This document shows positions 1 to 64,000 of a DNA stretch of 64,000 bases, piece by piece (within the stretch, counting starts at the first letter, position 1; each line of letters starts with the position of its first letter). This DNA is from Maribacter polysaccharolyticus. Lineage in GTDB: Bacteria > Bacteroidota > Bacteroidia > Flavobacteriales > Flavobacteriaceae. Location of the stretch: assembly GCF_028882255.1 (NCBI RefSeq), contig NZ_JARBUY010000001.1, positions 836,344 through 900,343 of the forward strand, read 5' to 3'. A program made the translations under genes and the position numbers. Under the pieces are notes generated by a model. The model was given only the letters and a program-made list of their open reading frames with translations, made no database searches and was not told where the DNA came from.

Positions 1-29
1 GATTTTTAATATGGAAATAAGACTGATTA

Positions 30-83
30 GGTCTCGACTGCGCTCGACCTGACAAACCTCGACTGCGCTCGACCTGATAAACC
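30..83. repeat. Two-unit copy of the GC-rich 25-bp repeat
   Basis: Two tandem units built on the core GGTCTCGACTGCGCTCGACC (first unit at 30-49), followed by the same linker bases as in the large repeat island at 10182-12147. It lies just downstream of the minus-strand gene ending at 149. The 81-bp spacer of the large island is not recognisable next to it. It shows that the family is dispersed and not confined to one locus. Confidence 0.85.
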
Positions 84-148
84 TTGCCCTCTTTTGGATT
101 ATAATCGGTAACATTTGAGCCCTAAAAACCTCATGTGCCATACTGGCC

Positions 149-1165
149 TTATTTTGTAAAATTATGATGTTGTGTAGCCGTAAAGTAGTCCCGGAATATT
201 TGGTTCAAAGGATGGTTATCCCTGCTGGCATTTACACCTAAGAAAGGAAATATCCCAATAATATGCCTTGATAACGTCTTTATTGATTCGGAAGCTATAT
301 GATGTACTTCCTGAATGATTCGGTCATCCAGGGACTTATGGGTCAAAATACCGTTTTCCACTTGTTCTGCATACCTGAAAATTTTAAGATCGCCATCTTT
401 GATCGTATGTTCCAGATCATCCAAAAGCCCTTTATCGATACTGCGGAAAGCCTCTTCATATAAATGTTGGGCCATTCCAATATAATTTATCCAAAGCGTT
501 AAATCGGCAAAAACGGAAAATGGGATTTTAAATATGGGATCGGGAAGATGGTGATCATTATACAAAAAACCGTTGCTTTTATGAACCAGCACATCATTCA
601 CCTCAAAGGAAAAGGTAGCCGTGGCCTTTAATCCCATGGTATTCCAATCTTCGATAATACGTACTTTTTCCTTCGAAATAACAAATGACAGTACTTTTGG
701 TGACCCATCCCCGTTTCTTACTACATTCCCATTTTCACGTAGTTCCGCATTCAAGGTGAAATGTGTAAGATAAGGTGCCCCTGTGGCATACCGCCACTTG
801 CCAGAGATCTTATAATGATCATCTACTAATTCGGCGGTACCCAAAACACCCCCACTTCCCCCAAAACAAACGGTTTCCCCGGAATCGATAAAAATTTCCT
901 GAGCTTTATCTTGCTGTAGGTTTCCGATAAAATAGTTGGCCCCACTGCACAAAGTAACCGTCCACCCCAAGCTTCCATCGATCCTGGCCAATTCCTTCAA
1001 TTTGGCCAAACCGCCGGTGAGGGGCAACCCCAATCCCCCATAAGTTTCAGGGACCCATAAATTCCATAGGTTTTCTTCCTGAATCCAATTTAATACCTCA
1101 GTAGGAAAGACTTCCGCCCCTGTACACTGCCTTCTAAGCTCCTGCTGTTTCCCTGTTTGTATCAT
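149..1165 (-). CDS. Acyl-CoA dehydrogenase-like flavoprotein
   Basis: A 338-residue protein with the acyl-CoA dehydrogenase fold signature: an N-terminal helical stretch ending in VPETYGGLGLP (about residues 38-48), a middle beta-domain with SGKWRYATGAP, and WNTMGLKATAT (about 173-183), which matches the GMRxTxS-type segment of the family. It is shorter than the usual 380-400 residues, and I do not see a clear catalytic glutamate, so it may belong to the acyl-CoA dehydrogenase type-2/flavin monooxygenase branch. The substrate is unknown. Its ATG lies inside the 3' end of the upstream transporter gene (about 30 bp overlap), so the two are probably co-transcribed and both under the TPP riboswitch at 1811-1897. 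That would suggest a thiamine-linked role, but this is inference. Confidence 0.75.
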   Translation of the reverse strand: MIQTGKQQELRRQCTGAEVFPTEVLNWIQEENLWNLWVPETYGGLGLPLTGGLAKLKELARIDGSLGWTVTLCSGANYFIGNLQQDKAQEIFIDSGETVCFGGSGGVLGTAELVDDHYKISGKWRYATGAPYLTHFTLNAELRENGNVVRNGDGSPKVLSFVISKEKVRIIEDWNTMGLKATATFSFEVNDVLVHKSNGFLYNDHHLPDPIFKIPFSVFADLTLWINYIGMAQHLYEEAFRSIDKGLLDDLEHTIKDGDLKIFRYAEQVENGILTHKSLDDRIIQEVHHIASESIKTLSRHIIGIFPFLGVNASRDNHPLNQIFRDYFTATQHHNFTK

Positions 1166-1736
1166 GCAAAAGTATTTTTCTCCATTTAAAATATCCCGAT
1201 GTCCCCATAATAAACAAGAAAACCGTCAACCCAACATATATGTACAGCCCTTTATAAAAGAGCAATGGTATAGCTATGCTATTGCTGATATTCAAGTAAA
1301 TCCAATTCTCCATTTTCCTTTTGGCCATAAGCCACATGCCGGCCCAAGCAAATGCGTTTACCGCGGCGTCCCAAATGGGCACATCGGAATCGGTATGAAA
1401 TTTTAGCCAATAGGCCATTATTGCGAAACAAAACAGTACAATGATTATGGCTTTTTTCCGTTCTGCCTTATTGGAATAAGAAATAGGGGATTGTTGTTTT
1501 CTGTGGCCGAATTTCCAATACAACCAACCATAGATACTCATCACTAGATAATATAGGTTAAGTAGAATATCGGCATAAAGTTGTGAACGGTAGAGTACCC
1601 AAATGCTAATTAGAATGGCAACGATCCCAAATAAATAGTTGTGAACATTGTTATTCCGTGCCAAAAGCACCTGAAATACCCCCAGCAATGTTCCCAAAGC
1701 CTGCAACCACGTAAGATGTGTAAAAATAGTCTCCAT
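1134..1736 (-). CDS. pnuT: PnuC-family transporter, probable thiamine transporter PnuT
   Basis: A 200-residue integral membrane protein with about seven hydrophobic segments and the PnuC-family signatures SIYGWLYWKFG (about residues 68-78) and the aromatic-rich AFAWAGMWLMAKRKMENW (about 128-145). PnuC proteins are facilitated-diffusion carriers for vitamin precursors such as nicotinamide riboside. Members placed behind a TPP riboswitch are the PnuT thiamine transporters, and such a riboswitch lies about 75 bp upstream here. I chose the ATG at 1736 over a TTG one codon earlier. The assignment to thiamine rests on the riboswitch, not on residues in the protein itself. The downstream acyl-CoA-dehydrogenase-like gene overlaps it. 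Confidence 0.88.
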   Translation of the reverse strand: METIFTHLTWLQALGTLLGVFQVLLARNNNVHNYLFGIVAILISIWVLYRSQLYADILLNLYYLVMSIYGWLYWKFGHRKQQSPISYSNKAERKKAIIIVLFCFAIMAYWLKFHTDSDVPIWDAAVNAFAWAGMWLMAKRKMENWIYLNISNSIAIPLLFYKGLYIYVGLTVFLFIMGTSGYFKWRKILLHDTNRETAGA

Positions 1737-1810
1737 CAAATTTCCTATTGCTATTTATAAAATGGGAAGATGAAGCCAGTATCGATGGTAGAATCACCAT
1801 GTCGATTTTA

Positions 1811-1897
1811 CATCCCTACGCCGGCATTATCCGGATCAGGTCCAGAGTAAATTACTCTTGGGTATCATCTCAGCCTACCTTTATGGCAAGCACCCCT
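1811..1897 (-). promoter_or_regulatory. TPP (THI-box) riboswitch
   Basis: Read on the minus strand, the segment starts with AGGGGTGC, contains the diagnostic GGCTGAGATGATACCC block (about 1859-1874) and continues to GGACCTGATCCGGATAATGCC, closing with GGCGTAGGGATG that pairs with the start. These are the conserved J3-2/P3 and P4-P5 elements of the thiamine pyrophosphate aptamer. It lies immediately upstream of the PnuC-type gene, so high TPP should switch the transporter off. No separate expression-platform hairpin was identified in the short leader. Confidence 0.95.
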
Positions 1898-2063
1898 ATT
1901 CAAAAACAAAACTAAAATTATTTCCCGATCTATCGATCCAATTTGCCCATTGAAAAACCCTAAATTCAAAAAAACACCTACATAAACCCATTAAAACGGA
2001 AAACTTCTTCTTTTTCAAGATCGGATTTCTTTGGGAAATCATTGGCGCATGGATCGGTTGCGA

Positions 2064-2101
2064 AAAAACCCCTTGTGTTTAAAAAAACACAAGGGGTTTT
2101 T
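2064..2101 (-). terminator. Bidirectional intrinsic terminator
   Basis: A perfect 17-bp inverted repeat (2064-2080 with 2085-2101) with a 4-nt loop. The GC-rich core CCCCTTGTG is flanked by A and T runs on both sides, so it would terminate on either strand. It lies about 80 bp downstream of the PorP/SprF gene, whose transcript it should end, and it separates that unit from the thiamine unit. Confidence 0.88.
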
Positions 2102-2178
2102 AAAATTATTGATACGGTAGCACTTGTCCTGGACCATTTCAATGTCCCTAAACGGTAAGGACCCTTTTCCCGATCGGA

Positions 2179-3102
2179 TTACATCTTCAATTTAATGAAC
2201 ACCTCATGTGTACCGTTGGATTGTGATGCGATCTCATTATCGAACGGTGCCTCATAAGCATAGCCCATATCGATCCAATTGGCGGCATTGAAGATGAAAA
2301 GTCCCCCGATACCTTCCCGAATCCTGTACGATGGTCCTATCTCAACCCTATCATTAAAGCTAAAGGCGGCCGTAAGGTCCACTGAAAGTGGTGTAGCCTC
2401 TACATACCTGAATATTGTGGAAGGCTTGAACTTGAGGGTACCCGAAAGTTCAAAATCATAACCACCCGCCAAGTACACATGTGCCTTACTGGCGGCATAG
2501 GTGGCCCGACCGTCTTCTTGCTCCAAACGCTCGGTATTCAAGATCCTGGGTACCGACAGGGAGGTGAAAAAATGCTCCCCTTTCACTAGTGCCCCGGCAC
2601 CTATATTGGGATTGAAGCCCCCATCGATATCATTTAGACTGGGATCCGAACCGATACCGTAGGTAGTAAGTCCAGATAGGTTGGCATTGTACGAATTGGC
2701 GCCGGCCTTTATACCGAAATACAACACTGTTACCTCCGAAAGTTGTACTTTATAGGATACATCGACATTTATTGAGGTACTGTTCTCGATAAAGGTTTGG
2801 TCATTGACTATGGTGACTCCCAGTCCCAGGTTCTTGCCCATTGGGGTACCGTAAAATACACTCTGGCTTTCAGGTGCACCTTCTATATTTGCCCATTGAC
2901 TCCTTAAATTCATCCCCACTTCGGAGCCCGTACGCACCCCACGGCCCTCAATGCCCATATCGGCCCCTGCATAGGCAGGGTTCACCAAGTTCATGGTATA
3001 ACGGTAAAAGGCACGGTTGGGATCCTGCTGCCCCATTACACTGAAAAGTGTTAAAAATCCCAGTAAACATAGAACGGTTGTTTTGATCGATTTTTTTCTC
3101 AT
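2179..3102 (-). CDS. PorP/SprF family T9SS membrane protein
   Basis: A 307-residue outer-membrane beta-barrel-type protein with a signal peptide (about residues 1-23, ending SVMG-Q). It opens with the family-typical PNRAFYRYTMNLVNPAYAGA and carries alternating aromatic strands to the C-terminus. PorP/SprF proteins work with the type IX secretion system and are commonly encoded next to cargo with type B sorting domains; SprF is needed for surface delivery of the adhesin SprB. The gene lies 100 bp downstream of the giant BspA-like cargo gene, whose C-terminus is such a domain, so this is its likely dedicated partner. Longer in-frame starts up to 3246 overlap the upstream gene and lack a signal sequence directly after the Met, so I took the ATG at 3102. 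Confidence 0.9.
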   Translation of the reverse strand: MRKKSIKTTVLCLLGFLTLFSVMGQQDPNRAFYRYTMNLVNPAYAGADMGIEGRGVRTGSEVGMNLRSQWANIEGAPESQSVFYGTPMGKNLGLGVTIVNDQTFIENSTSINVDVSYKVQLSEVTVLYFGIKAGANSYNANLSGLTTYGIGSDPSLNDIDGGFNPNIGAGALVKGEHFFTSLSVPRILNTERLEQEDGRATYAASKAHVYLAGGYDFELSGTLKFKPSTIFRYVEATPLSVDLTAAFSFNDRVEIGPSYRIREGIGGLFIFNAANWIDMGYAYEAPFDNEIASQSNGTHEVFIKLKM

Positions 3103-3202
3103 GGTATATTTTTTAGTTGTTCCGAGGGGCCAGGGTGCTTTCTTTTGAACAAGCCTTGCCCCGACCTCCTTCGGTACAACGGTGTTGGTTTTTTGTTTTT
3201 TC

Positions 3203-6200
3203 TTAGTAGTTAATGAATATCCAGCCCTCCTGTGGTGCAGTACCATTGTTCAGGTCGATGATGTAATAGTAGGATCCCGTTGGTACCTTCTCACTGTTGT
3301 TCCTGTAAATGGCACTCCAGTCGTTCTGGTAACCTTTCTCCGAGAATACCTCGTGGCCCCATCGGTTAAAGACTTTTACAATGGCATTGGAATAATTTTC
3401 AATACCCTCGATATACCAGGTATCGTTGATTCCGTCACCGTTGGGGGTGAATGCCTGGGATATTTTCACCGCATTTACTTCAACCTCATCAATATCGCCT
3501 CCAGAGGTATCACCATCCGTAGACCCATCTCCGTCAACTTCTTTTTGACTATCGGAACAACCGTTGGCATCCACGGTTTCTCCGGCAGGGGTATCGGCAC
3601 ATTGATCCACATCGTTCGTAACACCGTCAGCATCGTCATCTTTCTGACTGGCCGCACAGCCTTCTTCATCTACAGCTTCATCTTCTGGGGAATCCGGGCA
3701 TTGGTCTTCGGCATCGTTTACTCCGTCGAAATCCGAATCTTTTTGACTCTCAGAGCAGCCTTCTGCATCTACCGTTTCCCCTGTTGGGGTAGCTGGACAC
3801 ATATCCATTGCATCGCTCACACCATCACCATCATCATCGGTATCGGCATTATCCCCCGTACCGTCACCATCGGTATCGGTATCCTCGTTTGCATCCAATG
3901 GGAAGGCATCTTCGGTATCCAAGGTGCCGTCATTATCGTCATCGGTGTCGGCATTGTTTCCTGTACCATCATTATCGGTGTCGGTATCTTCGTTTTCATC
4001 CAATGGGAAAGCATCTTCCGAATCCGGGGTGCCATCACCATCACTATCTTTCTGGCTATCGGAACAGCCTTCTGCATCTACCGTTTCGCCAGCTGGGGTA
4101 TCTGGACACATATCCAGGGTATCGCTGATACCATCACCATCGGTATCGGCATCTTTTTGGCTATCGGAACAACCATTGGCATCTACGGTTTCCCCAGCAG
4201 GGGTATCTGCACAGTTGTCCAAATCATCTGACACACCGTCTTCATCTGAATCAACATTGTCGCAATTTAGACCGAAATCGTCAATGGTCCAACCGTAGGT
4301 ATCGATAATTTTTTGGCGAGCAGTTGCTCCTTCACAATAACTGTTAGAAGCAATAAAGGTTACATCATTTTGCAGGGTCAAATCACTCCAACCAATTAAG
4401 ATCTTATCGTAATTGGCGGTCGAAATACCTGAAAGTCTTAACATAGAGGTCATATCGGTCACATTACTTACATTCCATTTACTTAGATCATTATTAAAAA
4501 CCAAAGCACCATCGAACATATAGTACATATTAGTAACATTGCTCACATCCCAATCGCTAATATCTTGGTTAAATGCCGATGCCCCGGCAAACATTAGAGT
4601 CATATCGGTCACACTGCTTACATTCCAATTACTTAAATCATTATTAAAAACCCTAGCCCAATAGAACATATCGTGCATACTAGTAACATTGCCCACATCC
4701 CAATCGCTAATATCTTGATTAAAAGCTGTGGCACCACTAAACATCCCCGTCATGTCAGTCACATTGCTCACATTCCACTTCCCGATATCTTGGTTAAAAG
4801 CTATGGCAAGAGCAAACATCCCCGTCATGTCAGTCACATTGTTCACATCCCAGTCCCCGATATCTTGGTTAAAATTTGAATTATAGAACATATACGACAT
4901 GTCGGTTACATTGCTCACATCCCAACCACTGATATCTTGGTTAAATGCAGTTGTATTAGAAAACATGTTGCTCATATTCGTTACCTCAGAAAGATTAGGT
5001 ACATCAACCGCATTGATTACCACATTATTGCAACTTTCAAAACTTTTTTCCATAGATTGCCATACTTGGTCTCCCCATTGCTCAACGGATAATAATTTAG
5101 CCCTATAAAAAGTAGTCAATTGAAAATGCGGAAAAACCCCGCTGATACGTACGGTATAGGTACCTGCTGTACTATATTGATGCCTGGCATAGTCGGTATA
5201 AACGGTATTATCAGTTGATCCGTCTCCCCAGTCTACCGTATAACTATAGGTATAATCTGAATTTGTAGGGATGGTTATTGATTCATTTGCAGCATCGGTT
5301 TTCCAAGTGGTAATAAAGGGTATGCTGGGGCAATCCTCACCAGCATCGGTAATCGTCCAACCATAGGTGTCGATTAAATCTTGCCGTGCTGTTGCTCCTT
5401 CACAATAGGTACTATTACCACCATGAAAATTAATGTTTGATGGTATTTGGATTTCCCCTGCAACTGTATCCAAAGTGTTCCAGCCAATTAAAGTATTATC
5501 ATAATTCTCTTGCGATAACGCGACTCCATACAACATAGCAGACATATCGGTTACATTGCTTACATCCCAACTACCTATATCTTGGTTAAATGCAGTTGAA
5601 TAAACGAACATTTCCGACATGTCGGTCACATTGCTTACATCCCAATCCCCGATATCTTGGTTAAATGCAGTTGCATTGTAAAACATATAGGACATAGTGG
5701 TTACGCTACTTACGTTCCAACTTCTGATGTCTTGATTAAAAGCTGTTGCATTATTAAACATCGATGACATATCGGTTACATTGCCTACATCCCAACTACC
5801 TATATCTTGGTTAAATGCAGTTTCATTAACGAACATTTTCGACATATTAGTCACATTGCTTACATCCCAATCACCGATATAGAAATTAAATTCTCTAGCG
5901 GAGAAGAACATCAACTCCATATTGTTCACATTACTTACATCCCAACCACTAATATCTTGGTTAAAAGACACAGCAGCATAGAACATACCTGCCATATTAC
6001 TAACTGCGGCAACATTCCAATTGCTTATATCTTGGTTAAAGGAATATGCCCTTCCGAATATATAACTCATGTCCGTAACGTTACTCACATTCCAATTACC
6101 AATATCTGAGTTGAAGTCATAAACTTCGTAGAACATAAAAGACATATCGGTAACCAAAGAAAGATCTGGTACATCGGTAGCATTGATAACAAGATTCTCA

Positions 6201-9200
6201 CATCCGTAAAATGCTCTCTCCATAGAACCCCATTGTTGGGAGCCCCATTGTTCTACGGTAAATATTTTTTTATTATCACCTGAATCTGGAAATTTTAAAT
6301 GCGGAAAATCCCCGCTGATGCTTACCGTATAGGTGCCTGCTGTTGTATAGGTATGGGTGGCATGGCCTGTATAGATTGTGTTGTCTGTTATACCATCGCC
6401 CCAATCTACTGTGTAGGCAAAGGTGCCATCACCGGTGGGTATGGTAATTTGATTGTCGTTTGATGACCCTTCATTATCCGTTTTCCAAGTGGTGATAAAA
6501 GGCAAGAAGGGGCAATCCTCTCCGTCATCGGTAATAGACCACCCATAGGTGTCAATTAAATCTTGCCGTGCTGTTGCTGCTTCACAATAATTGCTTTGTC
6601 TTGCCGTAAATACGATGCCTGTTGGTATTTGTGTTTCCCCGGCAGCTGTATCCAAAGTATTCCAGCCTATTAAGGTGTTGTCATAATTTGCCATTGACAT
6701 ACTTGTATCGTCGAAGAAATACTCCATATCCGTTACATTACTTATATCCCAACTTCCTAAATTTTGGTCGAAATTCGATGCTGCTTCGAATATGCTGTAC
6801 ATGTTACTCACATTACTCACATCCCAATTACTGATGTCTTGATTAAAAGATGATGCCCGAAAAAACATTAGATTCATATCGGTCACACTGCTCACATTCC
6901 AACTGCTGATATCTTGATTAAACGATGTGGCAAAATAGAACATATGCCCCATTTTGGTCACATTGCTAACATTCCAGTTGCTTATATCACTATTAAAAGA
7001 ACCGGCATAAGCAAACATTCTTCCCATATCTGTCACCAAAGATAAATCTGGGGTGTCTTCTGCATTAATGGTTAGGTTAGTACACCCGCTAAAGCTATAA
7101 TACATACTCAACCATGTCTGGTCTCCCCATTGTTCTACGGTAAGTATTTTTTTATTATCCCCTGAATCTGGAAATTTTAAATGCGGAAAATCCCCGCTGA
7201 TGCTTACCGTGTAGGTGCCTTCAGCTGCATAGGTATGGGTGGCATCACCCGTATATACTGCAGTATCGGTTGTCCCATCGCCCCAATCCACCGTATAGGC
7301 AAAGGTGCCATCACCGGTGGGTATGGTAATTTGATCGTCGTTTGATGACCCTTCATTATTGGTTTTCCAAGTGGTGACGAAGGCAGTTTCAGAACAATCC
7401 TTGCCCCCATCGGTAATCGTCCACCCATAGGTGTCAATTAAAGATTGTCTTGCTGATGCTCCAGCACAATAAGTGCTATTACCGCCATTGAATGTAATAT
7501 TTGGTGGTATTTGTGTTTCCCCTGCAGCGGTATCCAAAGTACTCCAGCCAATTAGGGTGTTGTCGTAATTTGCCGTGGAAAGCTGGGAGTCAGAAAACAT
7601 ATCAAACATTTCGGTTGTGTTACTTATATCCCAACTGCCTAGGTTTTGGTCAAAATTAGTTGCTAAGGCGAACATAGCACTCATATTAGTAACATTTGCT
7701 ACCTTATTTCCCCAATTTCCAATGGGTTGGTTAAATTTTCCTGCATATGCGAACATACCATACATATTAGTAACACTGCTCACATCCCAGGCACTTATGT
7801 CTTGGTTGAAATTACTTCCAAGTAAGAACATAGCACTCATATCAGTAACGTTTGCTACCTTATCTCCCCAATTTCCTATAGGTTGGTTAAAATTTTCTGC
7901 TCCTATGAACATACCATACATATTAGTAACACTGCTCACATCCCAAGAGCCAATATCCTTATTAAATGCTGTTGCGCCCAAAAACATTTCGGACATATCA
8001 GTAACATTTCCTACTTTATTGCCCCAATTTCCAATAGGTTGGTTAAAGTTTTCTGCTTCTCTAAACATAAGATTCATATTGGTAACATTACTTACATCCC
8101 AACTGCTTATGTCGCCGTTAAAAAGGGTTGCGTCAGAAAACATATTAGACATATTCGTAACACTGCTCACATCCCAAGAGTTAATATCTTGATTAAAGGA
8201 CGAAGCGATAAAAAACATCCCGTACATGTTAGTAACATTTCCTACTTTATTGCCCCAATTTCCGATCGGTTGATTAAAATTAGTTGCATTTCTAAACATT
8301 TCTTGCATATTAGTAACACTACTTACATCCCAACCACTGATATCGCCATTAAAAATAGATGCACCTTGGAACATTTTTTCCATATTTGTTACATTGCCTA
8401 CATCCCAACTGCTTATGTCGGCGTTAAAGGATCGTGCCGATCGAAATGCCGAAGACATATCTGTAACACCCGAAATATTGGGTGTATCTGTAGCATTAAT
8501 AGTTAAATTAGTACAACCGAAAAAACTAGATTTCATACTTTCCCATTCTTGCGATCCCCACTGATTAACAGTTATTATTTTTCCAATATCATAGGAGTTG
8601 TTAAAATAAATTTGTGGAAAAGCACCGGTAATAGCTACTTCATAAGTGCCAGCTACCTCATAATTGTGAGTAATATTTCCAGAGATATTGGTGTCATCTA
8701 TTATACCATCGTTTTCCCAATCTATATTGTAGCTGTAAGTATATTCACTATTTGTAGGTATCATTATTGAAGTATCGGATGAGGTTCCATAATTATCCGT
8801 TTTCCAAGTGGTGATAAAAGGTTTAGAACAATCCTTGCCCATATCGTTAAACGTCCACCTATATTGGTCCATTAATTCTTGTCTTGCCTCTTCTCCTCCG
8901 CAATACGTACTAGTGGAGGCTTCAAAACCAATATCTGTTGGTATTTTTGTTTCCCCGGCGGCGGTATCCAAAGTACTCCACCCAATTAGGGTGTCATCGT
9001 AATTGGCCGTGGAAAGTTTGGCGCCGTTAAACATACCGTACATAAGAGTAGCACTACTTATGTCCCAGCCGCCTAGATTTTGATCAAAAGCTGTTGCATG
9101 AAAAAACATAACCTGAAATTGGGATACCTTACCTACATTCCAATTACCGATATCCTGGTTAAAAGCCGCAGCCTCTTGGAACATATACCTCATATTCGTA

Positions 9201-9760
9201 ACATTGCCCACATCCCAGGAACCAATATCCTGATTGAAATTTTCTGCACCATAAAACATTGCCGACATATTGGTTACATTAGAAACATCCCAACCACTTA
9301 TGTCTCCATTAATTGCAGTTACATTATAGAACATTCCAGACATATTGGTAACCAAAGAAAGATCCGGCGCATCTGTGGCATTATATTCCAAATTATCACA
9401 GTCTTTAAAAATTTCCTCCATACTCTTCCATTGCTGGGTGCCCCATTGTTCCACAGATACCAATTCATTTTCAGACATCAACTTAATATGTGGAAAAGTA
9501 CCGGAAATGGTTACGGTAAATTCCCCGTGGTTATCATAACTATGAAATGCATCACCGGTGTACTCCGTATTATCTATAGAACCATCTCCCCAATCTACCG
9601 TATAGGCATAAGTATAATCAGAAGGACTGGTACCGATTTCTATTGACATGTCATCTTCACTCGTTTCCAAATTGAAAATAAATTCATCTTGTGCCTGTGA
9701 AATTCCGAAGCTCAATAAAGCTATAAGGAAAAGTAGGGGGTGTGTAAATTTCTTTTTCAT
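3203..9760 (-). CDS. Giant BspA-like (DUF285) surface protein with T9SS type B sorting domain
   Basis: A 2185-residue exported protein: signal peptide (1-23, ending SQAQ) and five large modules (about 24-313, 313-792, 792-1087, 1087-1483, 1483-1833). Each module begins with a PKD-like segment (DWGDG, or DWEND in module 2), continues with tandem DUF285 repeats of the type MFxxAxxFNQDIxxWDVSNVT, and closes with LIGWxxL plus an ARQxLIDxYGW cap. Thrombospondin type-3-like calcium repeats (DxDxDG runs with CPDTPAGE) follow at about 1833-2095. The last ~90 residues carry AFTPNGDGINDTW and a C-terminal beta-sandwich typical of type B T9SS cargo. It should be displayed on or released from the cell surface, probably for adhesion. 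The PorP/SprF gene directly downstream fits this. The ATG at 9760 was chosen for its signal peptide. Near-identical DNA repeats make the module count prone to change or mis-assembly. Confidence 0.92.
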   Translation of the reverse strand: MKKKFTHPLLFLIALLSFGISQAQDEFIFNLETSEDDMSIEIGTSPSDYTYAYTVDWGDGSIDNTEYTGDAFHSYDNHGEFTVTISGTFPHIKLMSENELVSVEQWGTQQWKSMEEIFKDCDNLEYNATDAPDLSLVTNMSGMFYNVTAINGDISGWDVSNVTNMSAMFYGAENFNQDIGSWDVGNVTNMRYMFQEAAAFNQDIGNWNVGKVSQFQVMFFHATAFDQNLGGWDISSATLMYGMFNGAKLSTANYDDTLIGWSTLDTAAGETKIPTDIGFEASTSTYCGGEEARQELMDQYRWTFNDMGKDCSKPFITTWKTDNYGTSSDTSIMIPTNSEYTYSYNIDWENDGIIDDTNISGNITHNYEVAGTYEVAITGAFPQIYFNNSYDIGKIITVNQWGSQEWESMKSSFFGCTNLTINATDTPNISGVTDMSSAFRSARSFNADISSWDVGNVTNMEKMFQGASIFNGDISGWDVSSVTNMQEMFRNATNFNQPIGNWGNKVGNVTNMYGMFFIASSFNQDINSWDVSSVTNMSNMFSDATLFNGDISSWDVSNVTNMNLMFREAENFNQPIGNWGNKVGNVTDMSEMFLGATAFNKDIGSWDVSSVTNMYGMFIGAENFNQPIGNWGDKVANVTDMSAMFLLGSNFNQDISAWDVSSVTNMYGMFAYAGKFNQPIGNWGNKVANVTNMSAMFALATNFDQNLGSWDISNTTEMFDMFSDSQLSTANYDNTLIGWSTLDTAAGETQIPPNITFNGGNSTYCAGASARQSLIDTYGWTITDGGKDCSETAFVTTWKTNNEGSSNDDQITIPTGDGTFAYTVDWGDGTTDTAVYTGDATHTYAAEGTYTVSISGDFPHLKFPDSGDNKKILTVEQWGDQTWLSMYYSFSGCTNLTINAEDTPDLSLVTDMGRMFAYAGSFNSDISNWNVSNVTKMGHMFYFATSFNQDISSWNVSSVTDMNLMFFRASSFNQDISNWDVSNVSNMYSIFEAASNFDQNLGSWDISNVTDMEYFFDDTSMSMANYDNTLIGWNTLDTAAGETQIPTGIVFTARQSNYCEAATARQDLIDTYGWSITDDGEDCPFLPFITTWKTDNEGSSNDNQITIPTGDGTFAYTVDWGDGITDNTIYTGHATHTYTTAGTYTVSISGDFPHLKFPDSGDNKKIFTVEQWGSQQWGSMERAFYGCENLVINATDVPDLSLVTDMSFMFYEVYDFNSDIGNWNVSNVTDMSYIFGRAYSFNQDISNWNVAAVSNMAGMFYAAVSFNQDISGWDVSNVNNMELMFFSAREFNFYIGDWDVSNVTNMSKMFVNETAFNQDIGSWDVGNVTDMSSMFNNATAFNQDIRSWNVSSVTTMSYMFYNATAFNQDIGDWDVSNVTDMSEMFVYSTAFNQDIGSWDVSNVTDMSAMLYGVALSQENYDNTLIGWNTLDTVAGEIQIPSNINFHGGNSTYCEGATARQDLIDTYGWTITDAGEDCPSIPFITTWKTDAANESITIPTNSDYTYSYTVDWGDGSTDNTVYTDYARHQYSTAGTYTVRISGVFPHFQLTTFYRAKLLSVEQWGDQVWQSMEKSFESCNNVVINAVDVPNLSEVTNMSNMFSNTTAFNQDISGWDVSNVTDMSYMFYNSNFNQDIGDWDVNNVTDMTGMFALAIAFNQDIGKWNVSNVTDMTGMFSGATAFNQDISDWDVGNVTSMHDMFYWARVFNNDLSNWNVSSVTDMTLMFAGASAFNQDISDWDVSNVTNMYYMFDGALVFNNDLSKWNVSNVTDMTSMLRLSGISTANYDKILIGWSDLTLQNDVTFIASNSYCEGATARQKIIDTYGWTIDDFGLNCDNVDSDEDGVSDDLDNCADTPAGETVDANGCSDSQKDADTDGDGISDTLDMCPDTPAGETVDAEGCSDSQKDSDGDGTPDSEDAFPLDENEDTDTDNDGTGNNADTDDDNDGTLDTEDAFPLDANEDTDTDGDGTGDNADTDDDGDGVSDAMDMCPATPTGETVDAEGCSESQKDSDFDGVNDAEDQCPDSPEDEAVDEEGCAASQKDDDADGVTNDVDQCADTPAGETVDANGCSDSQKEVDGDGSTDGDTSGGDIDEVEVNAVKISQAFTPNGDGINDTWYIEGIENYSNAIVKVFNRWGHEVFSEKGYQNDWSAIYRNNSEKVPTGSYYYIIDLNNGTAPQEGWIFINY

Positions 9761-10181
9761 AAATGATTTAATTGGTTGTTTTGTTATTGGTGTATGGCGC
9801 CCATAATTTAAGTAGGAAAACGCTGATACTTTTTTGATGTGTAAAGAACGGAGCATAAAAGAGAATAATATATATGGGAGTTGGCCAATATGTGCCTACA
9901 TCCGATTCGGACCCAAAAACCAACCTATAAAAGAAAAGTAAAGAAAGAGGTTTCTTACAATTCAAAACATTGTAAACAAGTAATTTAAATGCTATTATAA
10001 CCACTTGTAAAAAGAGTTTTACTTTAATAAGGCCTAGTGTTAAATAGTAATCCGTAAATAGGTGTCCAAATCGTATTTGGACACATAAATGGGGGCATGA
10101 GCGTCAAAAACGGACAGGTTAACAGGTTTTTTACACTCAAGAGTCCGTAGGTCTTGGTGATAATTTTATTAATTGGACTAT
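9761..10181. other. Gene-free leader and edge of the repeat island
   Basis: No convincing gene. This is the upstream region of the giant surface-protein gene, so its promoter should lie here, but I could not find a clear Bacteroidetes-type TAnnTTTG box on the minus strand. The only structured element is the hairpin at 10062-10084. Confidence 0.5.
10062..10084. repeat. Perfect 10-bp inverted repeat with 3-nt loop
   Basis: GTGTCCAAAT and ATTTGGACAC are exact reverse complements separated by CGT. It lies between the surface-protein gene and the start of the repeat island. There is no T-run on either side, so it is not a standard intrinsic terminator. It could be a protein-binding palindrome or a boundary of the repeat island; its function is unknown. 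Confidence 0.6.
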
Positions 10182-10929
10182 GAGGTCTCGACTGCGCTCG
10201 ACCTGACATACCCCAACTGCGCTCGACCTGACATACCTCCTCGATTGCAATCGACCGGACATACCTCGACTGGGATACTTGATTAGCAGTATTCCTAAAA
10301 AATATTGATTGGTGACCCTGTACGGTCAAGAGAAATGGATATCATACCGATGAGGTCTCGACTGCGCTCGACCTGACATACCGCGACTGCGATCGACCTG
10401 ACATACCTTGACTGCGCTCGACCTGACATACCGCGACTGCGATCGACCGGACAATCCTCGAGTGCGCTCGACCAGACAAACCCCAACTGGAATATTTGAT
10501 TAGCAGAATTCCTGAAAAATATTGATTGGTGACCCGGCCCGGTCAGTAGAAATGAATATTATACTATTGAGGTCTCGACTGCGCTCGACCTGACATACCC
10601 CAACTGCGCTCGACCTGACAAACCTCGACTGCGCTCGACCTGAAAAACCCCGACTGGGATACTTGATTAACAGAATTCCTATAAAATATTGATTGGTGAC
10701 CCTGTACGGTCAGTAGAAATGAATATCATACCGATGAGGTCTCGACTGCGCTCGACCTGACAAACCTCGACTGCGCTCGACCTGACATACCATGACTGCG
10801 CTCGACCTGAAAAACCCCGACTGGGATACTTGATTAGCAGTATTCCGGAAAAATATTGATTGGTGACCCGGCCCGGTCAAGAGAAATGAATATCATACCG
10901 ATGAGGTCTCGACTGCGCTCGACCAGACA
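10182..10929. repeat. Left repeat array: 25-bp GC-rich units alternating with 81-bp spacers
   Basis: Blocks of tandem units (core GGTCTCGACTGCGCTCGACC, period 25 bp, linker TGACATACC or TGACAAACC) alternate with an AT-richer spacer beginning TGGGATACTTGATTA. Spacer copies lie at 10271-10351, 10488-10568, 10655-10735 and 10822-10902, each exactly 81 bp. The blocks between spacers are 136, 86 and 86 bp, which equals 11 + 25n with n = 5, 3 and 3; the first block is 89 bp and has a 3-bp insertion. Each spacer carries a short palindrome-like core of one of two types, GACCCTGTACGGTC (type A) or GACCCGGCCCGGTC (type B), in the order A, B, A, B. Open frames through the array are repeat translations, not genes. 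Confidence 0.9.
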
Positions 10930-11049
10930 GACCCAAAGCAAGCGCACCTTGACAAACAGCAACCTCTTTTAAATTACAATCGCTATATCAGCTTTGGTTT
11001 TTATGCTTTAAAAGTCTTATTATTTCTATAAATGATTAAATTACATCCA

Positions 11050-11076
11050 TGTCCGGTCGAGCGCAGTCGAGACCTC
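11050..11076 (-). repeat. Inverted single copy of the GC-rich unit (1)
   Basis: A 27-bp exact reverse complement of the array unit (variant with CCGGACA at its end), alone between two stretches of unrelated AT-rich DNA. It is the first of three inverted copies spaced about 95-120 bp apart that lead up to the GIY-YIG gene. Confidence 0.9.
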
Positions 11077-11144
11077 CTTTTGATTACCTAAAGCCAGAAA
11101 CTTGGACTGCATTCATAGTCCTAAAAGTACCATTTTCACACCCC

Positions 11145-11171
11145 TGTCCGGTCGAGCGCAGTCGAGACCTC
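11145..11171 (-). repeat. Inverted single copy of the GC-rich unit (2)
   Basis: Identical over 27 bp to the inverted copy at 11050-11076. The intervening and following DNA (about 70-95 bp each) differs between the copies, so these are separate insertions or remnants and not a tandem duplication. Confidence 0.9.
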
Positions 11172-11266
11172 CTCTTTGGTTTGCCTTAACCAAAAAAACC
11201 TCGATTACCATTCGTTCACAGTCCATAATTATTGGTATATGATTAATAATCATTAACTAATAAATC

Positions 11267-11657
11267 TGTCCGGTCGAACGCAGTCGAGACCTTTTCACGG
11301 CCAACCTTATGAAACGCTATTACGTATACATACTTCTTTGTTCCGACGGGTTAACCTATACCGGTATCACGAATGATGTGGCAAGAAGATTCCACGAACA
11401 CCAAATGGGATTGAACAAAAATTGTTTTACATTTAAAAGGAGACCAGTGGAATTGATCTTTGAACAAGAATTCAATGACGTTGTACAAGCCATTTACTTT
11501 GAAAAAAAGTTGAAAAAATGGAGTGGAAAAAAGAAATTGGCCCTTGCTAACGGCCAATTCGACCTTCTCCAAATCTTAGCGGAATGCAGGAATGCCTCAC
11601 ATTCCGATTATAATCCGGAGAAAGGCAATTGAGGTCTCGACTGCGCTCGACCTGACA
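11267..11657 (+). mobile_element. Candidate minimal mobile element: GIY-YIG gene between inverted repeat units
   Basis: The GIY-YIG gene (11309-11632) is framed by an inverted unit at 11267-11292 (one internal change, GAACG for GAGCG) and a direct unit at 11631-11657, giving near-perfect terminal inverted repeats of about 26 bp around a 391-bp segment. The stop codon TGA of the gene uses the first two bases of the right-hand unit. No target-site duplication could be confirmed because the right side runs directly into the array. The structure resembles a one-gene insertion element, or a REP-like element with its dedicated nuclease. Mobility is inferred, not shown. Confidence 0.5.
11309..11632 (+). 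CDS. GIY-YIG superfamily endonuclease embedded in the repeat island
   Basis: A 107-residue single-domain GIY-YIG nuclease (UPF0213/YhbQ-like size). The family motifs appear as VYI (6-8) and YTG (17-19), followed by ARRFHEHQ (25-32) with the conserved Arg and His, and a metal-binding Glu in YFEKKLKKW (63-71). The C-terminal tail after residue 90 (AECRNASHSD) lies outside the core fold. It is the only plus-strand gene I can support in the window and has its own short leader. Identical GC-rich repeat units stand inverted immediately upstream and direct immediately downstream, and its stop codon is formed with the downstream unit. The family includes DNA repair and homing nucleases and many small proteins of unknown role; a link to repeat spread is inferred from position only. 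Confidence 0.9.
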   Translation: MKRYYVYILLCSDGLTYTGITNDVARRFHEHQMGLNKNCFTFKRRPVELIFEQEFNDVVQAIYFEKKLKKWSGKKKLALANGQFDLLQILAECRNASHSDYNPEKGN

Positions 11658-12147
11658 AACATCGACTGGGATACTTGATTAACAGAATTCCTAAAAAAAT
11701 ATTAATTGGTGACCCTGTACGGTCAGTAGAAATGAATATCATACCGATGAGGTCTCGACTGCGCTCGACCTGACATACCTCGACTGCGCTCGACCTGACA
11801 TACCCCGAATAAGATACTTGATTAGCAGTATTCCTATAAAATATTGATTGGTGACCCGGCCCGGTCAGTAGAAATGGATATTATACTATTGAGGTCTCGA
11901 CTGCGCTCGACCTGACAAACATCGACTGCGCTCGACCGGACAATCCTCGAGTGCGCTCGACCTGACAAACATCGACTGGGATACTTGATTAACAGAATTC
12001 CTAAAAAAATATTAATTGGTGACCCTGTACGGTCAGTAGAAATGGATATCATACCGATGAGGTCTCGACTGCGCTCGACCTGACAAACCTCGACTGCGCT
12101 CGAACTGACAAACCCCGACTGCGCTCGACCTGACATACCTCGACTGC
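11631..12147. repeat. Right repeat array
   Basis: Same architecture and orientation as the left array. Spacer copies lie at 11667-11748, 11810-11890 and 11977-12058 (82, 81 and 82 bp), with central cores in the order A, B, A. The unit blocks are 36, 61 and 86 bp (11 + 25n with n = 1, 2, 3), and the final block of 89 bp ends in a partial unit next to the AraC-type gene. Spacers 11667 and 11977 are nearly identical, pointing to recent duplication or gene conversion. The array runs into the 3' end of the minus-strand regulator gene at 12178. Confidence 0.9.
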
Positions 12148-12177
12148 ATTTATTACCTAAAGGAAAAGAAAGGGCTT

Positions 12178-13329
12178 TTACCGACTATTAGAACTAAATT
12201 CGGTAACGTTCATAGAGGTAATCTTTTTAAACGTCTTACTGAAAGAACTTCTATTGGCAAAACCACATTGCTGTGCAAGGGCCTCCATCGTATTCCTATC
12301 CAAATATCCAAGGGCAATTAGTGTCTTTCCTTTTTCGATACGCACATTGTTCCTATAGGCCGAAAAACTGAGCCCTAATTGCTGATTAAGGAAATAGGAT
12401 AAATGATGTGTGGGAATTTCCAATGCCTTGGCACAACTGGTCAAATCAAAATCCTGTTCAAAAAACGAACCTCTTTCTTTTATTGTATCCAACTGGTTCA
12501 TTAATCCGCCAACATCCAACCCAAACTTCAATTCTTCTTCTTCCTTCGTAGGAGTTGTTAGCGTTGTATTGCTTTTTTTGCTCCTAGGATACCCATACAA
12601 AATTGAAGGAAAATATATGGGCATAACCCCTATGGCAAATAGCACCAAATAGAAGACAAAATTAACCTTATGTAGAATTGGTGCCGTCGAACGCAAGAAA
12701 TCAACTTCCAACAATTTTTCGAATGCGAAGATCGATGCCAATATCGACATTAAAACAAATAGGACATATAAAGAAACCACCCATGTAATCAACTTACGAT
12801 CCTTTTCCTTGATTAGGCTTCGAAGAAAATCCAACAATAAGGGTAAAAGGCTGATCAATGCTAAAAACTGCCACAGAAAGCGCATTGCATAATGTTGGTT
12901 TATATTTAAAAACCCGTATCTCACCTTTAATCTATCCGCCGGTTTTAAGTATGCGTTTGAGACAATGGCATCATACACCTCTTGCGGTTTGGCATAAACA
13001 TTCAAAACATCAACAAAACCGATTATAAAGGGCACAAATACCAGTAAATACCTCCAACGCCAAACAAATTCATCTTTGATCAAGGTTAGAAAATAAAAAA
13101 ATATAGGTACGGATATTAAATTATACAAGGGCAATGGCCATACATAAAACCAACTGTATTCTACAAGTAAACCGCTTTCAATAACGTAGGTTTGAAGGGC
13201 ATATATGGAAAATATGGCGTAAAAAGACCCTAAGAAAATGGTAGAATATCTGTTCGCGGATCTTCTTGCAAACAATGAAATTGCCAATACCATTCCGAAA
13301 ACAGCAATAATTAAGAAAAGGTTTTGCAA
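12178..13329 (-). CDS. Membrane-anchored AraC-family transcriptional regulator
   Basis: A 383-residue protein with about seven predicted membrane helices in the first ~245 residues and a C-terminal AraC/XylS-type DNA-binding domain (about 285-380). The last helix-turn-helix reads EALAQQCGFANRSSFSKTFKK. The layout is that of Bacteroidetes regulators whose membrane part senses a signal and whose cytoplasmic HTH acts on nearby genes. It is encoded 400 bp downstream of the last PUL gene and on the same strand, so it is a candidate local regulator, although most PULs use HTCS or ECF/anti-sigma systems. The start is TTG (an in-frame stop lies a short way upstream with no ATG between); the alternative ATG at 13293 would cut into the first membrane helix. 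Confidence 0.85.
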   Translation of the reverse strand: MQNLFLIIAVFGMVLAISLFARRSANRYSTIFLGSFYAIFSIYALQTYVIESGLLVEYSWFYVWPLPLYNLISVPIFFYFLTLIKDEFVWRWRYLLVFVPFIIGFVDVLNVYAKPQEVYDAIVSNAYLKPADRLKVRYGFLNINQHYAMRFLWQFLALISLLPLLLDFLRSLIKEKDRKLITWVVSLYVLFVLMSILASIFAFEKLLEVDFLRSTAPILHKVNFVFYLVLFAIGVMPIYFPSILYGYPRSKKSNTTLTTPTKEEEELKFGLDVGGLMNQLDTIKERGSFFEQDFDLTSCAKALEIPTHHLSYFLNQQLGLSFSAYRNNVRIEKGKTLIALGYLDRNTMEALAQQCGFANRSSFSKTFKKITSMNVTEFSSNSR

Positions 13330-13730
13330 AGTGTAGGATATTACATGTTCGTAGAATTATCGGTAAAATTAATTTTTTTTCAATGCAAACAAACTACCCC
13401 TAACATTTTCTTTCCGTTTTTTTAATTTTAGCGGATTCGGTTTACTAAATCCCCAATCGTATAAAATACCCTCTATATAAATACCAAGACGCGCCTATGT
13501 ATGCTGTTTCTTTTCCCTTGAATTCTACAAACTGCATAATCGACAAACCATTTTACGCAATGAAGTGCTACCCGTTGAACAAACACGTTTACGCTATTGC
13601 TTAATTCGAAAGTTAGCTTCCATATGGGTACGCATATAGCCATCCGAACTGTGAATTCCCATTAATTGATTGAATATGTATTGATTACGGCGACCTGGGA
13701 TTTTAAACCAACACCTTCATGATTATCTTC
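13330..13730. other. Intergenic region, nothing recognised
   Basis: A 401-bp AT-rich gap between the AraC-type gene and the gluconolactonase-like gene. No open frame with supportable coding character, no strong hairpin and no exact TAnnTTTG promoter box were seen on either strand. It should hold the regulator's promoter. Confidence 0.4.
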
Positions 13731-14663
13731 TTACTTTTCAATTTCAACAGCATATATTAAACCGGCCTTCATATCGGGCAATAACAATCGACCTTTATCC
13801 TCTTCCAGATAAAAATCGGCGGCGGACTGAAGTCCTTCCACCAACACCTCGGCCTCTTCCGTTTCTCCATTGATTTTCCAGACCTTACCTTGCACCCAAC
13901 TACTTATATAATAGTTCCCCTTACTATCCTGTTCAACTGCATCACCTCCTCGAAAAGTTCCTTTTAACGCTCTGAATCCCCCATCTTTATGTACCAAGAA
14001 ATTACCCAGAAAAAAAGCACTCACCATAATATCACCTTTGTTGTCAACCCCCACTCCATTGGGGTTCAACATTAATGGGGAGGTATTTTTTTCAATAGTA
14101 ATTTTACCGTCCAAGGTGACGTGGAAGATACGTCCTCGTTGAGGAATTTTTTTGGCTTGTTCACTTTCTAAAGGCCAAAGATCACCGTTCGCATCACGCA
14201 TATAATTTGAAGCCCCCATGTCCGCCACATAAATGCCTTTTTTTTCAGCATCCAACGAGACATCATTAAGATATAAGGCTTCTACGGGAAATTGATCTTT
14301 TGATATAAAAATAGTCGCCTTACCGTTTTCATCAACCTTCCAAATACGATTGATATCCGAAAAATATAAATGGCCCTCTAAATATACGATTCCCTTTGGC
14401 TCATCAAACCCTGTTGAAAACACCTTTACACCTTCTTCGGAAATCTCCACTAATTCACCATCCCCCTCCTCTTTTCCGTTCATTAACGTGACATAATAGT
14501 TATCATTGAATCCTTTGGTGATACTTTCAGGGTTTACACCGACTTCTACAGGGAAGGTAATTTGAGGTCCTTGCCCATAGGTCAATCCACAGCTGAGTAG
14601 TAAAAAAATAAGGTTTAGCTGAATTGCTTTCCTCGTACCTCGCAAATTTGAATTCTTCATCAT
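13731..14663 (-). CDS. SMP-30/gluconolactonase-like beta-propeller protein, secreted
   Basis: A 310-residue protein with a signal peptide (about 1-30, ending LTYG-Q) followed by a six-bladed beta-propeller-type sequence. Repeated blades carry IVYLEGHLYFSDINRIWKVD, VSLDAEKKGIYVADMG, GVGVDNKGDIMVSAF and KGNYYISSWVQGKVWKIN, with the NxxGVGVDxxG-type calcium/lactone-site segment of the SMP-30 family. Such enzymes hydrolyse sugar lactones; related propellers also act as lyases or binding proteins. It follows the uronate genes but is separated from them by the hairpin at 15075-15108, so it probably has its own promoter. A role in sugar-acid metabolism outside the cytoplasm is plausible but unproven. 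Confidence 0.7.
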   Translation of the reverse strand: MMKNSNLRGTRKAIQLNLIFLLLSCGLTYGQGPQITFPVEVGVNPESITKGFNDNYYVTLMNGKEEGDGELVEISEEGVKVFSTGFDEPKGIVYLEGHLYFSDINRIWKVDENGKATIFISKDQFPVEALYLNDVSLDAEKKGIYVADMGASNYMRDANGDLWPLESEQAKKIPQRGRIFHVTLDGKITIEKNTSPLMLNPNGVGVDNKGDIMVSAFFLGNFLVHKDGGFRALKGTFRGGDAVEQDSKGNYYISSWVQGKVWKINGETEEAEVLVEGLQSAADFYLEEDKGRLLLPDMKAGLIYAVEIEK

Positions 14664-15174
14664 TTATATCTATTTAATAGTAATGGACAATTGATTCCTG
14701 GGGACTTTCACCGTTTTATATCAATTTCGGCCACCCCGAATTACTTTCCTTAAAAAAACGTCCCAAGTAGTTTTTCCCAACATTCCTATAATACACCGGA
14801 AGGCTATCATCCGTACTCCCCTATGTCCTATCCTTGAATTTCAATGAATCATCCGCCATGAAGTACCCAATTACCCATAACCTAGAACAATTCAAAAGTA
14901 GGAATCATTTCATTTCAACACGAATGTCATTGTTTTTTCCACTCCTATCCGCAATAAGAATAACCTCGCGACTTACATATTTCGTCCTGAAAAAACAGGT
15001 CCGGTATATCCTATACCAAAAAAACCGTTGATGAACACGAGTTGGAAAAAAGGGTTCCGTTGTATTGTATATACAAGAAATCCAATCTTTTTAAAGATTG
15101 GATTTCTTTGGGATTACCGTTATAATAGCCATCCGTTTTAAGATCAGTCATTAACTTATACTCCTGACACCACC
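14664..15174. other. Intergenic region with a terminator
   Basis: A 511-bp gap. Apart from the perfect hairpin at 15075-15108 nothing structured was recognised. A 65-codon open frame on the plus strand (14834-15031) has no similarity I recognise and no sign of being real. Confidence 0.5.
15075..15108 (-). terminator. Hairpin downstream of the uronate genes
   Basis: AAGAAATCCAATCTTT (15075-15090) is perfectly inverted at 15093-15108 with only TT between: a 16-bp stem. It lies about 70 bp after the stop of the minus-strand DUF4861 gene and is the probable end of the big operon. The T-run after the stem on the minus strand is weak, because the T-rich part lies inside the stem. Confidence 0.7.
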
Positions 15175-16386
15175 TTACAACTTACTGACTTTTAAAGGAT
15201 TATTTATTTTTGTCGCAAAATCCTTTAGATACCCATTCCAATCTTCCTGGGTATTGAATTGTCCGCTTTTCTTCCAACCGAAACCGGCATAGTAGGTTAC
15301 TTTGCCCGCTTCAAGTCCGAAATGGGCATAAAGGTTACTTTCATCGGTTTTGTTGGTCAAGTAATTTTCATACCCGATCATGGCTCCTTTAGGGGCAACG
15401 ATACCCGTACCTATTTCAGAATCGCCATGGGGTTCCCAATAACTTACCCAACCTTGATCGACCTGGGTACTTATTTCCCCATCTTTTTCGTGGGAGGTTA
15501 GCCCTACTGATACCGTATCGGTTCCCGTGACCTCAACAACGAATTTGGATAGGTTGCTCCCATAATCGAGCGAAATATACTTTCTTTCGGATATCGTTTG
15601 ATCACCGGCTGTCCATGGGGCATAATCCAACCAAAAACTTGTACGTATGGGGCCGGTTTCCAACGTCTTCCACTTAGTGAAATTCTTTGAGAAGCTGTAG
15701 GTAGTATCAACCTTTACCGCTATACCGCCTACCCCTCTACTGGAACCGACATGAAAATTATCCAAGCCCTCGCCAGTATCCTCATGGTAAGTACCTTCGG
15801 TTTCCAACTCCTTTTTATACCATCGGTTGATAATGGGGTAATCTACCCTTTTCAACCAGGCATCAATACCACTGGACAGGGTACCTCCCGGAACATTCTC
15901 CTCGATCATCTTTTGGGCTACGGGACCGTAGGTCCTAAAGGCTACCCGATTATTTTCCCAAGCATAATCATCGGTTCTTTCAGGAACAAAACGGGAATAA
16001 CAACTTGGGATCGTATCTTTATGAAACTGGTCTTCCTTTGGCACCACTTCATACGTTTTGGTCGAATTCGCTTTTATTTCCGGCTGAAACAACAATACAT
16101 CGGGGGTACCGTCCCCATCGGTATCGCTTACCTGTGAAACTTGTTCCTCCTTTGTTTCCACATCGATAATGGTGTAGGTTTTTGAAGTGTCAAGAGTTTC
16201 ACCTTCAGGAGTTATATCCTTTAGTTCAATTTCCACGGTTTCGAACGAACGATCCATATTAAGATCATTCGTTACCATGAACTTTGGCAATGCCTCAGGT
16301 TTTTGGGTACAAGCAGCTGCAACCAAACAAGCCAGGGTTAAATAAAGAAAATGTTTGTTACGGGTTACTGTCATCGTATTATTCAT
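15175..16386 (-). CDS. DUF4861-family lipoprotein
   Basis: A 403-residue protein with an SPII signal (LVAAAC, Cys26). I recognise it as a DUF4861-type protein: a short N-terminal beta-domain with DTDGDGTPDVLLF (about 86-98), then NRVAFRTYGP, a long region with SSRGVGGIAV, and YYAGFGWKKSGQF near the end. The family is found in Bacteroidetes loci for uronic-acid polysaccharides and its activity is not known to me. The gene start overlaps the kduD stop by 8 bp (ATG at 16386; an alternative is ATG 16374), so it is translationally coupled to kduD-kduI, which supports a role with unsaturated uronates. An enzyme acting on oligouronides at the cell surface is one possibility. Confidence 0.7.
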   Translation of the reverse strand: MNNTMTVTRNKHFLYLTLACLVAAACTQKPEALPKFMVTNDLNMDRSFETVEIELKDITPEGETLDTSKTYTIIDVETKEEQVSQVSDTDGDGTPDVLLFQPEIKANSTKTYEVVPKEDQFHKDTIPSCYSRFVPERTDDYAWENNRVAFRTYGPVAQKMIEENVPGGTLSSGIDAWLKRVDYPIINRWYKKELETEGTYHEDTGEGLDNFHVGSSRGVGGIAVKVDTTYSFSKNFTKWKTLETGPIRTSFWLDYAPWTAGDQTISERKYISLDYGSNLSKFVVEVTGTDTVSVGLTSHEKDGEISTQVDQGWVSYWEPHGDSEIGTGIVAPKGAMIGYENYLTNKTDESNLYAHFGLEAGKVTYYAGFGWKKSGQFNTQEDWNGYLKDFATKINNPLKVSKL

Positions 16387-17170
16387 TTGATGGTTTACCA
16401 ATAGTGGCCAATATACCGCCATCTACATATAAGACGTGGCCATTAACGAAATCACTGGCCTTGGAGGCCAAGAAAATAGCAGCCCCTGCCAAGTCTTCGG
16501 GTTCCCCCCATCTTGCGGCAGGAGTTCTACTGATGATAAAATCATTGAAGGGATGCCCATCCACACGAATCGGTGCCGTCTGTGAAGTGGCAAAATATCC
16601 CGGTCCGATTCCATTGGTCTGAACATTGAATTTGGCCCATTCGGTCGCCATGTTCTTCGTCAACATTTTGAGTCCGCCCTTTGCAGCGGCATAGGCACTG
16701 ACGGAATCCCGACCCAATTCGCTCATCATAGAGCAGATATTGATGATCTTTCCGCCTCCTCTTTCGATCATTCCTTTTACCACATACTTTGACATGATAA
16801 ACGGACTGACCAGATCGACCTTTATGACTGCTTCAAAATCCGCAACCTCCATATCGACCATGGGGATCCTTTTGATGATGCCCGCATTATTGACCAAGAT
16901 ATCGATCGGTCCTACTTCCGCTTCAATTTTCTTAAGGTTTTCGATTACGGCAGCTTCATCGGTGACATCAAAAATATAACCATGGGCCTCAATCCCTTCA
17001 GAGCGATATTCCTCTACAGCACTGTTCACTTTTTCCAAGGAATTAAGATCATTGACCACGATTTTCGCGCCAGCATGGCCCAAACCTTTGGCCATTGCCA
17101 TTCCCAAACCGTGTACAGCCCCGGTTACCAAGGCTACCTTCCCTGTTAAATCAAATAAATTAATCGACAT
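16379..17170 (-). CDS. kduD: 2-dehydro-3-deoxy-D-gluconate 5-dehydrogenase KduD (SDR)
   Basis: A 263-residue short-chain dehydrogenase with the cofactor motif TGAVHGLG (16-23), NNAG (94-97), the catalytic Ser around 147 and YAAAK (160-164), at standard SDR length. KduD reduces 2,5-diketo-3-deoxygluconate to 2-keto-3-deoxygluconate (KDG) with NAD(P)H in the cytoplasm. The specific call, against other gluconate 5-dehydrogenase-like SDRs, rests on the kduI gene directly upstream (18-bp gap). Together they convert the 4-deoxy-5-keto-uronate released by lyases and unsaturated glycuronyl hydrolases. KDG kinase and aldolase are not in the window. Confidence 0.9.
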   Translation of the reverse strand: MSINLFDLTGKVALVTGAVHGLGMAMAKGLGHAGAKIVVNDLNSLEKVNSAVEEYRSEGIEAHGYIFDVTDEAAVIENLKKIEAEVGPIDILVNNAGIIKRIPMVDMEVADFEAVIKVDLVSPFIMSKYVVKGMIERGGGKIINICSMMSELGRDSVSAYAAAKGGLKMLTKNMATEWAKFNVQTNGIGPGYFATSQTAPIRVDGHPFNDFIISRTPAARWGEPEDLAGAAIFLASKASDFVNGHVLYVDGGILATIGKPSNE

Positions 17171-17188
17171 TATTGTGTATTTTATATA

Positions 17189-18028
17189 TTATCTTAATTC
17201 CGTTATTTTTGCGACATCCATATCCCCATAATCCAGGTTTTCACCGGCCATACCCCAAATAAAGGTATAGTTGGATGTTCCCGAACCACAGTGGATAGAC
17301 CATGGCGGAGAAATGACCGCTTGGTTGTTTTGCATCCAAATATGTCGTGTTTCCTGGGGTTGCCCCATAAAATGGCATACGGATTGTCCTTCAGGGATAT
17401 CCATATAAAAATAAATTTCCATCCTACGATCATGGACATGTGCCGGCATGGTATTCCATACACTACCGGTTTTGAGTTCCGTCATTCCCATTTGTAATTG
17501 ACAGGTTTTTACGATTCCCCCGATGATCATCTGGTTGACGGTTCTGTGGTTCGCCGTTTCCAAAGACCCCAACTCCAGTTTATTTGCCTCTTCCAAGCTC
17601 ACTTTCTTCGTTGGAAAACTACTATGTGCGGGTGCGGAATTCAAATAGAACATGGCAGGCTTTTTAGGGTCATCGCTCTTAAATACGACCTCCTTGGCGC
17701 CCATTCCTATGTACAAGGCATCTTTATGCCCCATCGGATAGGTTTCCCCATCAATTTCCACGCTTCCGTTATCGCCTACATTGATGATTCCCATTTCCCG
17801 ACGTTCCAAGAAGTATTCGGCCTTTAATGGGTCGATGGTCTCCAACTTCAATGGTTTTTCAGGAACTGCCGATCCCGCGATATAACGATCATAATGGGAA
17901 TACGTAAAGGTAATGACTCCTTTGGTCATTAGATCATCTATCAAAAACTCTTCCCTTAAAGCCGTGGTATCATATTTTTTTACCGCTTCCGGACTGGAAG
18001 CATAACGTGTTTGATATGTCGTGGACAT
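17189..18028 (-). CDS. kduI: 4-deoxy-L-threo-5-hexosulose-uronate ketol-isomerase KduI
   Basis: A 279-residue cupin isomerase of normal family length. The zinc ligands are visible as H197, H199 and E204 in PAHVHDRRMEIYFY, and H246 in SPPWSIHCG. The N-terminal RYASSPEAVKKYDT and FTYSHYDRYIAG are also typical. It converts 4-deoxy-L-threo-5-hexosulose uronate, the open form of the unsaturated uronic acid made by polysaccharide lyases, to 3-deoxy-D-glycero-2,5-hexodiulosonate, the KduD substrate. No signal peptide, so cytoplasmic. Its place inside the PUL implies that the target polymer contains a uronic acid cut by beta-elimination. Confidence 0.95.
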   Translation of the reverse strand: MSTTYQTRYASSPEAVKKYDTTALREEFLIDDLMTKGVITFTYSHYDRYIAGSAVPEKPLKLETIDPLKAEYFLERREMGIINVGDNGSVEIDGETYPMGHKDALYIGMGAKEVVFKSDDPKKPAMFYLNSAPAHSSFPTKKVSLEEANKLELGSLETANHRTVNQMIIGGIVKTCQLQMGMTELKTGSVWNTMPAHVHDRRMEIYFYMDIPEGQSVCHFMGQPQETRHIWMQNNQAVISPPWSIHCGSGTSNYTFIWGMAGENLDYGDMDVAKITELR

Positions 18029-18051
18029 AGTATTTAGATTATTTATTAATA

Positions 18052-18804
18052 TTAATTTTCCTCGATTAACTTATATACTTTGAAATTGTCTATGGTCATA
18101 TGGTTATTGACCGTCCTTAAACCGAAATATCCCGATAAATAAGGATTCGCATCATAAAAATCGACCATTAGAACATCATCCCTATAATATCTAATGAAGT
18201 TCTTATGTGCTATGATCTTGATATGGTAAACTTGATTGGGGGCCAATAAAAAATCAGGTCTTGTAAAGTCATATTCCGGTAGTAAAGGTCGCTCCCCGTT
18301 ACCTACATACCGCCTAAAACGGGTTTTTGAATTGTCGTGACCGCCCACGCCCATATAATACAGCCTAAGGCTATCATAATTTGTGAATTTACCGCCCCGT
18401 TCCTCCGATTTTTCAAATAGGTTTTCAGGATGTTCCATATCTTTTGCCATCCAAAAACAGTTCATGTCCGAAACGCGGTCATTTGGTCCTCCGTTATCGA
18501 TTATATAGGTGTCGTATTCAATTAGGACAGATCCTTCCAATTCTTTTTTAAACCAAATGGTGCAACCGGCAACATCGTTGATTTCCAATTTACCGTTCTT
18601 GATTTCAGCCTTGCCCCCCTCCATTTGTTCAACGACCCAATTGTCCATTCCCGTATCAAAGTCTTCTTCATAGAGTAATGTAGGGGTTACTTTGACCGTA
18701 TCATTCAAAACAATGTACTTGCCCTGTGCACATGAAACAAGGCCGACAAATAGTGTCAACATCAACATCGGAATTGCGCGGGTACATGCTGATTTTCCTT
18801 TCAT
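18052..18804 (-). CDS. Secreted concanavalin-like protein (DUF6250/DUF1961-like)
   Basis: A 250-residue protein with a lipoprotein-type signal (VGLVSCAQG). The body looks like a jelly-roll domain: LLYEEDFDTGMDNWVVEQ, then IEYDTYIIDNGGPNDRVSDM, FWMAKD, a central RLYYMGVGGHDNSKTRFRRY, and a closing YLSGYFGLRTVNNHMTIDNF. This pattern matches DUF6250/DUF1961-type proteins, found in loci for pectin-like and other uronate polymers; a lectin-like or enzymatic role is possible. It sits 24 bp upstream of kduI in the same direction and is probably co-transcribed. The GGPNDRVSD stretch and the conserved His/Arg cluster could be a ligand site. I do not know its reaction. Confidence 0.55.
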   Translation of the reverse strand: MKGKSACTRAIPMLMLTLFVGLVSCAQGKYIVLNDTVKVTPTLLYEEDFDTGMDNWVVEQMEGGKAEIKNGKLEINDVAGCTIWFKKELEGSVLIEYDTYIIDNGGPNDRVSDMNCFWMAKDMEHPENLFEKSEERGGKFTNYDSLRLYYMGVGGHDNSKTRFRRYVGNGERPLLPEYDFTRPDFLLAPNQVYHIKIIAHKNFIRYYRDDVLMVDFYDANPYLSGYFGLRTVNNHMTIDNFKVYKLIEEN

Positions 18805-19004
18805 TGGAAATGAGGTTTAGTATTAAAAACATAGTCACCTATGGCATACGCAAATTGGCAAAAAGAAATAGTTGCCACTATAAATCATAGCCCTAATATG
18901 ATAAACAATGATGCATTTGAAGTATATAGGGTTCATATGCAGGCTGAAAGCTTTTGCTCCCCCCCTTGAAAGCCAGATTACCAATAAAATGTTTTTTTAA
19001 CTTC

Positions 19005-19826
19005 TCAATCCCTCAAAAACTTCTTCATGGGAACTGCCCTTTTAAACTCCTTGATCCTGATGTTGCGGTAATAAATCTCAGCAGTTTCGGATTGAAACCC
19101 TATTACCCCTTCACTTACTGAAAGATCGGTCGCCATGTTTACGATTTGACCATTTAGTTTATGAATCACATATTTATTGCCCATGACAATGATCTCGCAT
19201 TCATTCCATTTAGCGTTGAGTGCATGGTAATCTAAGTTGGGCGCCCCATAAAGTTCGTTTTTCTTTTGTTCAAATTTCTTACCTCCCTCACTGGGCAACA
19301 GGAAGGTTCTACCATCTCCCGAATACCAATCCAAAGTGGTCCCAGCAGCCCAAAAATCCCCTGTATGGTTCCTGTTGGCGATGTGGTCATAGCGAATTTG
19401 GTATTCAATGCCTTTTGGCCATACCTTATCGTCATAAACATGGTAATAACATCCCGCATCGTATTGCCATTGATCAAAGTTGTTCGCTATTTTTTTACCC
19501 CATTTATACTCGAAGCGAAGTATGTATTTACTGTATTTCTTTTTGGTAAAAAACAGCCCATGAGTTCCATTTTCACCCGTATTCAGGTTTAAACTGTCCG
19601 GAAAATCCTTGAACACATGTACAACCCCATCTTCGATGGCATACACCTTTTTTGCCATTTCCGAATCGCCATTCCTCAACTTAAGATTCCACCCATCCCA
19701 GTTCTCACCATTGAATAAATCCACAAAACCATCCTCTTTAGAGGTGCTGCCCTGTGCCTGGGAAATGTTAAATGAAAAGCTGAAAAAGATCAATAGCAAA
19801 CTTACGAACCGGAGTTGATTTTTCAT
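19005..19826 (-). CDS. DUF1080 (3-keto-disaccharide hydrolase-type) secreted protein
   Basis: A 273-residue protein with a signal peptide (about 1-25, ending SQAQG) and one DUF1080 jelly-roll domain: FVDLFNGENWDGWNL at the N-terminus, YILRFEYKW, EYQIRYD, the mid-domain KWNECEIIVMGNKYVIHKLNG, and IGFQSETAEIYYRNIRIKEF at the end. Members of this fold are described as 3-keto-disaccharide hydrolases, while others may simply bind sugar. It lies 11 bp downstream of the GH3 gene and is likely co-transcribed. The ATG at 19826 is preferred over a TTG five codons earlier. A 200-bp gap to the next gene leaves room for a promoter. Confidence 0.8.
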   Translation of the reverse strand: MKNQLRFVSLLLIFFSFSFNISQAQGSTSKEDGFVDLFNGENWDGWNLKLRNGDSEMAKKVYAIEDGVVHVFKDFPDSLNLNTGENGTHGLFFTKKKYSKYILRFEYKWGKKIANNFDQWQYDAGCYYHVYDDKVWPKGIEYQIRYDHIANRNHTGDFWAAGTTLDWYSGDGRTFLLPSEGGKKFEQKKNELYGAPNLDYHALNAKWNECEIIVMGNKYVIHKLNGQIVNMATDLSVSEGVIGFQSETAEIYYRNIRIKEFKRAVPMKKFLRD

Positions 19827-19837
19827 ATCCTTGTTTA

Positions 19838-22246
19838 TCAATCGATTATTTCAAATTTTCCATTTAAGTGTATATTTTCCGAAGAACTGCCTATTAATAC
19901 CTGAAAATAACCAGGTTCAACGGTCCAGTTCATATGCTTGTCTAGTAACTCCAAATCATCGGGTTTCAACGTAAAATGCACGGTTTTAGTTTCATTGGGT
20001 AGCAGATGCACCCTTTCGAATCCGCGTAATTGACTTTCATACGTCGTAACACTGCTCACCTCATCCTTTACATAAAGCTGCACTACTTCATCTCCCTCCC
20101 GCTTTCCGGTATTCTTGATTTTGAACGACACCTGGATGTCACTTTCGGAATGCTTGGTTTTTTGATCTATTGTTAGGTCACTATACTCAAAAGTGGTATA
20201 ACTTAGTCCATATCCAAAGGGGTATAACGATCCCAGCACCCTGGTACGGCCAAATCCGTTGGGGCCAACCTCGGGTTGGCTTGCTTGGGAACCGGGTTTA
20301 AAAGGAAAGTTCAAGGGAATCTGGCCCACGCTCTTTGGGAAAGTGGTCGTAAGCTTCCCTCCCGGATTATAATCCCCAAACAAGGTTTCGGCAATGACCT
20401 CCCCTGCCGAGACACTGGGAAACCATGCCTCAAGAATGGCCGGTATGTATTTATTTTCCCAGTTGATCGTTAACGGTTGCCCGTTTATAAGTACGAGTAC
20501 TACAGGTTTCCCCGTTGCATACAAGGCCTGGACCAATTGAAGTTGCCTGCCGGGAAGCCCTAAACCTGTGCGTGACATACTCTCCCCCACTCTTTTATCA
20601 TCTTCACCGACCACTGCGATGATAATATCGGCTTTTTGGGCTTTTTCCACTGCAGCATCGATCCCTGCCTGTTCTTCTTTTGTCAAAGGAGTCGGGATGA
20701 TCTCGGTTACAGGCCAATCAGGATCTACTACCTCGCAACCTTTTTCATACACAACGTTCAATCTTCCGTCACCATAATTTTTTATCCCCTCATACACCGT
20801 TACTGCCGGGTTATCCGAAGGACCGTATCGGCTATACATGAAATTCACCTCTTTGGCCAACGGACCCGTTACCAAAACATTCTTGATCTTATCGCTATCC
20901 AACGGAAGTAGATTTCCCTCATTTTTTAAAAGAACGAGCGATTCCCTATTGATTTGTTTGGCAAAAGCCCCATCGTCTTGGGTATGCACCGTTGTATCGG
21001 CTGCTTTCGTATTTTCAACAAAAGGACTATCGAACAACCCCAATTCAAATTTCACCCGTAATATTTCAGAAACCCTAAGATCAATGGTCTTCATCGATAT
21101 TTTACCTTCATTGATCAACTCCCTTAAGGATTCTATAAAGGATTCGGGGGTCCTAAAAGTAGTACGTACATTCAAGCCTGCTTCGACTACCTGCCTAACG
21201 GCTTCTTTATAATCCCCTGCCACACGGTGTTTGTCGGAAACATATTCCACCGCTTCACTATCCGAAACGACATATCCCTTAAATCCGTATTTTTCCCGAA
21301 GCAACTCCGTTAAAAAATAATGACTTGCCGTAACCGGCACCCCATCATAATCATTATAACTGCTCATAACCCCCAAGGGTGATGCTTCTTCAATAACCCT
21401 TTTAAAAGGGTACAGATACATTTGGTGCATTTCCCTTGGTGCTACGTGGGGATCGGTACGGGCTGCCCCGTCACGCGCCCCTTTGGGAACACTATAGACT
21501 GCAAAATGCTTTAATGTCGAAGCAACCCCTTCCGATTGGATACCTAAGGTCATTTGCTTGCCCATTTCCGCAATATGGAATGGGTCTTCCCCATAACATT
21601 CGAGTACCCGGCCCCAACGTGGGTCTCGGGCCACATCCAAAATAGGGGCATAAACGTTGGTATACCCCAAAGCCTTGGCCTCCCGACCTACTACCTGCCC
21701 GGCTTTAAACACCAAATCCTTGTTCCAGGTACTCCCGATACCGATTGGCGCAGGGAGCGGCGTGGCTTTTTTATGGCATAGGCCATGGATCCCCTCATTG
21801 GTAAAATCGACCGGTATACCAAGACGCGTTTCTTCAACAAACCACTTTTGTACCGTATTAATGGCTTCGGCATGGGTACTGAAAGGGAAGGAATATTGCG
21901 TATGTGTTTTTTCCTGGTTCCAAATGGTATTCAAATGTTCGTCAATATTACCGATACCGTCTTTCCATACCTTATTTTTCCATTCGGGTGTGGGCAACTC
22001 ATCTTCCAATACCCTGGCATAACCATATAGGGTGGCCATCTGGCAGGTTTTTTCATCGACGTTCATTAAGGAAACCAAGTTTTTTACCCGGGCTTCTATA
22101 GGTGCTTTGGAATCTTCATAAACATCTTTGGTTCCATTCTTATTAAAATCGATCCAATCTTTATGGTAAATGGATTTCTTCCCCGTTTTCATTCCTATAC
22201 AGAGAAAGAAAAAAGTAAACATCGCTATAAACTTGAATGGCTTCAT
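19838..22246 (-). CDS. GH3 beta-glycosidase (beta-glucosidase/xylosidase type)
   Basis: An 802-residue exported enzyme with a signal peptide, a GH3 N-terminal TIM-barrel domain, a C-terminal alpha/beta sandwich (about 430-640) and a fibronectin-III-like tail (about 690-790). The substrate-binding KHFAVYS (about 246-252) and the nucleophile segment GYVVSDSEAVEY (Asp about 329) are intact, as are GIGSTWNKDL and DPRWGRVLECYGEDP. It should remove a beta-linked glucose or xylose from the non-reducing end of oligosaccharides in the periplasm. The specificity is not readable from sequence; the xylosidase-rich neighbourhood favours xylose. Confidence 0.92.
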   Translation of the reverse strand: MKPFKFIAMFTFFFLCIGMKTGKKSIYHKDWIDFNKNGTKDVYEDSKAPIEARVKNLVSLMNVDEKTCQMATLYGYARVLEDELPTPEWKNKVWKDGIGNIDEHLNTIWNQEKTHTQYSFPFSTHAEAINTVQKWFVEETRLGIPVDFTNEGIHGLCHKKATPLPAPIGIGSTWNKDLVFKAGQVVGREAKALGYTNVYAPILDVARDPRWGRVLECYGEDPFHIAEMGKQMTLGIQSEGVASTLKHFAVYSVPKGARDGAARTDPHVAPREMHQMYLYPFKRVIEEASPLGVMSSYNDYDGVPVTASHYFLTELLREKYGFKGYVVSDSEAVEYVSDKHRVAGDYKEAVRQVVEAGLNVRTTFRTPESFIESLRELINEGKISMKTIDLRVSEILRVKFELGLFDSPFVENTKAADTTVHTQDDGAFAKQINRESLVLLKNEGNLLPLDSDKIKNVLVTGPLAKEVNFMYSRYGPSDNPAVTVYEGIKNYGDGRLNVVYEKGCEVVDPDWPVTEIIPTPLTKEEQAGIDAAVEKAQKADIIIAVVGEDDKRVGESMSRTGLGLPGRQLQLVQALYATGKPVVLVLINGQPLTINWENKYIPAILEAWFPSVSAGEVIAETLFGDYNPGGKLTTTFPKSVGQIPLNFPFKPGSQASQPEVGPNGFGRTRVLGSLYPFGYGLSYTTFEYSDLTIDQKTKHSESDIQVSFKIKNTGKREGDEVVQLYVKDEVSSVTTYESQLRGFERVHLLPNETKTVHFTLKPDDLELLDKHMNWTVEPGYFQVLIGSSSENIHLNGKFEIID

Positions 22247-22326
22247 TATATTTCTTTTTTATCGCATCATACTATTCTCGGCATCCCATACCATAGGGAT
22301 GGGCTAAAGTGAGTCTCCTTGGATGT

Positions 22327-23970
22327 TTAATTGACCTGCTCGATCAATACCAAACTCCAAGGGGCAATCTCATGTTCAATTACAAGTTCCCCTTTCGCAT
22401 CGGCAAAAAGGAATTCCGTTTTCATGGTATTCGCATATTCTTTCATCACCTTGATCTGTTCCCTCGTAGGTGGCTCCGGTTTCCCCATGGCCTCCCAAAA
22501 ATTATGGATGTTACCATGGTCTTTATCCATGATTTCGATTTTGAACAAAGTACCGGGGGCTAGGTCTGTAAATGACAATTCAAGCTTTTTGGAAGTACCC
22601 TCTTCCCTTTTATTGGTCCCGGAAGGGACTGCATTGACGTATTCTACCGGATAATTATACGCCAAGGCCACGATCTTATCATCAGAAGACTTTTTACTTA
22701 CAAAAACGTGATCATCGTTGTATAACTTTTGATCCCCTAGTTGATGTAACATACGATATGCGTGATAGGAAGGCTTTACCAAGCCTTGAAAGTTTATCAT
22801 CCCGAATCCGCCATGGAAAATACTGGCAGCCCCGCCTTTTTCCTCAAAAATATCGGTAAACGTCCATAAGGACAAGGAATTCGTCAATCCGATACATTCC
22901 AAGTTACTTCTAACAATATATGCCGCAGAAGGTAGTCGATCGTGCATATGATCCCTACTACTGGGGCTGGTGTTCCATTCGGTAAGATGGATCTCTACAT
23001 CGGGATAGGCACTTTTGGCAATGGTATTTTTAAGCCATTGCAGATCTTCTTTTAAAGAATATACGTAACGTGTGAGTCCTTTCCCTTTTCCCGTTTCCGG
23101 ATTGAATGCATAATCGGTAGGATAAGGATGGGTACTCACAAAATCTACGGGCAGTTTCTCTTTCTTACAGTATTTTAGAAAGTCCTCGATCCATACTCCA
23201 TGCCATTTTAGACTATTGACATCCTCTGCATTAAAAACAGCATCCGAAACGTCATTATTGGTTATTTCCCCATCAAAGCGTGTATCGGGTACAAAATTAC
23301 TCGTAGAGGGACCACCGATTTTCAACCGTTCATCGACCGACTTAACGGCCAAGGCCGATTGCTTATACAATTCGAAATATTGCGACTTGGTGCCATCCCA
23401 AAAGAACGGATAAAGGTTGGGTTCATTCCATACTTCAAAATACCAGGTCAACACTTCTTCAATGCCATAGCGGTCCACACAATGTTGGGTGAACGCCTTG
23501 ACCAAATCGTGCCATTTCCCAAAAGAATCGGCTGCTGGGGTAATATTGGCCTTCCACCAAAAAACCGTCTTGGAATTCTCGGCGGCCATACTTGTGGGAA
23601 AAAAAGCCAATTCAACAAAGGGTTTCACCTTTACATCCAACATCCTATCGAACAGATCGTCTATATACTGCCAATTGTAAACGGTTTTTCCCCTTTCTTC
23701 AATTATGGGAAACATGTCATCGTGGAAAAGTCCGTGAAACCGAACATACTCAAAACCACAGTTTTCCTGCACCTGCTCCAATTGTTCGAGCCAACCGGCC
23801 CTTAAGCCCTCATTGGCACGGCCTGCCCCAACCATCTTGCTCCAATAATGATCAAACTTTTCGCCACTGTCATTGGCATTGATAACAATAGGTTGCTGTG
23901 CTACGGCAAACAGTCCGGCGAACAGGACAAATGCCATGATCAAAATATTCTCTCTAATCTTACAATTCAT
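22327..23970 (-). CDS. GH39 glycosidase (beta-xylosidase type), copy 1
   Basis: A 547-residue exported protein with a signal peptide ending at about FAVAQQ. The clan GH-A catalytic pair is clear: the acid/base in WYFEVWNEPNL (Glu about 183) and the nucleophile in IHLTEWNTSP (Glu about 331). The GH39 entry sequence GAGRANEGLRAGW, with CGFEYVRFHGLFHDDM, matches beta-xylosidases of the family; alpha-L-iduronidase activity also occurs in GH39. It is strongly similar along its whole length to the second copy at 47825-49459. Only 11 bp separate it from the GH30 gene. The start is ATG 23970. Confidence 0.92.
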   Translation of the reverse strand: MNCKIRENILIMAFVLFAGLFAVAQQPIVINANDSGEKFDHYWSKMVGAGRANEGLRAGWLEQLEQVQENCGFEYVRFHGLFHDDMFPIIEERGKTVYNWQYIDDLFDRMLDVKVKPFVELAFFPTSMAAENSKTVFWWKANITPAADSFGKWHDLVKAFTQHCVDRYGIEEVLTWYFEVWNEPNLYPFFWDGTKSQYFELYKQSALAVKSVDERLKIGGPSTSNFVPDTRFDGEITNNDVSDAVFNAEDVNSLKWHGVWIEDFLKYCKKEKLPVDFVSTHPYPTDYAFNPETGKGKGLTRYVYSLKEDLQWLKNTIAKSAYPDVEIHLTEWNTSPSSRDHMHDRLPSAAYIVRSNLECIGLTNSLSLWTFTDIFEEKGGAASIFHGGFGMINFQGLVKPSYHAYRMLHQLGDQKLYNDDHVFVSKKSSDDKIVALAYNYPVEYVNAVPSGTNKREEGTSKKLELSFTDLAPGTLFKIEIMDKDHGNIHNFWEAMGKPEPPTREQIKVMKEYANTMKTEFLFADAKGELVIEHEIAPWSLVLIEQVN

Positions 23971-23981
23971 TTCCAATGGAT

Positions 23982-25412
23982 TTATTCGGTTATCAAAAGT
24001 GTGCTGATCGACTTGGGGTTGACATTCACGGCAAAACGCGCTTCGTTTATTATGATATTCAACGTCTCTTGGGTATCTTTGGGATTATTGACCAATACGG
24101 CAATACGCCCATCCTTCAATTTAAACACCGCATGGTTTTTACCTTCTGAGGATTTTAGGTAATGGTCGCCGGGTTGCACAAAATGCGATACATGCTTGAA
24201 TAAATAGAATTCATCGGTATAGGTGACTTTTTTCGCATTCCTATCCACAACCACCATGGAATTCTGTGGCCAGCCCCATGCACTTTTTCCCGTTTCATCC
24301 AAAACCATGTTCCAATACATATGGGACCCCGCTCCATTATTTAAAAAGTGTACAAGGGTGTTCCATGAACTTTCTAAGGAAGTCCAATCGTTTTCATGCT
24401 CTCCACACTTATTTTCGGTTTGCATCAATTTGATGCCAGGATACTCTTTATGAATAGTTGGTATGGCCTTTGACCCACCCCATTGGAAACCAATTCCTTT
24501 TATGTATTTGCTTGCATCCTTAAATTTTAAAACGGTTCTTACATAATTAGGGTCACCAGAATTAACCGTTCCCAACCATATTTCTGCATCCAGATTATCT
24601 GCCTTGAATTGTGGTCCTAAAAATTCACTTATAAAATATCCCATATCTTCTGGTCTCCATGTACAACTTGGCCAGTTAGGTTGATATGCAATTTCATTTT
24701 GGGGTTGAATGGAAAACAGTTCTATACCTTCTTTTTTATAAGCTTGTACAAATTTTGAAAAATATAGTGCGTACGCCTTTAAATAGCGCTCTTGCATTTT
24801 AAATGCCGTAGCGTTGTTCAAGATTTGGGCTTCTGGATTCATTTTATTCCCATCTAAAGCGTTTCCAAACTCGCCACTTCTCATAGCATAATGGTCATTC
24901 ACTTTCATCCATGCCGGAGGTGTCCATGGTGATGCCCAAATTTTTAGTTCTGGGTTTACTTCTAATGCGGCTTCTAAATAGGGAATTAAAATGTAGCGGT
25001 CTCTATCTATATTAAAATCGCGCATTTCAAAATCTTCCGGCACATCATTGCTAGAATAATAACTCAAGGCATAGTCAGAAGCTCCCAACGGGATTCTACA
25101 CATAGAGAAATTACACCCCTCATCGGAAAACAGATCCTTAAAGACCTGTTTTGAGGATGCTTTGGGCAAGGCCTCCAAAGCATCCCACCCCAATTCATTG
25201 AACGCTCCGCCTATACCATCGATCTCCTGTAGTAGACTATCGGTATACACCACAATGTCGGTCGCATTGGCAGCCGTTTCTTTGGATAAAAACTTTTTGG
25301 CCTTGACCCATCGTTCGGAAGCCGTAGTATATACCATTTCCACTTTTTGGGAAAATGCCGGATTAAACGCAAAAAACATCAATAGTATGACACCATATTT
25401 TCCAATTCGCAT
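23982..25412 (-). CDS. GH30 glycosidase
   Basis: A 476-residue exported protein (signal peptide about 1-21, ending AFSQ) with the GH30 barrel and beta-side domain. The acid/base is Glu240 in SIQPQNEIAY, the nucleophile is Glu333 in LMQTENKCGE, and the N-terminal IDGIGGAFNELGWDAL and WASPWTPPAWMK are family marks. GH30 members include glucosylceramidases, beta-glucosidases, beta-xylosidases and glucuronoxylanases. It lies in tight synteny with GH39 and GH3, probably one transcript. The ATG at 25412 gives a compact signal peptide; ATG 25433 is an alternative. Confidence 0.92.
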   Translation of the reverse strand: MRIGKYGVILLMFFAFNPAFSQKVEMVYTTASERWVKAKKFLSKETAANATDIVVYTDSLLQEIDGIGGAFNELGWDALEALPKASSKQVFKDLFSDEGCNFSMCRIPLGASDYALSYYSSNDVPEDFEMRDFNIDRDRYILIPYLEAALEVNPELKIWASPWTPPAWMKVNDHYAMRSGEFGNALDGNKMNPEAQILNNATAFKMQERYLKAYALYFSKFVQAYKKEGIELFSIQPQNEIAYQPNWPSCTWRPEDMGYFISEFLGPQFKADNLDAEIWLGTVNSGDPNYVRTVLKFKDASKYIKGIGFQWGGSKAIPTIHKEYPGIKLMQTENKCGEHENDWTSLESSWNTLVHFLNNGAGSHMYWNMVLDETGKSAWGWPQNSMVVVDRNAKKVTYTDEFYLFKHVSHFVQPGDHYLKSSEGKNHAVFKLKDGRIAVLVNNPKDTQETLNIIINEARFAVNVNPKSISTLLITE

Positions 25413-25462
25413 TGTATTTCTTCTTATTTCCATTTTTTATAATCGGTTTAGCATTTGATACA

Positions 25463-27055
25463 TTATTCCGTGGTAAAAACGGCCGCTGGAAGCCCTTCTT
25501 TATTGTATAGATTCGCTCCCTCCGGATAAGACGACCATGCATAACGGACATGGGTAGGATCTGTAATCTCAGGATGGGATACTTCAATCTTATTTTTGGA
25601 AACTATATGGGCTTCTGCAGGTTTCCAAACACCATCCACACCCTTGACCTCAAACCATTTTAAAGGCTTATCTACAGCTACAGTAGCATTTAACAGCTGT
25701 TTCTTACCGACCATTAAACCAGAACCCACTTCCTTGAATTCTATTTGAATTTTATCCCCTATTACTTCATAAGAGTTGTAGAGTGGCCCACTTATGATAG
25801 GCACATTCATGCCGTAATCATTCTTTAAGGCCCAAAGTGCCAATCGTTTACCTGCATCCATTTTATTATGCGGGTGTACATCTTTTGCCTCCCCTAAATC
25901 ATACAGCACCGCCATTCCCGTTTTCGGCAATTTGAGTGTCCTCCTTAAATGATCGTTTACCATTGCCCACCCTAAATCAGAGCGTCTATCCGGCACTTTA
26001 TACGCTGCCAATTGCATCCAGTAAAAAGGAATGGTGCCCTGGCCCCATGCTTCCCTCCAACTTTTGATCAATGCGGTAAAGTAAGCTTCGTACCGTTCCT
26101 CGAAAAAATGTGAATTACTCTCTCCTTGATACCATAAAACACCTTTTACCTTATAAGGAATTATGGGATTGACCATGCCATTGTACAGCGTTGTAGGGTT
26201 TTGCATATTATTCAACGGATGCTTGCTATTGGGTTTGGACCCCGGTCTGCCTTTGGCTATCCATTTTTCATGTTTAACTTCGTACAGGGTATCCCTGAAA
26301 TTATCGGCATCCGCCTTTTTAATGGCGGATTTTAATTCGGACATAGTGGCCTCGTAGTACGCTTTTAGATTTTCATCGGCCAGATACACCTTTTCTGAAA
26401 TCCATGGTTGAATACGGGTGCCTCCCCAAGAACATTCCACCAATCCTATGGGCACGTCCAGTGCCTTGCGTAATTCTTTTGCGAAAAAATAACCTGTAGC
26501 CGTTATTTTACCTATTTGTTCGGGGTTTGCACTGATCCAATGTCCTTCAAAATTGGTTTGTTGTTTAAATAACGAGGTGGTCTGAAAAACTTCGATATGC
26601 CTAATATGATCATCATTGGCGGTAGCAACTTCATTTCTTATGTATTCCACCAAAGGTTGGTATCGAGGTTCCCTTGCATCGTTTACAAATTTGGAGAGTT
26701 CAAAATCCATATTCGATTGTCCCGTGCACAACCAAACCTCACCTGATAAAACATCGTTGATTTCAATGCGGTTTTTTCCTGAAATGGTAATTTTATAGGG
26801 TCCACCGGCCTTCGGGGTCTGTAGATCCACACGCCATTTACCGTCCTTGCCGGTTACAACGGTTGCCTTGTTTCCCCAACTGCCTACCACCTCTACTTGT
26901 TCCCCTGCATCTGCCCAACCCCAAATAGGGACTTCAGTTTCCCTTTGAATGACCATATGGTCAGAAAAAATGGCATTTAGGGTAACATCGGCTTTTGAAA
27001 TTTGGGGCAAGAAGACCAATAATACAGTTACAATTTTATAAAATGATCGCCTCAT
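25463..27055 (-). CDS. Sialate-O-acetylesterase-type SGNH esterase (DUF303/SASA)
   Basis: A 530-residue exported esterase with a signal peptide (about 1-22). The nucleophile Ser114 lies in EVWLCTGQSNMDFEL, followed by the family's GVLWYQGESNSH and the Asp/His block KDVHPHNKMDAGKRLALWAL. The N-terminal LNAIFSDHMVIQRETEVPIWG is typical of the family, which removes acetyl groups from sugars (sialic acid, xylan or other). In this locus deacetylation of the target polysaccharide is the likely job. The ATG at 27055 was chosen over an upstream one at 27139 that precedes the signal peptide by 28 residues. Confidence 0.9.
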   Translation of the reverse strand: MRRSFYKIVTVLLVFLPQISKADVTLNAIFSDHMVIQRETEVPIWGWADAGEQVEVVGSWGNKATVVTGKDGKWRVDLQTPKAGGPYKITISGKNRIEINDVLSGEVWLCTGQSNMDFELSKFVNDAREPRYQPLVEYIRNEVATANDDHIRHIEVFQTTSLFKQQTNFEGHWISANPEQIGKITATGYFFAKELRKALDVPIGLVECSWGGTRIQPWISEKVYLADENLKAYYEATMSELKSAIKKADADNFRDTLYEVKHEKWIAKGRPGSKPNSKHPLNNMQNPTTLYNGMVNPIIPYKVKGVLWYQGESNSHFFEERYEAYFTALIKSWREAWGQGTIPFYWMQLAAYKVPDRRSDLGWAMVNDHLRRTLKLPKTGMAVLYDLGEAKDVHPHNKMDAGKRLALWALKNDYGMNVPIISGPLYNSYEVIGDKIQIEFKEVGSGLMVGKKQLLNATVAVDKPLKWFEVKGVDGVWKPAEAHIVSKNKIEVSHPEITDPTHVRYAWSSYPEGANLYNKEGLPAAVFTTE

Positions 27056-27195
27056 TATTTTAATTTTATTATTATACATTACGCCCCTTGGCACAAAATA
27101 TGAAGGACAAAGAAATAACTGCAATATTGTGAAAATCAATATTGAAATCGATAACTAATTGCCCATTGATCATAAATAATGGTTCATTGCCATGA

Positions 27196-27226
27196 ATAAT
27201 GGGCCCAAAGCCTCACTACCCATTAT
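27196..27226. repeat. Inverted repeat in the gap between esterase and sulfatase genes
   Basis: ATAATGGG (27196-27203) and CCCATTAT (27219-27226) form an 8-bp inverted pair with a 15-nt loop inside the 234-bp gap 27056-27289. Related CCCATT and AATGG words recur in the same gap. It could be a regulator site or a weak terminator after the sulfatase gene that ends at 27290. Low confidence in function. Confidence 0.35.
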
Positions 27227-27289
27227 GGCCCGTTTATAGGCTACTTGAAAATCATCCCCTAGGAAATGTTGCGTTGTCCATTATCCAAT

Positions 27290-28870
27290 TTATAAATCCA
27301 TCCAAGTAACCTGCTCCCAATTCCCCTTTACATAATCTTGGGGCGTGCCTGGGGTCGACCTTCCATTTTTTATGACCTCGGTGATCTTTTGTTTTAGTCG
27401 CGCTACAATTTCGGGATGCTCAAAATATAGGTTCTTCGTTTCCGACGGATCTTTGGCTATGTTGTAAAGTTCATATACCGCTTCACCGGGTTCCACTTCT
27501 AGAAGAACCGGTTCCAATGAACCCCCGGAACCTCTGAGCAGGTTCAATTTCCAATCCCCTTCCCTGATCGAAAAATGACCGGTAAAAGAATGATGGATAA
27601 CGGGTCTGCTTTCATCATAGTCGTCGGGACCTTCGTTATTCAATAAAGGGTATAAACTATAACTGTCCTCCCCGGCATTCTCAGGGATGTCGGCTCCGAT
27701 AATATCGGCTATGGTAGCCAAATAATCGCTTTGGCAAACGGGATGGCCAATTTTTTGTCCCGCAGTGAATTTTTCCGGCCACCGCATTAAAAAGGGTACA
27801 TGATGGCCACCTTCATAAATATCCCGTTTGCCCCCTTTGAAATTCAATGCACTGTAATGTTGAAAGGTATCCCTTTGATACACATAATTCGTTTCCGCCC
27901 CATTATCGGAAGAGAAAATGACCAGTGTATTGTCTTCAATACCATTTTCCTTTAAGGCATCGAGTACCTGACCCACCCGATAATCAGTTTCCTCCATGAA
28001 ATCGCCATAGTTACCACAATTGCTTCGCCCTTGGAAATCGGGATGGGTACAATGCGGCAAATGGGGACTGGTCATAGGAAAATAAAGGAAAAAAGGCTTT
28101 CCGTTCTTGGCATCATCCGCTGATCTATTGATGTATTCCACCGCCTTATCCGCAAGGGTTTCGAGTACATATTCATCGTTGAAGGAAGGGGCTACCTCAA
28201 CATATCCTCTCTGATGTTCTTCTTGGTAAGGAGGGGTCATCCGGTACGTACGGGGTGTTACATCCATTTTCTTTTTGGTATATAATACCGGTGGATCGAT
28301 CACTTGGTCATTTTCCAAATAAGTAAGGATCCCATAGTTCATGGATGCCGCTATCCCGAAGAAGTAGTCGAACCCCTTTTCAATGGGTCCGTCTGTAAAC
28401 GGTTTTGACCAATCCCGGTTCTTGCCGACTTTTCCTTCAAACTCCATTTGTAAATGCCATTTACCTACCATGGCCGTATTGTACCCATTTTCTTTGAGTA
28501 AGGAGGCAATGGTCATTCGGTCTTTTTCTATCAAGCAAGGGCCATCGGCTCTTAAGACCCCTTTTTTAAGACTTGTTCTCCAACTATACCTTCCCGTCAA
28601 CAACGAATATCTCGAAGGCGTACATACGGCATCACTACTATGTCCGTCAGTAAAAACAACACCCTCATTGGCAATCCTATCCATGTTCGGGGTCTTGAAT
28701 TTGGCATCGGGGTTGAGTGCCCCGACGTCGCCATACCCTTGGTCATCGGTATATATAATAACGATATTGGGTTTGCTATTGGTTTTTTCGGGCTTAGAAG
28801 AACAAGAACAGAGACAAAACAAAGCCCCACAGAAAACAATGGCAATTGTGATTGAACGTAATTTTAACAT
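27290..28870 (-). CDS. Sulfatase (S1 family, arylsulfatase-type), lipoprotein
   Basis: A 526-residue S1 sulfatase with an SPII-type signal rich in cysteine (LCLCSCSS). The metal site begins with IIYTDDQGYGDVG; the formylglycine motif is Cys83 in AVCTPSRYSLLTGRYSWR; then VGKWHL and the C-terminal-side SSDNGAETN metal ligands. The Cys must be converted to formylglycine by a maturase, which is not encoded here. It should remove a sulfate ester from the PUL substrate. The neighbouring SGNH hydrolase gene follows the same direction with a 50-bp gap. The ATG at 28870 is preferred; 28891 is an alternative. Confidence 0.93.
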   Translation of the reverse strand: MLKLRSITIAIVFCGALFCLCSCSSKPEKTNSKPNIVIIYTDDQGYGDVGALNPDAKFKTPNMDRIANEGVVFTDGHSSDAVCTPSRYSLLTGRYSWRTSLKKGVLRADGPCLIEKDRMTIASLLKENGYNTAMVGKWHLQMEFEGKVGKNRDWSKPFTDGPIEKGFDYFFGIAASMNYGILTYLENDQVIDPPVLYTKKKMDVTPRTYRMTPPYQEEHQRGYVEVAPSFNDEYVLETLADKAVEYINRSADDAKNGKPFFLYFPMTSPHLPHCTHPDFQGRSNCGNYGDFMEETDYRVGQVLDALKENGIEDNTLVIFSSDNGAETNYVYQRDTFQHYSALNFKGGKRDIYEGGHHVPFLMRWPEKFTAGQKIGHPVCQSDYLATIADIIGADIPENAGEDSYSLYPLLNNEGPDDYDESRPVIHHSFTGHFSIREGDWKLNLLRGSGGSLEPVLLEVEPGEAVYELYNIAKDPSETKNLYFEHPEIVARLKQKITEVIKNGRSTPGTPQDYVKGNWEQVTWMDL

Positions 28871-28922
28871 ACGGATTGGTATTAGCATCATTATAGAAAA
28901 ATATTTAATTTTTGTAAATCGA

Positions 28923-29723
28923 TCATAAATTTTCAGCGATTATACGGGCCACTTCCTTTCCTTGCTCGGTGGATCCCAATTCATTGTAATGGACGTTCCC
29001 GGGTTCTTGGGCCCAAGCTTTACGCTGTGGCAGGGTAAACGCATAAAGGTCGTTTATCTCAATTTCCGGATATTGCTCCAATACTTCCCTAGCGGCCGTA
29101 TTGAATTTTATGCTATCGCCACTATATCTCCCTTTTGCATTTTCAGGGACCGGTGTTGTAGTTGCAAAAACCAATTTTGCTTCCGGATAGTTCGATTTCA
29201 GGTACTTACAGATCTTATCAAGATTTTCTTTATAAACTCCAATGGATGACACTTGTTCACCATTTTTATCCAAGTGCTTCCCACTAAGATATTTTAGGTC
29301 ATGTAGCCCTACATTGAAATGAATCAAGTCCCATTTAAAATTCCATCCTTTACGTAAGTAAGGTTGAAACATGGTGGCGTTCATTTTATCCATATTCGGT
29401 ATGAATTGTTGACTGGACCCACCATTCTTGTACAAACGGAATACAGTGGCTTTTTCTTCCAAACTTTTCCTTACGGCTGGCGTATAGCCTATTGAAATTG
29501 AGTCTCCATATAATAGTACATTGGGTGTTTTCCTTACCGGATGCACATATTCAAAGGCATCTGTCTTATAGACCGTACCTATAGCGCCGCATAAGTCGCC
29601 CCAAACCGATTTACAGGTTTCATAATCACTTTTCTTGGAATTGATTCCTGCATATGCGGCAGGTGCCATTCCCATTCCCAAAGCACCATACCCTAATAAA
29701 CTTATAAACCTTTTACGCTCCAT
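28923..29723 (-). CDS. SGNH/GDSL-family hydrolase (probable carbohydrate esterase)
   Basis: A 266-residue protein with an N-terminal Tat-like or Sec signal (MERKRFISLLGYG...AYA). The SGNH blocks are visible: Ser75 in LLYGDSISIG, a Gly at NGGSS, Asn in HFNVGLHDLK, and the catalytic Asp/His in PGNVHYNELGS near the C-terminus. The length suits a single-domain GDSL esterase. Acetyl or other acyl ester removal from polysaccharide is the likely role in this context. Confidence 0.85.
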   Translation of the reverse strand: MERKRFISLLGYGALGMGMAPAAYAGINSKKSDYETCKSVWGDLCGAIGTVYKTDAFEYVHPVRKTPNVLLYGDSISIGYTPAVRKSLEEKATVFRLYKNGGSSQQFIPNMDKMNATMFQPYLRKGWNFKWDLIHFNVGLHDLKYLSGKHLDKNGEQVSSIGVYKENLDKICKYLKSNYPEAKLVFATTTPVPENAKGRYSGDSIKFNTAAREVLEQYPEIEINDLYAFTLPQRKAWAQEPGNVHYNELGSTEQGKEVARIIAENL

Positions 29724-29817
29724 TTTCTTATGTGCTTTCTGTCATCATCAGCTTTAACGATGATCCTAACAGTCCCTCGGCAATATCCAGTCCTTTTATA
29801 TGGCCTAAAATCGCTCT

Positions 29818-31173
29818 CTATATTTGTTTTATTTTTATTTGCTTGCCCTCATTCCCGATAACCTTACCATCGGTAATGATTTCACAATTACTGGCCTTAG
29901 GACCAATTTTTATGGGCATTCCGGTTTCATTCCTTAATTGTAACCCAATGGTTTCCCCTTCGTCAAAAGGTGACATGGACTCACCATGCATAGGGTGTGT
30001 ATACCCAATTAATATGGGCAGTTCTTTTTTCCTTCTTTTGCCTTGGGCAGATTTCAATACCACCTCGTTATTTGTTCCTTGAACAGTGACCAAGGCATGC
30101 ACCAATCGGTCTGATTCCGCGGAATCGACAATTAATTCCACATCAACATTACTTCCTTCCACAAACAACAACGGGCCATAATTGGCATCGCCCTTGCAAT
30201 TTTTCAAAACGGCGTCATCGCCCACCCAATAAGCCCTTTCGGTACCGATAGTCGTACAATTTTCAAGGCGTACCCCAGTGTTTGTCCGTAATTCGAAACC
30301 AGCCCGGGTATTTTTTGCCGTACAATTCTTAAAATGAATGTTTTTGATCGGTCCATAAGTACGGAAACCGTCCTCGCATAATGATTTCATATAGCCGGGC
30401 GTAACCACATACTTACCTTCACGGTTCTTTGTCCATGTTCGGAAGTTCACATCGTATGCAGGGCCCGATGTTTCTGCAAGAATATCGTCGGTTGAACGTA
30501 CGACACCCTCTGCGTAGCAATCCTCGAAATACACATTCTCCGCATTTCGTTGCACAAAAAAACAATGTCCAAAAGAACGATTGTACAATTTGCACCTGTA
30601 GAGTTTGGTATCGCTCCCAGTGACCAAGAGACCACTGTGCTTTTTATGGCGAATGACGGTTTCCTTCGCTTTCCCTTTACCGAATAAATCGCCATAACCG
30701 TAAGGAAATGAACCTGAAACATACAAGGTAATGTCATTAAGGGTATTCCCTTTTCCTGCCACCTGAAGTACCGTTCCCCCTGGTGAAGTTCCTTCGCCCT
30801 TACATCGTAATGTGAGTCCGTTGAAGGTATTATCGCTACCGGTTATCAAGAATTCATCACTATGGATGGGAGGTTTCAAGGCGGTACGCAATTTGGTATC
30901 CACTTCAATTTCCACCCCTTCCAAATGGAACACGTTGTTGTTTCCACTAAAGGTGATATACGAAAATTCGTTTCGCTCATGACGGCCCCACATTGAATCG
31001 ATGGTCAAATAATCGGTTAACCGATAAACCCCGGGCGCCATTGTTATGACATTGCCGCTTTTGGATGCATATTCGGCCAACTCCCTTACGCTATTGATCT
31101 TTATATCCGTAGCATGTAGGGCTGTAGAAATACATAACAGTCCGATAATCAAAATGGTAAGCCGTTTTTTCAT
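29818..31173 (-). CDS. Secreted right-handed beta-helix protein, paralog 1 of 4
   Basis: A 451-residue exported protein (signal peptide about 1-21, ending LHA) that opens with TDIKINSVRELAEYASKSGN and APGVYRLTDYLTIDS, then becomes an Asn-rich repetitive beta-helix. It belongs to a four-member set in this window (also 32289, 49564, 56455). The shared core is KHSGL, SFGHCFFVQ, an FEDCYAEG segment and VRSTDDILAETSGPAY, then MKSLCEDGFRTY. The invariant His, Arg and Glu in this core are candidate active-site residues. I know of no named family with this pattern. Right-handed beta-helix proteins in such loci are often lyases or glycosidases, and kduI/kduD in the cluster imply a lyase somewhere. The ATG at 31173 is chosen for its signal peptide. 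Confidence 0.8.
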   Translation of the reverse strand: MKKRLTILIIGLLCISTALHATDIKINSVRELAEYASKSGNVITMAPGVYRLTDYLTIDSMWGRHERNEFSYITFSGNNNVFHLEGVEIEVDTKLRTALKPPIHSDEFLITGSDNTFNGLTLRCKGEGTSPGGTVLQVAGKGNTLNDITLYVSGSFPYGYGDLFGKGKAKETVIRHKKHSGLLVTGSDTKLYRCKLYNRSFGHCFFVQRNAENVYFEDCYAEGVVRSTDDILAETSGPAYDVNFRTWTKNREGKYVVTPGYMKSLCEDGFRTYGPIKNIHFKNCTAKNTRAGFELRTNTGVRLENCTTIGTERAYWVGDDAVLKNCKGDANYGPLLFVEGSNVDVELIVDSAESDRLVHALVTVQGTNNEVVLKSAQGKRRKKELPILIGYTHPMHGESMSPFDEGETIGLQLRNETGMPIKIGPKASNCEIITDGKVIGNEGKQIKIKQI

Positions 31174-31253
31174 TTTAAAAAAAATTGATACTAAGTATTC
31201 TTTTACTTGGGGGAGCTTCTTATTTCCCAATTCCCTTATCATTAACAAGCCTT

Positions 31254-32249
31254 TTATGGCCTCATCGTATTCGTTTCATAAAACCCATAGAAATAACTCC
31301 ACCTGAATTCCTCCCCTGGCTCAACCTTTATCTCTAAATGCGGTTCAGGACACAAGGTTCTGGCCGTACCCCAAAGTCTTAATCTGGATAGCGGTCGGTC
31401 CCCTGAGAGTTTTACTCCTGCACCGGTATGAAGATTTTCAACTTTAATATCAAAATCTTCAACACCATTCGTTAATCCCTCCAGATATTTGCACGCGATG
31501 GACTCGTCTCCCTCTAAATCCCTTAAAAAAGTCAATTTATTCCCTTGTAGCTCAAAAGCATCCCCTAGCCCCCTTCCCGTTCCGGAAACATCAACTGGAA
31601 AAGTCATTTCAAAATCCTTACCAATAGACTGATTGTCAATTACAAAGAAATTGTGGTTGAAACCTATGGTTTTAATACGCTTGCTGCCCGTGTTTTTTAA
31701 ACGATGTTCGATCACCATCTTCGGTTGGCCCGGTATCAGCTGAACGATCTTGGTATACTCATAGGAATATGTTCCACTGTTTATACGCTGCACCAAGCGG
31801 ACCTCATTCTTCTTTGTAATTAATTTCCATTCGCCGGGATCAACAATGGTATACTGTTTAAACGGACTATATGCTTCATTAGTAGGTTTTTTAATTATAC
31901 CTACGCCGAGCTTTACAAAATCGCTTCCTGGATCCACTTCATTATAATTGAATGGGGAATACGCTTCCACAGGTCCCATAATCGTCGCAAAGGGAGGGGG
32001 ATCATCATCATCGAACCATTGTCCGAAATACGTATGTCCCTTATATTCCAAACTGGAAATTATGCCCGACCAGTCAAATCTTGTCCCTTTATAGTACCCG
32101 ATTTCGGCATCCGGCAGAAAAAGTCGGGCCGTAAGGATATCATTGGTGATTTCAGCCTGAGGGTATTTTTCTAACTGACAGTTTCCACTGAACACACCAA
32201 GGAACATAACAAAAACAATGCTAACCACCTTCTTGAAAAAACTGCCCAT
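31254..32249 (-). CDS. Secreted protein of unknown function, possible mutarotase-fold
   Basis: A 331-residue exported protein (signal about 1-25, ending SGNCQ) lying between beta-helix paralogs 1 and 2. The body has an all-beta character with EIGYYKGTRFDWSGIISSLEY, GHTYFGQWFDDDD, a middle VIEHRLKNTGSKRIKT, NHNFFVIDNQ and a C-terminal RLWGTARTLCPEPHLEIKVE. The arrangement resembles the galactose-mutarotase/aldose-1-epimerase beta-sandwich superfamily, with conserved His and Arg/Glu residues, but I cannot assign a reaction. It may act on the product released by its beta-helix neighbours. Confidence 0.55.
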   Translation of the reverse strand: MGSFFKKVVSIVFVMFLGVFSGNCQLEKYPQAEITNDILTARLFLPDAEIGYYKGTRFDWSGIISSLEYKGHTYFGQWFDDDDPPPFATIMGPVEAYSPFNYNEVDPGSDFVKLGVGIIKKPTNEAYSPFKQYTIVDPGEWKLITKKNEVRLVQRINSGTYSYEYTKIVQLIPGQPKMVIEHRLKNTGSKRIKTIGFNHNFFVIDNQSIGKDFEMTFPVDVSGTGRGLGDAFELQGNKLTFLRDLEGDESIACKYLEGLTNGVEDFDIKVENLHTGAGVKLSGDRPLSRLRLWGTARTLCPEPHLEIKVEPGEEFRWSYFYGFYETNTMRP

Positions 32250-32288
32250 CTTCTTGACCTCTTTATTTCTAACCCGATATAAACCTGA

Positions 32289-33626
32289 TTAATCTATTTC
32301 TATTATTTTAATATTCTCTCCTTGGTTACTATCGATTACTCCATTTGTAGTCACAACACAATTATTGGCTTTTTCACCAATAAGAACAGGAAGAAATGTC
32401 ATATTCTTGATTTTTATGTTTTCCGCAGCTTTTGGAGGAATTGGAGATGCAATTTCCCCTGAACCTGGCATACCATAACCGAGCATGATCGGGATTGCTT
32501 TCTTACGATTATCCGTATCCGAGGTTTTAATCGATACTTCATGCCCGATTCCACAAATGGTTGCGACGGCATGGACTTTCATTTCTGATTCACCTGGCAT
32601 CAAGGTTAAGTCTATCTTTGAAGGTTCGTCCCCAACAAGATAAATCAACGGGCCATATTTCGCATCACCTTTACAGTCTTTGGTGACCGCATTATTCAAA
32701 TAGTATCCACGTTCACATGCAATCGCTTCACAATTCATCAATGACACCTTTGCCAAGGCAAAGCCAACCCTCATGTTCTTTGCCACACAATTGACCACGG
32801 TCACACTACCCGTACTATAGGTTCGAAATCCACATTCATTCAAGGACTTCATATAGTCTGGCTGAATTTTTTTCTCCCCCGTATAGCTTGTATAAATGGA
32901 TGCAAAATTGTTTTCAAAAGCTGGACCCGAAGTCTCAGCAAGCATCTCATTGGTCGATCTAATCTCTCCTTCTGCGTAGCAGTCTTCAAAATAGGTATTA
33001 TCACCACCTTGGATAAAAAAGGCATGACCGAATGAACGCATATAAACCTTACAGGCATATAATTTGGTATTGTACCCCGTAACCAAAAGTCCACTGTGTT
33101 TTTTATGCTTTATAATACTTTTTCGTCCTTTACCGAGGTAATCCCCATAACCATATGGGAATGACCCCTTTACATGAAGGGTGATATTTTTGAGTATATT
33201 ATTTTTTCCGCCAACAACAAGAGAAGCGGCACCCAGGGCTGTACCCTCACCTATATATTTTATGGTAAGTCCCTGAAAAGTATTATCGCTTCCGGTTATT
33301 AAAAACTCACTATTGTGAAGTGGGGCATTTAGCGCTTCACGCAATGAATTATCAACCTCTAATTTTACTCCCTCAAGATTAAAGACATTATTATCCCCAC
33401 TGAATGTGATAAAAGAATACAATTTACGTTCACTACGAACGCTCATGGAATCGATTGTTAAAAAATCGGTCAAGGGATAAACCCCAGGTGCCATTGTAAC
33501 CTCATTCCCACTTTTGGATGCATAGGTAACCAGCTCCTGTATACTGTTGATCTTTATCTCTGTAGCATGTACGGCAACTGAAATAAACAACATTGTAATT
33601 ACAAAAATATTCCGTTTTTTCCCCAT
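32289..33626 (-). CDS. Secreted right-handed beta-helix protein, paralog 2 of 4
   Basis: A 445-residue exported protein (signal about 1-20, ending VHA) and the closest relative of paralog 1: TEIKINSIQELVTYASKSGN, APGVYPLTDFLTIDSM, GSFPYGYGDYLGKG, KHSGLLVTGYNTKLYACKV, SFGHAFFIQGG, FEDCYAEG, EIRSTNEMLAETSGPAF and YMKSLNECGFRTY. Two paralogs flanking the unknown 331-residue gene suggest local duplication. The ATG at 33626 is preferred over 33647. Function as for paralog 1: candidate novel lyase or glycosidase. Confidence 0.8.
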   Translation of the reverse strand: MGKKRNIFVITMLFISVAVHATEIKINSIQELVTYASKSGNEVTMAPGVYPLTDFLTIDSMSVRSERKLYSFITFSGDNNVFNLEGVKLEVDNSLREALNAPLHNSEFLITGSDNTFQGLTIKYIGEGTALGAASLVVGGKNNILKNITLHVKGSFPYGYGDYLGKGRKSIIKHKKHSGLLVTGYNTKLYACKVYMRSFGHAFFIQGGDNTYFEDCYAEGEIRSTNEMLAETSGPAFENNFASIYTSYTGEKKIQPDYMKSLNECGFRTYSTGSVTVVNCVAKNMRVGFALAKVSLMNCEAIACERGYYLNNAVTKDCKGDAKYGPLIYLVGDEPSKIDLTLMPGESEMKVHAVATICGIGHEVSIKTSDTDNRKKAIPIMLGYGMPGSGEIASPIPPKAAENIKIKNMTFLPVLIGEKANNCVVTTNGVIDSNQGENIKIIEID

Positions 33627-33707
33627 TTTAAATATGCATTGACTCATTGCTCTTTTGTTTTCCTTTTACTGGTTTGAGAGACCGTATTGTTTCTTCATCA
33701 TAGCCCA

Positions 33708-36428
33708 TCAGTCCATGAGCATGTCCCAATTGCCACCAAAGTATGCTTTGTTGATTTTCTCAACATCCAAATTTTTATTTTCGGACATGGTTTTATACAT
33801 CAAATCCATATAGATGTAGAACTGTAACCAGTATCCATATTGGTATTTCTGATTTTCCGATTTTGGGTTTTTCATCAAAGCGTACCAGGAAGTATTCAAT
33901 CCATACGCCTCTGCCACACGGATGGCTTTTTCTGCCTTTTTCCAGATGTCATTGGACATTGTCGTGTGTAGTTTCCTATAATCCCCATAACCCATTTTTG
34001 AGGTATTGATGATTTCACATTGGTCATCAATTCCCAGATCCTTGAGTAAAATCGTTCTTTCGAATCGTTTATCCCCATCAATATCCATTTCGATTTTATC
34101 CAAAAAACCATTGTTGTCGGTATCCTCATATTTGAATGTACCAAAAGGATGGAATTCTTTTTGCAAACGCTCCCATCTTGGGGTATACTCATTGTAAAGA
34201 CCTCCCCAGCCTTGATAGGAATATGCCAATTGGTCAATACGCCAACATCCCCATTCGGCACCATATAAATGAAGCCGTCCGTCGAATTTTGAGATATACA
34301 AATTCGCATTCCCACTATTATCCAAATCCCATTCGCCCCGATCACCGATGGCATCGGCCTGCTGATTATTGTCCAAACCGCCGTTCTTCAGTCCGGTTTT
34401 AAAAGGATCAAGGGGATCGTAAAATTCCACCCTTTCCCAGCGCTCACAATCGTCGTCTTCATCGTATACAAAATAGATCTCATCCCATTCGCCCCGATCA
34501 TAGGTCAAATCCAATACGTTGTTATGATCCGGATATAATAATTCCGTGATCTTTCTCCAGCGCGAATCAATAAAAAACGAATCGGCCTCTACAACCCTAC
34601 TGTTTTTAAATTCATGCACCTGATCCATATAATTGAACCCTTTGCCCGTAAAACGGAAGGACATGTCAAAATCAAATTCATTACCGGGAGCATTGTCATT
34701 ATCCATGTCGTAAGTAACTGCGACCAAGCCAGCGTTACCCGTTAAATGCAGCCCTTCCCCAGTGGGTTTATCACTGCCTCCTTTATATCTATCCAGAACA
34801 CGTACGGCCATATCCGACAGGCCATCGTCATCTTGGTCAAAAAACAAGAAAGGGTTTTCCCAATTTAGACGTACATCATCCATGAAATATGTGGATGCAT
34901 GTATTTTCAGAAAGGTACTTTGGCCATTATAGTCCTCCATGAAATTAGAACTTCCTTCATGCAACCAGGCCCGTAGTTTAAAGGTATTCCAATCGATATA
35001 ATTAAAGACATTGTCGTTATCGGTATCCAAAACCCACATATAGTGCTGACCGGGTCCGGACATCTTTGATACCTCCCGTTCCGAATTTTCCACTAAAACC
35101 TGCATGTCGGCTTTTCCATCCCCATCGGTATCGATCCAATCTACGGCCAGGTCACCGTAATCCCCGTATTTACCGTCTTTATTTACATCAACCATAACGC
35201 AATCGCTATCCGTATCTCCTTCAATATCCCCAACTTTTAAATCGTCGTCGTCATCAATCCACTGAACCGGTGTGTTATGAATGGTGATGGTACGGAGGAT
35301 ATCGGGATCACCATCTTGATCCAAATCGATATACGTTGGCTGATAACCTATGGGTGCCGGAGGTAGACGAAAGGGAACCAAGGGCGTATCATTGTTCCAA
35401 TAAGCGTTCTTCGACATTGGACCTTCTTTTTGATCATTGCGGTTTTGGGGTTGCAATGGAACATTCGTTTCCTTTAAATGGGAAAGGATAAACGTAGCAG
35501 CATGATCGTTAATTTCCTCCATGGATGGTGAGATGTCCTGTCCTTTAAAAACATGCCCGGCATTTTTAACCGTCAATAACTGTACATCCGCATTTTTTTC
35601 GGCTGCCACCTCTTTCATATAAATCGAGTTGATTATCGGAAGCGTTGTATCCTGATCACCATGAAGCAATAATATAGGTGGACTACTCTCTTTTAAAAGT
35701 TCGGTTGGACTAAGCAAGCGTGCCAATTCCGGTTTCTCATGTAACGGTGCCCCTAAAAGTCGAACAAAAAGCTTCCCGTCCTCAAATATGGATCCGGGTC
35801 GAATGTCGGGATTCACACATGAGGTAAACGGAAAATACGAGGCCACACATTTAAATTTGGGGGAAACGCCCTTTAATAGTGGATCACCTTGGAAATCAAC
35901 ATCGTTCCCTAAAGCGGTCACCAAGCTAAGATGCCCCCCTGCAGAGCCACCCCAAATGCCATACCGTTCCATATCCAATTTATATTTTTCAGCATTTTTC
36001 AAGAGAAACCGAGCGGCATCCTTAGCATCGACGACGGCATCATAAGCCGTTGAAGAGCCACGGGCTAAGCGGTATTCAATAGTGAAGCATATCACCCCAT
36101 TATCAAGAAGGGATCGTAAAGTTCCCAAAAATGGCTTTTTCAATATATTGTATTTACTGCCACCTGCCCAACCGCCCCCATGGACATACAGCATCCAGGG
36201 ATTTCTTTCCTGGATTTTGTCTGGATCTGGGTAGAAAACGGTCATGTTCAATTCCATGCCATCCACCGTTTTGTAGACCACGACCTCTTTATGGCCAAAG
36301 GTGTCAAGAATCCCTTGCTCCTTGGCAGTTTGGCCATATACCATTGATTGACTGCCTATTAAAAACACACCTAATAGAAATATGCTATGTACTAACAGGG
36401 TTATTGTAGATTGAATGCGATTTTTCAT
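33708..36428 (-). CDS. Alpha/beta-hydrolase fused to a ~560-residue Asp-rich C-terminal region
   Basis: A 906-residue exported protein. Residues about 45-320 are an alpha/beta-hydrolase of the acyl-esterase type: oxyanion motif YVHGGGW (81-87), nucleophile Ser162 in GGSAGG, Asp about 258-260 in LLHGDQD, and His292 in NAGHVF. The rest (about 345-906) is unrecognised. It is rich in acidic loops such as DLDQDGDPD, DTDGDGKAD, DQDDDGLSD and DTDNNGFLD, which look like calcium-binding loops, together with aromatic segments. An esterase joined to a large calcium-stabilised module, possibly binding or cleaving carbohydrate, is the simplest reading. Nothing suggests a frameshift: the frame is continuous. 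Confidence 0.75.
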   Translation of the reverse strand: MKNRIQSTITLLVHSIFLLGVFLIGSQSMVYGQTAKEQGILDTFGHKEVVVYKTVDGMELNMTVFYPDPDKIQERNPWMLYVHGGGWAGGSKYNILKKPFLGTLRSLLDNGVICFTIEYRLARGSSTAYDAVVDAKDAARFLLKNAEKYKLDMERYGIWGGSAGGHLSLVTALGNDVDFQGDPLLKGVSPKFKCVASYFPFTSCVNPDIRPGSIFEDGKLFVRLLGAPLHEKPELARLLSPTELLKESSPPILLLHGDQDTTLPIINSIYMKEVAAEKNADVQLLTVKNAGHVFKGQDISPSMEEINDHAATFILSHLKETNVPLQPQNRNDQKEGPMSKNAYWNNDTPLVPFRLPPAPIGYQPTYIDLDQDGDPDILRTITIHNTPVQWIDDDDDLKVGDIEGDTDSDCVMVDVNKDGKYGDYGDLAVDWIDTDGDGKADMQVLVENSEREVSKMSGPGQHYMWVLDTDNDNVFNYIDWNTFKLRAWLHEGSSNFMEDYNGQSTFLKIHASTYFMDDVRLNWENPFLFFDQDDDGLSDMAVRVLDRYKGGSDKPTGEGLHLTGNAGLVAVTYDMDNDNAPGNEFDFDMSFRFTGKGFNYMDQVHEFKNSRVVEADSFFIDSRWRKITELLYPDHNNVLDLTYDRGEWDEIYFVYDEDDDCERWERVEFYDPLDPFKTGLKNGGLDNNQQADAIGDRGEWDLDNSGNANLYISKFDGRLHLYGAEWGCWRIDQLAYSYQGWGGLYNEYTPRWERLQKEFHPFGTFKYEDTDNNGFLDKIEMDIDGDKRFERTILLKDLGIDDQCEIINTSKMGYGDYRKLHTTMSNDIWKKAEKAIRVAEAYGLNTSWYALMKNPKSENQKYQYGYWLQFYIYMDLMYKTMSENKNLDVEKINKAYFGGNWDMLMD

Positions 36429-36501
36429 AATAATGTTCTAGGATTACCGAATAGATTTGCTGTTTAGCCTTTACCTTTCTTCTTTACAATGGTTACGAAA
36501 C

Positions 36502-37974
36502 CTATTCCGTTTGGTTCCACAACCTATAGGGGTCATCATTTTCCTGCATTTGCTCAAGCAGCAAAGCTTCCATTTCCGCCAATTTATCGGCGTATTTGGG
36601 ATTTTCAGCCAAATCGGTTTGCATTTCCCCAGTTTTGTGGTGTTCGGGTAAAAATTCATTTGGGTTTTCTGCTAAATTGAACAGTTGGGTTTCCCTAACC
36701 GCCCCATCCATGACATCATACTTTATGAGTTTCCAATCCCCTTTTTTCACCGCACGCATGCCCGGTTTGGTGCCACCTGCGTAAACCCCGTACATCACAT
36801 CCCTTACCGTTTCTTTTTCGCCTTTTAAGACAGGTACAAAACTTTTACCTTCCACTGTTTTTGGAGCTTCAATTCCTGCCAAATCGCATAAAGTAGGTAA
36901 AACATCCAAAAGGTATATATTCCCTTTCGCCCTTTTTCCCGCTTCTATTCCCGGGCCTTTTATTATGAAAGGTACGCGCCAAGTATGCTCATAAAGGTTT
37001 TGCTTCCCTTGAAAACCATGCCTTCCGATGGCAATACCATGGTCGGAGGTATAAATGATATAGGTATTGTCAAGCTCGCCCATGGCCTCCAATTTCTTCA
37101 GGACTTTCCCCAATTGGATATCGATATTTTCGGAACAGGCATATTCCCTACCCAATTCGTTTCTTATGGTACGCTCATCCCTGTTTTTCCAGACCCCACT
37201 AACCCGTTCTTCATCCCGAAGATTGGGATGTCCATGAAAAAATGGTTGTTCTTCGAGGTGATTGGGTTGTAACTGCGGTTGCTTATCATTAGCTGGAGGT
37301 AGACTGTTTGGGTCTTTATGGTTTACGGCCCCATATTTGGCCAGCAATTCCGGTGTGCCGTTTCTCGTATCATGGGGATGTGAAAAACCAAAATAAATAA
37401 AGAAAGGATCTTTTTCTTTGATGGAATCCCTATCCTGAAGATAATCGAGTACTTGTTCGGCATGCCATGCACTGCCACTTTCCGCTGTACCGCCACGCTT
37501 GGTGGCATCATGTACCACCGTAAACTGTTTGTTTGCCCCCGGATAGGAATTTCCCTTTTTACAGGTGCGCATGGTCTTATACCCAGCCCTATTGAATACG
37601 GCACCGATGGTCTGATCATCCAATTCATGTGGATCGGTCTGTTTTTGAAATTCCGCACTTGGAGGCAAATGCCAAAGCGTACGCCCCGTCATGATCATAT
37701 GGCGTGAAGGGGTACAAACGGCCCCATTCATGGACCCCATATGTCTTGCTTGGTCAAAGACCATCCCCTCTTCCGACAGTTTACTGATATTGGGAGTCTC
37801 TAAAATGGAATTGGGGTCATAGGTCTGTAAATCGAAGGGCGACTGATCATCTACGAGCACAAAAAGAAAATTCGGCCGTTTAGGTTCTTCAATGACCTTT
37901 TCCTTGTTTTTACAACTACTGAAAGCCAGTAAGATTATTAGCAAAATGATAAATAAGCCTTGGTTCTTTTTCAA
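36502..37974 (-). CDS. Sulfatase (S1 family), lipoprotein
   Basis: A 490-residue S1 sulfatase with lipobox FSSC (Cys21). The formylglycine motif is Cys87 in GAVCTPSRHMIMTGRTLWH; the metal-site start is FVLVDDQSPFD and the second cluster is IYTSDHGIAIGRHG. It removes sulfate from the PUL substrate. The start codon appears to be TTG (37972-37974): an in-frame stop lies eight codons upstream and the lipoprotein signal begins directly after the TTG, so no ATG is available. A TTG start may tune down expression. Confidence 0.92.
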   Translation of the reverse strand: MKKNQGLFIILLIILLAFSSCKNKEKVIEEPKRPNFLFVLVDDQSPFDLQTYDPNSILETPNISKLSEEGMVFDQARHMGSMNGAVCTPSRHMIMTGRTLWHLPPSAEFQKQTDPHELDDQTIGAVFNRAGYKTMRTCKKGNSYPGANKQFTVVHDATKRGGTAESGSAWHAEQVLDYLQDRDSIKEKDPFFIYFGFSHPHDTRNGTPELLAKYGAVNHKDPNSLPPANDKQPQLQPNHLEEQPFFHGHPNLRDEERVSGVWKNRDERTIRNELGREYACSENIDIQLGKVLKKLEAMGELDNTYIIYTSDHGIAIGRHGFQGKQNLYEHTWRVPFIIKGPGIEAGKRAKGNIYLLDVLPTLCDLAGIEAPKTVEGKSFVPVLKGEKETVRDVMYGVYAGGTKPGMRAVKKGDWKLIKYDVMDGAVRETQLFNLAENPNEFLPEHHKTGEMQTDLAENPKYADKLAEMEALLLEQMQENDDPYRLWNQTE

Positions 37975-38069
37975 TTTAAGTGGATTTTGGTGTTAGTAAT
38001 TTGAACAACTTCGATTGGTCTTTTAGCACTTTACATGTACTATTTTCTCAAGTACGCGTTAAAGATCAT

Positions 38070-40034
38070 TTACATATTTATTCCCCAAACCTTTATTTTG
38101 TTTTCTCCAACTTTAAGGTTTTGTAGCGGTCCGACCATTGGGGTATTTGATTTTCTGATATCCCCAAAATAGTCATTGTCAATGGTAACCGGTGAACCAT
38201 CCGGATTTTCGAACGGGGTTTCCGTTTGAAAAGCAGCTCCCAACAATGCCGTATTGACCATTTGGGTCTTCACTTTTCCAAAACTCCCATCAACCTTGAT
38301 ATTTAGGTAGTACCCATCGTCTTCTTGGGATAGGCTTATTTCGGGATCAAGTGTCCGGTTCTCAACAAAATTGGTTTCAATAACCGAAGGCAGCGCTTTA
38401 TTCAAATACAGGTTAGCATCAATGAAAACTGGGAATTTCTGTTTTGTATACGCATTCATACCACCGGGGGATTTCCATTCGTAGGTTGCCGATGGAAAAT
38501 CATTATAGGCATTCAGCCCATAAAATTGTTCGTTCGCCAATGCTTCGTTATTTGCGGCAAAAATATTATTGTAAAAACGGTCATCACCCTGTATGATCGT
38601 CATCATCCCCAACACTTGGGTGGAATGTGGGAAATGGTAATGTGTGAATCGATTACTGGCCGCCCGCATTTGTACATTTCCTGTTATTAGATTATTTACG
38701 AATGCGCTTCCCTGCGATGCATTGAGAATTCCTCTTTCGGACAATAATATGTTGTTGTCGACAATCATTGGACCATGGTTTACTTCTAAAAACAAATCTT
38801 GATCTTCATTGTTGAACAAAAGATTGCCGGTTACCCGTGCTCCTTGCGCCTGCCAATCGAGCCAAATTCCCCTATGGTTATCGTGTATGCAATTATTTGC
38901 AATAAGGACATCGATGGCCGCATGCAGTTTGATACCCCCTATTTCCCAACCGGTAAATTGTTTCTTTACATTAATGTTATAAATGTGATTATTGCTTATT
39001 TCACTGAACACATTTCCCAAATGGCCTATAATACCACCTTGCTCACAGTCCCTGATAGTGTTGTTCCGAACGATATGGGAACCAATATTCTCCTTGGACC
39101 AACCCAGTTGCAATGCTTTGAACACCACTTCCCTTTCCCTTTGGGTACCGTGTTTTTTACGGTCACGAGACCATAAGTTATGGCCAGAAGCCCGCTCTTT
39201 ACCCAATACGATACCAGAACATTTGGAATCGGAAATCAAATTGTCTTCAATGATCCAACCTTTGCTCCAATTTGGACCGATCAAACCTATCTGTTCCGCA
39301 GTGGGCGGTGCCCACTGGGTTGCGGCATGGCACATTTTGAAACCGCGGACCGTAATGTAATTTATTCCTGTTTTCTTGGGCCAAAACACGGTAGGCCGCA
39401 CATTTATTTCAACCAATTCCTTATTCGGATTCATTCCGTTGAAATTTGCATATATGGTCGTCGTCTTTTGATTGCTTTCACAATACCATTTGTATTTGGA
39501 ACCTTCTACATCGACTGCCCTTTCCAATGGATTTTCAATAAACACTTTCGCCAAACTATCAATCTCATATAAGGCCTTGCCATTTACATACACCTCTCCC
39601 AAGTGGTGGTCCCGACCATAGGTCTTTGTTATCCAGTCACCATAAAGGATTTCCTGATACGGATTAAAGTCCCCAAAAAGCGCATTGTCCACAACGGCTT
39701 TCCATACCGTTCCTTTATGCTTTTTCCACGTATCGATCACTTCGGAACCCTTGATCCAAACCTCTTCATTTTCGGCGGCGCGATATATTACCCTGTTTCT
39801 ATCGTTCATTCCGCCATAAGCCGGATCCACCCATTCTCTATACACCCCTTCGTGTACGGTAATGATGTCTCCAGGTTGCGCTATTTTTGCCGCTTTGGAT
39901 ATGGTTTTAAAGGGTGCTTCGATACTTCCGTCATTAAAATCATTACCTTTTTTTGAAACGTGGTATTCCTTTGCCTGTACTATAAAAGAGAACACAAGAA
40001 ATAATACTTTGATAATTGATGATAATGTTTTCAT
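38070..40034 (-). CDS. GH120 beta-xylosidase (right-handed beta-helix)
   Basis: A 654-residue protein with a signal peptide (about 1-21). It follows the GH120 pattern that I recall from XylC of Thermoanaerobacterium: GDIITVHEGVYREWV (56-70), HLGEVYVNGKALYE, GPNWSKGWIIEDN (253-265), GIKLHAAIDV (367-376), and the two catalytic acids in GIWLDWQAQG (Asp393) and LFLEVNHGP (Glu417), whose spacing matches the known pair to within one residue. The family removes xylose from xylo-oligosaccharides. Its length is also that of the family. This gene adds another xylosidase family to the locus. Confidence 0.85.
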   Translation of the reverse strand: MKTLSSIIKVLFLVFSFIVQAKEYHVSKKGNDFNDGSIEAPFKTISKAAKIAQPGDIITVHEGVYREWVDPAYGGMNDRNRVIYRAAENEEVWIKGSEVIDTWKKHKGTVWKAVVDNALFGDFNPYQEILYGDWITKTYGRDHHLGEVYVNGKALYEIDSLAKVFIENPLERAVDVEGSKYKWYCESNQKTTTIYANFNGMNPNKELVEINVRPTVFWPKKTGINYITVRGFKMCHAATQWAPPTAEQIGLIGPNWSKGWIIEDNLISDSKCSGIVLGKERASGHNLWSRDRKKHGTQREREVVFKALQLGWSKENIGSHIVRNNTIRDCEQGGIIGHLGNVFSEISNNHIYNINVKKQFTGWEIGGIKLHAAIDVLIANNCIHDNHRGIWLDWQAQGARVTGNLLFNNEDQDLFLEVNHGPMIVDNNILLSERGILNASQGSAFVNNLITGNVQMRAASNRFTHYHFPHSTQVLGMMTIIQGDDRFYNNIFAANNEALANEQFYGLNAYNDFPSATYEWKSPGGMNAYTKQKFPVFIDANLYLNKALPSVIETNFVENRTLDPEISLSQEDDGYYLNIKVDGSFGKVKTQMVNTALLGAAFQTETPFENPDGSPVTIDNDYFGDIRKSNTPMVGPLQNLKVGENKIKVWGINM

Positions 40035-40106
40035 TAATTTATATTTAATTCTAACTAAATAGGCTCCAAATTGTTCCTTAGCTGTTAAAGTGAACTGTAT
40101 ATAAAA

Positions 40107-42239
40107 TTACCTAGGTCCTGCTTGGCCCAACGGAAATGGCTTAAAGCCTATTTTCAGTGCCGGACTATCATCAGGCAGGGTAAAATCCCCATTGGAAGGG
40201 TCTTTAAATCCCGGATCTGCGATAATCGAATGTTGATCATTTCCTAGTGCTTTCCAATCCTCCCAACCCATAACAGCTTCGTTAGGTTCATAAATCCGGC
40301 TTGGAAAGCGATTCTGTGCCCCCAATACCTTACCAGCGGTCGACCAAACCAAGTTGCTATCGGCAACGAAGGCATTTTTTTGCTCTACCCTATAATCATA
40401 CCCCCCTGCATAAATTGGCGTGCCATCACTCAGCAAAATATTATTCTTCAAAATGTAATCTGTATGAGGTTGGATTTTTGCCATCATGACCACACTGGCA
40501 TCAGCAAAAGCAAAAATGTTATTTCTAATAAGGTTGTCCTTTCCATAGTGTTGATTAAAACAGGCATGTCGACAACGATACGCAAGATTGTTTTCAATCA
40601 ATATATTTGTGGTTCCTTCATCGCAATATATCGCCCAGCCTCCATATTTTCCAGCCCAGATATCATGGAATTCATTAAATCGAATGATTGTCCCTGTTTG
40701 ATTTCCCAAGGTATAAATACCCCCTAAATCACTAAGAACGGACCCATCGCCATTCGTCAATTTACCGATATGATGAATCTTATTGTATTCAAAAATATTG
40801 CCCGTGGCAAGTGCCGGACCGTACCCCCATGTCCATCCCGTGGAAATTCCCGAATAATAGAAATTGTAGATTTCATTATGATGGATATGGTTATCCGGAC
40901 TCTGTCCAATCCAAATACCCACTGCACAGTGAAAATAACGGCCACCGTCATAAATTCGGCAATCCGCTATTTCATTAGTATGGGTTGCATCAGTCGGTTT
41001 TTCGAGAACAGGAGGCAACGCTCCTCCTATTTCCTCTGCTGCTACCTTTCCTTTCGGGCGTATTTTAGGGCCAATCAAAAATCCGCCAGCACCCAAATCA
41101 TGAATGTTACATCGCAAAACCCGGTTATTTGAGCATCCTAGGGACATTTCAAGTCCATAATTACCAATAGCGGTAATTTCACATCCCTCAAAAAGGCAAT
41201 TTTTGGCACCCGTCAAGAATAACGCACCCTCCATTCTAATATCCGCTTGACCATATCCGGATTCTTCAGCATCCCTGGGTAACACCCAAGTGGTATGGCT
41301 AAATGTCAAACCCTTGAACTGAACATGTTCAACCAACTGATCCGCAGCAGCATCACCTTGCAACCGAAGGACATTAATCAGCGATGGAATGGTGGCAACA
41401 ATATCGGTCTCTCCTTCCAACGGAAAATAATAAAGTTTTTCTTCGCTTCTATCTAGATACCACTCCCCTGGATTATCGAGCATAACACGGCCTCCCTCTA
41501 GATAGTAATCATCATCCGCTTCAATTGCCCTGCCACCCTTTTTTGTTGAGATGATCTTTTTGTTTTGTCGATCAATCCTGTCAATAGGCATATGATACTC
41601 CAACCATTTATTGAATACGACGGCAACTCCGTCATCAACATCCTCCAAATAATGTTCATCCGACTGATCGTATGAAAAATCATAGGTACTGCTTCGTTTC
41701 ACATCTTTAGTGTCCTCTCCCTGGGTAGTGGGTACTTTCAAATAACCACTATTAGGTGTTCTTGCCAGAACGGCACGATGGTCATTTACCCATAACTGTT
41801 CAAACGGGACATACTTTTTGATCTTGGATAAATCCGAAACCAGCACAGTATGACCGTTAAGTTCGGCTTTAGCCCATTCACTAACCTTTAAACCTCCACT
41901 GATTATTGGCTTTTCATCATCATATGCACGGTAAGAAACTGGGAACTCTTCAGTACCCGAATCTTCAGGGGTCAGAACGAAAGGTTCAGAAAGTTGGTAT
42001 GTACCTCCTTGAAGGTACACCGTAACTGGTTTTTCCAAAGTACTTCCCCTCTTGATTTCCCTTATCGCATTACGCGCTTTTTCCAAAGTAGCGAATGCGC
42101 TTTCAACACTTGTTCCATTTTGGGTATCATTCCCCACTGGTGACACATAAAAAGCTATTTCATTTGCAGATATAGTCTTATCGGCACAAGATTGAAAAAT
42201 AACAAATAATACACTTAAACAAAAAATAAGTTGACGCAT
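40107..42239 (-). CDS. Right-handed beta-helix glycosidase, GH141-like
   Basis: A 710-residue lipoprotein or exported protein (signal with FQSC) with the N-terminal FYVSPVGNDTQNGTS and AFATLEKARNAIREIK blocks seen in many parallel beta-helix enzymes. A long repetitive helix follows with NNRVLRCNIHDLG, HNEIYNFYYSGISTGWTWGYG and SDLGGIYTLGNQTGT (about residues 502-516). The DLGGIYTLG block and overall size fit GH141 (alpha-L-fucosidase/xylanase), but I cannot confirm the catalytic Asp pair. It lies just upstream of the GH120 gene with a 72-bp gap. Substrate linkage unknown. Confidence 0.6.
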   Translation of the reverse strand: MRQLIFCLSVLFVIFQSCADKTISANEIAFYVSPVGNDTQNGTSVESAFATLEKARNAIREIKRGSTLEKPVTVYLQGGTYQLSEPFVLTPEDSGTEEFPVSYRAYDDEKPIISGGLKVSEWAKAELNGHTVLVSDLSKIKKYVPFEQLWVNDHRAVLARTPNSGYLKVPTTQGEDTKDVKRSSTYDFSYDQSDEHYLEDVDDGVAVVFNKWLEYHMPIDRIDRQNKKIISTKKGGRAIEADDDYYLEGGRVMLDNPGEWYLDRSEEKLYYFPLEGETDIVATIPSLINVLRLQGDAAADQLVEHVQFKGLTFSHTTWVLPRDAEESGYGQADIRMEGALFLTGAKNCLFEGCEITAIGNYGLEMSLGCSNNRVLRCNIHDLGAGGFLIGPKIRPKGKVAAEEIGGALPPVLEKPTDATHTNEIADCRIYDGGRYFHCAVGIWIGQSPDNHIHHNEIYNFYYSGISTGWTWGYGPALATGNIFEYNKIHHIGKLTNGDGSVLSDLGGIYTLGNQTGTIIRFNEFHDIWAGKYGGWAIYCDEGTTNILIENNLAYRCRHACFNQHYGKDNLIRNNIFAFADASVVMMAKIQPHTDYILKNNILLSDGTPIYAGGYDYRVEQKNAFVADSNLVWSTAGKVLGAQNRFPSRIYEPNEAVMGWEDWKALGNDQHSIIADPGFKDPSNGDFTLPDDSPALKIGFKPFPLGQAGPR

Positions 42240-42330
42240 CAATAATTAAGGTTATAAATACTTGTTATTACTTTCAATCTTTAGCTATCCTTTAAGACTT
42301 CCTTGAAGGATCCATTTAATTAAGCTCTTC

Positions 42331-44166
42331 TTACTGTTTTTCCACATTCACATAGTACGCACCAAGCTCAACACCATCTTCAAGAACAAAATACGTTTGG
42401 AGTTTTGTTTCCCCTTTTTTCAGTTCGGCCGTAAATTCGACGTACTCAGCACTGGGGTCCACTTCTTTGGCGGACTCGTAATCCTGTATGACCAGTTTTG
42501 CTTCCCGGACCGTCAAGGATTTACTCTTCTTGCTTTCCGTTACGCTTGTTCCGGGTTTTGCAGGGCGTACAGGGGCTTCTGCATTCATTGGAAGATGTAT
42601 TTCCTCTGGCCAACGACGTAGCTTAAATGTATAGGTCCCGCTTTCTTCAACTTTCACCAACCAGTAGCCATTATCGACATAACCCGTTCTGATATGCCTT
42701 TGATGCCATGGGCTCACCTTATCGGTATGCCAATCGTGACAATATAAATTTACCGGGTTTTTTGCCTCGTGCCCGATAATAATATAAGGTTGATCTTTAT
42801 AACTCGGTGAAATTTCCTCCCACCAAGCATCATAGGCCTTTTTAAACCCTGCCATTTTTTCGGGATGTTGTTCTGCGATATCCACCCGTTGCTCCGGATC
42901 GGTTTTCAGATCATACAGTTCGGTTCCATTGATTACCCGCCAATTCTTTTGCATTAAGGCAGTTCTTCGCCATGGTTCCGGATTTTCTATACGCTGTGAA
43001 TTGGTAATCACAATCCTGTCCTCAAATTCTTCAGTGTTGCCATTGATCAAAGGGACCAAACTTTTTCCATCGAACTTTAAATCTTCTTTTACATTTAAAC
43101 CACAAAGTTCAACCAAGGTCGGAAACACATCGTAGTGGGCAGTTAACTCATTGATGTCTTTCCCTGTTGTGATTCCCCCATTTTTCCAATGAATGAACAA
43201 CGGTACACGGTGTCCTCCTTCGTACATACTGGCTTTTATGCCACGCATTCCCGAATTGTATCCTTTGGCAATAAAGCCATCCAACCGATCACCTCCTTTT
43301 TCGATTTTCGCCCCTGCAGCCGTACCATTGTCGGTGGTGAAGATGATTATGGTATTATCCATCAATTTTATGGACTCCAAATAATCCACCAGCTTTCCGA
43401 TATTCTCATCGACATTGGCGATCAACCCATAAAAGGCCGCATTTGGAATATTTTCGTTGTCTTTATAAGGATCCGAATATTTATCGGCAACAAAATAAGG
43501 GGAATGTGCCGCATTGGTAGACAAATAACAAAAGAAAGGCTTGTCTTTATTTTCCTGTATATAGTTTTTGGCATTTTCGAACCATACATCGGTACAAAAC
43601 CCTTCGTATTTTTCCAATTTGCCATTGTGCATATAGGTATCATCAAAATAGTCATTGTCCCAATAATCCATAGTTTGTTCCTCACCGCCCCCACCGTGGA
43701 CCAAAACTTCTTCAAAACCTTTGTCTTGGGGTCGGAATGGGTAATTATCCCCTAAATGCCATTTTCCAAAAATCCCGGTACTGTACCCATTTTCCTTAAA
43801 AACCTGGGCCATGGTGGTTTCCCGCTCCAAAATAAGGGAACGCCCATTTACGGTATGCCATACCCCGGTCCTATTGGAATGGTGCCCGGTCAAAATCGCT
43901 GCCCGGGTCGGAGCACAGGTCGGACTCACATGATAATCGGTAAAGCGGGCACTTTGTGCATGCAGACCATCGATATTCGGCGTTTTTATATATGGATTCC
44001 CCAGACTGGCGATATCCCCATACCCTTGGTCATCGACCATAATGAGAATGACATTGGGTTTTTCCTTTTGCTCTTTAACAGTGCTACATGACACAAAAAA
44101 CAGGGCGCAAAATGGCACTATAAGGGCATATACAATGCCTGTTTTCCGATGTAAGTACTTCTTCAT
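42331..44166 (-). CDS. Sulfatase (S1 family) with C-terminal accessory domain, lipoprotein
   Basis: A 611-residue S1 sulfatase with lipobox FVSC (Cys27). The formylglycine motif is Cys84 in SPTCAPTRAAILTGHHSN, the C-x-P-T-R variant of the usual C-x-P-S-R. The metal-site start is LIMVDDQGYGDIA; later come FGKWHLGDNYPF and FTTDNGTAAG. After the catalytic core (from about residue 480) a beta-rich module contains ESGTYTFKLRRWPEEIHLP, also present in the next sulfatase. The ATG at 44166 is preferred; 44190 is possible. Confidence 0.92.
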   Translation of the reverse strand: MKKYLHRKTGIVYALIVPFCALFFVSCSTVKEQKEKPNVILIMVDDQGYGDIASLGNPYIKTPNIDGLHAQSARFTDYHVSPTCAPTRAAILTGHHSNRTGVWHTVNGRSLILERETTMAQVFKENGYSTGIFGKWHLGDNYPFRPQDKGFEEVLVHGGGGEEQTMDYWDNDYFDDTYMHNGKLEKYEGFCTDVWFENAKNYIQENKDKPFFCYLSTNAAHSPYFVADKYSDPYKDNENIPNAAFYGLIANVDENIGKLVDYLESIKLMDNTIIIFTTDNGTAAGAKIEKGGDRLDGFIAKGYNSGMRGIKASMYEGGHRVPLFIHWKNGGITTGKDINELTAHYDVFPTLVELCGLNVKEDLKFDGKSLVPLINGNTEEFEDRIVITNSQRIENPEPWRRTALMQKNWRVINGTELYDLKTDPEQRVDIAEQHPEKMAGFKKAYDAWWEEISPSYKDQPYIIIGHEAKNPVNLYCHDWHTDKVSPWHQRHIRTGYVDNGYWLVKVEESGTYTFKLRRWPEEIHLPMNAEAPVRPAKPGTSVTESKKSKSLTVREAKLVIQDYESAKEVDPSAEYVEFTAELKKGETKLQTYFVLEDGVELGAYYVNVEKQ

Positions 44167-44330
44167 TTTTATAATTAAATTGGTTTTCATTCCGTTATTA
44201 CTTAATGTGTTTTAAAAGTAAAGTCTTTTTGGCCATTCCTGTATAACACATTGCCCTTTCCTTATAAATTATGCACATAACCCACAGTACAAAGGAAATG
44301 CATGACCTTGAAAAGTTAAAGGAAAGGGAG

Positions 44331-46124
44331 TTATTCAAGATGTACATAGTTATAATACACAGCTCCCTCTAACTCTCCGGCGGCATTATAAAACCAGGTT
44401 TGGATAAATGCCGGGCCTTTGGGTAGCTCCTTAACCGTAAACCGAACGCCATCGGCATTAGGTGCTGTGTTCTTTGTTTTATCGACATAGACCTTATCAC
44501 CATTCCATATTTTTATACGTGCACTTGCAATTTCCAAGGCTATACCCGACCCAGGTGAAGTCAATGTCGTTTCAGCTTCGATTTCTTTGGGCCAACGTCG
44601 AAGATCGAAGGTATAGGTACCCGGATTATCAAATTCCACAGCGATGAATCCACTTCCTGTAGCTCCTTTTTTAACGTCGTCTTGATGCCAAATTACGGTA
44701 CCATGAAAGTCATGGGCATGAAGGACTGTTATAGGCTCTTCGGGGTGACCGATCCCAATGCGTGTATATTCATTGGATCGTTCATCAACAAGTTGCCACC
44801 ATTTTTCATATGCTTCTTTTAAATCCGAAATAATGTCCTTGTTTTCTGGATTATGGATTACATCCAGCTGCTGTTTTTCATCGACCAATACATCATAAAG
44901 CTCCCAGTCAGCATCCGCACTATTTCTAATTAAGCGCCATTTATGGGTTATTGCATCACCTTTCCAAATATCCTTTTTTACGGAAAGTTTTTTATACTTC
45001 TCCGGAAATTCCGTCCACATGTCATTAATGGTTACCGTCCTATTCTTGTAATCTTCCGGATCGTTAGAGGGATCATCATCCAAAAAAGGTTTGAAACTTC
45101 GTCCTCGGATTTTCAGCTTTTCGGGCCGATCGGGGACATCGTTGAAACCTAGGACATCCATAAAGGTTGGAAGCCAGTCTATATGCGCTGTAAGTGGTAT
45201 TATTTCCCTTCCTTTACCATCACCTCCAAGCCCTCCATCGGCCCACCGAATAAAGCAGGGTACCCTTGTACCCCCGTCATAATTGGACCCCTTACCGCCA
45301 CGAAGGTAGGTGCCCCCACCATTATCCGTAGTAAAAACAAGTAGGGTATTATCCGCAATTCCACGATCATCCAGGAATTGGAGTAACCGCCCGAAGTTCT
45401 TGTCAATATTTTCGATCGTTCCCGTTTTGGCACTTACCCCGTCACGCGCATCCGGTGGCATTACGTGGGGTGCGTGTGCCGTACCCAATGGAATATAGGC
45501 AAAAAAGGGTTTTTCCCGCTTGATGTTTTCATCCATGAAATCCAGGGCACGATTCATAAAAAAATTTGTCGTAAAGGCCCCTTTGATCCCATCATCCTCA
45601 TCGGTCATTTCCACCAGAGTATCATTCACCCATATATGAGCGGCATTATTGGTGTTTCCCCAATAATCGGGCTGTTGCCCGGTACCTCCTCCCTTAATCC
45701 AAGCTACATACTCAAAACCCCTGTCTTTAGGGCGAAAAGGGTAATTATCCCCTAAATGCCATTTAAAGAACAATCCGGTAGCATAGCCATTGGCTTTAAA
45801 AATATCGGCCATGGTTATTTCATCGGCACGCATCATGTTTCGGCCATTGATCGTATGCCATACCCCCACCACATCACTGGGTCGCCCTGTTAAAAGTGCA
45901 GCCCGCGTTGGGGAACAACTTGGGGAAACATGAAAATCGGTCAATCGGACCGATTCTTTCGCAAAAGTGTCGATATTCGGAGTTTGAGGTCCATTGGGAT
46001 TGAAATATGAAAACGCTTTATGACTGATATCGTCGGGCATTACAAAAATCACATTCGGTCGTTCCTGGGAAAACACCCAGCCTACCATAAATGAGAACAC
46101 TATACCTATTCCAAATTTTTTCAT
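44331..46124 (-). CDS. Sulfatase (S1 family) with C-terminal accessory domain
   Basis: A 597-residue exported S1 sulfatase (signal about 1-20, ending VFSQ). The formylglycine motif is Cys70 in SPSCSPTRAALLTGRPSD, followed by FKWHLGDNYPF and FTTDNGGGTYLRGG. It is a paralog of the upstream-encoded 611-residue sulfatase and shares its C-terminal module (GTYTFDLRRWPKEIE). The DIS in MPDDISHKAFSY replaces the more usual DDQG metal-site start, as in some other S1 subgroups. The next gene downstream starts after a 140-bp gap. Confidence 0.92.
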   Translation of the reverse strand: MKKFGIGIVFSFMVGWVFSQERPNVIFVMPDDISHKAFSYFNPNGPQTPNIDTFAKESVRLTDFHVSPSCSPTRAALLTGRPSDVVGVWHTINGRNMMRADEITMADIFKANGYATGLFFKWHLGDNYPFRPKDRGFEYVAWIKGGGTGQQPDYWGNTNNAAHIWVNDTLVEMTDEDDGIKGAFTTNFFMNRALDFMDENIKREKPFFAYIPLGTAHAPHVMPPDARDGVSAKTGTIENIDKNFGRLLQFLDDRGIADNTLLVFTTDNGGGTYLRGGKGSNYDGGTRVPCFIRWADGGLGGDGKGREIIPLTAHIDWLPTFMDVLGFNDVPDRPEKLKIRGRSFKPFLDDDPSNDPEDYKNRTVTINDMWTEFPEKYKKLSVKKDIWKGDAITHKWRLIRNSADADWELYDVLVDEKQQLDVIHNPENKDIISDLKEAYEKWWQLVDERSNEYTRIGIGHPEEPITVLHAHDFHGTVIWHQDDVKKGATGSGFIAVEFDNPGTYTFDLRRWPKEIEAETTLTSPGSGIALEIASARIKIWNGDKVYVDKTKNTAPNADGVRFTVKELPKGPAFIQTWFYNAAGELEGAVYYNYVHLE

Positions 46125-46136
46125 TTCATTTTCATT

Positions 46137-47609
46137 TTATGGTTTCCTATCATAGGCCCTGTCCAACTTCGCCTCCAATTGGTCGTTAAATTTGCTGACC
46201 AACTCTGGGTTCCCAGCGGCGATATTCTGGATTTCGGATGGGTCCTCTCGATGATCATAGAGTTCAACTTCCCCAGTACTATGTTGTATAAAACGATAGT
46301 TATCCGTTCTTAGGGTCGTTGCTTCTGAAGTATAAGCCACTGCCGAATGTCCTTTTGCTTGTGGATTTTGAATGTTCGATACAAGTGAACTGCCGTGTAA
46401 ATATTCAGGTTTAGGGAGTTCAGTCAACTCGCACAACGTCGGGAAAATATCCAGGGATTCCACGATCGCATTACTTTGTTTTCCGGGATTTCCCATTTGG
46501 GGATCATAAACGATAAGCGGTGAACGAAGCGATTCTTCGAACAGACTGTGTTTGCCCCAAATAGCATGTTCGCCCAAATGCCATCCATGATCCCCCCATA
46601 AAACGACTACGGTATTTTTATCGGCACCGGTTTCTTTTAATTTCTTTAGAATATCCCCAACATGTTTGTCCGCATAACTTACACATGCGGCATAGTACTT
46701 CTTCAGTTCCAAAGCAAACTCCTTATCTTCCCTTGGATCTTTACCCCAACGATCATAAGCCATAAATTCGTTGGAACCATGCCAAGTTGTTTTCCCTTTG
46801 GGTTTTTCAGGGTGTAACGGTAAAGGAATGGTAACCCCATCATAGCGCTCCAGGTACTTTTTTGGAACCCCAAACGGCAAATGGGGTTTAATAAGGCCGA
46901 TGGCCAAAAAGAAGGGTTCCCTTCCTGACGCCAATTCTTCGAGTTGTTTTAGTCCTTCCTCGGCAATAAGGCCATCTGGATAACTTGTGTCCTTATCGTC
47001 CACCGTCTCCAAGACATCCCGTTGACCGGGCTTCCTTACTTTTCCATACGATAGACCATGCATTGCACCCCGGGGTGTTTCCCATGCACCAACCGGCATT
47101 AAATGCCTATCCCAAGCGTTGGGCATTTCAGGTAGGGTATCATTGTCCCAGTCGACTCCCCCACGCCCTCCTGGATGATGGGACACCTTGCCTACCGATA
47201 CCGTGGTATACCCATTTTTACGAAACCATTCGGGCATACTGGGCATGACTTGATATGGGTTCTTGGCCATATCCATTGCACGGGAAAATAAGGCCTGGTT
47301 GGAATGCTGCCTATATTGCACCCCATATTGCCCTGTAAGCATGGTATAACGGGAAGGCCCACAACTAGGTGCACTTACATAATGACGGGAAAAAGGACGT
47401 CCTATGGATGCCAAATGATCTATATTGGGGGACTTCACATAAGAAGCACCAAAGGAATTCAGTTCAGGGCGTAGATCATCGATACAGATAAGCAGTACAT
47501 TCTTTCTCACCCTTTCCCCTATTTGTGTTTTATCACCTTTCCCACCGTTGCAGGCTGTGAGAATAAACATAAATACAAAGGACAGATTCTGAACCCTGAT
47601 GCTTATCAT
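46137..47609 (-). CDS. Sulfatase (S1 family, iduronate-2-sulfatase-like), lipoprotein
   Basis: A 490-residue sulfatase with lipobox LTAC (Cys20). The formylglycine motif is Cys83 in [17 protein letters not shown]. The region [19 protein letters not shown] at the metal site and [18 protein letters not shown] near residue 330 resemble iduronate-2-sulfatases, whose relatives act on 2-O-sulfated uronic acids or other sugars. It is separated from the upstream transcription unit by the terminator at 47736-47767, so it probably starts a new unit. Whether the substrate is a sulfated uronate here is inference. Confidence 0.92.
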
Positions 47610-47735
47610 TTTTATTGTTTGGCTTTATAAAAACTTCTTAGCCCTAAAATTAAACGTCATCCTTAAATTAAAATATAAACTATGGTTCAAGTTCGATAAC
47701 TATAAAGTCATGTAAAGGAAGTCCTATAACAAAAA

Positions 47736-47767
47736 GAACCTTGATGGCTTAATAACCATCAAGGTTC
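47736..47767 (-). terminator. Intrinsic terminator between PUL transcription units
   Basis: GAACCTTGATGG (47736-47747) is inverted at 47756-47767 with an 8-nt loop: a 12-bp stem, with A/T runs on both flanks (TTTTT on the minus strand right after the stem). It lies about 60 bp after the stop of the minus-strand GH39 copy 2 gene, ending the 47825-64000+ unit. It could act on both strands. Confidence 0.85.
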
Positions 47768-47824
47768 AAAAAAAATCATCGGTGTGATCGACCTGATGCG
47801 ATAATAGGTTGTGGTGCCGTCGAC

Positions 47825-49459
47825 TTAATTGACCTGTTCAATCAAAACCAAACTCCACGGAGAAAGCACCCTATCTATTTTCAACATTCCTTTTTCATCG
47901 GCAGTAAGTATTTCGGTCTTTAAATTTTCAGCGTATTGCTTCATCACTTTGATCTGTTCACGTGTCGGGGGTTCAGGTTTTCCCATTTTTTCCCAGTAAT
48001 CGTAAATGTTACCGTGATCTTTATCCAAGGTTTCCAACTTAAATTGGGTACCTGGTTTTAAATCGGTCAGTTGCATGGTTAACCGGCGTAATGAACCTTT
48101 CTCGAATTTATCTATCTTTTTAATACTTGAAGGTACTGCATTGTATTGGTCTTCCGGATAATTATAGGCCAAAGCCACGACTTTACCATCACCTGATTTA
48201 CGGCTCACGAATACATAATCGTTCTTAAACAACTTTTCATCACCTAACTGGTGTAGCATTCGGTAAGCATGATACGATGGCTTTACCAATCCTTGGTAGT
48301 TGATCATACCAAAACCACCGTGAAAGATGCTTTCTCCGCCTCCCTTTTCCTCAAAAATATCAGTAAACGTCCAAAAGGCCAAAGAGTTTGCCAATCCAAT
48401 ACAGTCTAAATTCACTTTGGCAATATATGCTGCAGGTGGTAAAAAATCGTGCATGGCATCGCGACTGTTCGGACTCGTATTCCATTCGGTTAAATGAATT
48501 TCGGCATTTGGATAGGCACTATTTTCAATCACTTTGTTTAGCCATTCCATATCATCCTTTGTAGAATTCACGTAGCGTGAAAAGTCCTTTCCTTTTCCTG
48601 TGGTAGGATTGAAAGGATAATCGGTTGGATACGGATGTGTCGATACAAAATCCACCGGCAATTTCTCTTTTTCACAATACTTCAAAAAGTCTTCTATCCA
48701 AGAGCCTTTCCATTGCAAATCGTTGATATTATCCGCTGTAAACGTAATCAAATCCCCATCCCTACTTTCCACTTCACCATCGTACCTTCCATCTGCCACG
48801 AAGTTACTGCTGGAAGGACCTCCTACCTTTAAACGCTTATCTACAGCGCGTACGGCCAACACCGATTGTTTGTACAGTTCAAAATATTGCGACTTGGTGC
48901 CATCGAAAAATCCATAATGCAGATTCGGCTCGTTCCAAACCTCAAAATACCATGTAAGCACCTCATCAATACCGTATCGGTCTACACAGTGTTGTGTAAA
49001 GGCCTTTACCAAATTATGCCATTCATCGAATTTGGATTCGTCCGGGGTAATATTCGCTTTCCACCAAAACTGGGTCTTGCTGTTTTCGGCAGCCAATGGT
49101 TTTGGAAAAAATGCCAGTTCCACAAAGGGCCGTACATTTAAATCGAGCATTCTATCGAATAGATCATCGATGTATTGCCAATTGTAGGTGTACGTGCCGT
49201 TTTTTTCAAAAACCGGGAACATATCGTCATGGAAGATGCCATGAAAACGCACATATTCAAACCCACAGTTTTGTTGGACTTTTTCCAATTGCTCCAACCA
49301 TCCCGCGCGTAACCCTTCGTTGGCACGCCCAGCCCCAACACTTTTGCTCCAGAAGTGCTCGAACTGTTCCCCTTTTTCTTTTGAACTCACTGAAATGCCC
49401 TGTGATACACCCACTTTTACCTGTGTCAACAGTAGTGTAAGTACTAATATTCTTTTCAT
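47825..49459 (-). CDS. GH39 glycosidase (beta-xylosidase type), copy 2
   Basis: A 544-residue exported protein (signal about 1-20, ending GVSQ). The catalytic acid/base is Glu177 in WYFEVWNEPNL and the nucleophile is Glu325 in IHLTEWNTSP. It shares nearly all blocks with copy 1 at 22327-23970 (GAGRANEGLRAGWLEQLE, CGFEYVRFHG, AFTQHCVDRYGI), so the two arose by duplication inside the locus. They may have split specificity, for example plain versus substituted xylose. It is the last gene before a strong terminator. Confidence 0.92.
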   Translation of the reverse strand: MKRILVLTLLLTQVKVGVSQGISVSSKEKGEQFEHFWSKSVGAGRANEGLRAGWLEQLEKVQQNCGFEYVRFHGIFHDDMFPVFEKNGTYTYNWQYIDDLFDRMLDLNVRPFVELAFFPKPLAAENSKTQFWWKANITPDESKFDEWHNLVKAFTQHCVDRYGIDEVLTWYFEVWNEPNLHYGFFDGTKSQYFELYKQSVLAVRAVDKRLKVGGPSSSNFVADGRYDGEVESRDGDLITFTADNINDLQWKGSWIEDFLKYCEKEKLPVDFVSTHPYPTDYPFNPTTGKGKDFSRYVNSTKDDMEWLNKVIENSAYPNAEIHLTEWNTSPNSRDAMHDFLPPAAYIAKVNLDCIGLANSLAFWTFTDIFEEKGGGESIFHGGFGMINYQGLVKPSYHAYRMLHQLGDEKLFKNDYVFVSRKSGDGKVVALAYNYPEDQYNAVPSSIKKIDKFEKGSLRRLTMQLTDLKPGTQFKLETLDKDHGNIYDYWEKMGKPEPPTREQIKVMKQYAENLKTEILTADEKGMLKIDRVLSPWSLVLIEQVN

Positions 49460-49563
49460 ATCCCGTATTTATGGTTTTAAATTGCTTGTTATATTAAACT
49501 ATATTCATTGCCAATAGCAAAGACGTGTTTGAATTGCAAACACATAAAAGATCCCTGATCATT

Positions 49564-50934
49564 TCAATTTTTTACTATCTCGTTATCAATTCCCTTATCG
49601 GTAAACTCCCCATTCGTTTTGACCTTACATAAACTTGAAACCGAATTAAGCTCCACGGGCATCCCCGTTAAGTTTGTTAAAACCACCCCCGAAGTAGGCG
49701 TTGTTCCCAATGGTGAAAAACCATTATTCGCTGACGGACGGGTTGATCCGATTTTTATGGGATGTATTTGTCTTCTTGCCATGTTCCTATATTTCGTTAA
49801 AGTGATGTTGTGGTTATTGCCGGCAATACACGCCAAGGCATGTACCGTGGTTTTGGATTCTGTGGGCAGTAACTCCATTTCTATATCTGAAGCCAAACCT
49901 TTATTCACATGAAGTAAAGGACCATTTACCACATCCCCTCGACTATTTTCAACTTTGACACCTGTAAGGTTAAACCCCACTTCGCACCCAATGGCTTCAC
50001 TGTCCTTAATCAAAACGTCGTCTGTAATCTTTCCGAAAGCAAAACCGATGCGCGTATTTTTCGCTTTACAGTTTACCGCGGTAACCGCTCCTGTTTTAAT
50101 GCCCTTTACCCCGCCTTTTCCATACATACGAAAACCACATTCATTTAAAGACTTTGTATAGCCTGGAGTGATTTTTCTTTTGCCTTCATAATTTTGATAT
50201 ACCGCTGCAAAATGCCCTTCATAAGCAGGTCCCGAAACCTCTGCAAGCATATCATCCGTAGTTCTGGTCACCCCTTCGGCATAACAATTTTCAAAAAGCA
50301 CATTTCTTCCTCCCTGTACAAAAAACAAATGTCCGAAGGCTTTGGAATAAATGGAGCAATCAACAATTGTATCGTTAAGCCCTTCTATACACATTCCACT
50401 ATGTTTTTTCAATGGTACCAAAGCGCCGCCCCCTTTTCCCAACAAATCACCATAACCATATGGGGAAGAACCACTTATACTCAAGGTTACTTTTTCTATG
50501 ATAGCACCATCTCCTGCAATCGTAAAAGAGTGGCCTCCTTTAAACGTCGGATGGTTCCCAATATCCGTAACCGTTAAGCCTTTGATATGAACGTTTTTTC
50601 CTGACACATAAAATTCACTCACGCGTGCTTCAAAAACACTTAAAAGTTTGGTGTTTACCTCTATGGTTACGCCTGTCAAATCAAAAACATTGTTATTCCC
50701 TGAGAACTCGATCATGGCATACCTACCTATCCCATCCGGTTTGGTATTTCGAATAACCCCAGCAGTGAGATATTCCTCCATTTGATACACTCCGGGTACC
50801 ATGATAATGGTGTTACCGCTTTCCGCAGCGTATGTTGCCAGTTCCTGTAATGATCTGATTTTTATTTCCTCAGCGTTTATTGCATTGCTGATCAACAGAA
50901 ATCCTAATATTAAATACCTTGCTATTGTTTTCAA
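49564..50934 (-). CDS. Secreted right-handed beta-helix protein, paralog 3 of 4
   Basis: A 456-residue exported protein (signal about 1-21, ending INA) with the set's entry EEIKIRSLQELATYAAESGN and VPGVYQMEEYL, then GSSPYGYGDLLGKGG, KKHSGMCIEG, AFGHLFFVQGG, FENCYAEG, VTRTTDDMLAEVSGPAYEG and TKSLNECGFRMYG. The His, Arg, Glu core is kept. The start is TTG (50932-50934): the codons upstream run into a stop with no ATG and the first internal Met is beyond the signal peptide. It sits next to GH39 copy 2. Same proposed role as the other paralogs. Confidence 0.8.
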   Translation of the reverse strand: MKTIARYLILGFLLISNAINAEEIKIRSLQELATYAAESGNTIIMVPGVYQMEEYLTAGVIRNTKPDGIGRYAMIEFSGNNNVFDLTGVTIEVNTKLLSVFEARVSEFYVSGKNVHIKGLTVTDIGNHPTFKGGHSFTIAGDGAIIEKVTLSISGSSPYGYGDLLGKGGGALVPLKKHSGMCIEGLNDTIVDCSIYSKAFGHLFFVQGGRNVLFENCYAEGVTRTTDDMLAEVSGPAYEGHFAAVYQNYEGKRKITPGYTKSLNECGFRMYGKGGVKGIKTGAVTAVNCKAKNTRIGFAFGKITDDVLIKDSEAIGCEVGFNLTGVKVENSRGDVVNGPLLHVNKGLASDIEMELLPTESKTTVHALACIAGNNHNITLTKYRNMARRQIHPIKIGSTRPSANNGFSPLGTTPTSGVVLTNLTGMPVELNSVSSLCKVKTNGEFTDKGIDNEIVKN

Positions 50935-50990
50935 TTTTGTACTATTTGATTAAAATCCATTTTTGTCAGTTGTAATTAGGTCCGCTCCCA

Positions 50991-53747
50991 TTAACTAAAT
51001 TCAAACCTTAACTTCGATCCTTCATCAAAGCTTAAATCAGTAGTAAATTGAACAACATAATTATTGGATGCTTCTTTAAATGAAGAACCAACCTTATTTC
51101 CATTCAGTTCAACCTTAACGTCCTTTGCAGCTACCCCTTCTACTTTATCCAACGTAAACTCCTTTAACATTAACTTTCCATAACGCAAGTCAATTTCAGC
51201 AGTAAGCATATCCGCATCTATTTTTTGGACAAACTGCCCCCAACCCTCTGCAGTTGTAAAAGCTGCTTTAAAATCATCCTGTTGCATACGTGGCCCAAAA
51301 GCCAGTTTACCTTCTGGACCGTTGTACCGATAACCACACATCGCCATAAAGGCACTATAACTTGCCATCGCCCGAGCGTAATGATCCCCACATTCCACTT
51401 CGTTATAGGGATTACGGTGCTGTGGTTGATAACGATCGCTGATAGCTTTACCAATAGCCAATCCTTTTTCCAACATGCCTTCCCAAATCATATGCGCTGA
51501 TACTTGCCATTCGAATCCTGACATGCACTCATTATAATAGCGATGAAAACTTGTTTTTTGGGCATTCTCCTTTCCAAAAGGCCATGTGCACATTACCAAT
51601 CCGGCATCACCTTCGGCAGCAAACCAACGACCTTTTGGATGATCTTTTCTAAATTCTCCGACATTCGGGGAAAAGTTATAGGTCCAAAGCGACTCCAACG
51701 CTTTACGAACCTTCTCTCTGGGCAAAACAGGATCTAGTCCAAGATTATACAACCAAAATTCCCCAAGAACCTGATCTATATGGCATCCCGTTGTTGAGCC
51801 TCGTGTTTTTTCGGGTTCTAATTCCGGAATATGGATAAAGTACCCGAACTCTTCTTTCCACATTACATCTACCATGGCAGTGGCACCTTTGGTCACGAGT
51901 GTTTCATACCGCGCAGCCACCTCTGGTTCTTCCATCTGTTTCGCCATGACTGCCGATGCTTTAAGAGCCGCATGGTACATATTCGTTAACCAGTGTACTT
52001 TCCCAAACCAGTTTCCATCCAGAGTATTATGCTGAGCCCCCGTCATTACCCCATCTTCATCCTTATCCCAAGTTTCGATAACATAATCCATAGCGCGTTT
52101 GGTGCGTTCCCAGATACCTTCTAGAAAACTGTAATCCGTTGTCATTTGGCTTTCGCGAAGCACTCTAAGAATGGTGCCACATTGCCCATCAGGAGCTTCA
52201 TTGAACTCCTTTGTGGAACAACGAAAATTCATGGCACCTGTATCGGCTTTAAGGTTTAAATCAAACTCTACTTGTTCCCTACATTCTCGTTCAATGACCG
52301 GGAACAAACGTGCCAATCCTTGAGCGTAATGCCATACATGGGTACAATTACCCTCACAACAGGCAACGCCTTCATCCAAGCCATATCTGTTATCCTGCAT
52401 AGCCAAGCGTTTAGCCAGTTGTGTTTGCATACAATTTACAGGAATAAAGGTTCGTTCCAAAAACCAATACGGCAAGGTAGAATCGTACCATGAATCCACC
52501 CATTTTTGGGTATCGCTTCTAAGTTCTTTTTCTTTTAGTGCTACAATATTTGCAGATGCACTCGCCTTTGGCCACTGGGTAGCGTAGTAATCTATATCTC
52601 TCGTCCATGCTGTTTTTCCAAAACCCGTAACGAATCTTGCATTTGGGAAACGCCAAGACAATGTAAAGGTAACGGTTGTACGTTCTCCGGGCTTAAGTTT
52701 TACCCTACGGCCTAATGATGCGTATGCCTTGTCACTAAAAGGGCGCTCTTTTATTTTTCCAGTTTTTTTATTTGGTTTTTTGGCTTCAAATAAATTTTTC
52801 GCTCCGGATTGGGAACGCATGACATCTACAAAATCAGGTTTCCCATCTCCCAATAATCCTAATGCTACCGCGCCAAAATCATTGGCATGATGGAATGGTA
52901 TTTTGTTTTCTTCATTGTCATCATCCAAAGACTCCGTCCAACACTCTACAACCGATAACCCTTCCAATTCTTGGTACTGACTTAAACGTACGCCGTTGCT
53001 ATTTTCCTTTCCCGTTCTATAATTGGAAAAATTTTCAATCCAACCGGCAATAGCGATATCCTGTTCTTCAGTCGAAGTGTTTATAATGGTGTAACGCATT
53101 ACTGTAACCGGATAACTGGAACCGTCCCTATTCAGCGGAATGAATGGTGTATAGGCTTCTAGTTGGACCTTTACCGGACAATCGGCATCTGAATAGCGTA
53201 CATCACCCATCGGATACTTATTCGTAAATACGATATCTTGAAAGCCACTGGAATCCAACCTGAAAACACGTTTTTCTTTACCCGAGCCCACTTGCAAAGC
53301 AAATCCTTGGTCTATTGGACTGTAAGGCGTAACCGGTTTCATATATTTGTGGCCAGCCCCCATCTCTTTCCATACGTCGTCTGGTTCGCCATCCAAATTC
53401 CAGCACCAAAGTCTTCCATCCCCTCCTAAATAAATCTGGCCTGTACCGATGCCATTTATGGGCATTCCAATGTATTTCAAATCTTCGCCAGTTGCATTGA
53501 GCGCCTCTCCTCTTGCGTATAGACTCGCCATCCATTCTTTGGTGAGCTTTTTATCTTTGGGAATACCATGTTGAAAATCTTCCTGACTAAATGGTCCTGC
53601 CATAAGTTTTACTGGCCCGACAGCAAACATAGCTGCCGATAAACTTGCTTTTTTAATAAAACTTCTTCGGCCATTCGTTACAGGTTGTTTTGGTTCGCAA
53701 CAACTAGAAGTTGGGCAACAGCTATTTTGAATGAGTTTTTTATCCAT
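50991..53747 (-). CDS. GH116-family glycosidase, Tat-exported, copy 1
   Basis: A 918-residue protein with an unusual Cys-rich start (Cys10, 11, 16, 17) before a Tat motif GRRSFIKK (26-33). The body has the GH116 N-terminal beta domain (GIGTGQIYLGGDGRLWCWNL, about 95-115) and the (alpha/alpha)6 catalytic domain with CEGNCTHVWHYAQ (about 464-476), AQHNTLDGNWFG and CHIDQVLGEFW (Asp about 657). GH116 (GBA2-like) enzymes act on beta-glucosides, beta-xylosides or N-acetylglucosaminides. Tat export could mean folding before secretion. It is 20 bp from the second GH116 gene and co-directional. Confidence 0.88.
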   Translation of the reverse strand: MDKKLIQNSCCPTSSCCEPKQPVTNGRRSFIKKASLSAAMFAVGPVKLMAGPFSQEDFQHGIPKDKKLTKEWMASLYARGEALNATGEDLKYIGMPINGIGTGQIYLGGDGRLWCWNLDGEPDDVWKEMGAGHKYMKPVTPYSPIDQGFALQVGSGKEKRVFRLDSSGFQDIVFTNKYPMGDVRYSDADCPVKVQLEAYTPFIPLNRDGSSYPVTVMRYTIINTSTEEQDIAIAGWIENFSNYRTGKENSNGVRLSQYQELEGLSVVECWTESLDDDNEENKIPFHHANDFGAVALGLLGDGKPDFVDVMRSQSGAKNLFEAKKPNKKTGKIKERPFSDKAYASLGRRVKLKPGERTTVTFTLSWRFPNARFVTGFGKTAWTRDIDYYATQWPKASASANIVALKEKELRSDTQKWVDSWYDSTLPYWFLERTFIPVNCMQTQLAKRLAMQDNRYGLDEGVACCEGNCTHVWHYAQGLARLFPVIERECREQVEFDLNLKADTGAMNFRCSTKEFNEAPDGQCGTILRVLRESQMTTDYSFLEGIWERTKRAMDYVIETWDKDEDGVMTGAQHNTLDGNWFGKVHWLTNMYHAALKASAVMAKQMEEPEVAARYETLVTKGATAMVDVMWKEEFGYFIHIPELEPEKTRGSTTGCHIDQVLGEFWLYNLGLDPVLPREKVRKALESLWTYNFSPNVGEFRKDHPKGRWFAAEGDAGLVMCTWPFGKENAQKTSFHRYYNECMSGFEWQVSAHMIWEGMLEKGLAIGKAISDRYQPQHRNPYNEVECGDHYARAMASYSAFMAMCGYRYNGPEGKLAFGPRMQQDDFKAAFTTAEGWGQFVQKIDADMLTAEIDLRYGKLMLKEFTLDKVEGVAAKDVKVELNGNKVGSSFKEASNNYVVQFTTDLSFDEGSKLRFEFS

Positions 53748-53767
53748 GGTATAGAAAAATTGCTTTG

Positions 53768-56431
53768 TTAATTAGAAATGACAAATGTTTCGGTATCGCC
53801 TTTTTTTAAGATCTTTTCACTTTTGAACGATAGACTTCCAAAGTCTTTAAGCTTTATTGACTTTAAAGACAGTTCGCCGCTAAGCACCATAAATGTTATG
53901 GATTTACTTTTGCCATCGTCATTAATACCTACGGTCCCATACTGATTTCCATTCGACCAAAAATAATTTCCCGGAGTTGCTGTAAACTGAATGGATTTCT
54001 CAATAGCTGAATAATGAAAACGGGAAAGTGCAATGACTGCTCCCCAACTTGCCATGGCTCTGGCATAATTGTTTCCACATTCGGCTTCGTTAAACGGGTT
54101 GCGTTTTAAACCATCGTAGCGGTCTCTGATGTTTTTAATGGTGGTAATGGCATCTTCGGTTTGTCCTTCGTAGAGCATTCCTACGGCAGCAGTGTATTCA
54201 AACCCCGTCATAGCCTCTGTGAAATAAGGAAACGGATACAATGGTCGTTCTCCTGGATAGCTTGCCATAACCAATGATTTTTCATCACCCAACACAAACG
54301 AACGCATATTGTTAAAACCTGAGCTACTATCGTCCCTCGAGTTATATTTTATAATACTTTTTAAGGTTGTTTTTACATTTTCTTCATTAGTGAGGTAACC
54401 CAATCCGGAAATGTGGGCGAGATATTGCCCTACCAATTGATCTACCAAACAACCCTTACCCAATTGATAAGCAGGATTTTCTAGATCTTTAGATTCTAAA
54501 CCTTTAAGCAATGGTGCAGCAACCTCGTCGCGACTTTTTGGAGGTTGGATGATATGGATGTAGTATTCTCCATTAAAAAGATTTTCATCCATCCACTTGC
54601 TCCCCTTTTTAAAAAGGGCATTACAGGTTTTTGCGAATTTTTTATCACCTGAAAAATTCGCCATTTCTTCTGCAGCTCGAAGCGCTCCTAAATACCAAAA
54701 TCCCATTTGTGGGTTTGGACCAAAATACTGCACATCCATAGTATTGTGCTGGCAACCATCCATCACGCCATCTTTATTTGCATCCCAACCACCTTCTATC
54801 CAACAGAATTCCATGGCTTTTTTTACGTTTGGCCAAAGTTTTTTCAGCAGTTCGTTATCACCACTCAACTGCCAATCTCTATATATTTTCATGATAGCTC
54901 CCAATTGACCATCGGCAGCAGGTCTATCAAAATCATTCGCACGTTCCAATGGTAAATTCACACGAAAACTCATCATGCCTTTGTCATCGGTAGCATGAGC
55001 AAATTCTATCTCTCGCATAGAACGAGCTAACTCTCCAAACAAAAATGGTGTTGCCTGTTCGTAATTCCATACATGTGTACAGTTTCCATGGCAAACGCCT
55101 TTGGTATCGCTTGTGCCTTCCCATCCGTAGAAGTTTCCATCAGCAGTCCTGAAACAGGTTTGGGTACGAAGGGTTGAAGTATTAAACAGTGCAGCCTCTT
55201 TTACTACATTTGGTAAATCGCTGTTTACAAAAGCATTTACAAAGGCTTTTGTTTTACTTTCAAGGTTTGGTAATTGTGGCATTGTTTTTTCAACCACATC
55301 CCAAGCATCTTTGTACTGGGTAGTGTAATAGTTAGTTAACATATTACTCAATCCATCATCGGCGGGTGTCCACGTTTCCCGATTAGGAAAATGCCATGTA
55401 AGATAAAAAGTTACTTCACGACTCGTATTTGCTGGCACCGATACTTCTACAGCCATAGAAGCCATAGGTCTATCTTCTCCATTATGTTCTCTATTATCTA
55501 AACGACCATCAACACTATAATCATCCCAAAAATCTAAACGTGAATTTCCCCAAACTTCTTTTCCCCAAGACGTACGGTAGGTAACATTTTCGTTACTTGA
55601 AGTTGATAAAGCCATGGTTCCCCAAGCTTCGGAATCTTTGTCTACACCCTCAGAACTCATATAAATACCTTGGGCATTTTTATCTTTTCTGAAAACATTT
55701 TTATTTTCTTTAGCTCCTACAGGAATTAAGGCATTTCCTCTTCCATTGGGTTCGCGTACAGAACCATCTTCACCAATAAAATTTGGCATATTAGCACAAA
55801 CGGATGCAAACACTGCTTTATTTGTAGTATTTGTTAACTCATAGGTAATGACTGCAATGGGAATTCCACTTGCGTTGGCATCACCTGGTATTAAGGGGTT
55901 GAATGCTTTAATACGAACATCAAGCGGCACTTTTTTATCAGAAAGCAATACTTGTCCGAAAGGATAAGCTGCCTTGAAATTACAAGATTCAAAACGAGGA
56001 AAGCCATGATTTACTGCAGTACCGCCAAAGGCGCCTTCATAAAGTGAAAAATCTAAGGGTCCTTCTAATACTCGTGTATCTTTTTTACCATCGGCAGTTT
56101 GTGTAAACAAGGCAAAAAATGGCCCAATATACCTTAGTTTTTCACTGGTTGGAATATAACCTTTGGCGGCTGTATTCATGATTTCCCAATCGCGAAGATC
56201 GCCTCTTCCTCCCAGGGCAACTGTACCCGTACCAATGCCTCCAATGGGCATTGCTATTTTAGCTATGTGATTTTGATCGTAGGCTGTCAATACAGGCCAT
56301 TCATTAGACTTTGATGGCTCTGTTTGTTCCACAATGTTGTGAACGGTATCTTTTGCATCTTTAACACTTTGTGCTTTTACTGATGATACTAATACTGCAA
56401 TAATTAAGAGTAGACTAACTTTTAGCTTCAT
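53768..56431 (-). CDS. GH116-family glycosidase, copy 2
   Basis: An 887-residue exported protein (Sec signal about 1-20, ending VKAQ) and a divergent paralog of the neighbouring GH116. It keeps the IGGIGTGTVALGGRGDLRDW entry, GNCTHVWNYEQ, CQHNTMDVQYFG and GCLVDQLVGQYL (Asp in VDQ). It differs at one notable place: where copy 1 has CEGNCTHVW, copy 2 has CHGNCTHVW, so the Glu is not conserved. If that Glu were the nucleophile copy 2 would be impaired or different, but the family alignment here is uncertain. Probable beta-xyloside or beta-glucoside hydrolase. Confidence 0.85.
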   Translation of the reverse strand: MKLKVSLLLIIAVLVSSVKAQSVKDAKDTVHNIVEQTEPSKSNEWPVLTAYDQNHIAKIAMPIGGIGTGTVALGGRGDLRDWEIMNTAAKGYIPTSEKLRYIGPFFALFTQTADGKKDTRVLEGPLDFSLYEGAFGGTAVNHGFPRFESCNFKAAYPFGQVLLSDKKVPLDVRIKAFNPLIPGDANASGIPIAVITYELTNTTNKAVFASVCANMPNFIGEDGSVREPNGRGNALIPVGAKENKNVFRKDKNAQGIYMSSEGVDKDSEAWGTMALSTSSNENVTYRTSWGKEVWGNSRLDFWDDYSVDGRLDNREHNGEDRPMASMAVEVSVPANTSREVTFYLTWHFPNRETWTPADDGLSNMLTNYYTTQYKDAWDVVEKTMPQLPNLESKTKAFVNAFVNSDLPNVVKEAALFNTSTLRTQTCFRTADGNFYGWEGTSDTKGVCHGNCTHVWNYEQATPFLFGELARSMREIEFAHATDDKGMMSFRVNLPLERANDFDRPAADGQLGAIMKIYRDWQLSGDNELLKKLWPNVKKAMEFCWIEGGWDANKDGVMDGCQHNTMDVQYFGPNPQMGFWYLGALRAAEEMANFSGDKKFAKTCNALFKKGSKWMDENLFNGEYYIHIIQPPKSRDEVAAPLLKGLESKDLENPAYQLGKGCLVDQLVGQYLAHISGLGYLTNEENVKTTLKSIIKYNSRDDSSSGFNNMRSFVLGDEKSLVMASYPGERPLYPFPYFTEAMTGFEYTAAVGMLYEGQTEDAITTIKNIRDRYDGLKRNPFNEAECGNNYARAMASWGAVIALSRFHYSAIEKSIQFTATPGNYFWSNGNQYGTVGINDDGKSKSITFMVLSGELSLKSIKLKDFGSLSFKSEKILKKGDTETFVISN

Positions 56432-56454
56432 AACCTTTATCTTATTGTGTCTTC

Positions 56455-57861
56455 TTAACGCTTGGTTCTGTTACCTTCATTTACTACATTTTCAGAATTG
56501 GTAGCTTCACGTACGTTTCCAATACTTTTTACTTTTAAATGCCCCGTACCTTTAAACTTGATCACTTCTGCTGAAGTTTGATTATCCAAAGTAATATCGG
56601 TAGCATGCATTTTCGCATTTTCATTGAAATTGCCATAGCCTTCCCATACCGACAACTTGATTGCCATAGTATCCGGGATATATTCCGAATTATCGGTTTT
56701 AATTACTACCGTATGCCCTGTTCCGTTTATTTTTGCCAATAAATCATTGGCCATTCCATTTCTACTATCCAGAATGGTCATTTCTACACGAGCATTTTTA
56801 GCATTGGTATAAGGAATACAAAACGCTTCGCCATATTTAGCATCGGCACTACAATTGATCAAAACGTCTTCATTTCCAACATTATAGCCTGTTGCCACAC
56901 AGTCGCGTACCACGCAGTCAATGACCTTATCCCCTGACGTGCTCAACCCCGTACAAATTCCTCTTCGCATTTGGGTAACCGTACAGCCTTTAACGGTGGT
57001 GTTTAGCGTTTTATGTCCATTATATTCTGGGTACATACGTATGCCGTCCTCGCTAAGGGAGATGATTTCGCCTGGCAAAATTTTACCGTCTTCGGCCACT
57101 ATGGTGCCTTCTATATAATTGCCCTTACCTGCATAAAATTTCTTATCGAACCCATACCCAGATGTTTCGGCAAGCATGGCATCGGTAGTTCGAAGGAGTC
57201 CATCGACCTGACAGTTTTCAATCAACGTATTTTCTGCGCCTTGTAAAAAGATGGCATGCCCCATGGCTCTCATATGGACTTTACAACCTAGAAGTTTTAC
57301 ATTTTTTGCCGGATATCCTATGCGAATACCATTCATCTTCCGCACATCGTTGCCCCCTAGTCCGTATAAATACCCATACCCCCAAGGACTTGAACCTGTT
57401 GTTCGCACCTCAACATCCTTTAAGGTCACATTTTCCCCAACAAGGTTGAAAATTTTGTTTTTGCTCTGTCTGCCTGGGGTATCGCCATAAGTTTCAATGT
57501 ATAAGCCTTCCAAGGTTACGTTTTTCCCAGATATTTCGATGGCACAATACATGCTATTACCGTCATCACTTTTAATTAAATCCGGACGACTGAACAGTTT
57601 GGTATCTACCATAAACCTAGCCCCTCTCATATCGAAATAGGAATCATTCCCGGTAATTTCGATAAACCTGATTTTTTCGGCCGAATCGATTTGATAGTTC
57701 CCTTCCTTCAGCTTTACGTTTACGTTATCTCGATCCAGATAACTTTTAAATTCGGATAGTGTATTTACCTCAATTATTGTTTTCTTATTGTCTGTCGATT
57801 GTGCTCGACATGAAAAAAACAACAACAAAACTGAAAGCACAATAAGCGTTTGTTTAATCAT
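56455..57861 (-). CDS. Secreted right-handed beta-helix protein, paralog 4 of 4 (most divergent)
   Basis: A 468-residue exported protein (signal with LLFFSC, possibly a lipoprotein). It lacks the tidy entry of the other three but has the same core: SSPWGYGYLYGLGGN, RAMGHAIFLQGAEN, IENCQVDG, LLRTTDAMLAETSGYGF and LSEDGIRMYPEY. The conserved pieces again are GH-x-I/F-F, RTTDxMLAETSG and the DGIRMY block. Its greater distance from the others suggests an older duplication and a possible difference in specificity. It is linked by a 12-bp gap to the GH28-like gene. Confidence 0.78.
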   Translation of the reverse strand: MIKQTLIVLSVLLLFFSCRAQSTDNKKTIIEVNTLSEFKSYLDRDNVNVKLKEGNYQIDSAEKIRFIEITGNDSYFDMRGARFMVDTKLFSRPDLIKSDDGNSMYCAIEISGKNVTLEGLYIETYGDTPGRQSKNKIFNLVGENVTLKDVEVRTTGSSPWGYGYLYGLGGNDVRKMNGIRIGYPAKNVKLLGCKVHMRAMGHAIFLQGAENTLIENCQVDGLLRTTDAMLAETSGYGFDKKFYAGKGNYIEGTIVAEDGKILPGEIISLSEDGIRMYPEYNGHKTLNTTVKGCTVTQMRRGICTGLSTSGDKVIDCVVRDCVATGYNVGNEDVLINCSADAKYGEAFCIPYTNAKNARVEMTILDSRNGMANDLLAKINGTGHTVVIKTDNSEYIPDTMAIKLSVWEGYGNFNENAKMHATDITLDNQTSAEVIKFKGTGHLKVKSIGNVREATNSENVVNEGNRTKR

Positions 57862-57872
57862 TTTTGTAGTTA

Positions 57873-59432
57873 TTATTTAAATTTAACGTCTTCCACAAAC
57901 TCATTTTTGGTCACTTGATCAGCGGTTACGGGTTTACCGTCCAATAGCACATTTTCAAAAACCACCCCTTCAATCGTATGGCTTTCATCAAAGCCGACCA
58001 ACTCCATACTTGCATGATCGCGGATGATATAAGGTTTCCAATCCGTACCATCCTGAAAGCCGGTCAAAGTGGTATCAATAGGTGCTGAAATTGCCTGAAT
58101 ATCCTTGAAAACAACATTACGGACGTTTCCACGCTCCTCAGTTTCTGTCCATCTTGTTTTTCCTATCCAACACGAGATCAATCTACGCGCTTCTTCGATT
58201 CTTATATTATCAAATGTGACATCACTTATCACGGCATCATCACAATGATAGACTCTTAATGCAGTTTCACGCCCCACATCATGGATGACATCGCAATCTT
58301 CGAAAAGCACATTGCTTACATTTTCCTGGATTTCGGCCCCGATACTGAGGGAGTGCGCCAATTCATTCCACACCACACATTTGCGGGTATGTATATTCCG
58401 CACTTCGCCCTTTCCTTTAAATGATTTAATGACTACGGCATCATCCAGGGTGCGCATAAAACAATTTTCCACCAATACATCGCGACTATTGGAAATATCC
58501 ACCCCATCGGAATTTCCCCGCCAGCCGATTATTTTGATATTGTCGACATGGATATTATCGGATGCCTGTAGGGGTACGGTCCAATGGCTGGGATCGAGAA
58601 TGGTAACTCCCTCAATGGAAATGTTTTCAGAATGTTGGGCAAAGATGGTGTAGCGTCTCTTTCGTTTCGGAATGGCCGATTGATCGATAATTCCCCTTCC
58701 GCGAACAGTTATATTCGACCCCTCCAAAAAGAAGGTCGGGGGCGTTTTGTTATGTCCGATCAACTTTTCGATCTCTTTTTCATTTTTGTCGACCACACTT
58801 CTCAAATAAGCACCTCCGGCAATATAAACCGTGGTACTGTCTGCAACCCTAACGTGGGTAACATCATGGATCCCCGGCCCAAAATACATTACATTGGGAT
58901 CGTTCGGATCGGGAACATCAACTTCCATGGGGTTGGCAAATATGTGCAGTGACTCATGCCAATCCCCATTGAACTCAAGGGTCAGATTTCCGGGTTCCAC
59001 AATCGAGAAAACCACCTTATTCCCTTCTATCTTAGGCTCGATACCGAAAGAAGACGGTAAGATTTTTACCGAATCAAGGGGTTCAGGATAGGTAACCGTT
59101 AGTTGCACGACCTCCTTCCCCATATCAAAGGAAGCCAAGGAAGCATAGCCATATTCCGACCGTGAATGGTTGAGACGTGGAATAGGACTTTTGGGAGGGA
59201 TCTTCGTCTTGTAAACCGGAACACCCTGCCCTTCCACTTCTACGGCATAGATTTCTGAAAGCGCTATGCCATCGGGTGCAGCATAAATCTTAACCTTGGC
59301 TGTCTCTTGTTTGCAGGATGTGATTAGCAGTACCGCCAAAAACATCATGAGACCTGGCAATGACACTTTCTTATGAACGGCATTTTGATCCTTAAATCCT
59401 GAATATTGATTTTGTTTTATTCTTGCTGACAT
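57873..59432 (-). CDS. GH28-like (clan GH-N) parallel beta-helix glycosidase, lipoprotein
   Basis: A 519-residue protein with lipobox ITSC (Cys40), an N-terminal Ig-like or beta-sandwich part (about 45-170) and a right-handed beta-helix with VRGRGIIDQSAIPK, WTVPLQASDNIHV, GNSDGVDISNSRDVLVEN (Asp residues about 307-311), RTLDDAVVIKS (Asp-Asp about 328-329) and SLSIGAEIQE. The three Asp-containing blocks are the classic GH28/GH49 catalytic arrangement. The usual GHG histidine segment is not obvious, so polygalacturonase activity cannot be assumed. It may act on a uronic acid- or rhamnose-containing backbone. It lies 12 bp from beta-helix paralog 4. Confidence 0.75.
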   Translation of the reverse strand: MSARIKQNQYSGFKDQNAVHKKVSLPGLMMFLAVLLITSCKQETAKVKIYAAPDGIALSEIYAVEVEGQGVPVYKTKIPPKSPIPRLNHSRSEYGYASLASFDMGKEVVQLTVTYPEPLDSVKILPSSFGIEPKIEGNKVVFSIVEPGNLTLEFNGDWHESLHIFANPMEVDVPDPNDPNVMYFGPGIHDVTHVRVADSTTVYIAGGAYLRSVVDKNEKEIEKLIGHNKTPPTFFLEGSNITVRGRGIIDQSAIPKRKRRYTIFAQHSENISIEGVTILDPSHWTVPLQASDNIHVDNIKIIGWRGNSDGVDISNSRDVLVENCFMRTLDDAVVIKSFKGKGEVRNIHTRKCVVWNELAHSLSIGAEIQENVSNVLFEDCDVIHDVGRETALRVYHCDDAVISDVTFDNIRIEEARRLISCWIGKTRWTETEERGNVRNVVFKDIQAISAPIDTTLTGFQDGTDWKPYIIRDHASMELVGFDESHTIEGVVFENVLLDGKPVTADQVTKNEFVEDVKFK

Positions 59433-59525
59433 AGCTATTTGGTTTTCTTATTGGTTTTTAGTTTCCAGTACTTAAATGATTGCTTCAAAATCGCGTAGTG
59501 GATATTGTCATGGAATTTCGTTTTC

Positions 59526-62156
59526 TTATAGGTTTATGCTCATGTCCGTACCGTTATAAAGGACGCTTTCTGTTTTGCCCCCAATGACTTCGATAACCAA
59601 ATCCGTAGGGTTATCCTTGAAATGGATAAAATCATCCTTACCATTCGCGATTTCAAGTGTTTTATCGGCTTCGGAATAATGTAGCTTAAGTTCTGAATAT
59701 TCCCCTTTTTCGTAGTCATAGGATTCGCTATCATCAAAATAAAGGGTGTATTCAGCATCTTTACCGGGATATATTTTCAATCGTAGGGGTTCATCGGTTT
59801 CTTCTGTGGCATATTGCACTTTGGGGCCAAACGGAATGATACTTCCTGCCTTTACATACAGGGGTGTTTCATCAAGTTCCGCTTTTACCGTACTGCTTTT
59901 TCCGCCCTCTATTTTTTCATTGGTCCAGAAATCATACCATTCGCCTTGTGGGAAATACATTTTCTTTTCACGTTTTTGGTATTCGGTCACAATACCGACC
60001 ATAATGGATTCCCCAAAAAACAATTGGTCCTTGATCCCCCAGGTGTTCTTGTCATTGGGATATTGATAGGCTAACGGACTCATCAACAGCGCACCTTCGT
60101 TAGTCACCTGCCTAGCTTCAGAATAGATATAAGACATCAATTGATATCTTAAATCGATGAACTTCCGGGCCGTATTTTCAAACTCCTGGCCATACCTCCA
60201 AATTTCAGTTTCGGACACGTAACCGTGGATACGGAAAATAGGGCTGAAGGTTCCGAACTGGAACCAACGGGTCAATAATTCTATGAATTCCGGATTCGTA
60301 TATTGGCTATCAAAGCTAGGGTTAATAGACTTTGAATCCCTGAAAAAACCTCCGATATCGTGGGTCCAATACGGTACCCCCGCCATGGTAAAATTAAGTC
60401 CGGCCGGAATCTGTTCTGAAAGTTGCTCCCAAGAAGCCTCCACATCACCAGACCATGAAGTGGCTCCATAGCGTTGTTGTCCGGAATAGGCAGAACGGGT
60501 CAGGTTAAAAACACGTTCGTTGGGAAATTCCGCCCTTCTTCCCTCGTACATCGCTTTGGTCACCAATAGTGAATAGGGGTTTTGAACTTTTGCATAAGGT
60601 CCGACAGCGGTATTGACTTTTGTATCCCGAACCCCTTCCGGTTCTGTTCCATCCAACCAAATAGCGCTTACCCCTTTGTGAAACATAGAATCACTTAACA
60701 TACGGTAAAACCGTTCGCTAACCCCTTCATCATAAATATCCACATAGTTGCTACTTTTGATTTTTTTTAGGTCGTACTTCGCTTCCAAACGCTCGTTCTT
60801 TACCTCCGGCCACACAGAAACCATTAACTTCAAGTTCAACGCTTTTAACTCATCAACCATGGCATCCGGGTCTGGATATTTAGCTTTATCCCACTCAGGA
60901 CCTTTGGTTTTCTTTGGCCAATAAAACCAGTCTTGTACGATATTATCAAAAGGAATTTTCCTATTCCGCATCTCATGGGCATTCGCCAATAATTCTTCTT
61001 GGTTATGGTATCGTTCACGACATTGCCAAAAACCATAAGCACTTTTGGGAAACATAGGTGCTTTTCCGGTTAAGTTTTGGTATTGTGAAATGACTTCTGC
61101 CGGGTTATCTCCCCGCACCAAATAATAATCTATGGCATTCCCTGCCGTACTACTAAAAACGGTTTTGTTGTAATCGGGCTCGTTATAGAATAATTTTCCA
61201 GGTATTTTAGCCCCTGTATTCTGGAACACCACTTTATATTCCTTTCCTGCTTCCAAATATTTTTTGCCCGAATATCTTCGCGGCATCCATATGGTGGAGT
61301 AGTTGATAATATCATCCCCATCTATGGTCACGCTGATTTCCCCTCGCATACGACCATTGTTATCGCTTAGGGCCATAAAGGTATATTCACCTGTCTTAGT
61401 GGGCGTAAAAGTTGTTTCCCGGATGTTTTTCGCGGCCTCTTCCTTTGAAATATGAGCTGCTACATCTTCCTTTTCGCCATTTACGACAATTTCCTTAGTG
61501 TTGTTTTTGGTCTGAACATTGCCCAATGAAGCGAACTGGATCTCATTTTGAGGAGTATTGAAATCCGTTAGACTGTAATTATGCCAGTAGATACCATATC
61601 CTTTGGTGGAAACCAAGAATGGAATCGCGATCTCTTGATTGTATTGTTGTAGTCGCATGGGGACGTTTCTCCAATTCATGATACCACTTTGATATTGGCC
61701 TAAGCCATATAAGGCTTCATCATCGGCTACAAAGGCTTGGGAAACGGTATGCCCATCTTCATTATTCGGTTCAATAAAGGTCAATTCATTGGTCTCTGAC
61801 AGAAGGTTCGTATCCTCCTTGGAAGTATACTCGATCCTACCATCGCTATGGACCAAGACTTTTAATGCCTCTGTACGTATGGTTATGCGATCTTCGCTTT
61901 CGTATAAATCCCAAGCAACATTTTGGGGCTCCAAGATGGTAACATAATCCGGAAGGGTTGATTCCTGCGTACCTTGTATCTCTTTTCTAACATGAATAAT
62001 GGCTTCATCAACTATCTCGATATTGATTATCAGGCTATCTTGATGAATCGTTACGGCATGCTCTGATTTTTCAACGTTATACTTGAATTTTGATTGACAG
62101 CCTACTGCCAAGAAAACTAGTACAACAATACTTAGGGTCGATGTATATCTTACCAT
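59526..62156 (-). CDS. GH31 alpha-xylosidase/alpha-glucosidase with PA14 insert, lipoprotein
   Basis: An 876-residue protein with lipobox AVGC. The GH31 barrel is clear: nucleophile Asp502 in AIWLDGTEPEG, acid/base Asp571 in SWSGDVEASWE, and MSYIYSEARQ and ALYGLGQYQSG elsewhere. A PA14-type insert occupies about residues 235-335, between the N-terminal sandwich and the barrel, as in PA14-containing bacterial GH31 alpha-xylosidases. This makes alpha-xylosidase activity on a xylose side chain more likely than starch-type activity. It is the only clear alpha-glycosidase among the recognised enzymes. The ATG at 62156 is chosen for its lipoprotein signal. Confidence 0.9.
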   Translation of the reverse strand: MVRYTSTLSIVVLVFLAVGCQSKFKYNVEKSEHAVTIHQDSLIINIEIVDEAIIHVRKEIQGTQESTLPDYVTILEPQNVAWDLYESEDRITIRTEALKVLVHSDGRIEYTSKEDTNLLSETNELTFIEPNNEDGHTVSQAFVADDEALYGLGQYQSGIMNWRNVPMRLQQYNQEIAIPFLVSTKGYGIYWHNYSLTDFNTPQNEIQFASLGNVQTKNNTKEIVVNGEKEDVAAHISKEEAAKNIRETTFTPTKTGEYTFMALSDNNGRMRGEISVTIDGDDIINYSTIWMPRRYSGKKYLEAGKEYKVVFQNTGAKIPGKLFYNEPDYNKTVFSSTAGNAIDYYLVRGDNPAEVISQYQNLTGKAPMFPKSAYGFWQCRERYHNQEELLANAHEMRNRKIPFDNIVQDWFYWPKKTKGPEWDKAKYPDPDAMVDELKALNLKLMVSVWPEVKNERLEAKYDLKKIKSSNYVDIYDEGVSERFYRMLSDSMFHKGVSAIWLDGTEPEGVRDTKVNTAVGPYAKVQNPYSLLVTKAMYEGRRAEFPNERVFNLTRSAYSGQQRYGATSWSGDVEASWEQLSEQIPAGLNFTMAGVPYWTHDIGGFFRDSKSINPSFDSQYTNPEFIELLTRWFQFGTFSPIFRIHGYVSETEIWRYGQEFENTARKFIDLRYQLMSYIYSEARQVTNEGALLMSPLAYQYPNDKNTWGIKDQLFFGESIMVGIVTEYQKREKKMYFPQGEWYDFWTNEKIEGGKSSTVKAELDETPLYVKAGSIIPFGPKVQYATEETDEPLRLKIYPGKDAEYTLYFDDSESYDYEKGEYSELKLHYSEADKTLEIANGKDDFIHFKDNPTDLVIEVIGGKTESVLYNGTDMSINL

Positions 62157-62234
62157 AGTTAATTTATTTTTTAGTTTTAAAATGCTTTTTTTCATTGAGG
62201 GTCTGTTTATTTTTTTGAGTATGCTATACTGCTC

Positions 62235-64000
62235 CTATGGTTTATTTACATATATATACCGTATGCGACATGCATTTCCGTTACTTTGCTCATCTTTTTC
62301 ATTGGTTGTTTTCAACTCCAATCGGTGCTTTTTCCCCGTTAACCCACTGGCTAATGTGTAATACCATGGCAGGTGATGCGACGTACTCCATGGGGTAAAT
62401 AGATTCAATCTCTGCCACTTCCCCCTATCGATCCGGTATTCAATAATTCCGGCATCTGGCCCAGCCGCAATTGCAATTCCGACGGCATTACCTTCAAAAG
62501 TCAGTTGTAAAGTGCTTCCTGGCGATTCATTGATTAACATAGGCACATTCACATAATTGGGACGAACCCTTTTGCCGTCAATAGGATTCCAATTGGGATC
62601 GATCTTCCATCCCTTTTTTAGTTTGATATCGGAGACATCGATCAAAACACCATTCGCGTATGCAAAAACATCCAAAGGGTTTGGTAAGGCATGCACTTTT
62701 ATCTTATCATCATTGTCAATATGTCCCGCAAACGCCTTATCAAGAAACTGAAGCATTGACCGGGCATAAACCCCTTGACCAAAAGGTGATGGATGAAGGT
62801 TTTCAAAGTCCTCTTCCCAGTTAAACTCGCCATGATCGATTCTTTCGGTGACTTCTTTTGCCAAGTTGATGGTCGGAATATTATAATGTTCTGCCACCCG
62901 ATTATGGTTTTTTATCACCTCAGGCACTTTCCCGGCACGGTAGGTCTTCATTTTATCCGGATCTACAAAATGCATCATCACGATATCCATCATCGGGTTG
63001 GATTTGAGTAGATGTCTGACAATACCTTCCATTCCCCTTATTTGCTCTGTTTCGGTTCGTTTATTGGTGGCATCGTTTACAGCCGCCTCTTCAAATAACA
63101 AATCGATTTTCCCTTTTGACAACACATCCCTTTCCAATCTAAATGCAGCTGGTGTGGTTCCCATAGAAGGGATTCCGGCCGCAATGAACTCAAATTCGGT
63201 TTCAGGGAATCTGGTTTTCAAATACGCATAAATACTATCACGCCAACCGCCATTATGTGTAATCGACCCACCAAGAAAAGCAACGCGACCTTTTTTATTA
63301 CGCTCAAACTGAATCCTGCTATTATGAAGGCCATTTCCCATCCGATGGAATTTTGAAGCATCCAACAATTTATTTTCAGTACTATGCCTCATGATAAAAT
63401 CAACCACCATTTTCGGATCATCAATATCATAATGGTGCCCATTGGATTTTTGGACACCTGAACTACAAGGTGATACCGTTGCAGTCCCCCCTACATGGAT
63501 GTAATTTTGAACGAGTAATAATGAATTCTCATCTGGGGGTACAACCCCATCTTTTAAACTAACGGTATGTAGAATCTGCACACCTGCTTTAGCCAGTGCA
63601 TCCAAATTATCGATTGGGTTGTTTGTATAGGCTTTGGCTTCTGCATCTGAAACGAATCCGTATTCGGTCTTTAACACTTGCCATTCCTTTTTACTTCCTT
63701 TGCTTGCTCCAAAACCTCCGGGCCAACTTTTAAAATCGCATACTACCGCATCTCCATAAATACAAGCAACCTTTTCAGCGTTTTGTTTCGCCCAGTTGTA
63801 GATGAACAATCCTCCCCGACTATGCCCATGTAAAGCGACCTTGTCCTGCAACCCATAAGTCGTTGTTAGGTAATCGTAAAAACCATTCCAAACTTCTACC
63901 GCTTTAGGGCTACCAAATTGGTTATTGGTATTTACATAAGCGATATGAAAACCTTTAGTCAGGAGTACACTGTCTATTTCGGCATGATAATCGGGAAAAC
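62235..64000 (-). CDS. Two-domain esterase: alpha/beta-hydrolase plus SGNH hydrolase (5' end outside window)
   Basis: The reading frame is open to the window edge (it continues upstream past 63851 with FPDYHAEIDSVLLTKGF and more), so the gene start lies beyond 64000. The N-terminal part is an alpha/beta-hydrolase with nucleophile motif ALHGHSRGG and a His-type end near SNGHHYDID. The C-terminal part is an SGNH esterase with VAFLGGSITHNGGW, AAVNDATN, and the Asp/His block ENLHPSPFGQGV, followed by a beta-rich tail. Two different esterase active sites in one polypeptide suggest removal of two kinds of ester, or two positions, from the same sugar chain. Confidence 0.85.
   Translation of the reverse strand, partial: FPDYHAEIDSVLLTKGFHIAYVNTNNQFGSPKAVEVWNGFYDYLTTTYGLQDKVALHGHSRGGLFIYNWAKQNAEKVACIYGDAVVCDFKSWPGGFGASKGSKKEWQVLKTEYGFVSDAEAKAYTNNPIDNLDALAKAGVQILHTVSLKDGVVPPDENSLLLVQNYIHVGGTATVSPCSSGVQKSNGHHYDIDDPKMVVDFIMRHSTENKLLDASKFHRMGNGLHNSRIQFERNKKGRVAFLGGSITHNGGWRDSIYAYLKTRFPETEFEFIAAGIPSMGTTPAAFRLERDVLSKGKIDLLFEEAAVNDATNKRTETEQIRGMEGIVRHLLKSNPMMDIVMMHFVDPDKMKTYRAGKVPEVIKNHNRVAEHYNIPTINLAKEVTERIDHGEFNWEEDFENLHPSPFGQGVYARSMLQFLDKAFAGHIDNDDKIKVHALPNPLDVFAYANGVLIDVSDIKLKKGWKIDPNWNPIDGKRVRPNYVNVPMLINESPGSTLQLTFEGNAVGIAIAAGPDAGIIEYRIDRGKWQRLNLFTPWSTSHHLPWYYTLASGLTGKKHRLELKTTNEKDEQSNGNACRIRYIYVNKP

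Follow-up and report, generated by a model that had tools for sequence, protein, structure and literature searches.

The window analysed here, a stretch of 64,000 nucleotides from the Maribacter polysaccharolyticus genome, carries a small gene of the GIY-YIG nuclease family that is bracketed by hairpin repeats (Table 1). The two bracketing units are inverted with respect to each other and are 92% complementary over 26 nt, and the stop codon of the nuclease gene (TGA, 11630-11632) runs into the start of the right-hand unit; the bracket of 26-27-bp inverted units and the completion of the stop codon by the repeat were therefore as the original prediction had described them. The single inverted copies that it had placed upstream of the gene were likewise recovered, as was the recurrence of the repeat near the beginning of the window. 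Allowing up to 3 mismatches, CTCGACTGCGCTCGACC was found at 29 places in the window (0.01 expected; maximum of 1 in 100 shuffles), 27 of them in 10187-12130 (24 on the + strand and 3 on the - strand) and 2 in 33-74. The claim that the copies around the gene are dispersed stood in part: the 27 copies are there, but those flanking the gene are largely tandem arrays, with 25-bp units inside 142-217-bp units, and not independent dispersed insertions. The exact 14-mer core, TCGACTGCGCTCGA, occurs 29 times in the whole genome (18 in the window and 11 outside), compared to 0 occurrences of the backward pattern. Six outlying repeat sites inspected in the same genome all lie between long ORFs, and Rfam gave zero matches in 9800-12400. 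Adjoining the repeat array, on the - strand (3203-9856), is a 2217-aa ORF made of many similar repeats, with a C-terminus that resembles the tails of secreted or gliding-related proteins; a similar ORF starts beside the nuclease module in G205 and G207.

Table 1. Features of the nuclease locus and its repeats (window coordinates).
Feature	Position	Strand	Remarks
Tandem doublet	30-83	+	repeat as at the nuclease gene, 10 kb off
Left tandem repeat array	10182-10930	+	25-bp units within 167-217 bp units
Single inverted repeat copy	11050-11076	-	
Single inverted repeat copy	11145-11171	-	
Left bracketing hairpin repeat	11267-11292	-	tag TGTC facing outward
GIY-YIG nuclease gene	11309-11632	+	intact ORF, 107 aa; Pfam GIY-YIG (PF01541), E = 3.3e-17
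Right bracketing hairpin repeat	11631-11657	+	tail TGACA facing outward
Right tandem repeat array	11632-12147	+	25-bp units within 142- and 168-bp units

PF01541 was the sole Pfam family matching the 107-aa protein at E ≤ 0.001, and the residues invariant across a 20-row alignment include Y7, Y17, R27, H31, E65, and N95, which we take to be the expected GIY-YIG catalytic positions. AlphaFold from the single sequence gave a useless model (pLDDT 45), and a 31-row alignment was used instead (pLDDT 87.7). A Foldseek search with the latter model returned two UPF0213 structures alone at E ≤ 0.001 (4e-5 and 8e-5); weaker matches were to Slx1 (0.007-0.06), a structure-selective GIY-YIG relative, and to the UvrC N-domain (0.8). 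The UPF0213 proteins BH0048 and EF2693 are the nearest solved structures in both sequence and fold. We know of no function for UPF0213 proteins, and the homologue yazA of Bacillus subtilis (plasmid record), unlike the window gene, has no bracketing repeats. GIY-YIG enzymes cut hydrolytically, and the modelled fold together with the conserved catalytic residues supports the prediction of a hydrolytic nuclease. Across three pairings of the window-gene orthologues of the own genome (G000), G205, and G207, dN/dS was 0.07-0.20, a sign of purifying selection; the window module is kept for the function of its protein. PADLOC, PHROGs, and NCBIfam assigned no family to the 107-aa protein at the limits used, and among 390 pattern matches on viral contigs 2 weak relatives of the nuclease were present.

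A collection with one genome per species (84,980 genomes) yielded at least 590 matching stretches, at least 296 of which encode a relative of the nuclease, and we fetched the best 80 of these (53-82% identity), a choice that favours close relatives. Comparison of the 180 bp upstream with the 210 bp downstream was possible at 79 loci, one flank being too short, and in 58 of the 79 (from the best 80 of at least 296) the inverted flanks scored above the 99th percentile (26) of 1580 random positions from the same loci. Among the same best 80 of at least 296 loci, the loop pattern TCGAC-N2-3-GCTC was present in 77 (262 instances, compared to 4 for the backward control), its density fell from 5.8-6.0 per kb in the 200 bp next to the gene to 0.02-0.05 per kb at more than 2 kb, and in 46 loci the nearest copy on either side had its tail facing outward, compared to 4 loci with both tails inward. 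Among the remaining 30, some had same-strand copies and some had no copy within 200 bp on one or both sides. Omitting pairs that span the gene, neighbouring copies within 150 bp of each other in the 80 loci formed 24 outward, 32 inward, and 26 same-strand pairs; the outward doublets were tightly spaced (20 of 24 with a gap of 23-40 bp) and the inward ones broadly (23-117 bp). Gene neighbourhoods fell into 24 synteny groups among the 70 of the best 80 loci with enough flanking sequence, the largest comprising 12 loci, which points to movement over long times and vertical keeping over shorter ones.

The sequence of these hairpins reveals what is conserved in them. In the 262 instances (from the best 80 of at least 296 loci), arm pairs 1 to 4 were Watson-Crick in 95.8, 97.3, 96.6, and 83.2%, compared to 48.6, 48.1, 31.9, and 37.0% after the partners were reshuffled; counting the 185 distinct instances from the same loci, pairing was 94.1, 96.8, 95.7, and 78.4%. 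The arms took forms as different as GGTC/GACC, GGCT/AGCC, CACT/AGTG, CCTC/GAGG, CGTC/GACG, and CCCC/GGGG. Arms that vary freely and yet stay complementary suggest that their bases are not read one by one and that a folded single strand or a cruciform is what is recognised. The arm was a perfect 4-5 bp in 203 of 262 instances and encloses a 12-nt loop, each position of the tail (T)GACA was conserved in 79-96% of instances (G 91%, A 96%, C 93%, and A 89% of 262), and the consensus contains no T-run. As isolated DNA 26-mers the repeats folded at -1.9 to -2.9 kcal/mol, no better than shuffles (z -0.34 to 0.65), so that protein, supercoiling, or a replication fork may be needed for folding. By eye, longer hairpins were also seen beside the gene at four loci (L019, L020, L022, and L032), in which the loop is seemingly swapped for a palindromic piece (GAGCATTATC...), which points to nested or composite repeat forms.

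We added 20 loci of more distant relatives, and a second hairpin class emerged. The flanks of 14 were of class B, 2 of class A1, 2 of class A2 (TCGAC-NN-GCTC), and 2 showed neither pattern; 10 of the 20 had been chosen for genomes poor in class-A cores, which biases this count and leaves the within-genome comparison below unaffected. Class B reads ARM-TCGATAC-[variable inner stem]-CACTC-ARM'-TGAC(A/G), the TGAC being followed by A in 23 of 48 and by G in 17 of 48. Its arm pairs 3 and 4 were 96% paired, compared to 76% and 49% after shuffling, while pairs 1 and 2 hardly vary and are for that reason uninformative; the inner part can pair with itself (mean stem 6.25 against 3.3 shuffled). No locus of 132 had A and B together. 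A nuclease tree was built by a quick method from 84 of the 132 rows, omitting 48 class-A1 rows (25 drawn at random were kept, together with chosen rows). With 8 unclassed rows set aside, A against B took 1 change on this tree and A1, A2, and B together 4, a clustering matched by 0 of 500 shuffles; treating the unclassed rows as a group of their own gave 8 changes for A1, 3 for B, and 3 for A2, compared to shuffled means of 23.6, 13.1, and 4.9. The protein is short and 48 of the 81 inner branches are unresolved, and the A/B division, a single split on a poorly resolved tree, counts as one event and not as many. Stronger than this tree-based evidence is the control within genomes. Six genomes (G171, G068, G006, G054, G061, and G175) contain 24-35 class-A cores, yet their clade-B gene is flanked (~250 bp) by class B only. 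The same six have no close class-A gene (best matches 7e-25 to 2e-22), which on this criterion makes orphans of their class-A copies. Hairpin class thus follows nuclease clade.

Across the family, the gene and the repeat occur together, a point that the original prediction had proposed to check. We drew 199 genomes of Flavobacteriaceae and counted sites with the pattern YTCGACTNCGCTCR, which replaced TCGACTGCGCTCGA because the loop base varies and the first pattern undercounted the repeats. At least one site was found in 129 of the 199 genomes. All 34 genomes with the gene at E ≤ 1e-30 had at least 5 sites (median 30.5), compared to 46 of the 165 without it (median 1; Fisher p = 1.8e-16), a group that includes the six clade-B genomes; with the gene limit at 1e-20, the figures were 51 of 61 and 29 of 138. 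Restricting the comparison to the 156 genomes with a size of at least ~2.5 Mb left the association in place (p = 1.1e-12). Repeat-rich genomes without the gene, which the original prediction had named as contrary evidence, do exist to some extent: 10 of the 199 had 10-51 sites and zero gene matches at E ≤ 1e-6. These ten suggest that the repeats can outlive the gene or persist without it.

Three intergenic sites compared among 12 genomes of the genus displayed filled, decayed, and empty states. At L134 (C15:401964), next to a gene that we take to be tex, G206 has an intact 107-aa gene in an inverted-repeat bracket, and G203 has one full-length and three partial gene copies among many repeats (L168, G203:C5), as if the module itself had been tandemly amplified and had then decayed. 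G201 carries a frameshifted copy, G205 a partial one (residues 44-107), and the own genome a remnant (residues 82-107, 73% identity, E = 6e-9) with one repeat; the G207 sequence resembles this remnant without containing the exact core. In G032, G204, and G208 just 8 bp separate the flanking matches, an empty site from which the repeat is absent too, while two genomes gave no match and G200 no clear reading. The L132 site, presumably between ilvB and ilvN, has an outward doublet of exact cores in G203 and G205, one exact core with a decayed partner in G000, and a decayed doublet in G207; no exact core was found there in G208, G199, G206, G032, G204, G201, or G202, and G200 had no match. The third site (C15:468.4k) has an outward doublet common to G000 and G205, amplified in G203 and represented by one core in G202, with no cores in G207, G206, G208, G200, G201, or G032 and no match in G199 and G204. 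In place of the G000 doublet, G207 carries another hairpin-like sequence (GATCGCTTCACTGCGTTCGCGATGAC; L154, ~1300-1505), possibly a further repeat family of the same grammar.

Besides the L134 remnant, the own genome holds one more decayed copy of the gene. This second copy (C16:202.1-202.5k) is frameshifted and has the same bracket; it separates cas1 from cas2 in a type II CRISPR locus (L138, G000:C16:199000-205500) that runs cas9, cas1, decayed module, cas2, and an array with ~46-bp repeats. The proposal in the original prediction to look for empty sites as against conserved synteny had a divided outcome. Empty sites exist at L134, but the window's own site shows conserved synteny: synteny of the module is preserved in G205 and G207, the only two among 59 other genomes searched that have the neighbouring AraC gene (E ≤ 1e-60), and no empty site was found at this locus in these two congeners. 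Other small GIY-YIG ORFs of the same genome lie at apparent tRNA 3′ ends (L010 and L011, G000:C14:684981-685557; L014, C15:504528). On C14 a GIY-YIG gene, a tRNA-like 3′ end, and a terminator-like stem appear by eye to be duplicated in tandem, which may represent a further mode of spread.

Bracketed GIY-YIG genes were also found on plasmids beyond Bacteroidota. A plasmid search returned 1 record for the window protein and 14 for a Sphingomonas homologue, that record included. Inverted flanks were detected in 4 of the 6 loci fetched from these 14 (scores 35, 72, 104, and 36), and the S. paeninsulae and B. subtilis yazA loci, both with a score of 17, had no bracketing repeats; here the downstream stretch included the last 60 bases of the gene and some gene ends were estimated, so that these scores cannot be compared exactly with those of the 79 loci. 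The loop TCGACTTCGCTC, as in class A, occurs with a GAACG tail on both strands upstream of the GIY-YIG gene of a Sphingomonas parapaucimobilis plasmid and recurs inside the 3′ end of that gene. On two Methylobacterium plasmids the repeat flanking the GIY-YIG gene is a different long palindrome, and on a Planktothrix plasmid it is of the TGTCATTCTGAG type. In the Planktothrix agardhii plasmid locus (L204) the gene, which has TGTC-type inverted repeats, is neighboured by an MmeI-like restriction gene on one side and by drmA (DISARM) on the other.

A comparable pairing of enzyme and repeat may already be on record. Chenal and colleagues (Nat Commun, 2025) reportedly described Ssn, GIY-YIG site-specific single-stranded DNA nucleases with a target repeat, in Neisseria and with many homologues elsewhere; in Neisseria the enzyme is said to have a role in transformation and the repeat to be present in hundreds of copies. 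The likeness covers the small GIY-YIG protein, its intact catalytic residues, and a cognate repeat in many genomic copies, and the window nuclease perhaps represents a Bacteroidota branch of the Ssn family. A GIY-YIG family with its target repeat, reportedly published in 2025, weighs against the word "undescribed" in the original prediction. If Ssn is as reported, the present analysis adds evidence on anatomy, hairpin recognition, and mobility. Our literature search for GIY-YIG enzymes tied to REP-type repeats found nothing relevant, and a search by the letters of the loop returned papers that were, judged by title, unrelated.

Too strong as well in the light of an older catalogue, the word "undescribed" overlooks that (T/C)GTC-tagged REPs were listed in 2013, Bacteroidetes included (PMC3733652). 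Di Nocera et al. 2013 (PMC3733652) separate GTAG REPs, which have a RAYT, from CGTC REPs "apparently lacking a dedicated transposase"; the latter, often TGTC, occur in five phyla including Bacteroidetes, form predominantly HH dimers, and include the dRS3 repeat of Neisseria, and G. forsetii is named as CGTC-positive. The terminal CGTC/TGTC tag is matched by the window-type repeat. The stems of the CGTC families are 8-9 bp long and begin with A-T pairs, their loops measure 4-5 nt, and most of their tails are CCA, whereas class A combines a stem of 4-5 bp with a loop of 12 nt; because of these stem and loop sizes we did not file class A in the four families described there. HH (outward) dimers predominate in the catalogue; our 80 loci had a mixture of outward, inward, and same-strand pairs, with the outward ones tightly spaced. 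The REPIN/RAYT logic of short palindromes in inverted doublets, with enzyme genes flanked by repeats, is set out in PMC3116915. RAYT/REPIN systems (PMC3116915, PMC3733652) and the present one share inverted doublets, a bracketed enzyme gene, clusters, repeat-specific enzyme genes, and a single-strand hairpin logic. They differ in the enzyme, a Y1/HUH tyrosine transposase there and a hydrolytic GIY-YIG protein (PF01541) here, and in the tag, GTAG there and TGTC/CGTC (TGACA/TGACG on the other strand) here. The parallel with RAYT and REP drawn in the original prediction is well supported by the recurrence of the bracket in relatives and the presence of inverted doublets, and it gains further from the clade-matched repeat classes, the filled and empty sites, and the purifying selection.

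We regard it as probable, with moderate confidence, that the gene encodes a dedicated GIY-YIG nuclease whose DNA target is the bracketing [T/C]GTC-tagged REP-type repeat, in an arrangement like that of RAYT and REP but hydrolytic. The repeat would fold in single-stranded DNA, whether at a replication fork, in an extruded cruciform, or on an incoming transforming strand, as ARM-loop-ARM′, with the constant loop TCGACTNCGCTC and the constant 3′ tail TGACA. The enzyme may read the loop, the tail, and the fact of pairing, and not the arm sequence, and would cut next to the TGACA tail. Two outward copies would then give each strand one tail site at its 3′ end, and cutting at the tails would free or mark both 3′ ends of the unit, which could be either the bracketed module with its gene or a short inverted doublet without it. 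Since GIY-YIG cutting is hydrolytic, rejoining must come from host repair, and copying by repair would be the simplest route for a hydrolytic enzyme to spread such a unit. The break would be repaired by copying from, or recombining with, other repeat units; such repair could carry single copies and doublets, and now and then the gene, to intergenic positions, and arrays could grow and shrink. Counting against this reading are the repeat-bearing genomes without the gene, the weak folding, the synteny at the window's own site, the vertical keeping of several neighbourhoods, the excess of inward over outward doublets, and the single A/B split.

Other readings of the same evidence have to be weighed against a nuclease dedicated to spreading its repeat. 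The enzyme could instead guard or modulate natural transformation in the manner of Ssn, cutting incoming single strands at repeats that mark sites of limited uptake or directed recombination, with repeat spread as a by-product. This reading fits the reported Neisseria work and the purifying selection on the gene, and the dRS3 repeat of Neisseria is classed as a CGTC REP (PMC3733652); we nevertheless judge it unlikely as a full account, since alone it leaves unexplained the outward bracket (both sides in 46 of the best 80 of at least 296 loci), the decayed copies, and the growth of arrays. A homing-type selfish gene, which would cut gene-free repeats and be copied into them by repair, the repeats being homing sites with no partner role, is in keeping with a gene inserted between two repeat halves, with the decayed copies found at two other positions in G000, and with 24 neighbourhoods among 70 loci (from the best 80 of at least 296). 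Copy number, however, is dominated by repeats and not genes, short doublets are tightly spaced as if units of their own, and the empty site lacks the repeat itself, and we find homing rather improbable.

If the repeats were moved by a RAYT or another Y1 (HUH) transposase encoded at a different locus, the GIY-YIG gene would be a passenger. Y1_Tnp was found in 73 of the 199 genomes and showed a weak association with the repeat (39 of 73 against 41 of 126, p = 0.004), but in the 156 genomes of ~2.5 Mb or more it vanished (p = 0.33) while that of the GIY-YIG gene stayed (p = 1.1e-12). No Y1 match was present in 17 of the 34 genomes with a close GIY-YIG gene, just 2 of the 10 orphan-repeat genomes had one, the own genome has a single weak match (E = 2e-6), and it is the GIY-YIG clade that hairpin class tracks, which makes this explanation very unlikely. 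On the Y1_Tnp association data we reject RAYT as the driver of the repeats. Scarcely credible is the notion that the nuclease gene is unrelated to the repeats and that these are ordinary intergenic hairpins such as terminators or mRNA ends: the six outlying repeat sites inspected in G000 do lie between long ORFs, and hairpins can act in RNA, but the ~100- to 300-fold density peak at the gene (best 80 of at least 296 loci), the clade-matched class, the outward bias, the consensus without a T-run, and the lack of an Rfam match in 9800-12400 all speak against it.

If the gene is indeed a nuclease dedicated to its repeat, GIY-YIG enzymes may tentatively be proposed, at somewhat short of even confidence, as a second and independently evolved enzyme class for REP-type repeats, one that would read lineage-specific hairpins by structure, loop, and tail and disperse them by cut-and-repair and not by HUH strand transfer. 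The proposal would account for the enzyme-less [T/C]GTC REPs and would extend, through the same loop, to Bacteroidota and at least one alphaproteobacterium. A nuclease bracketed by TGTC/CGTC hairpins makes the question of the enzyme-less CGTC REPs of 2013 testable with one small protein and oligonucleotides. The varying but mostly complementary arms show through natural variation alone that pairing is kept, separating recognition of structure from recognition of sequence. For the family, the proposal would give an enzyme-side explanation for the repeats of many Flavobacteriaceae (129 of 199 genomes), including the interruption that separates cas1 from cas2.
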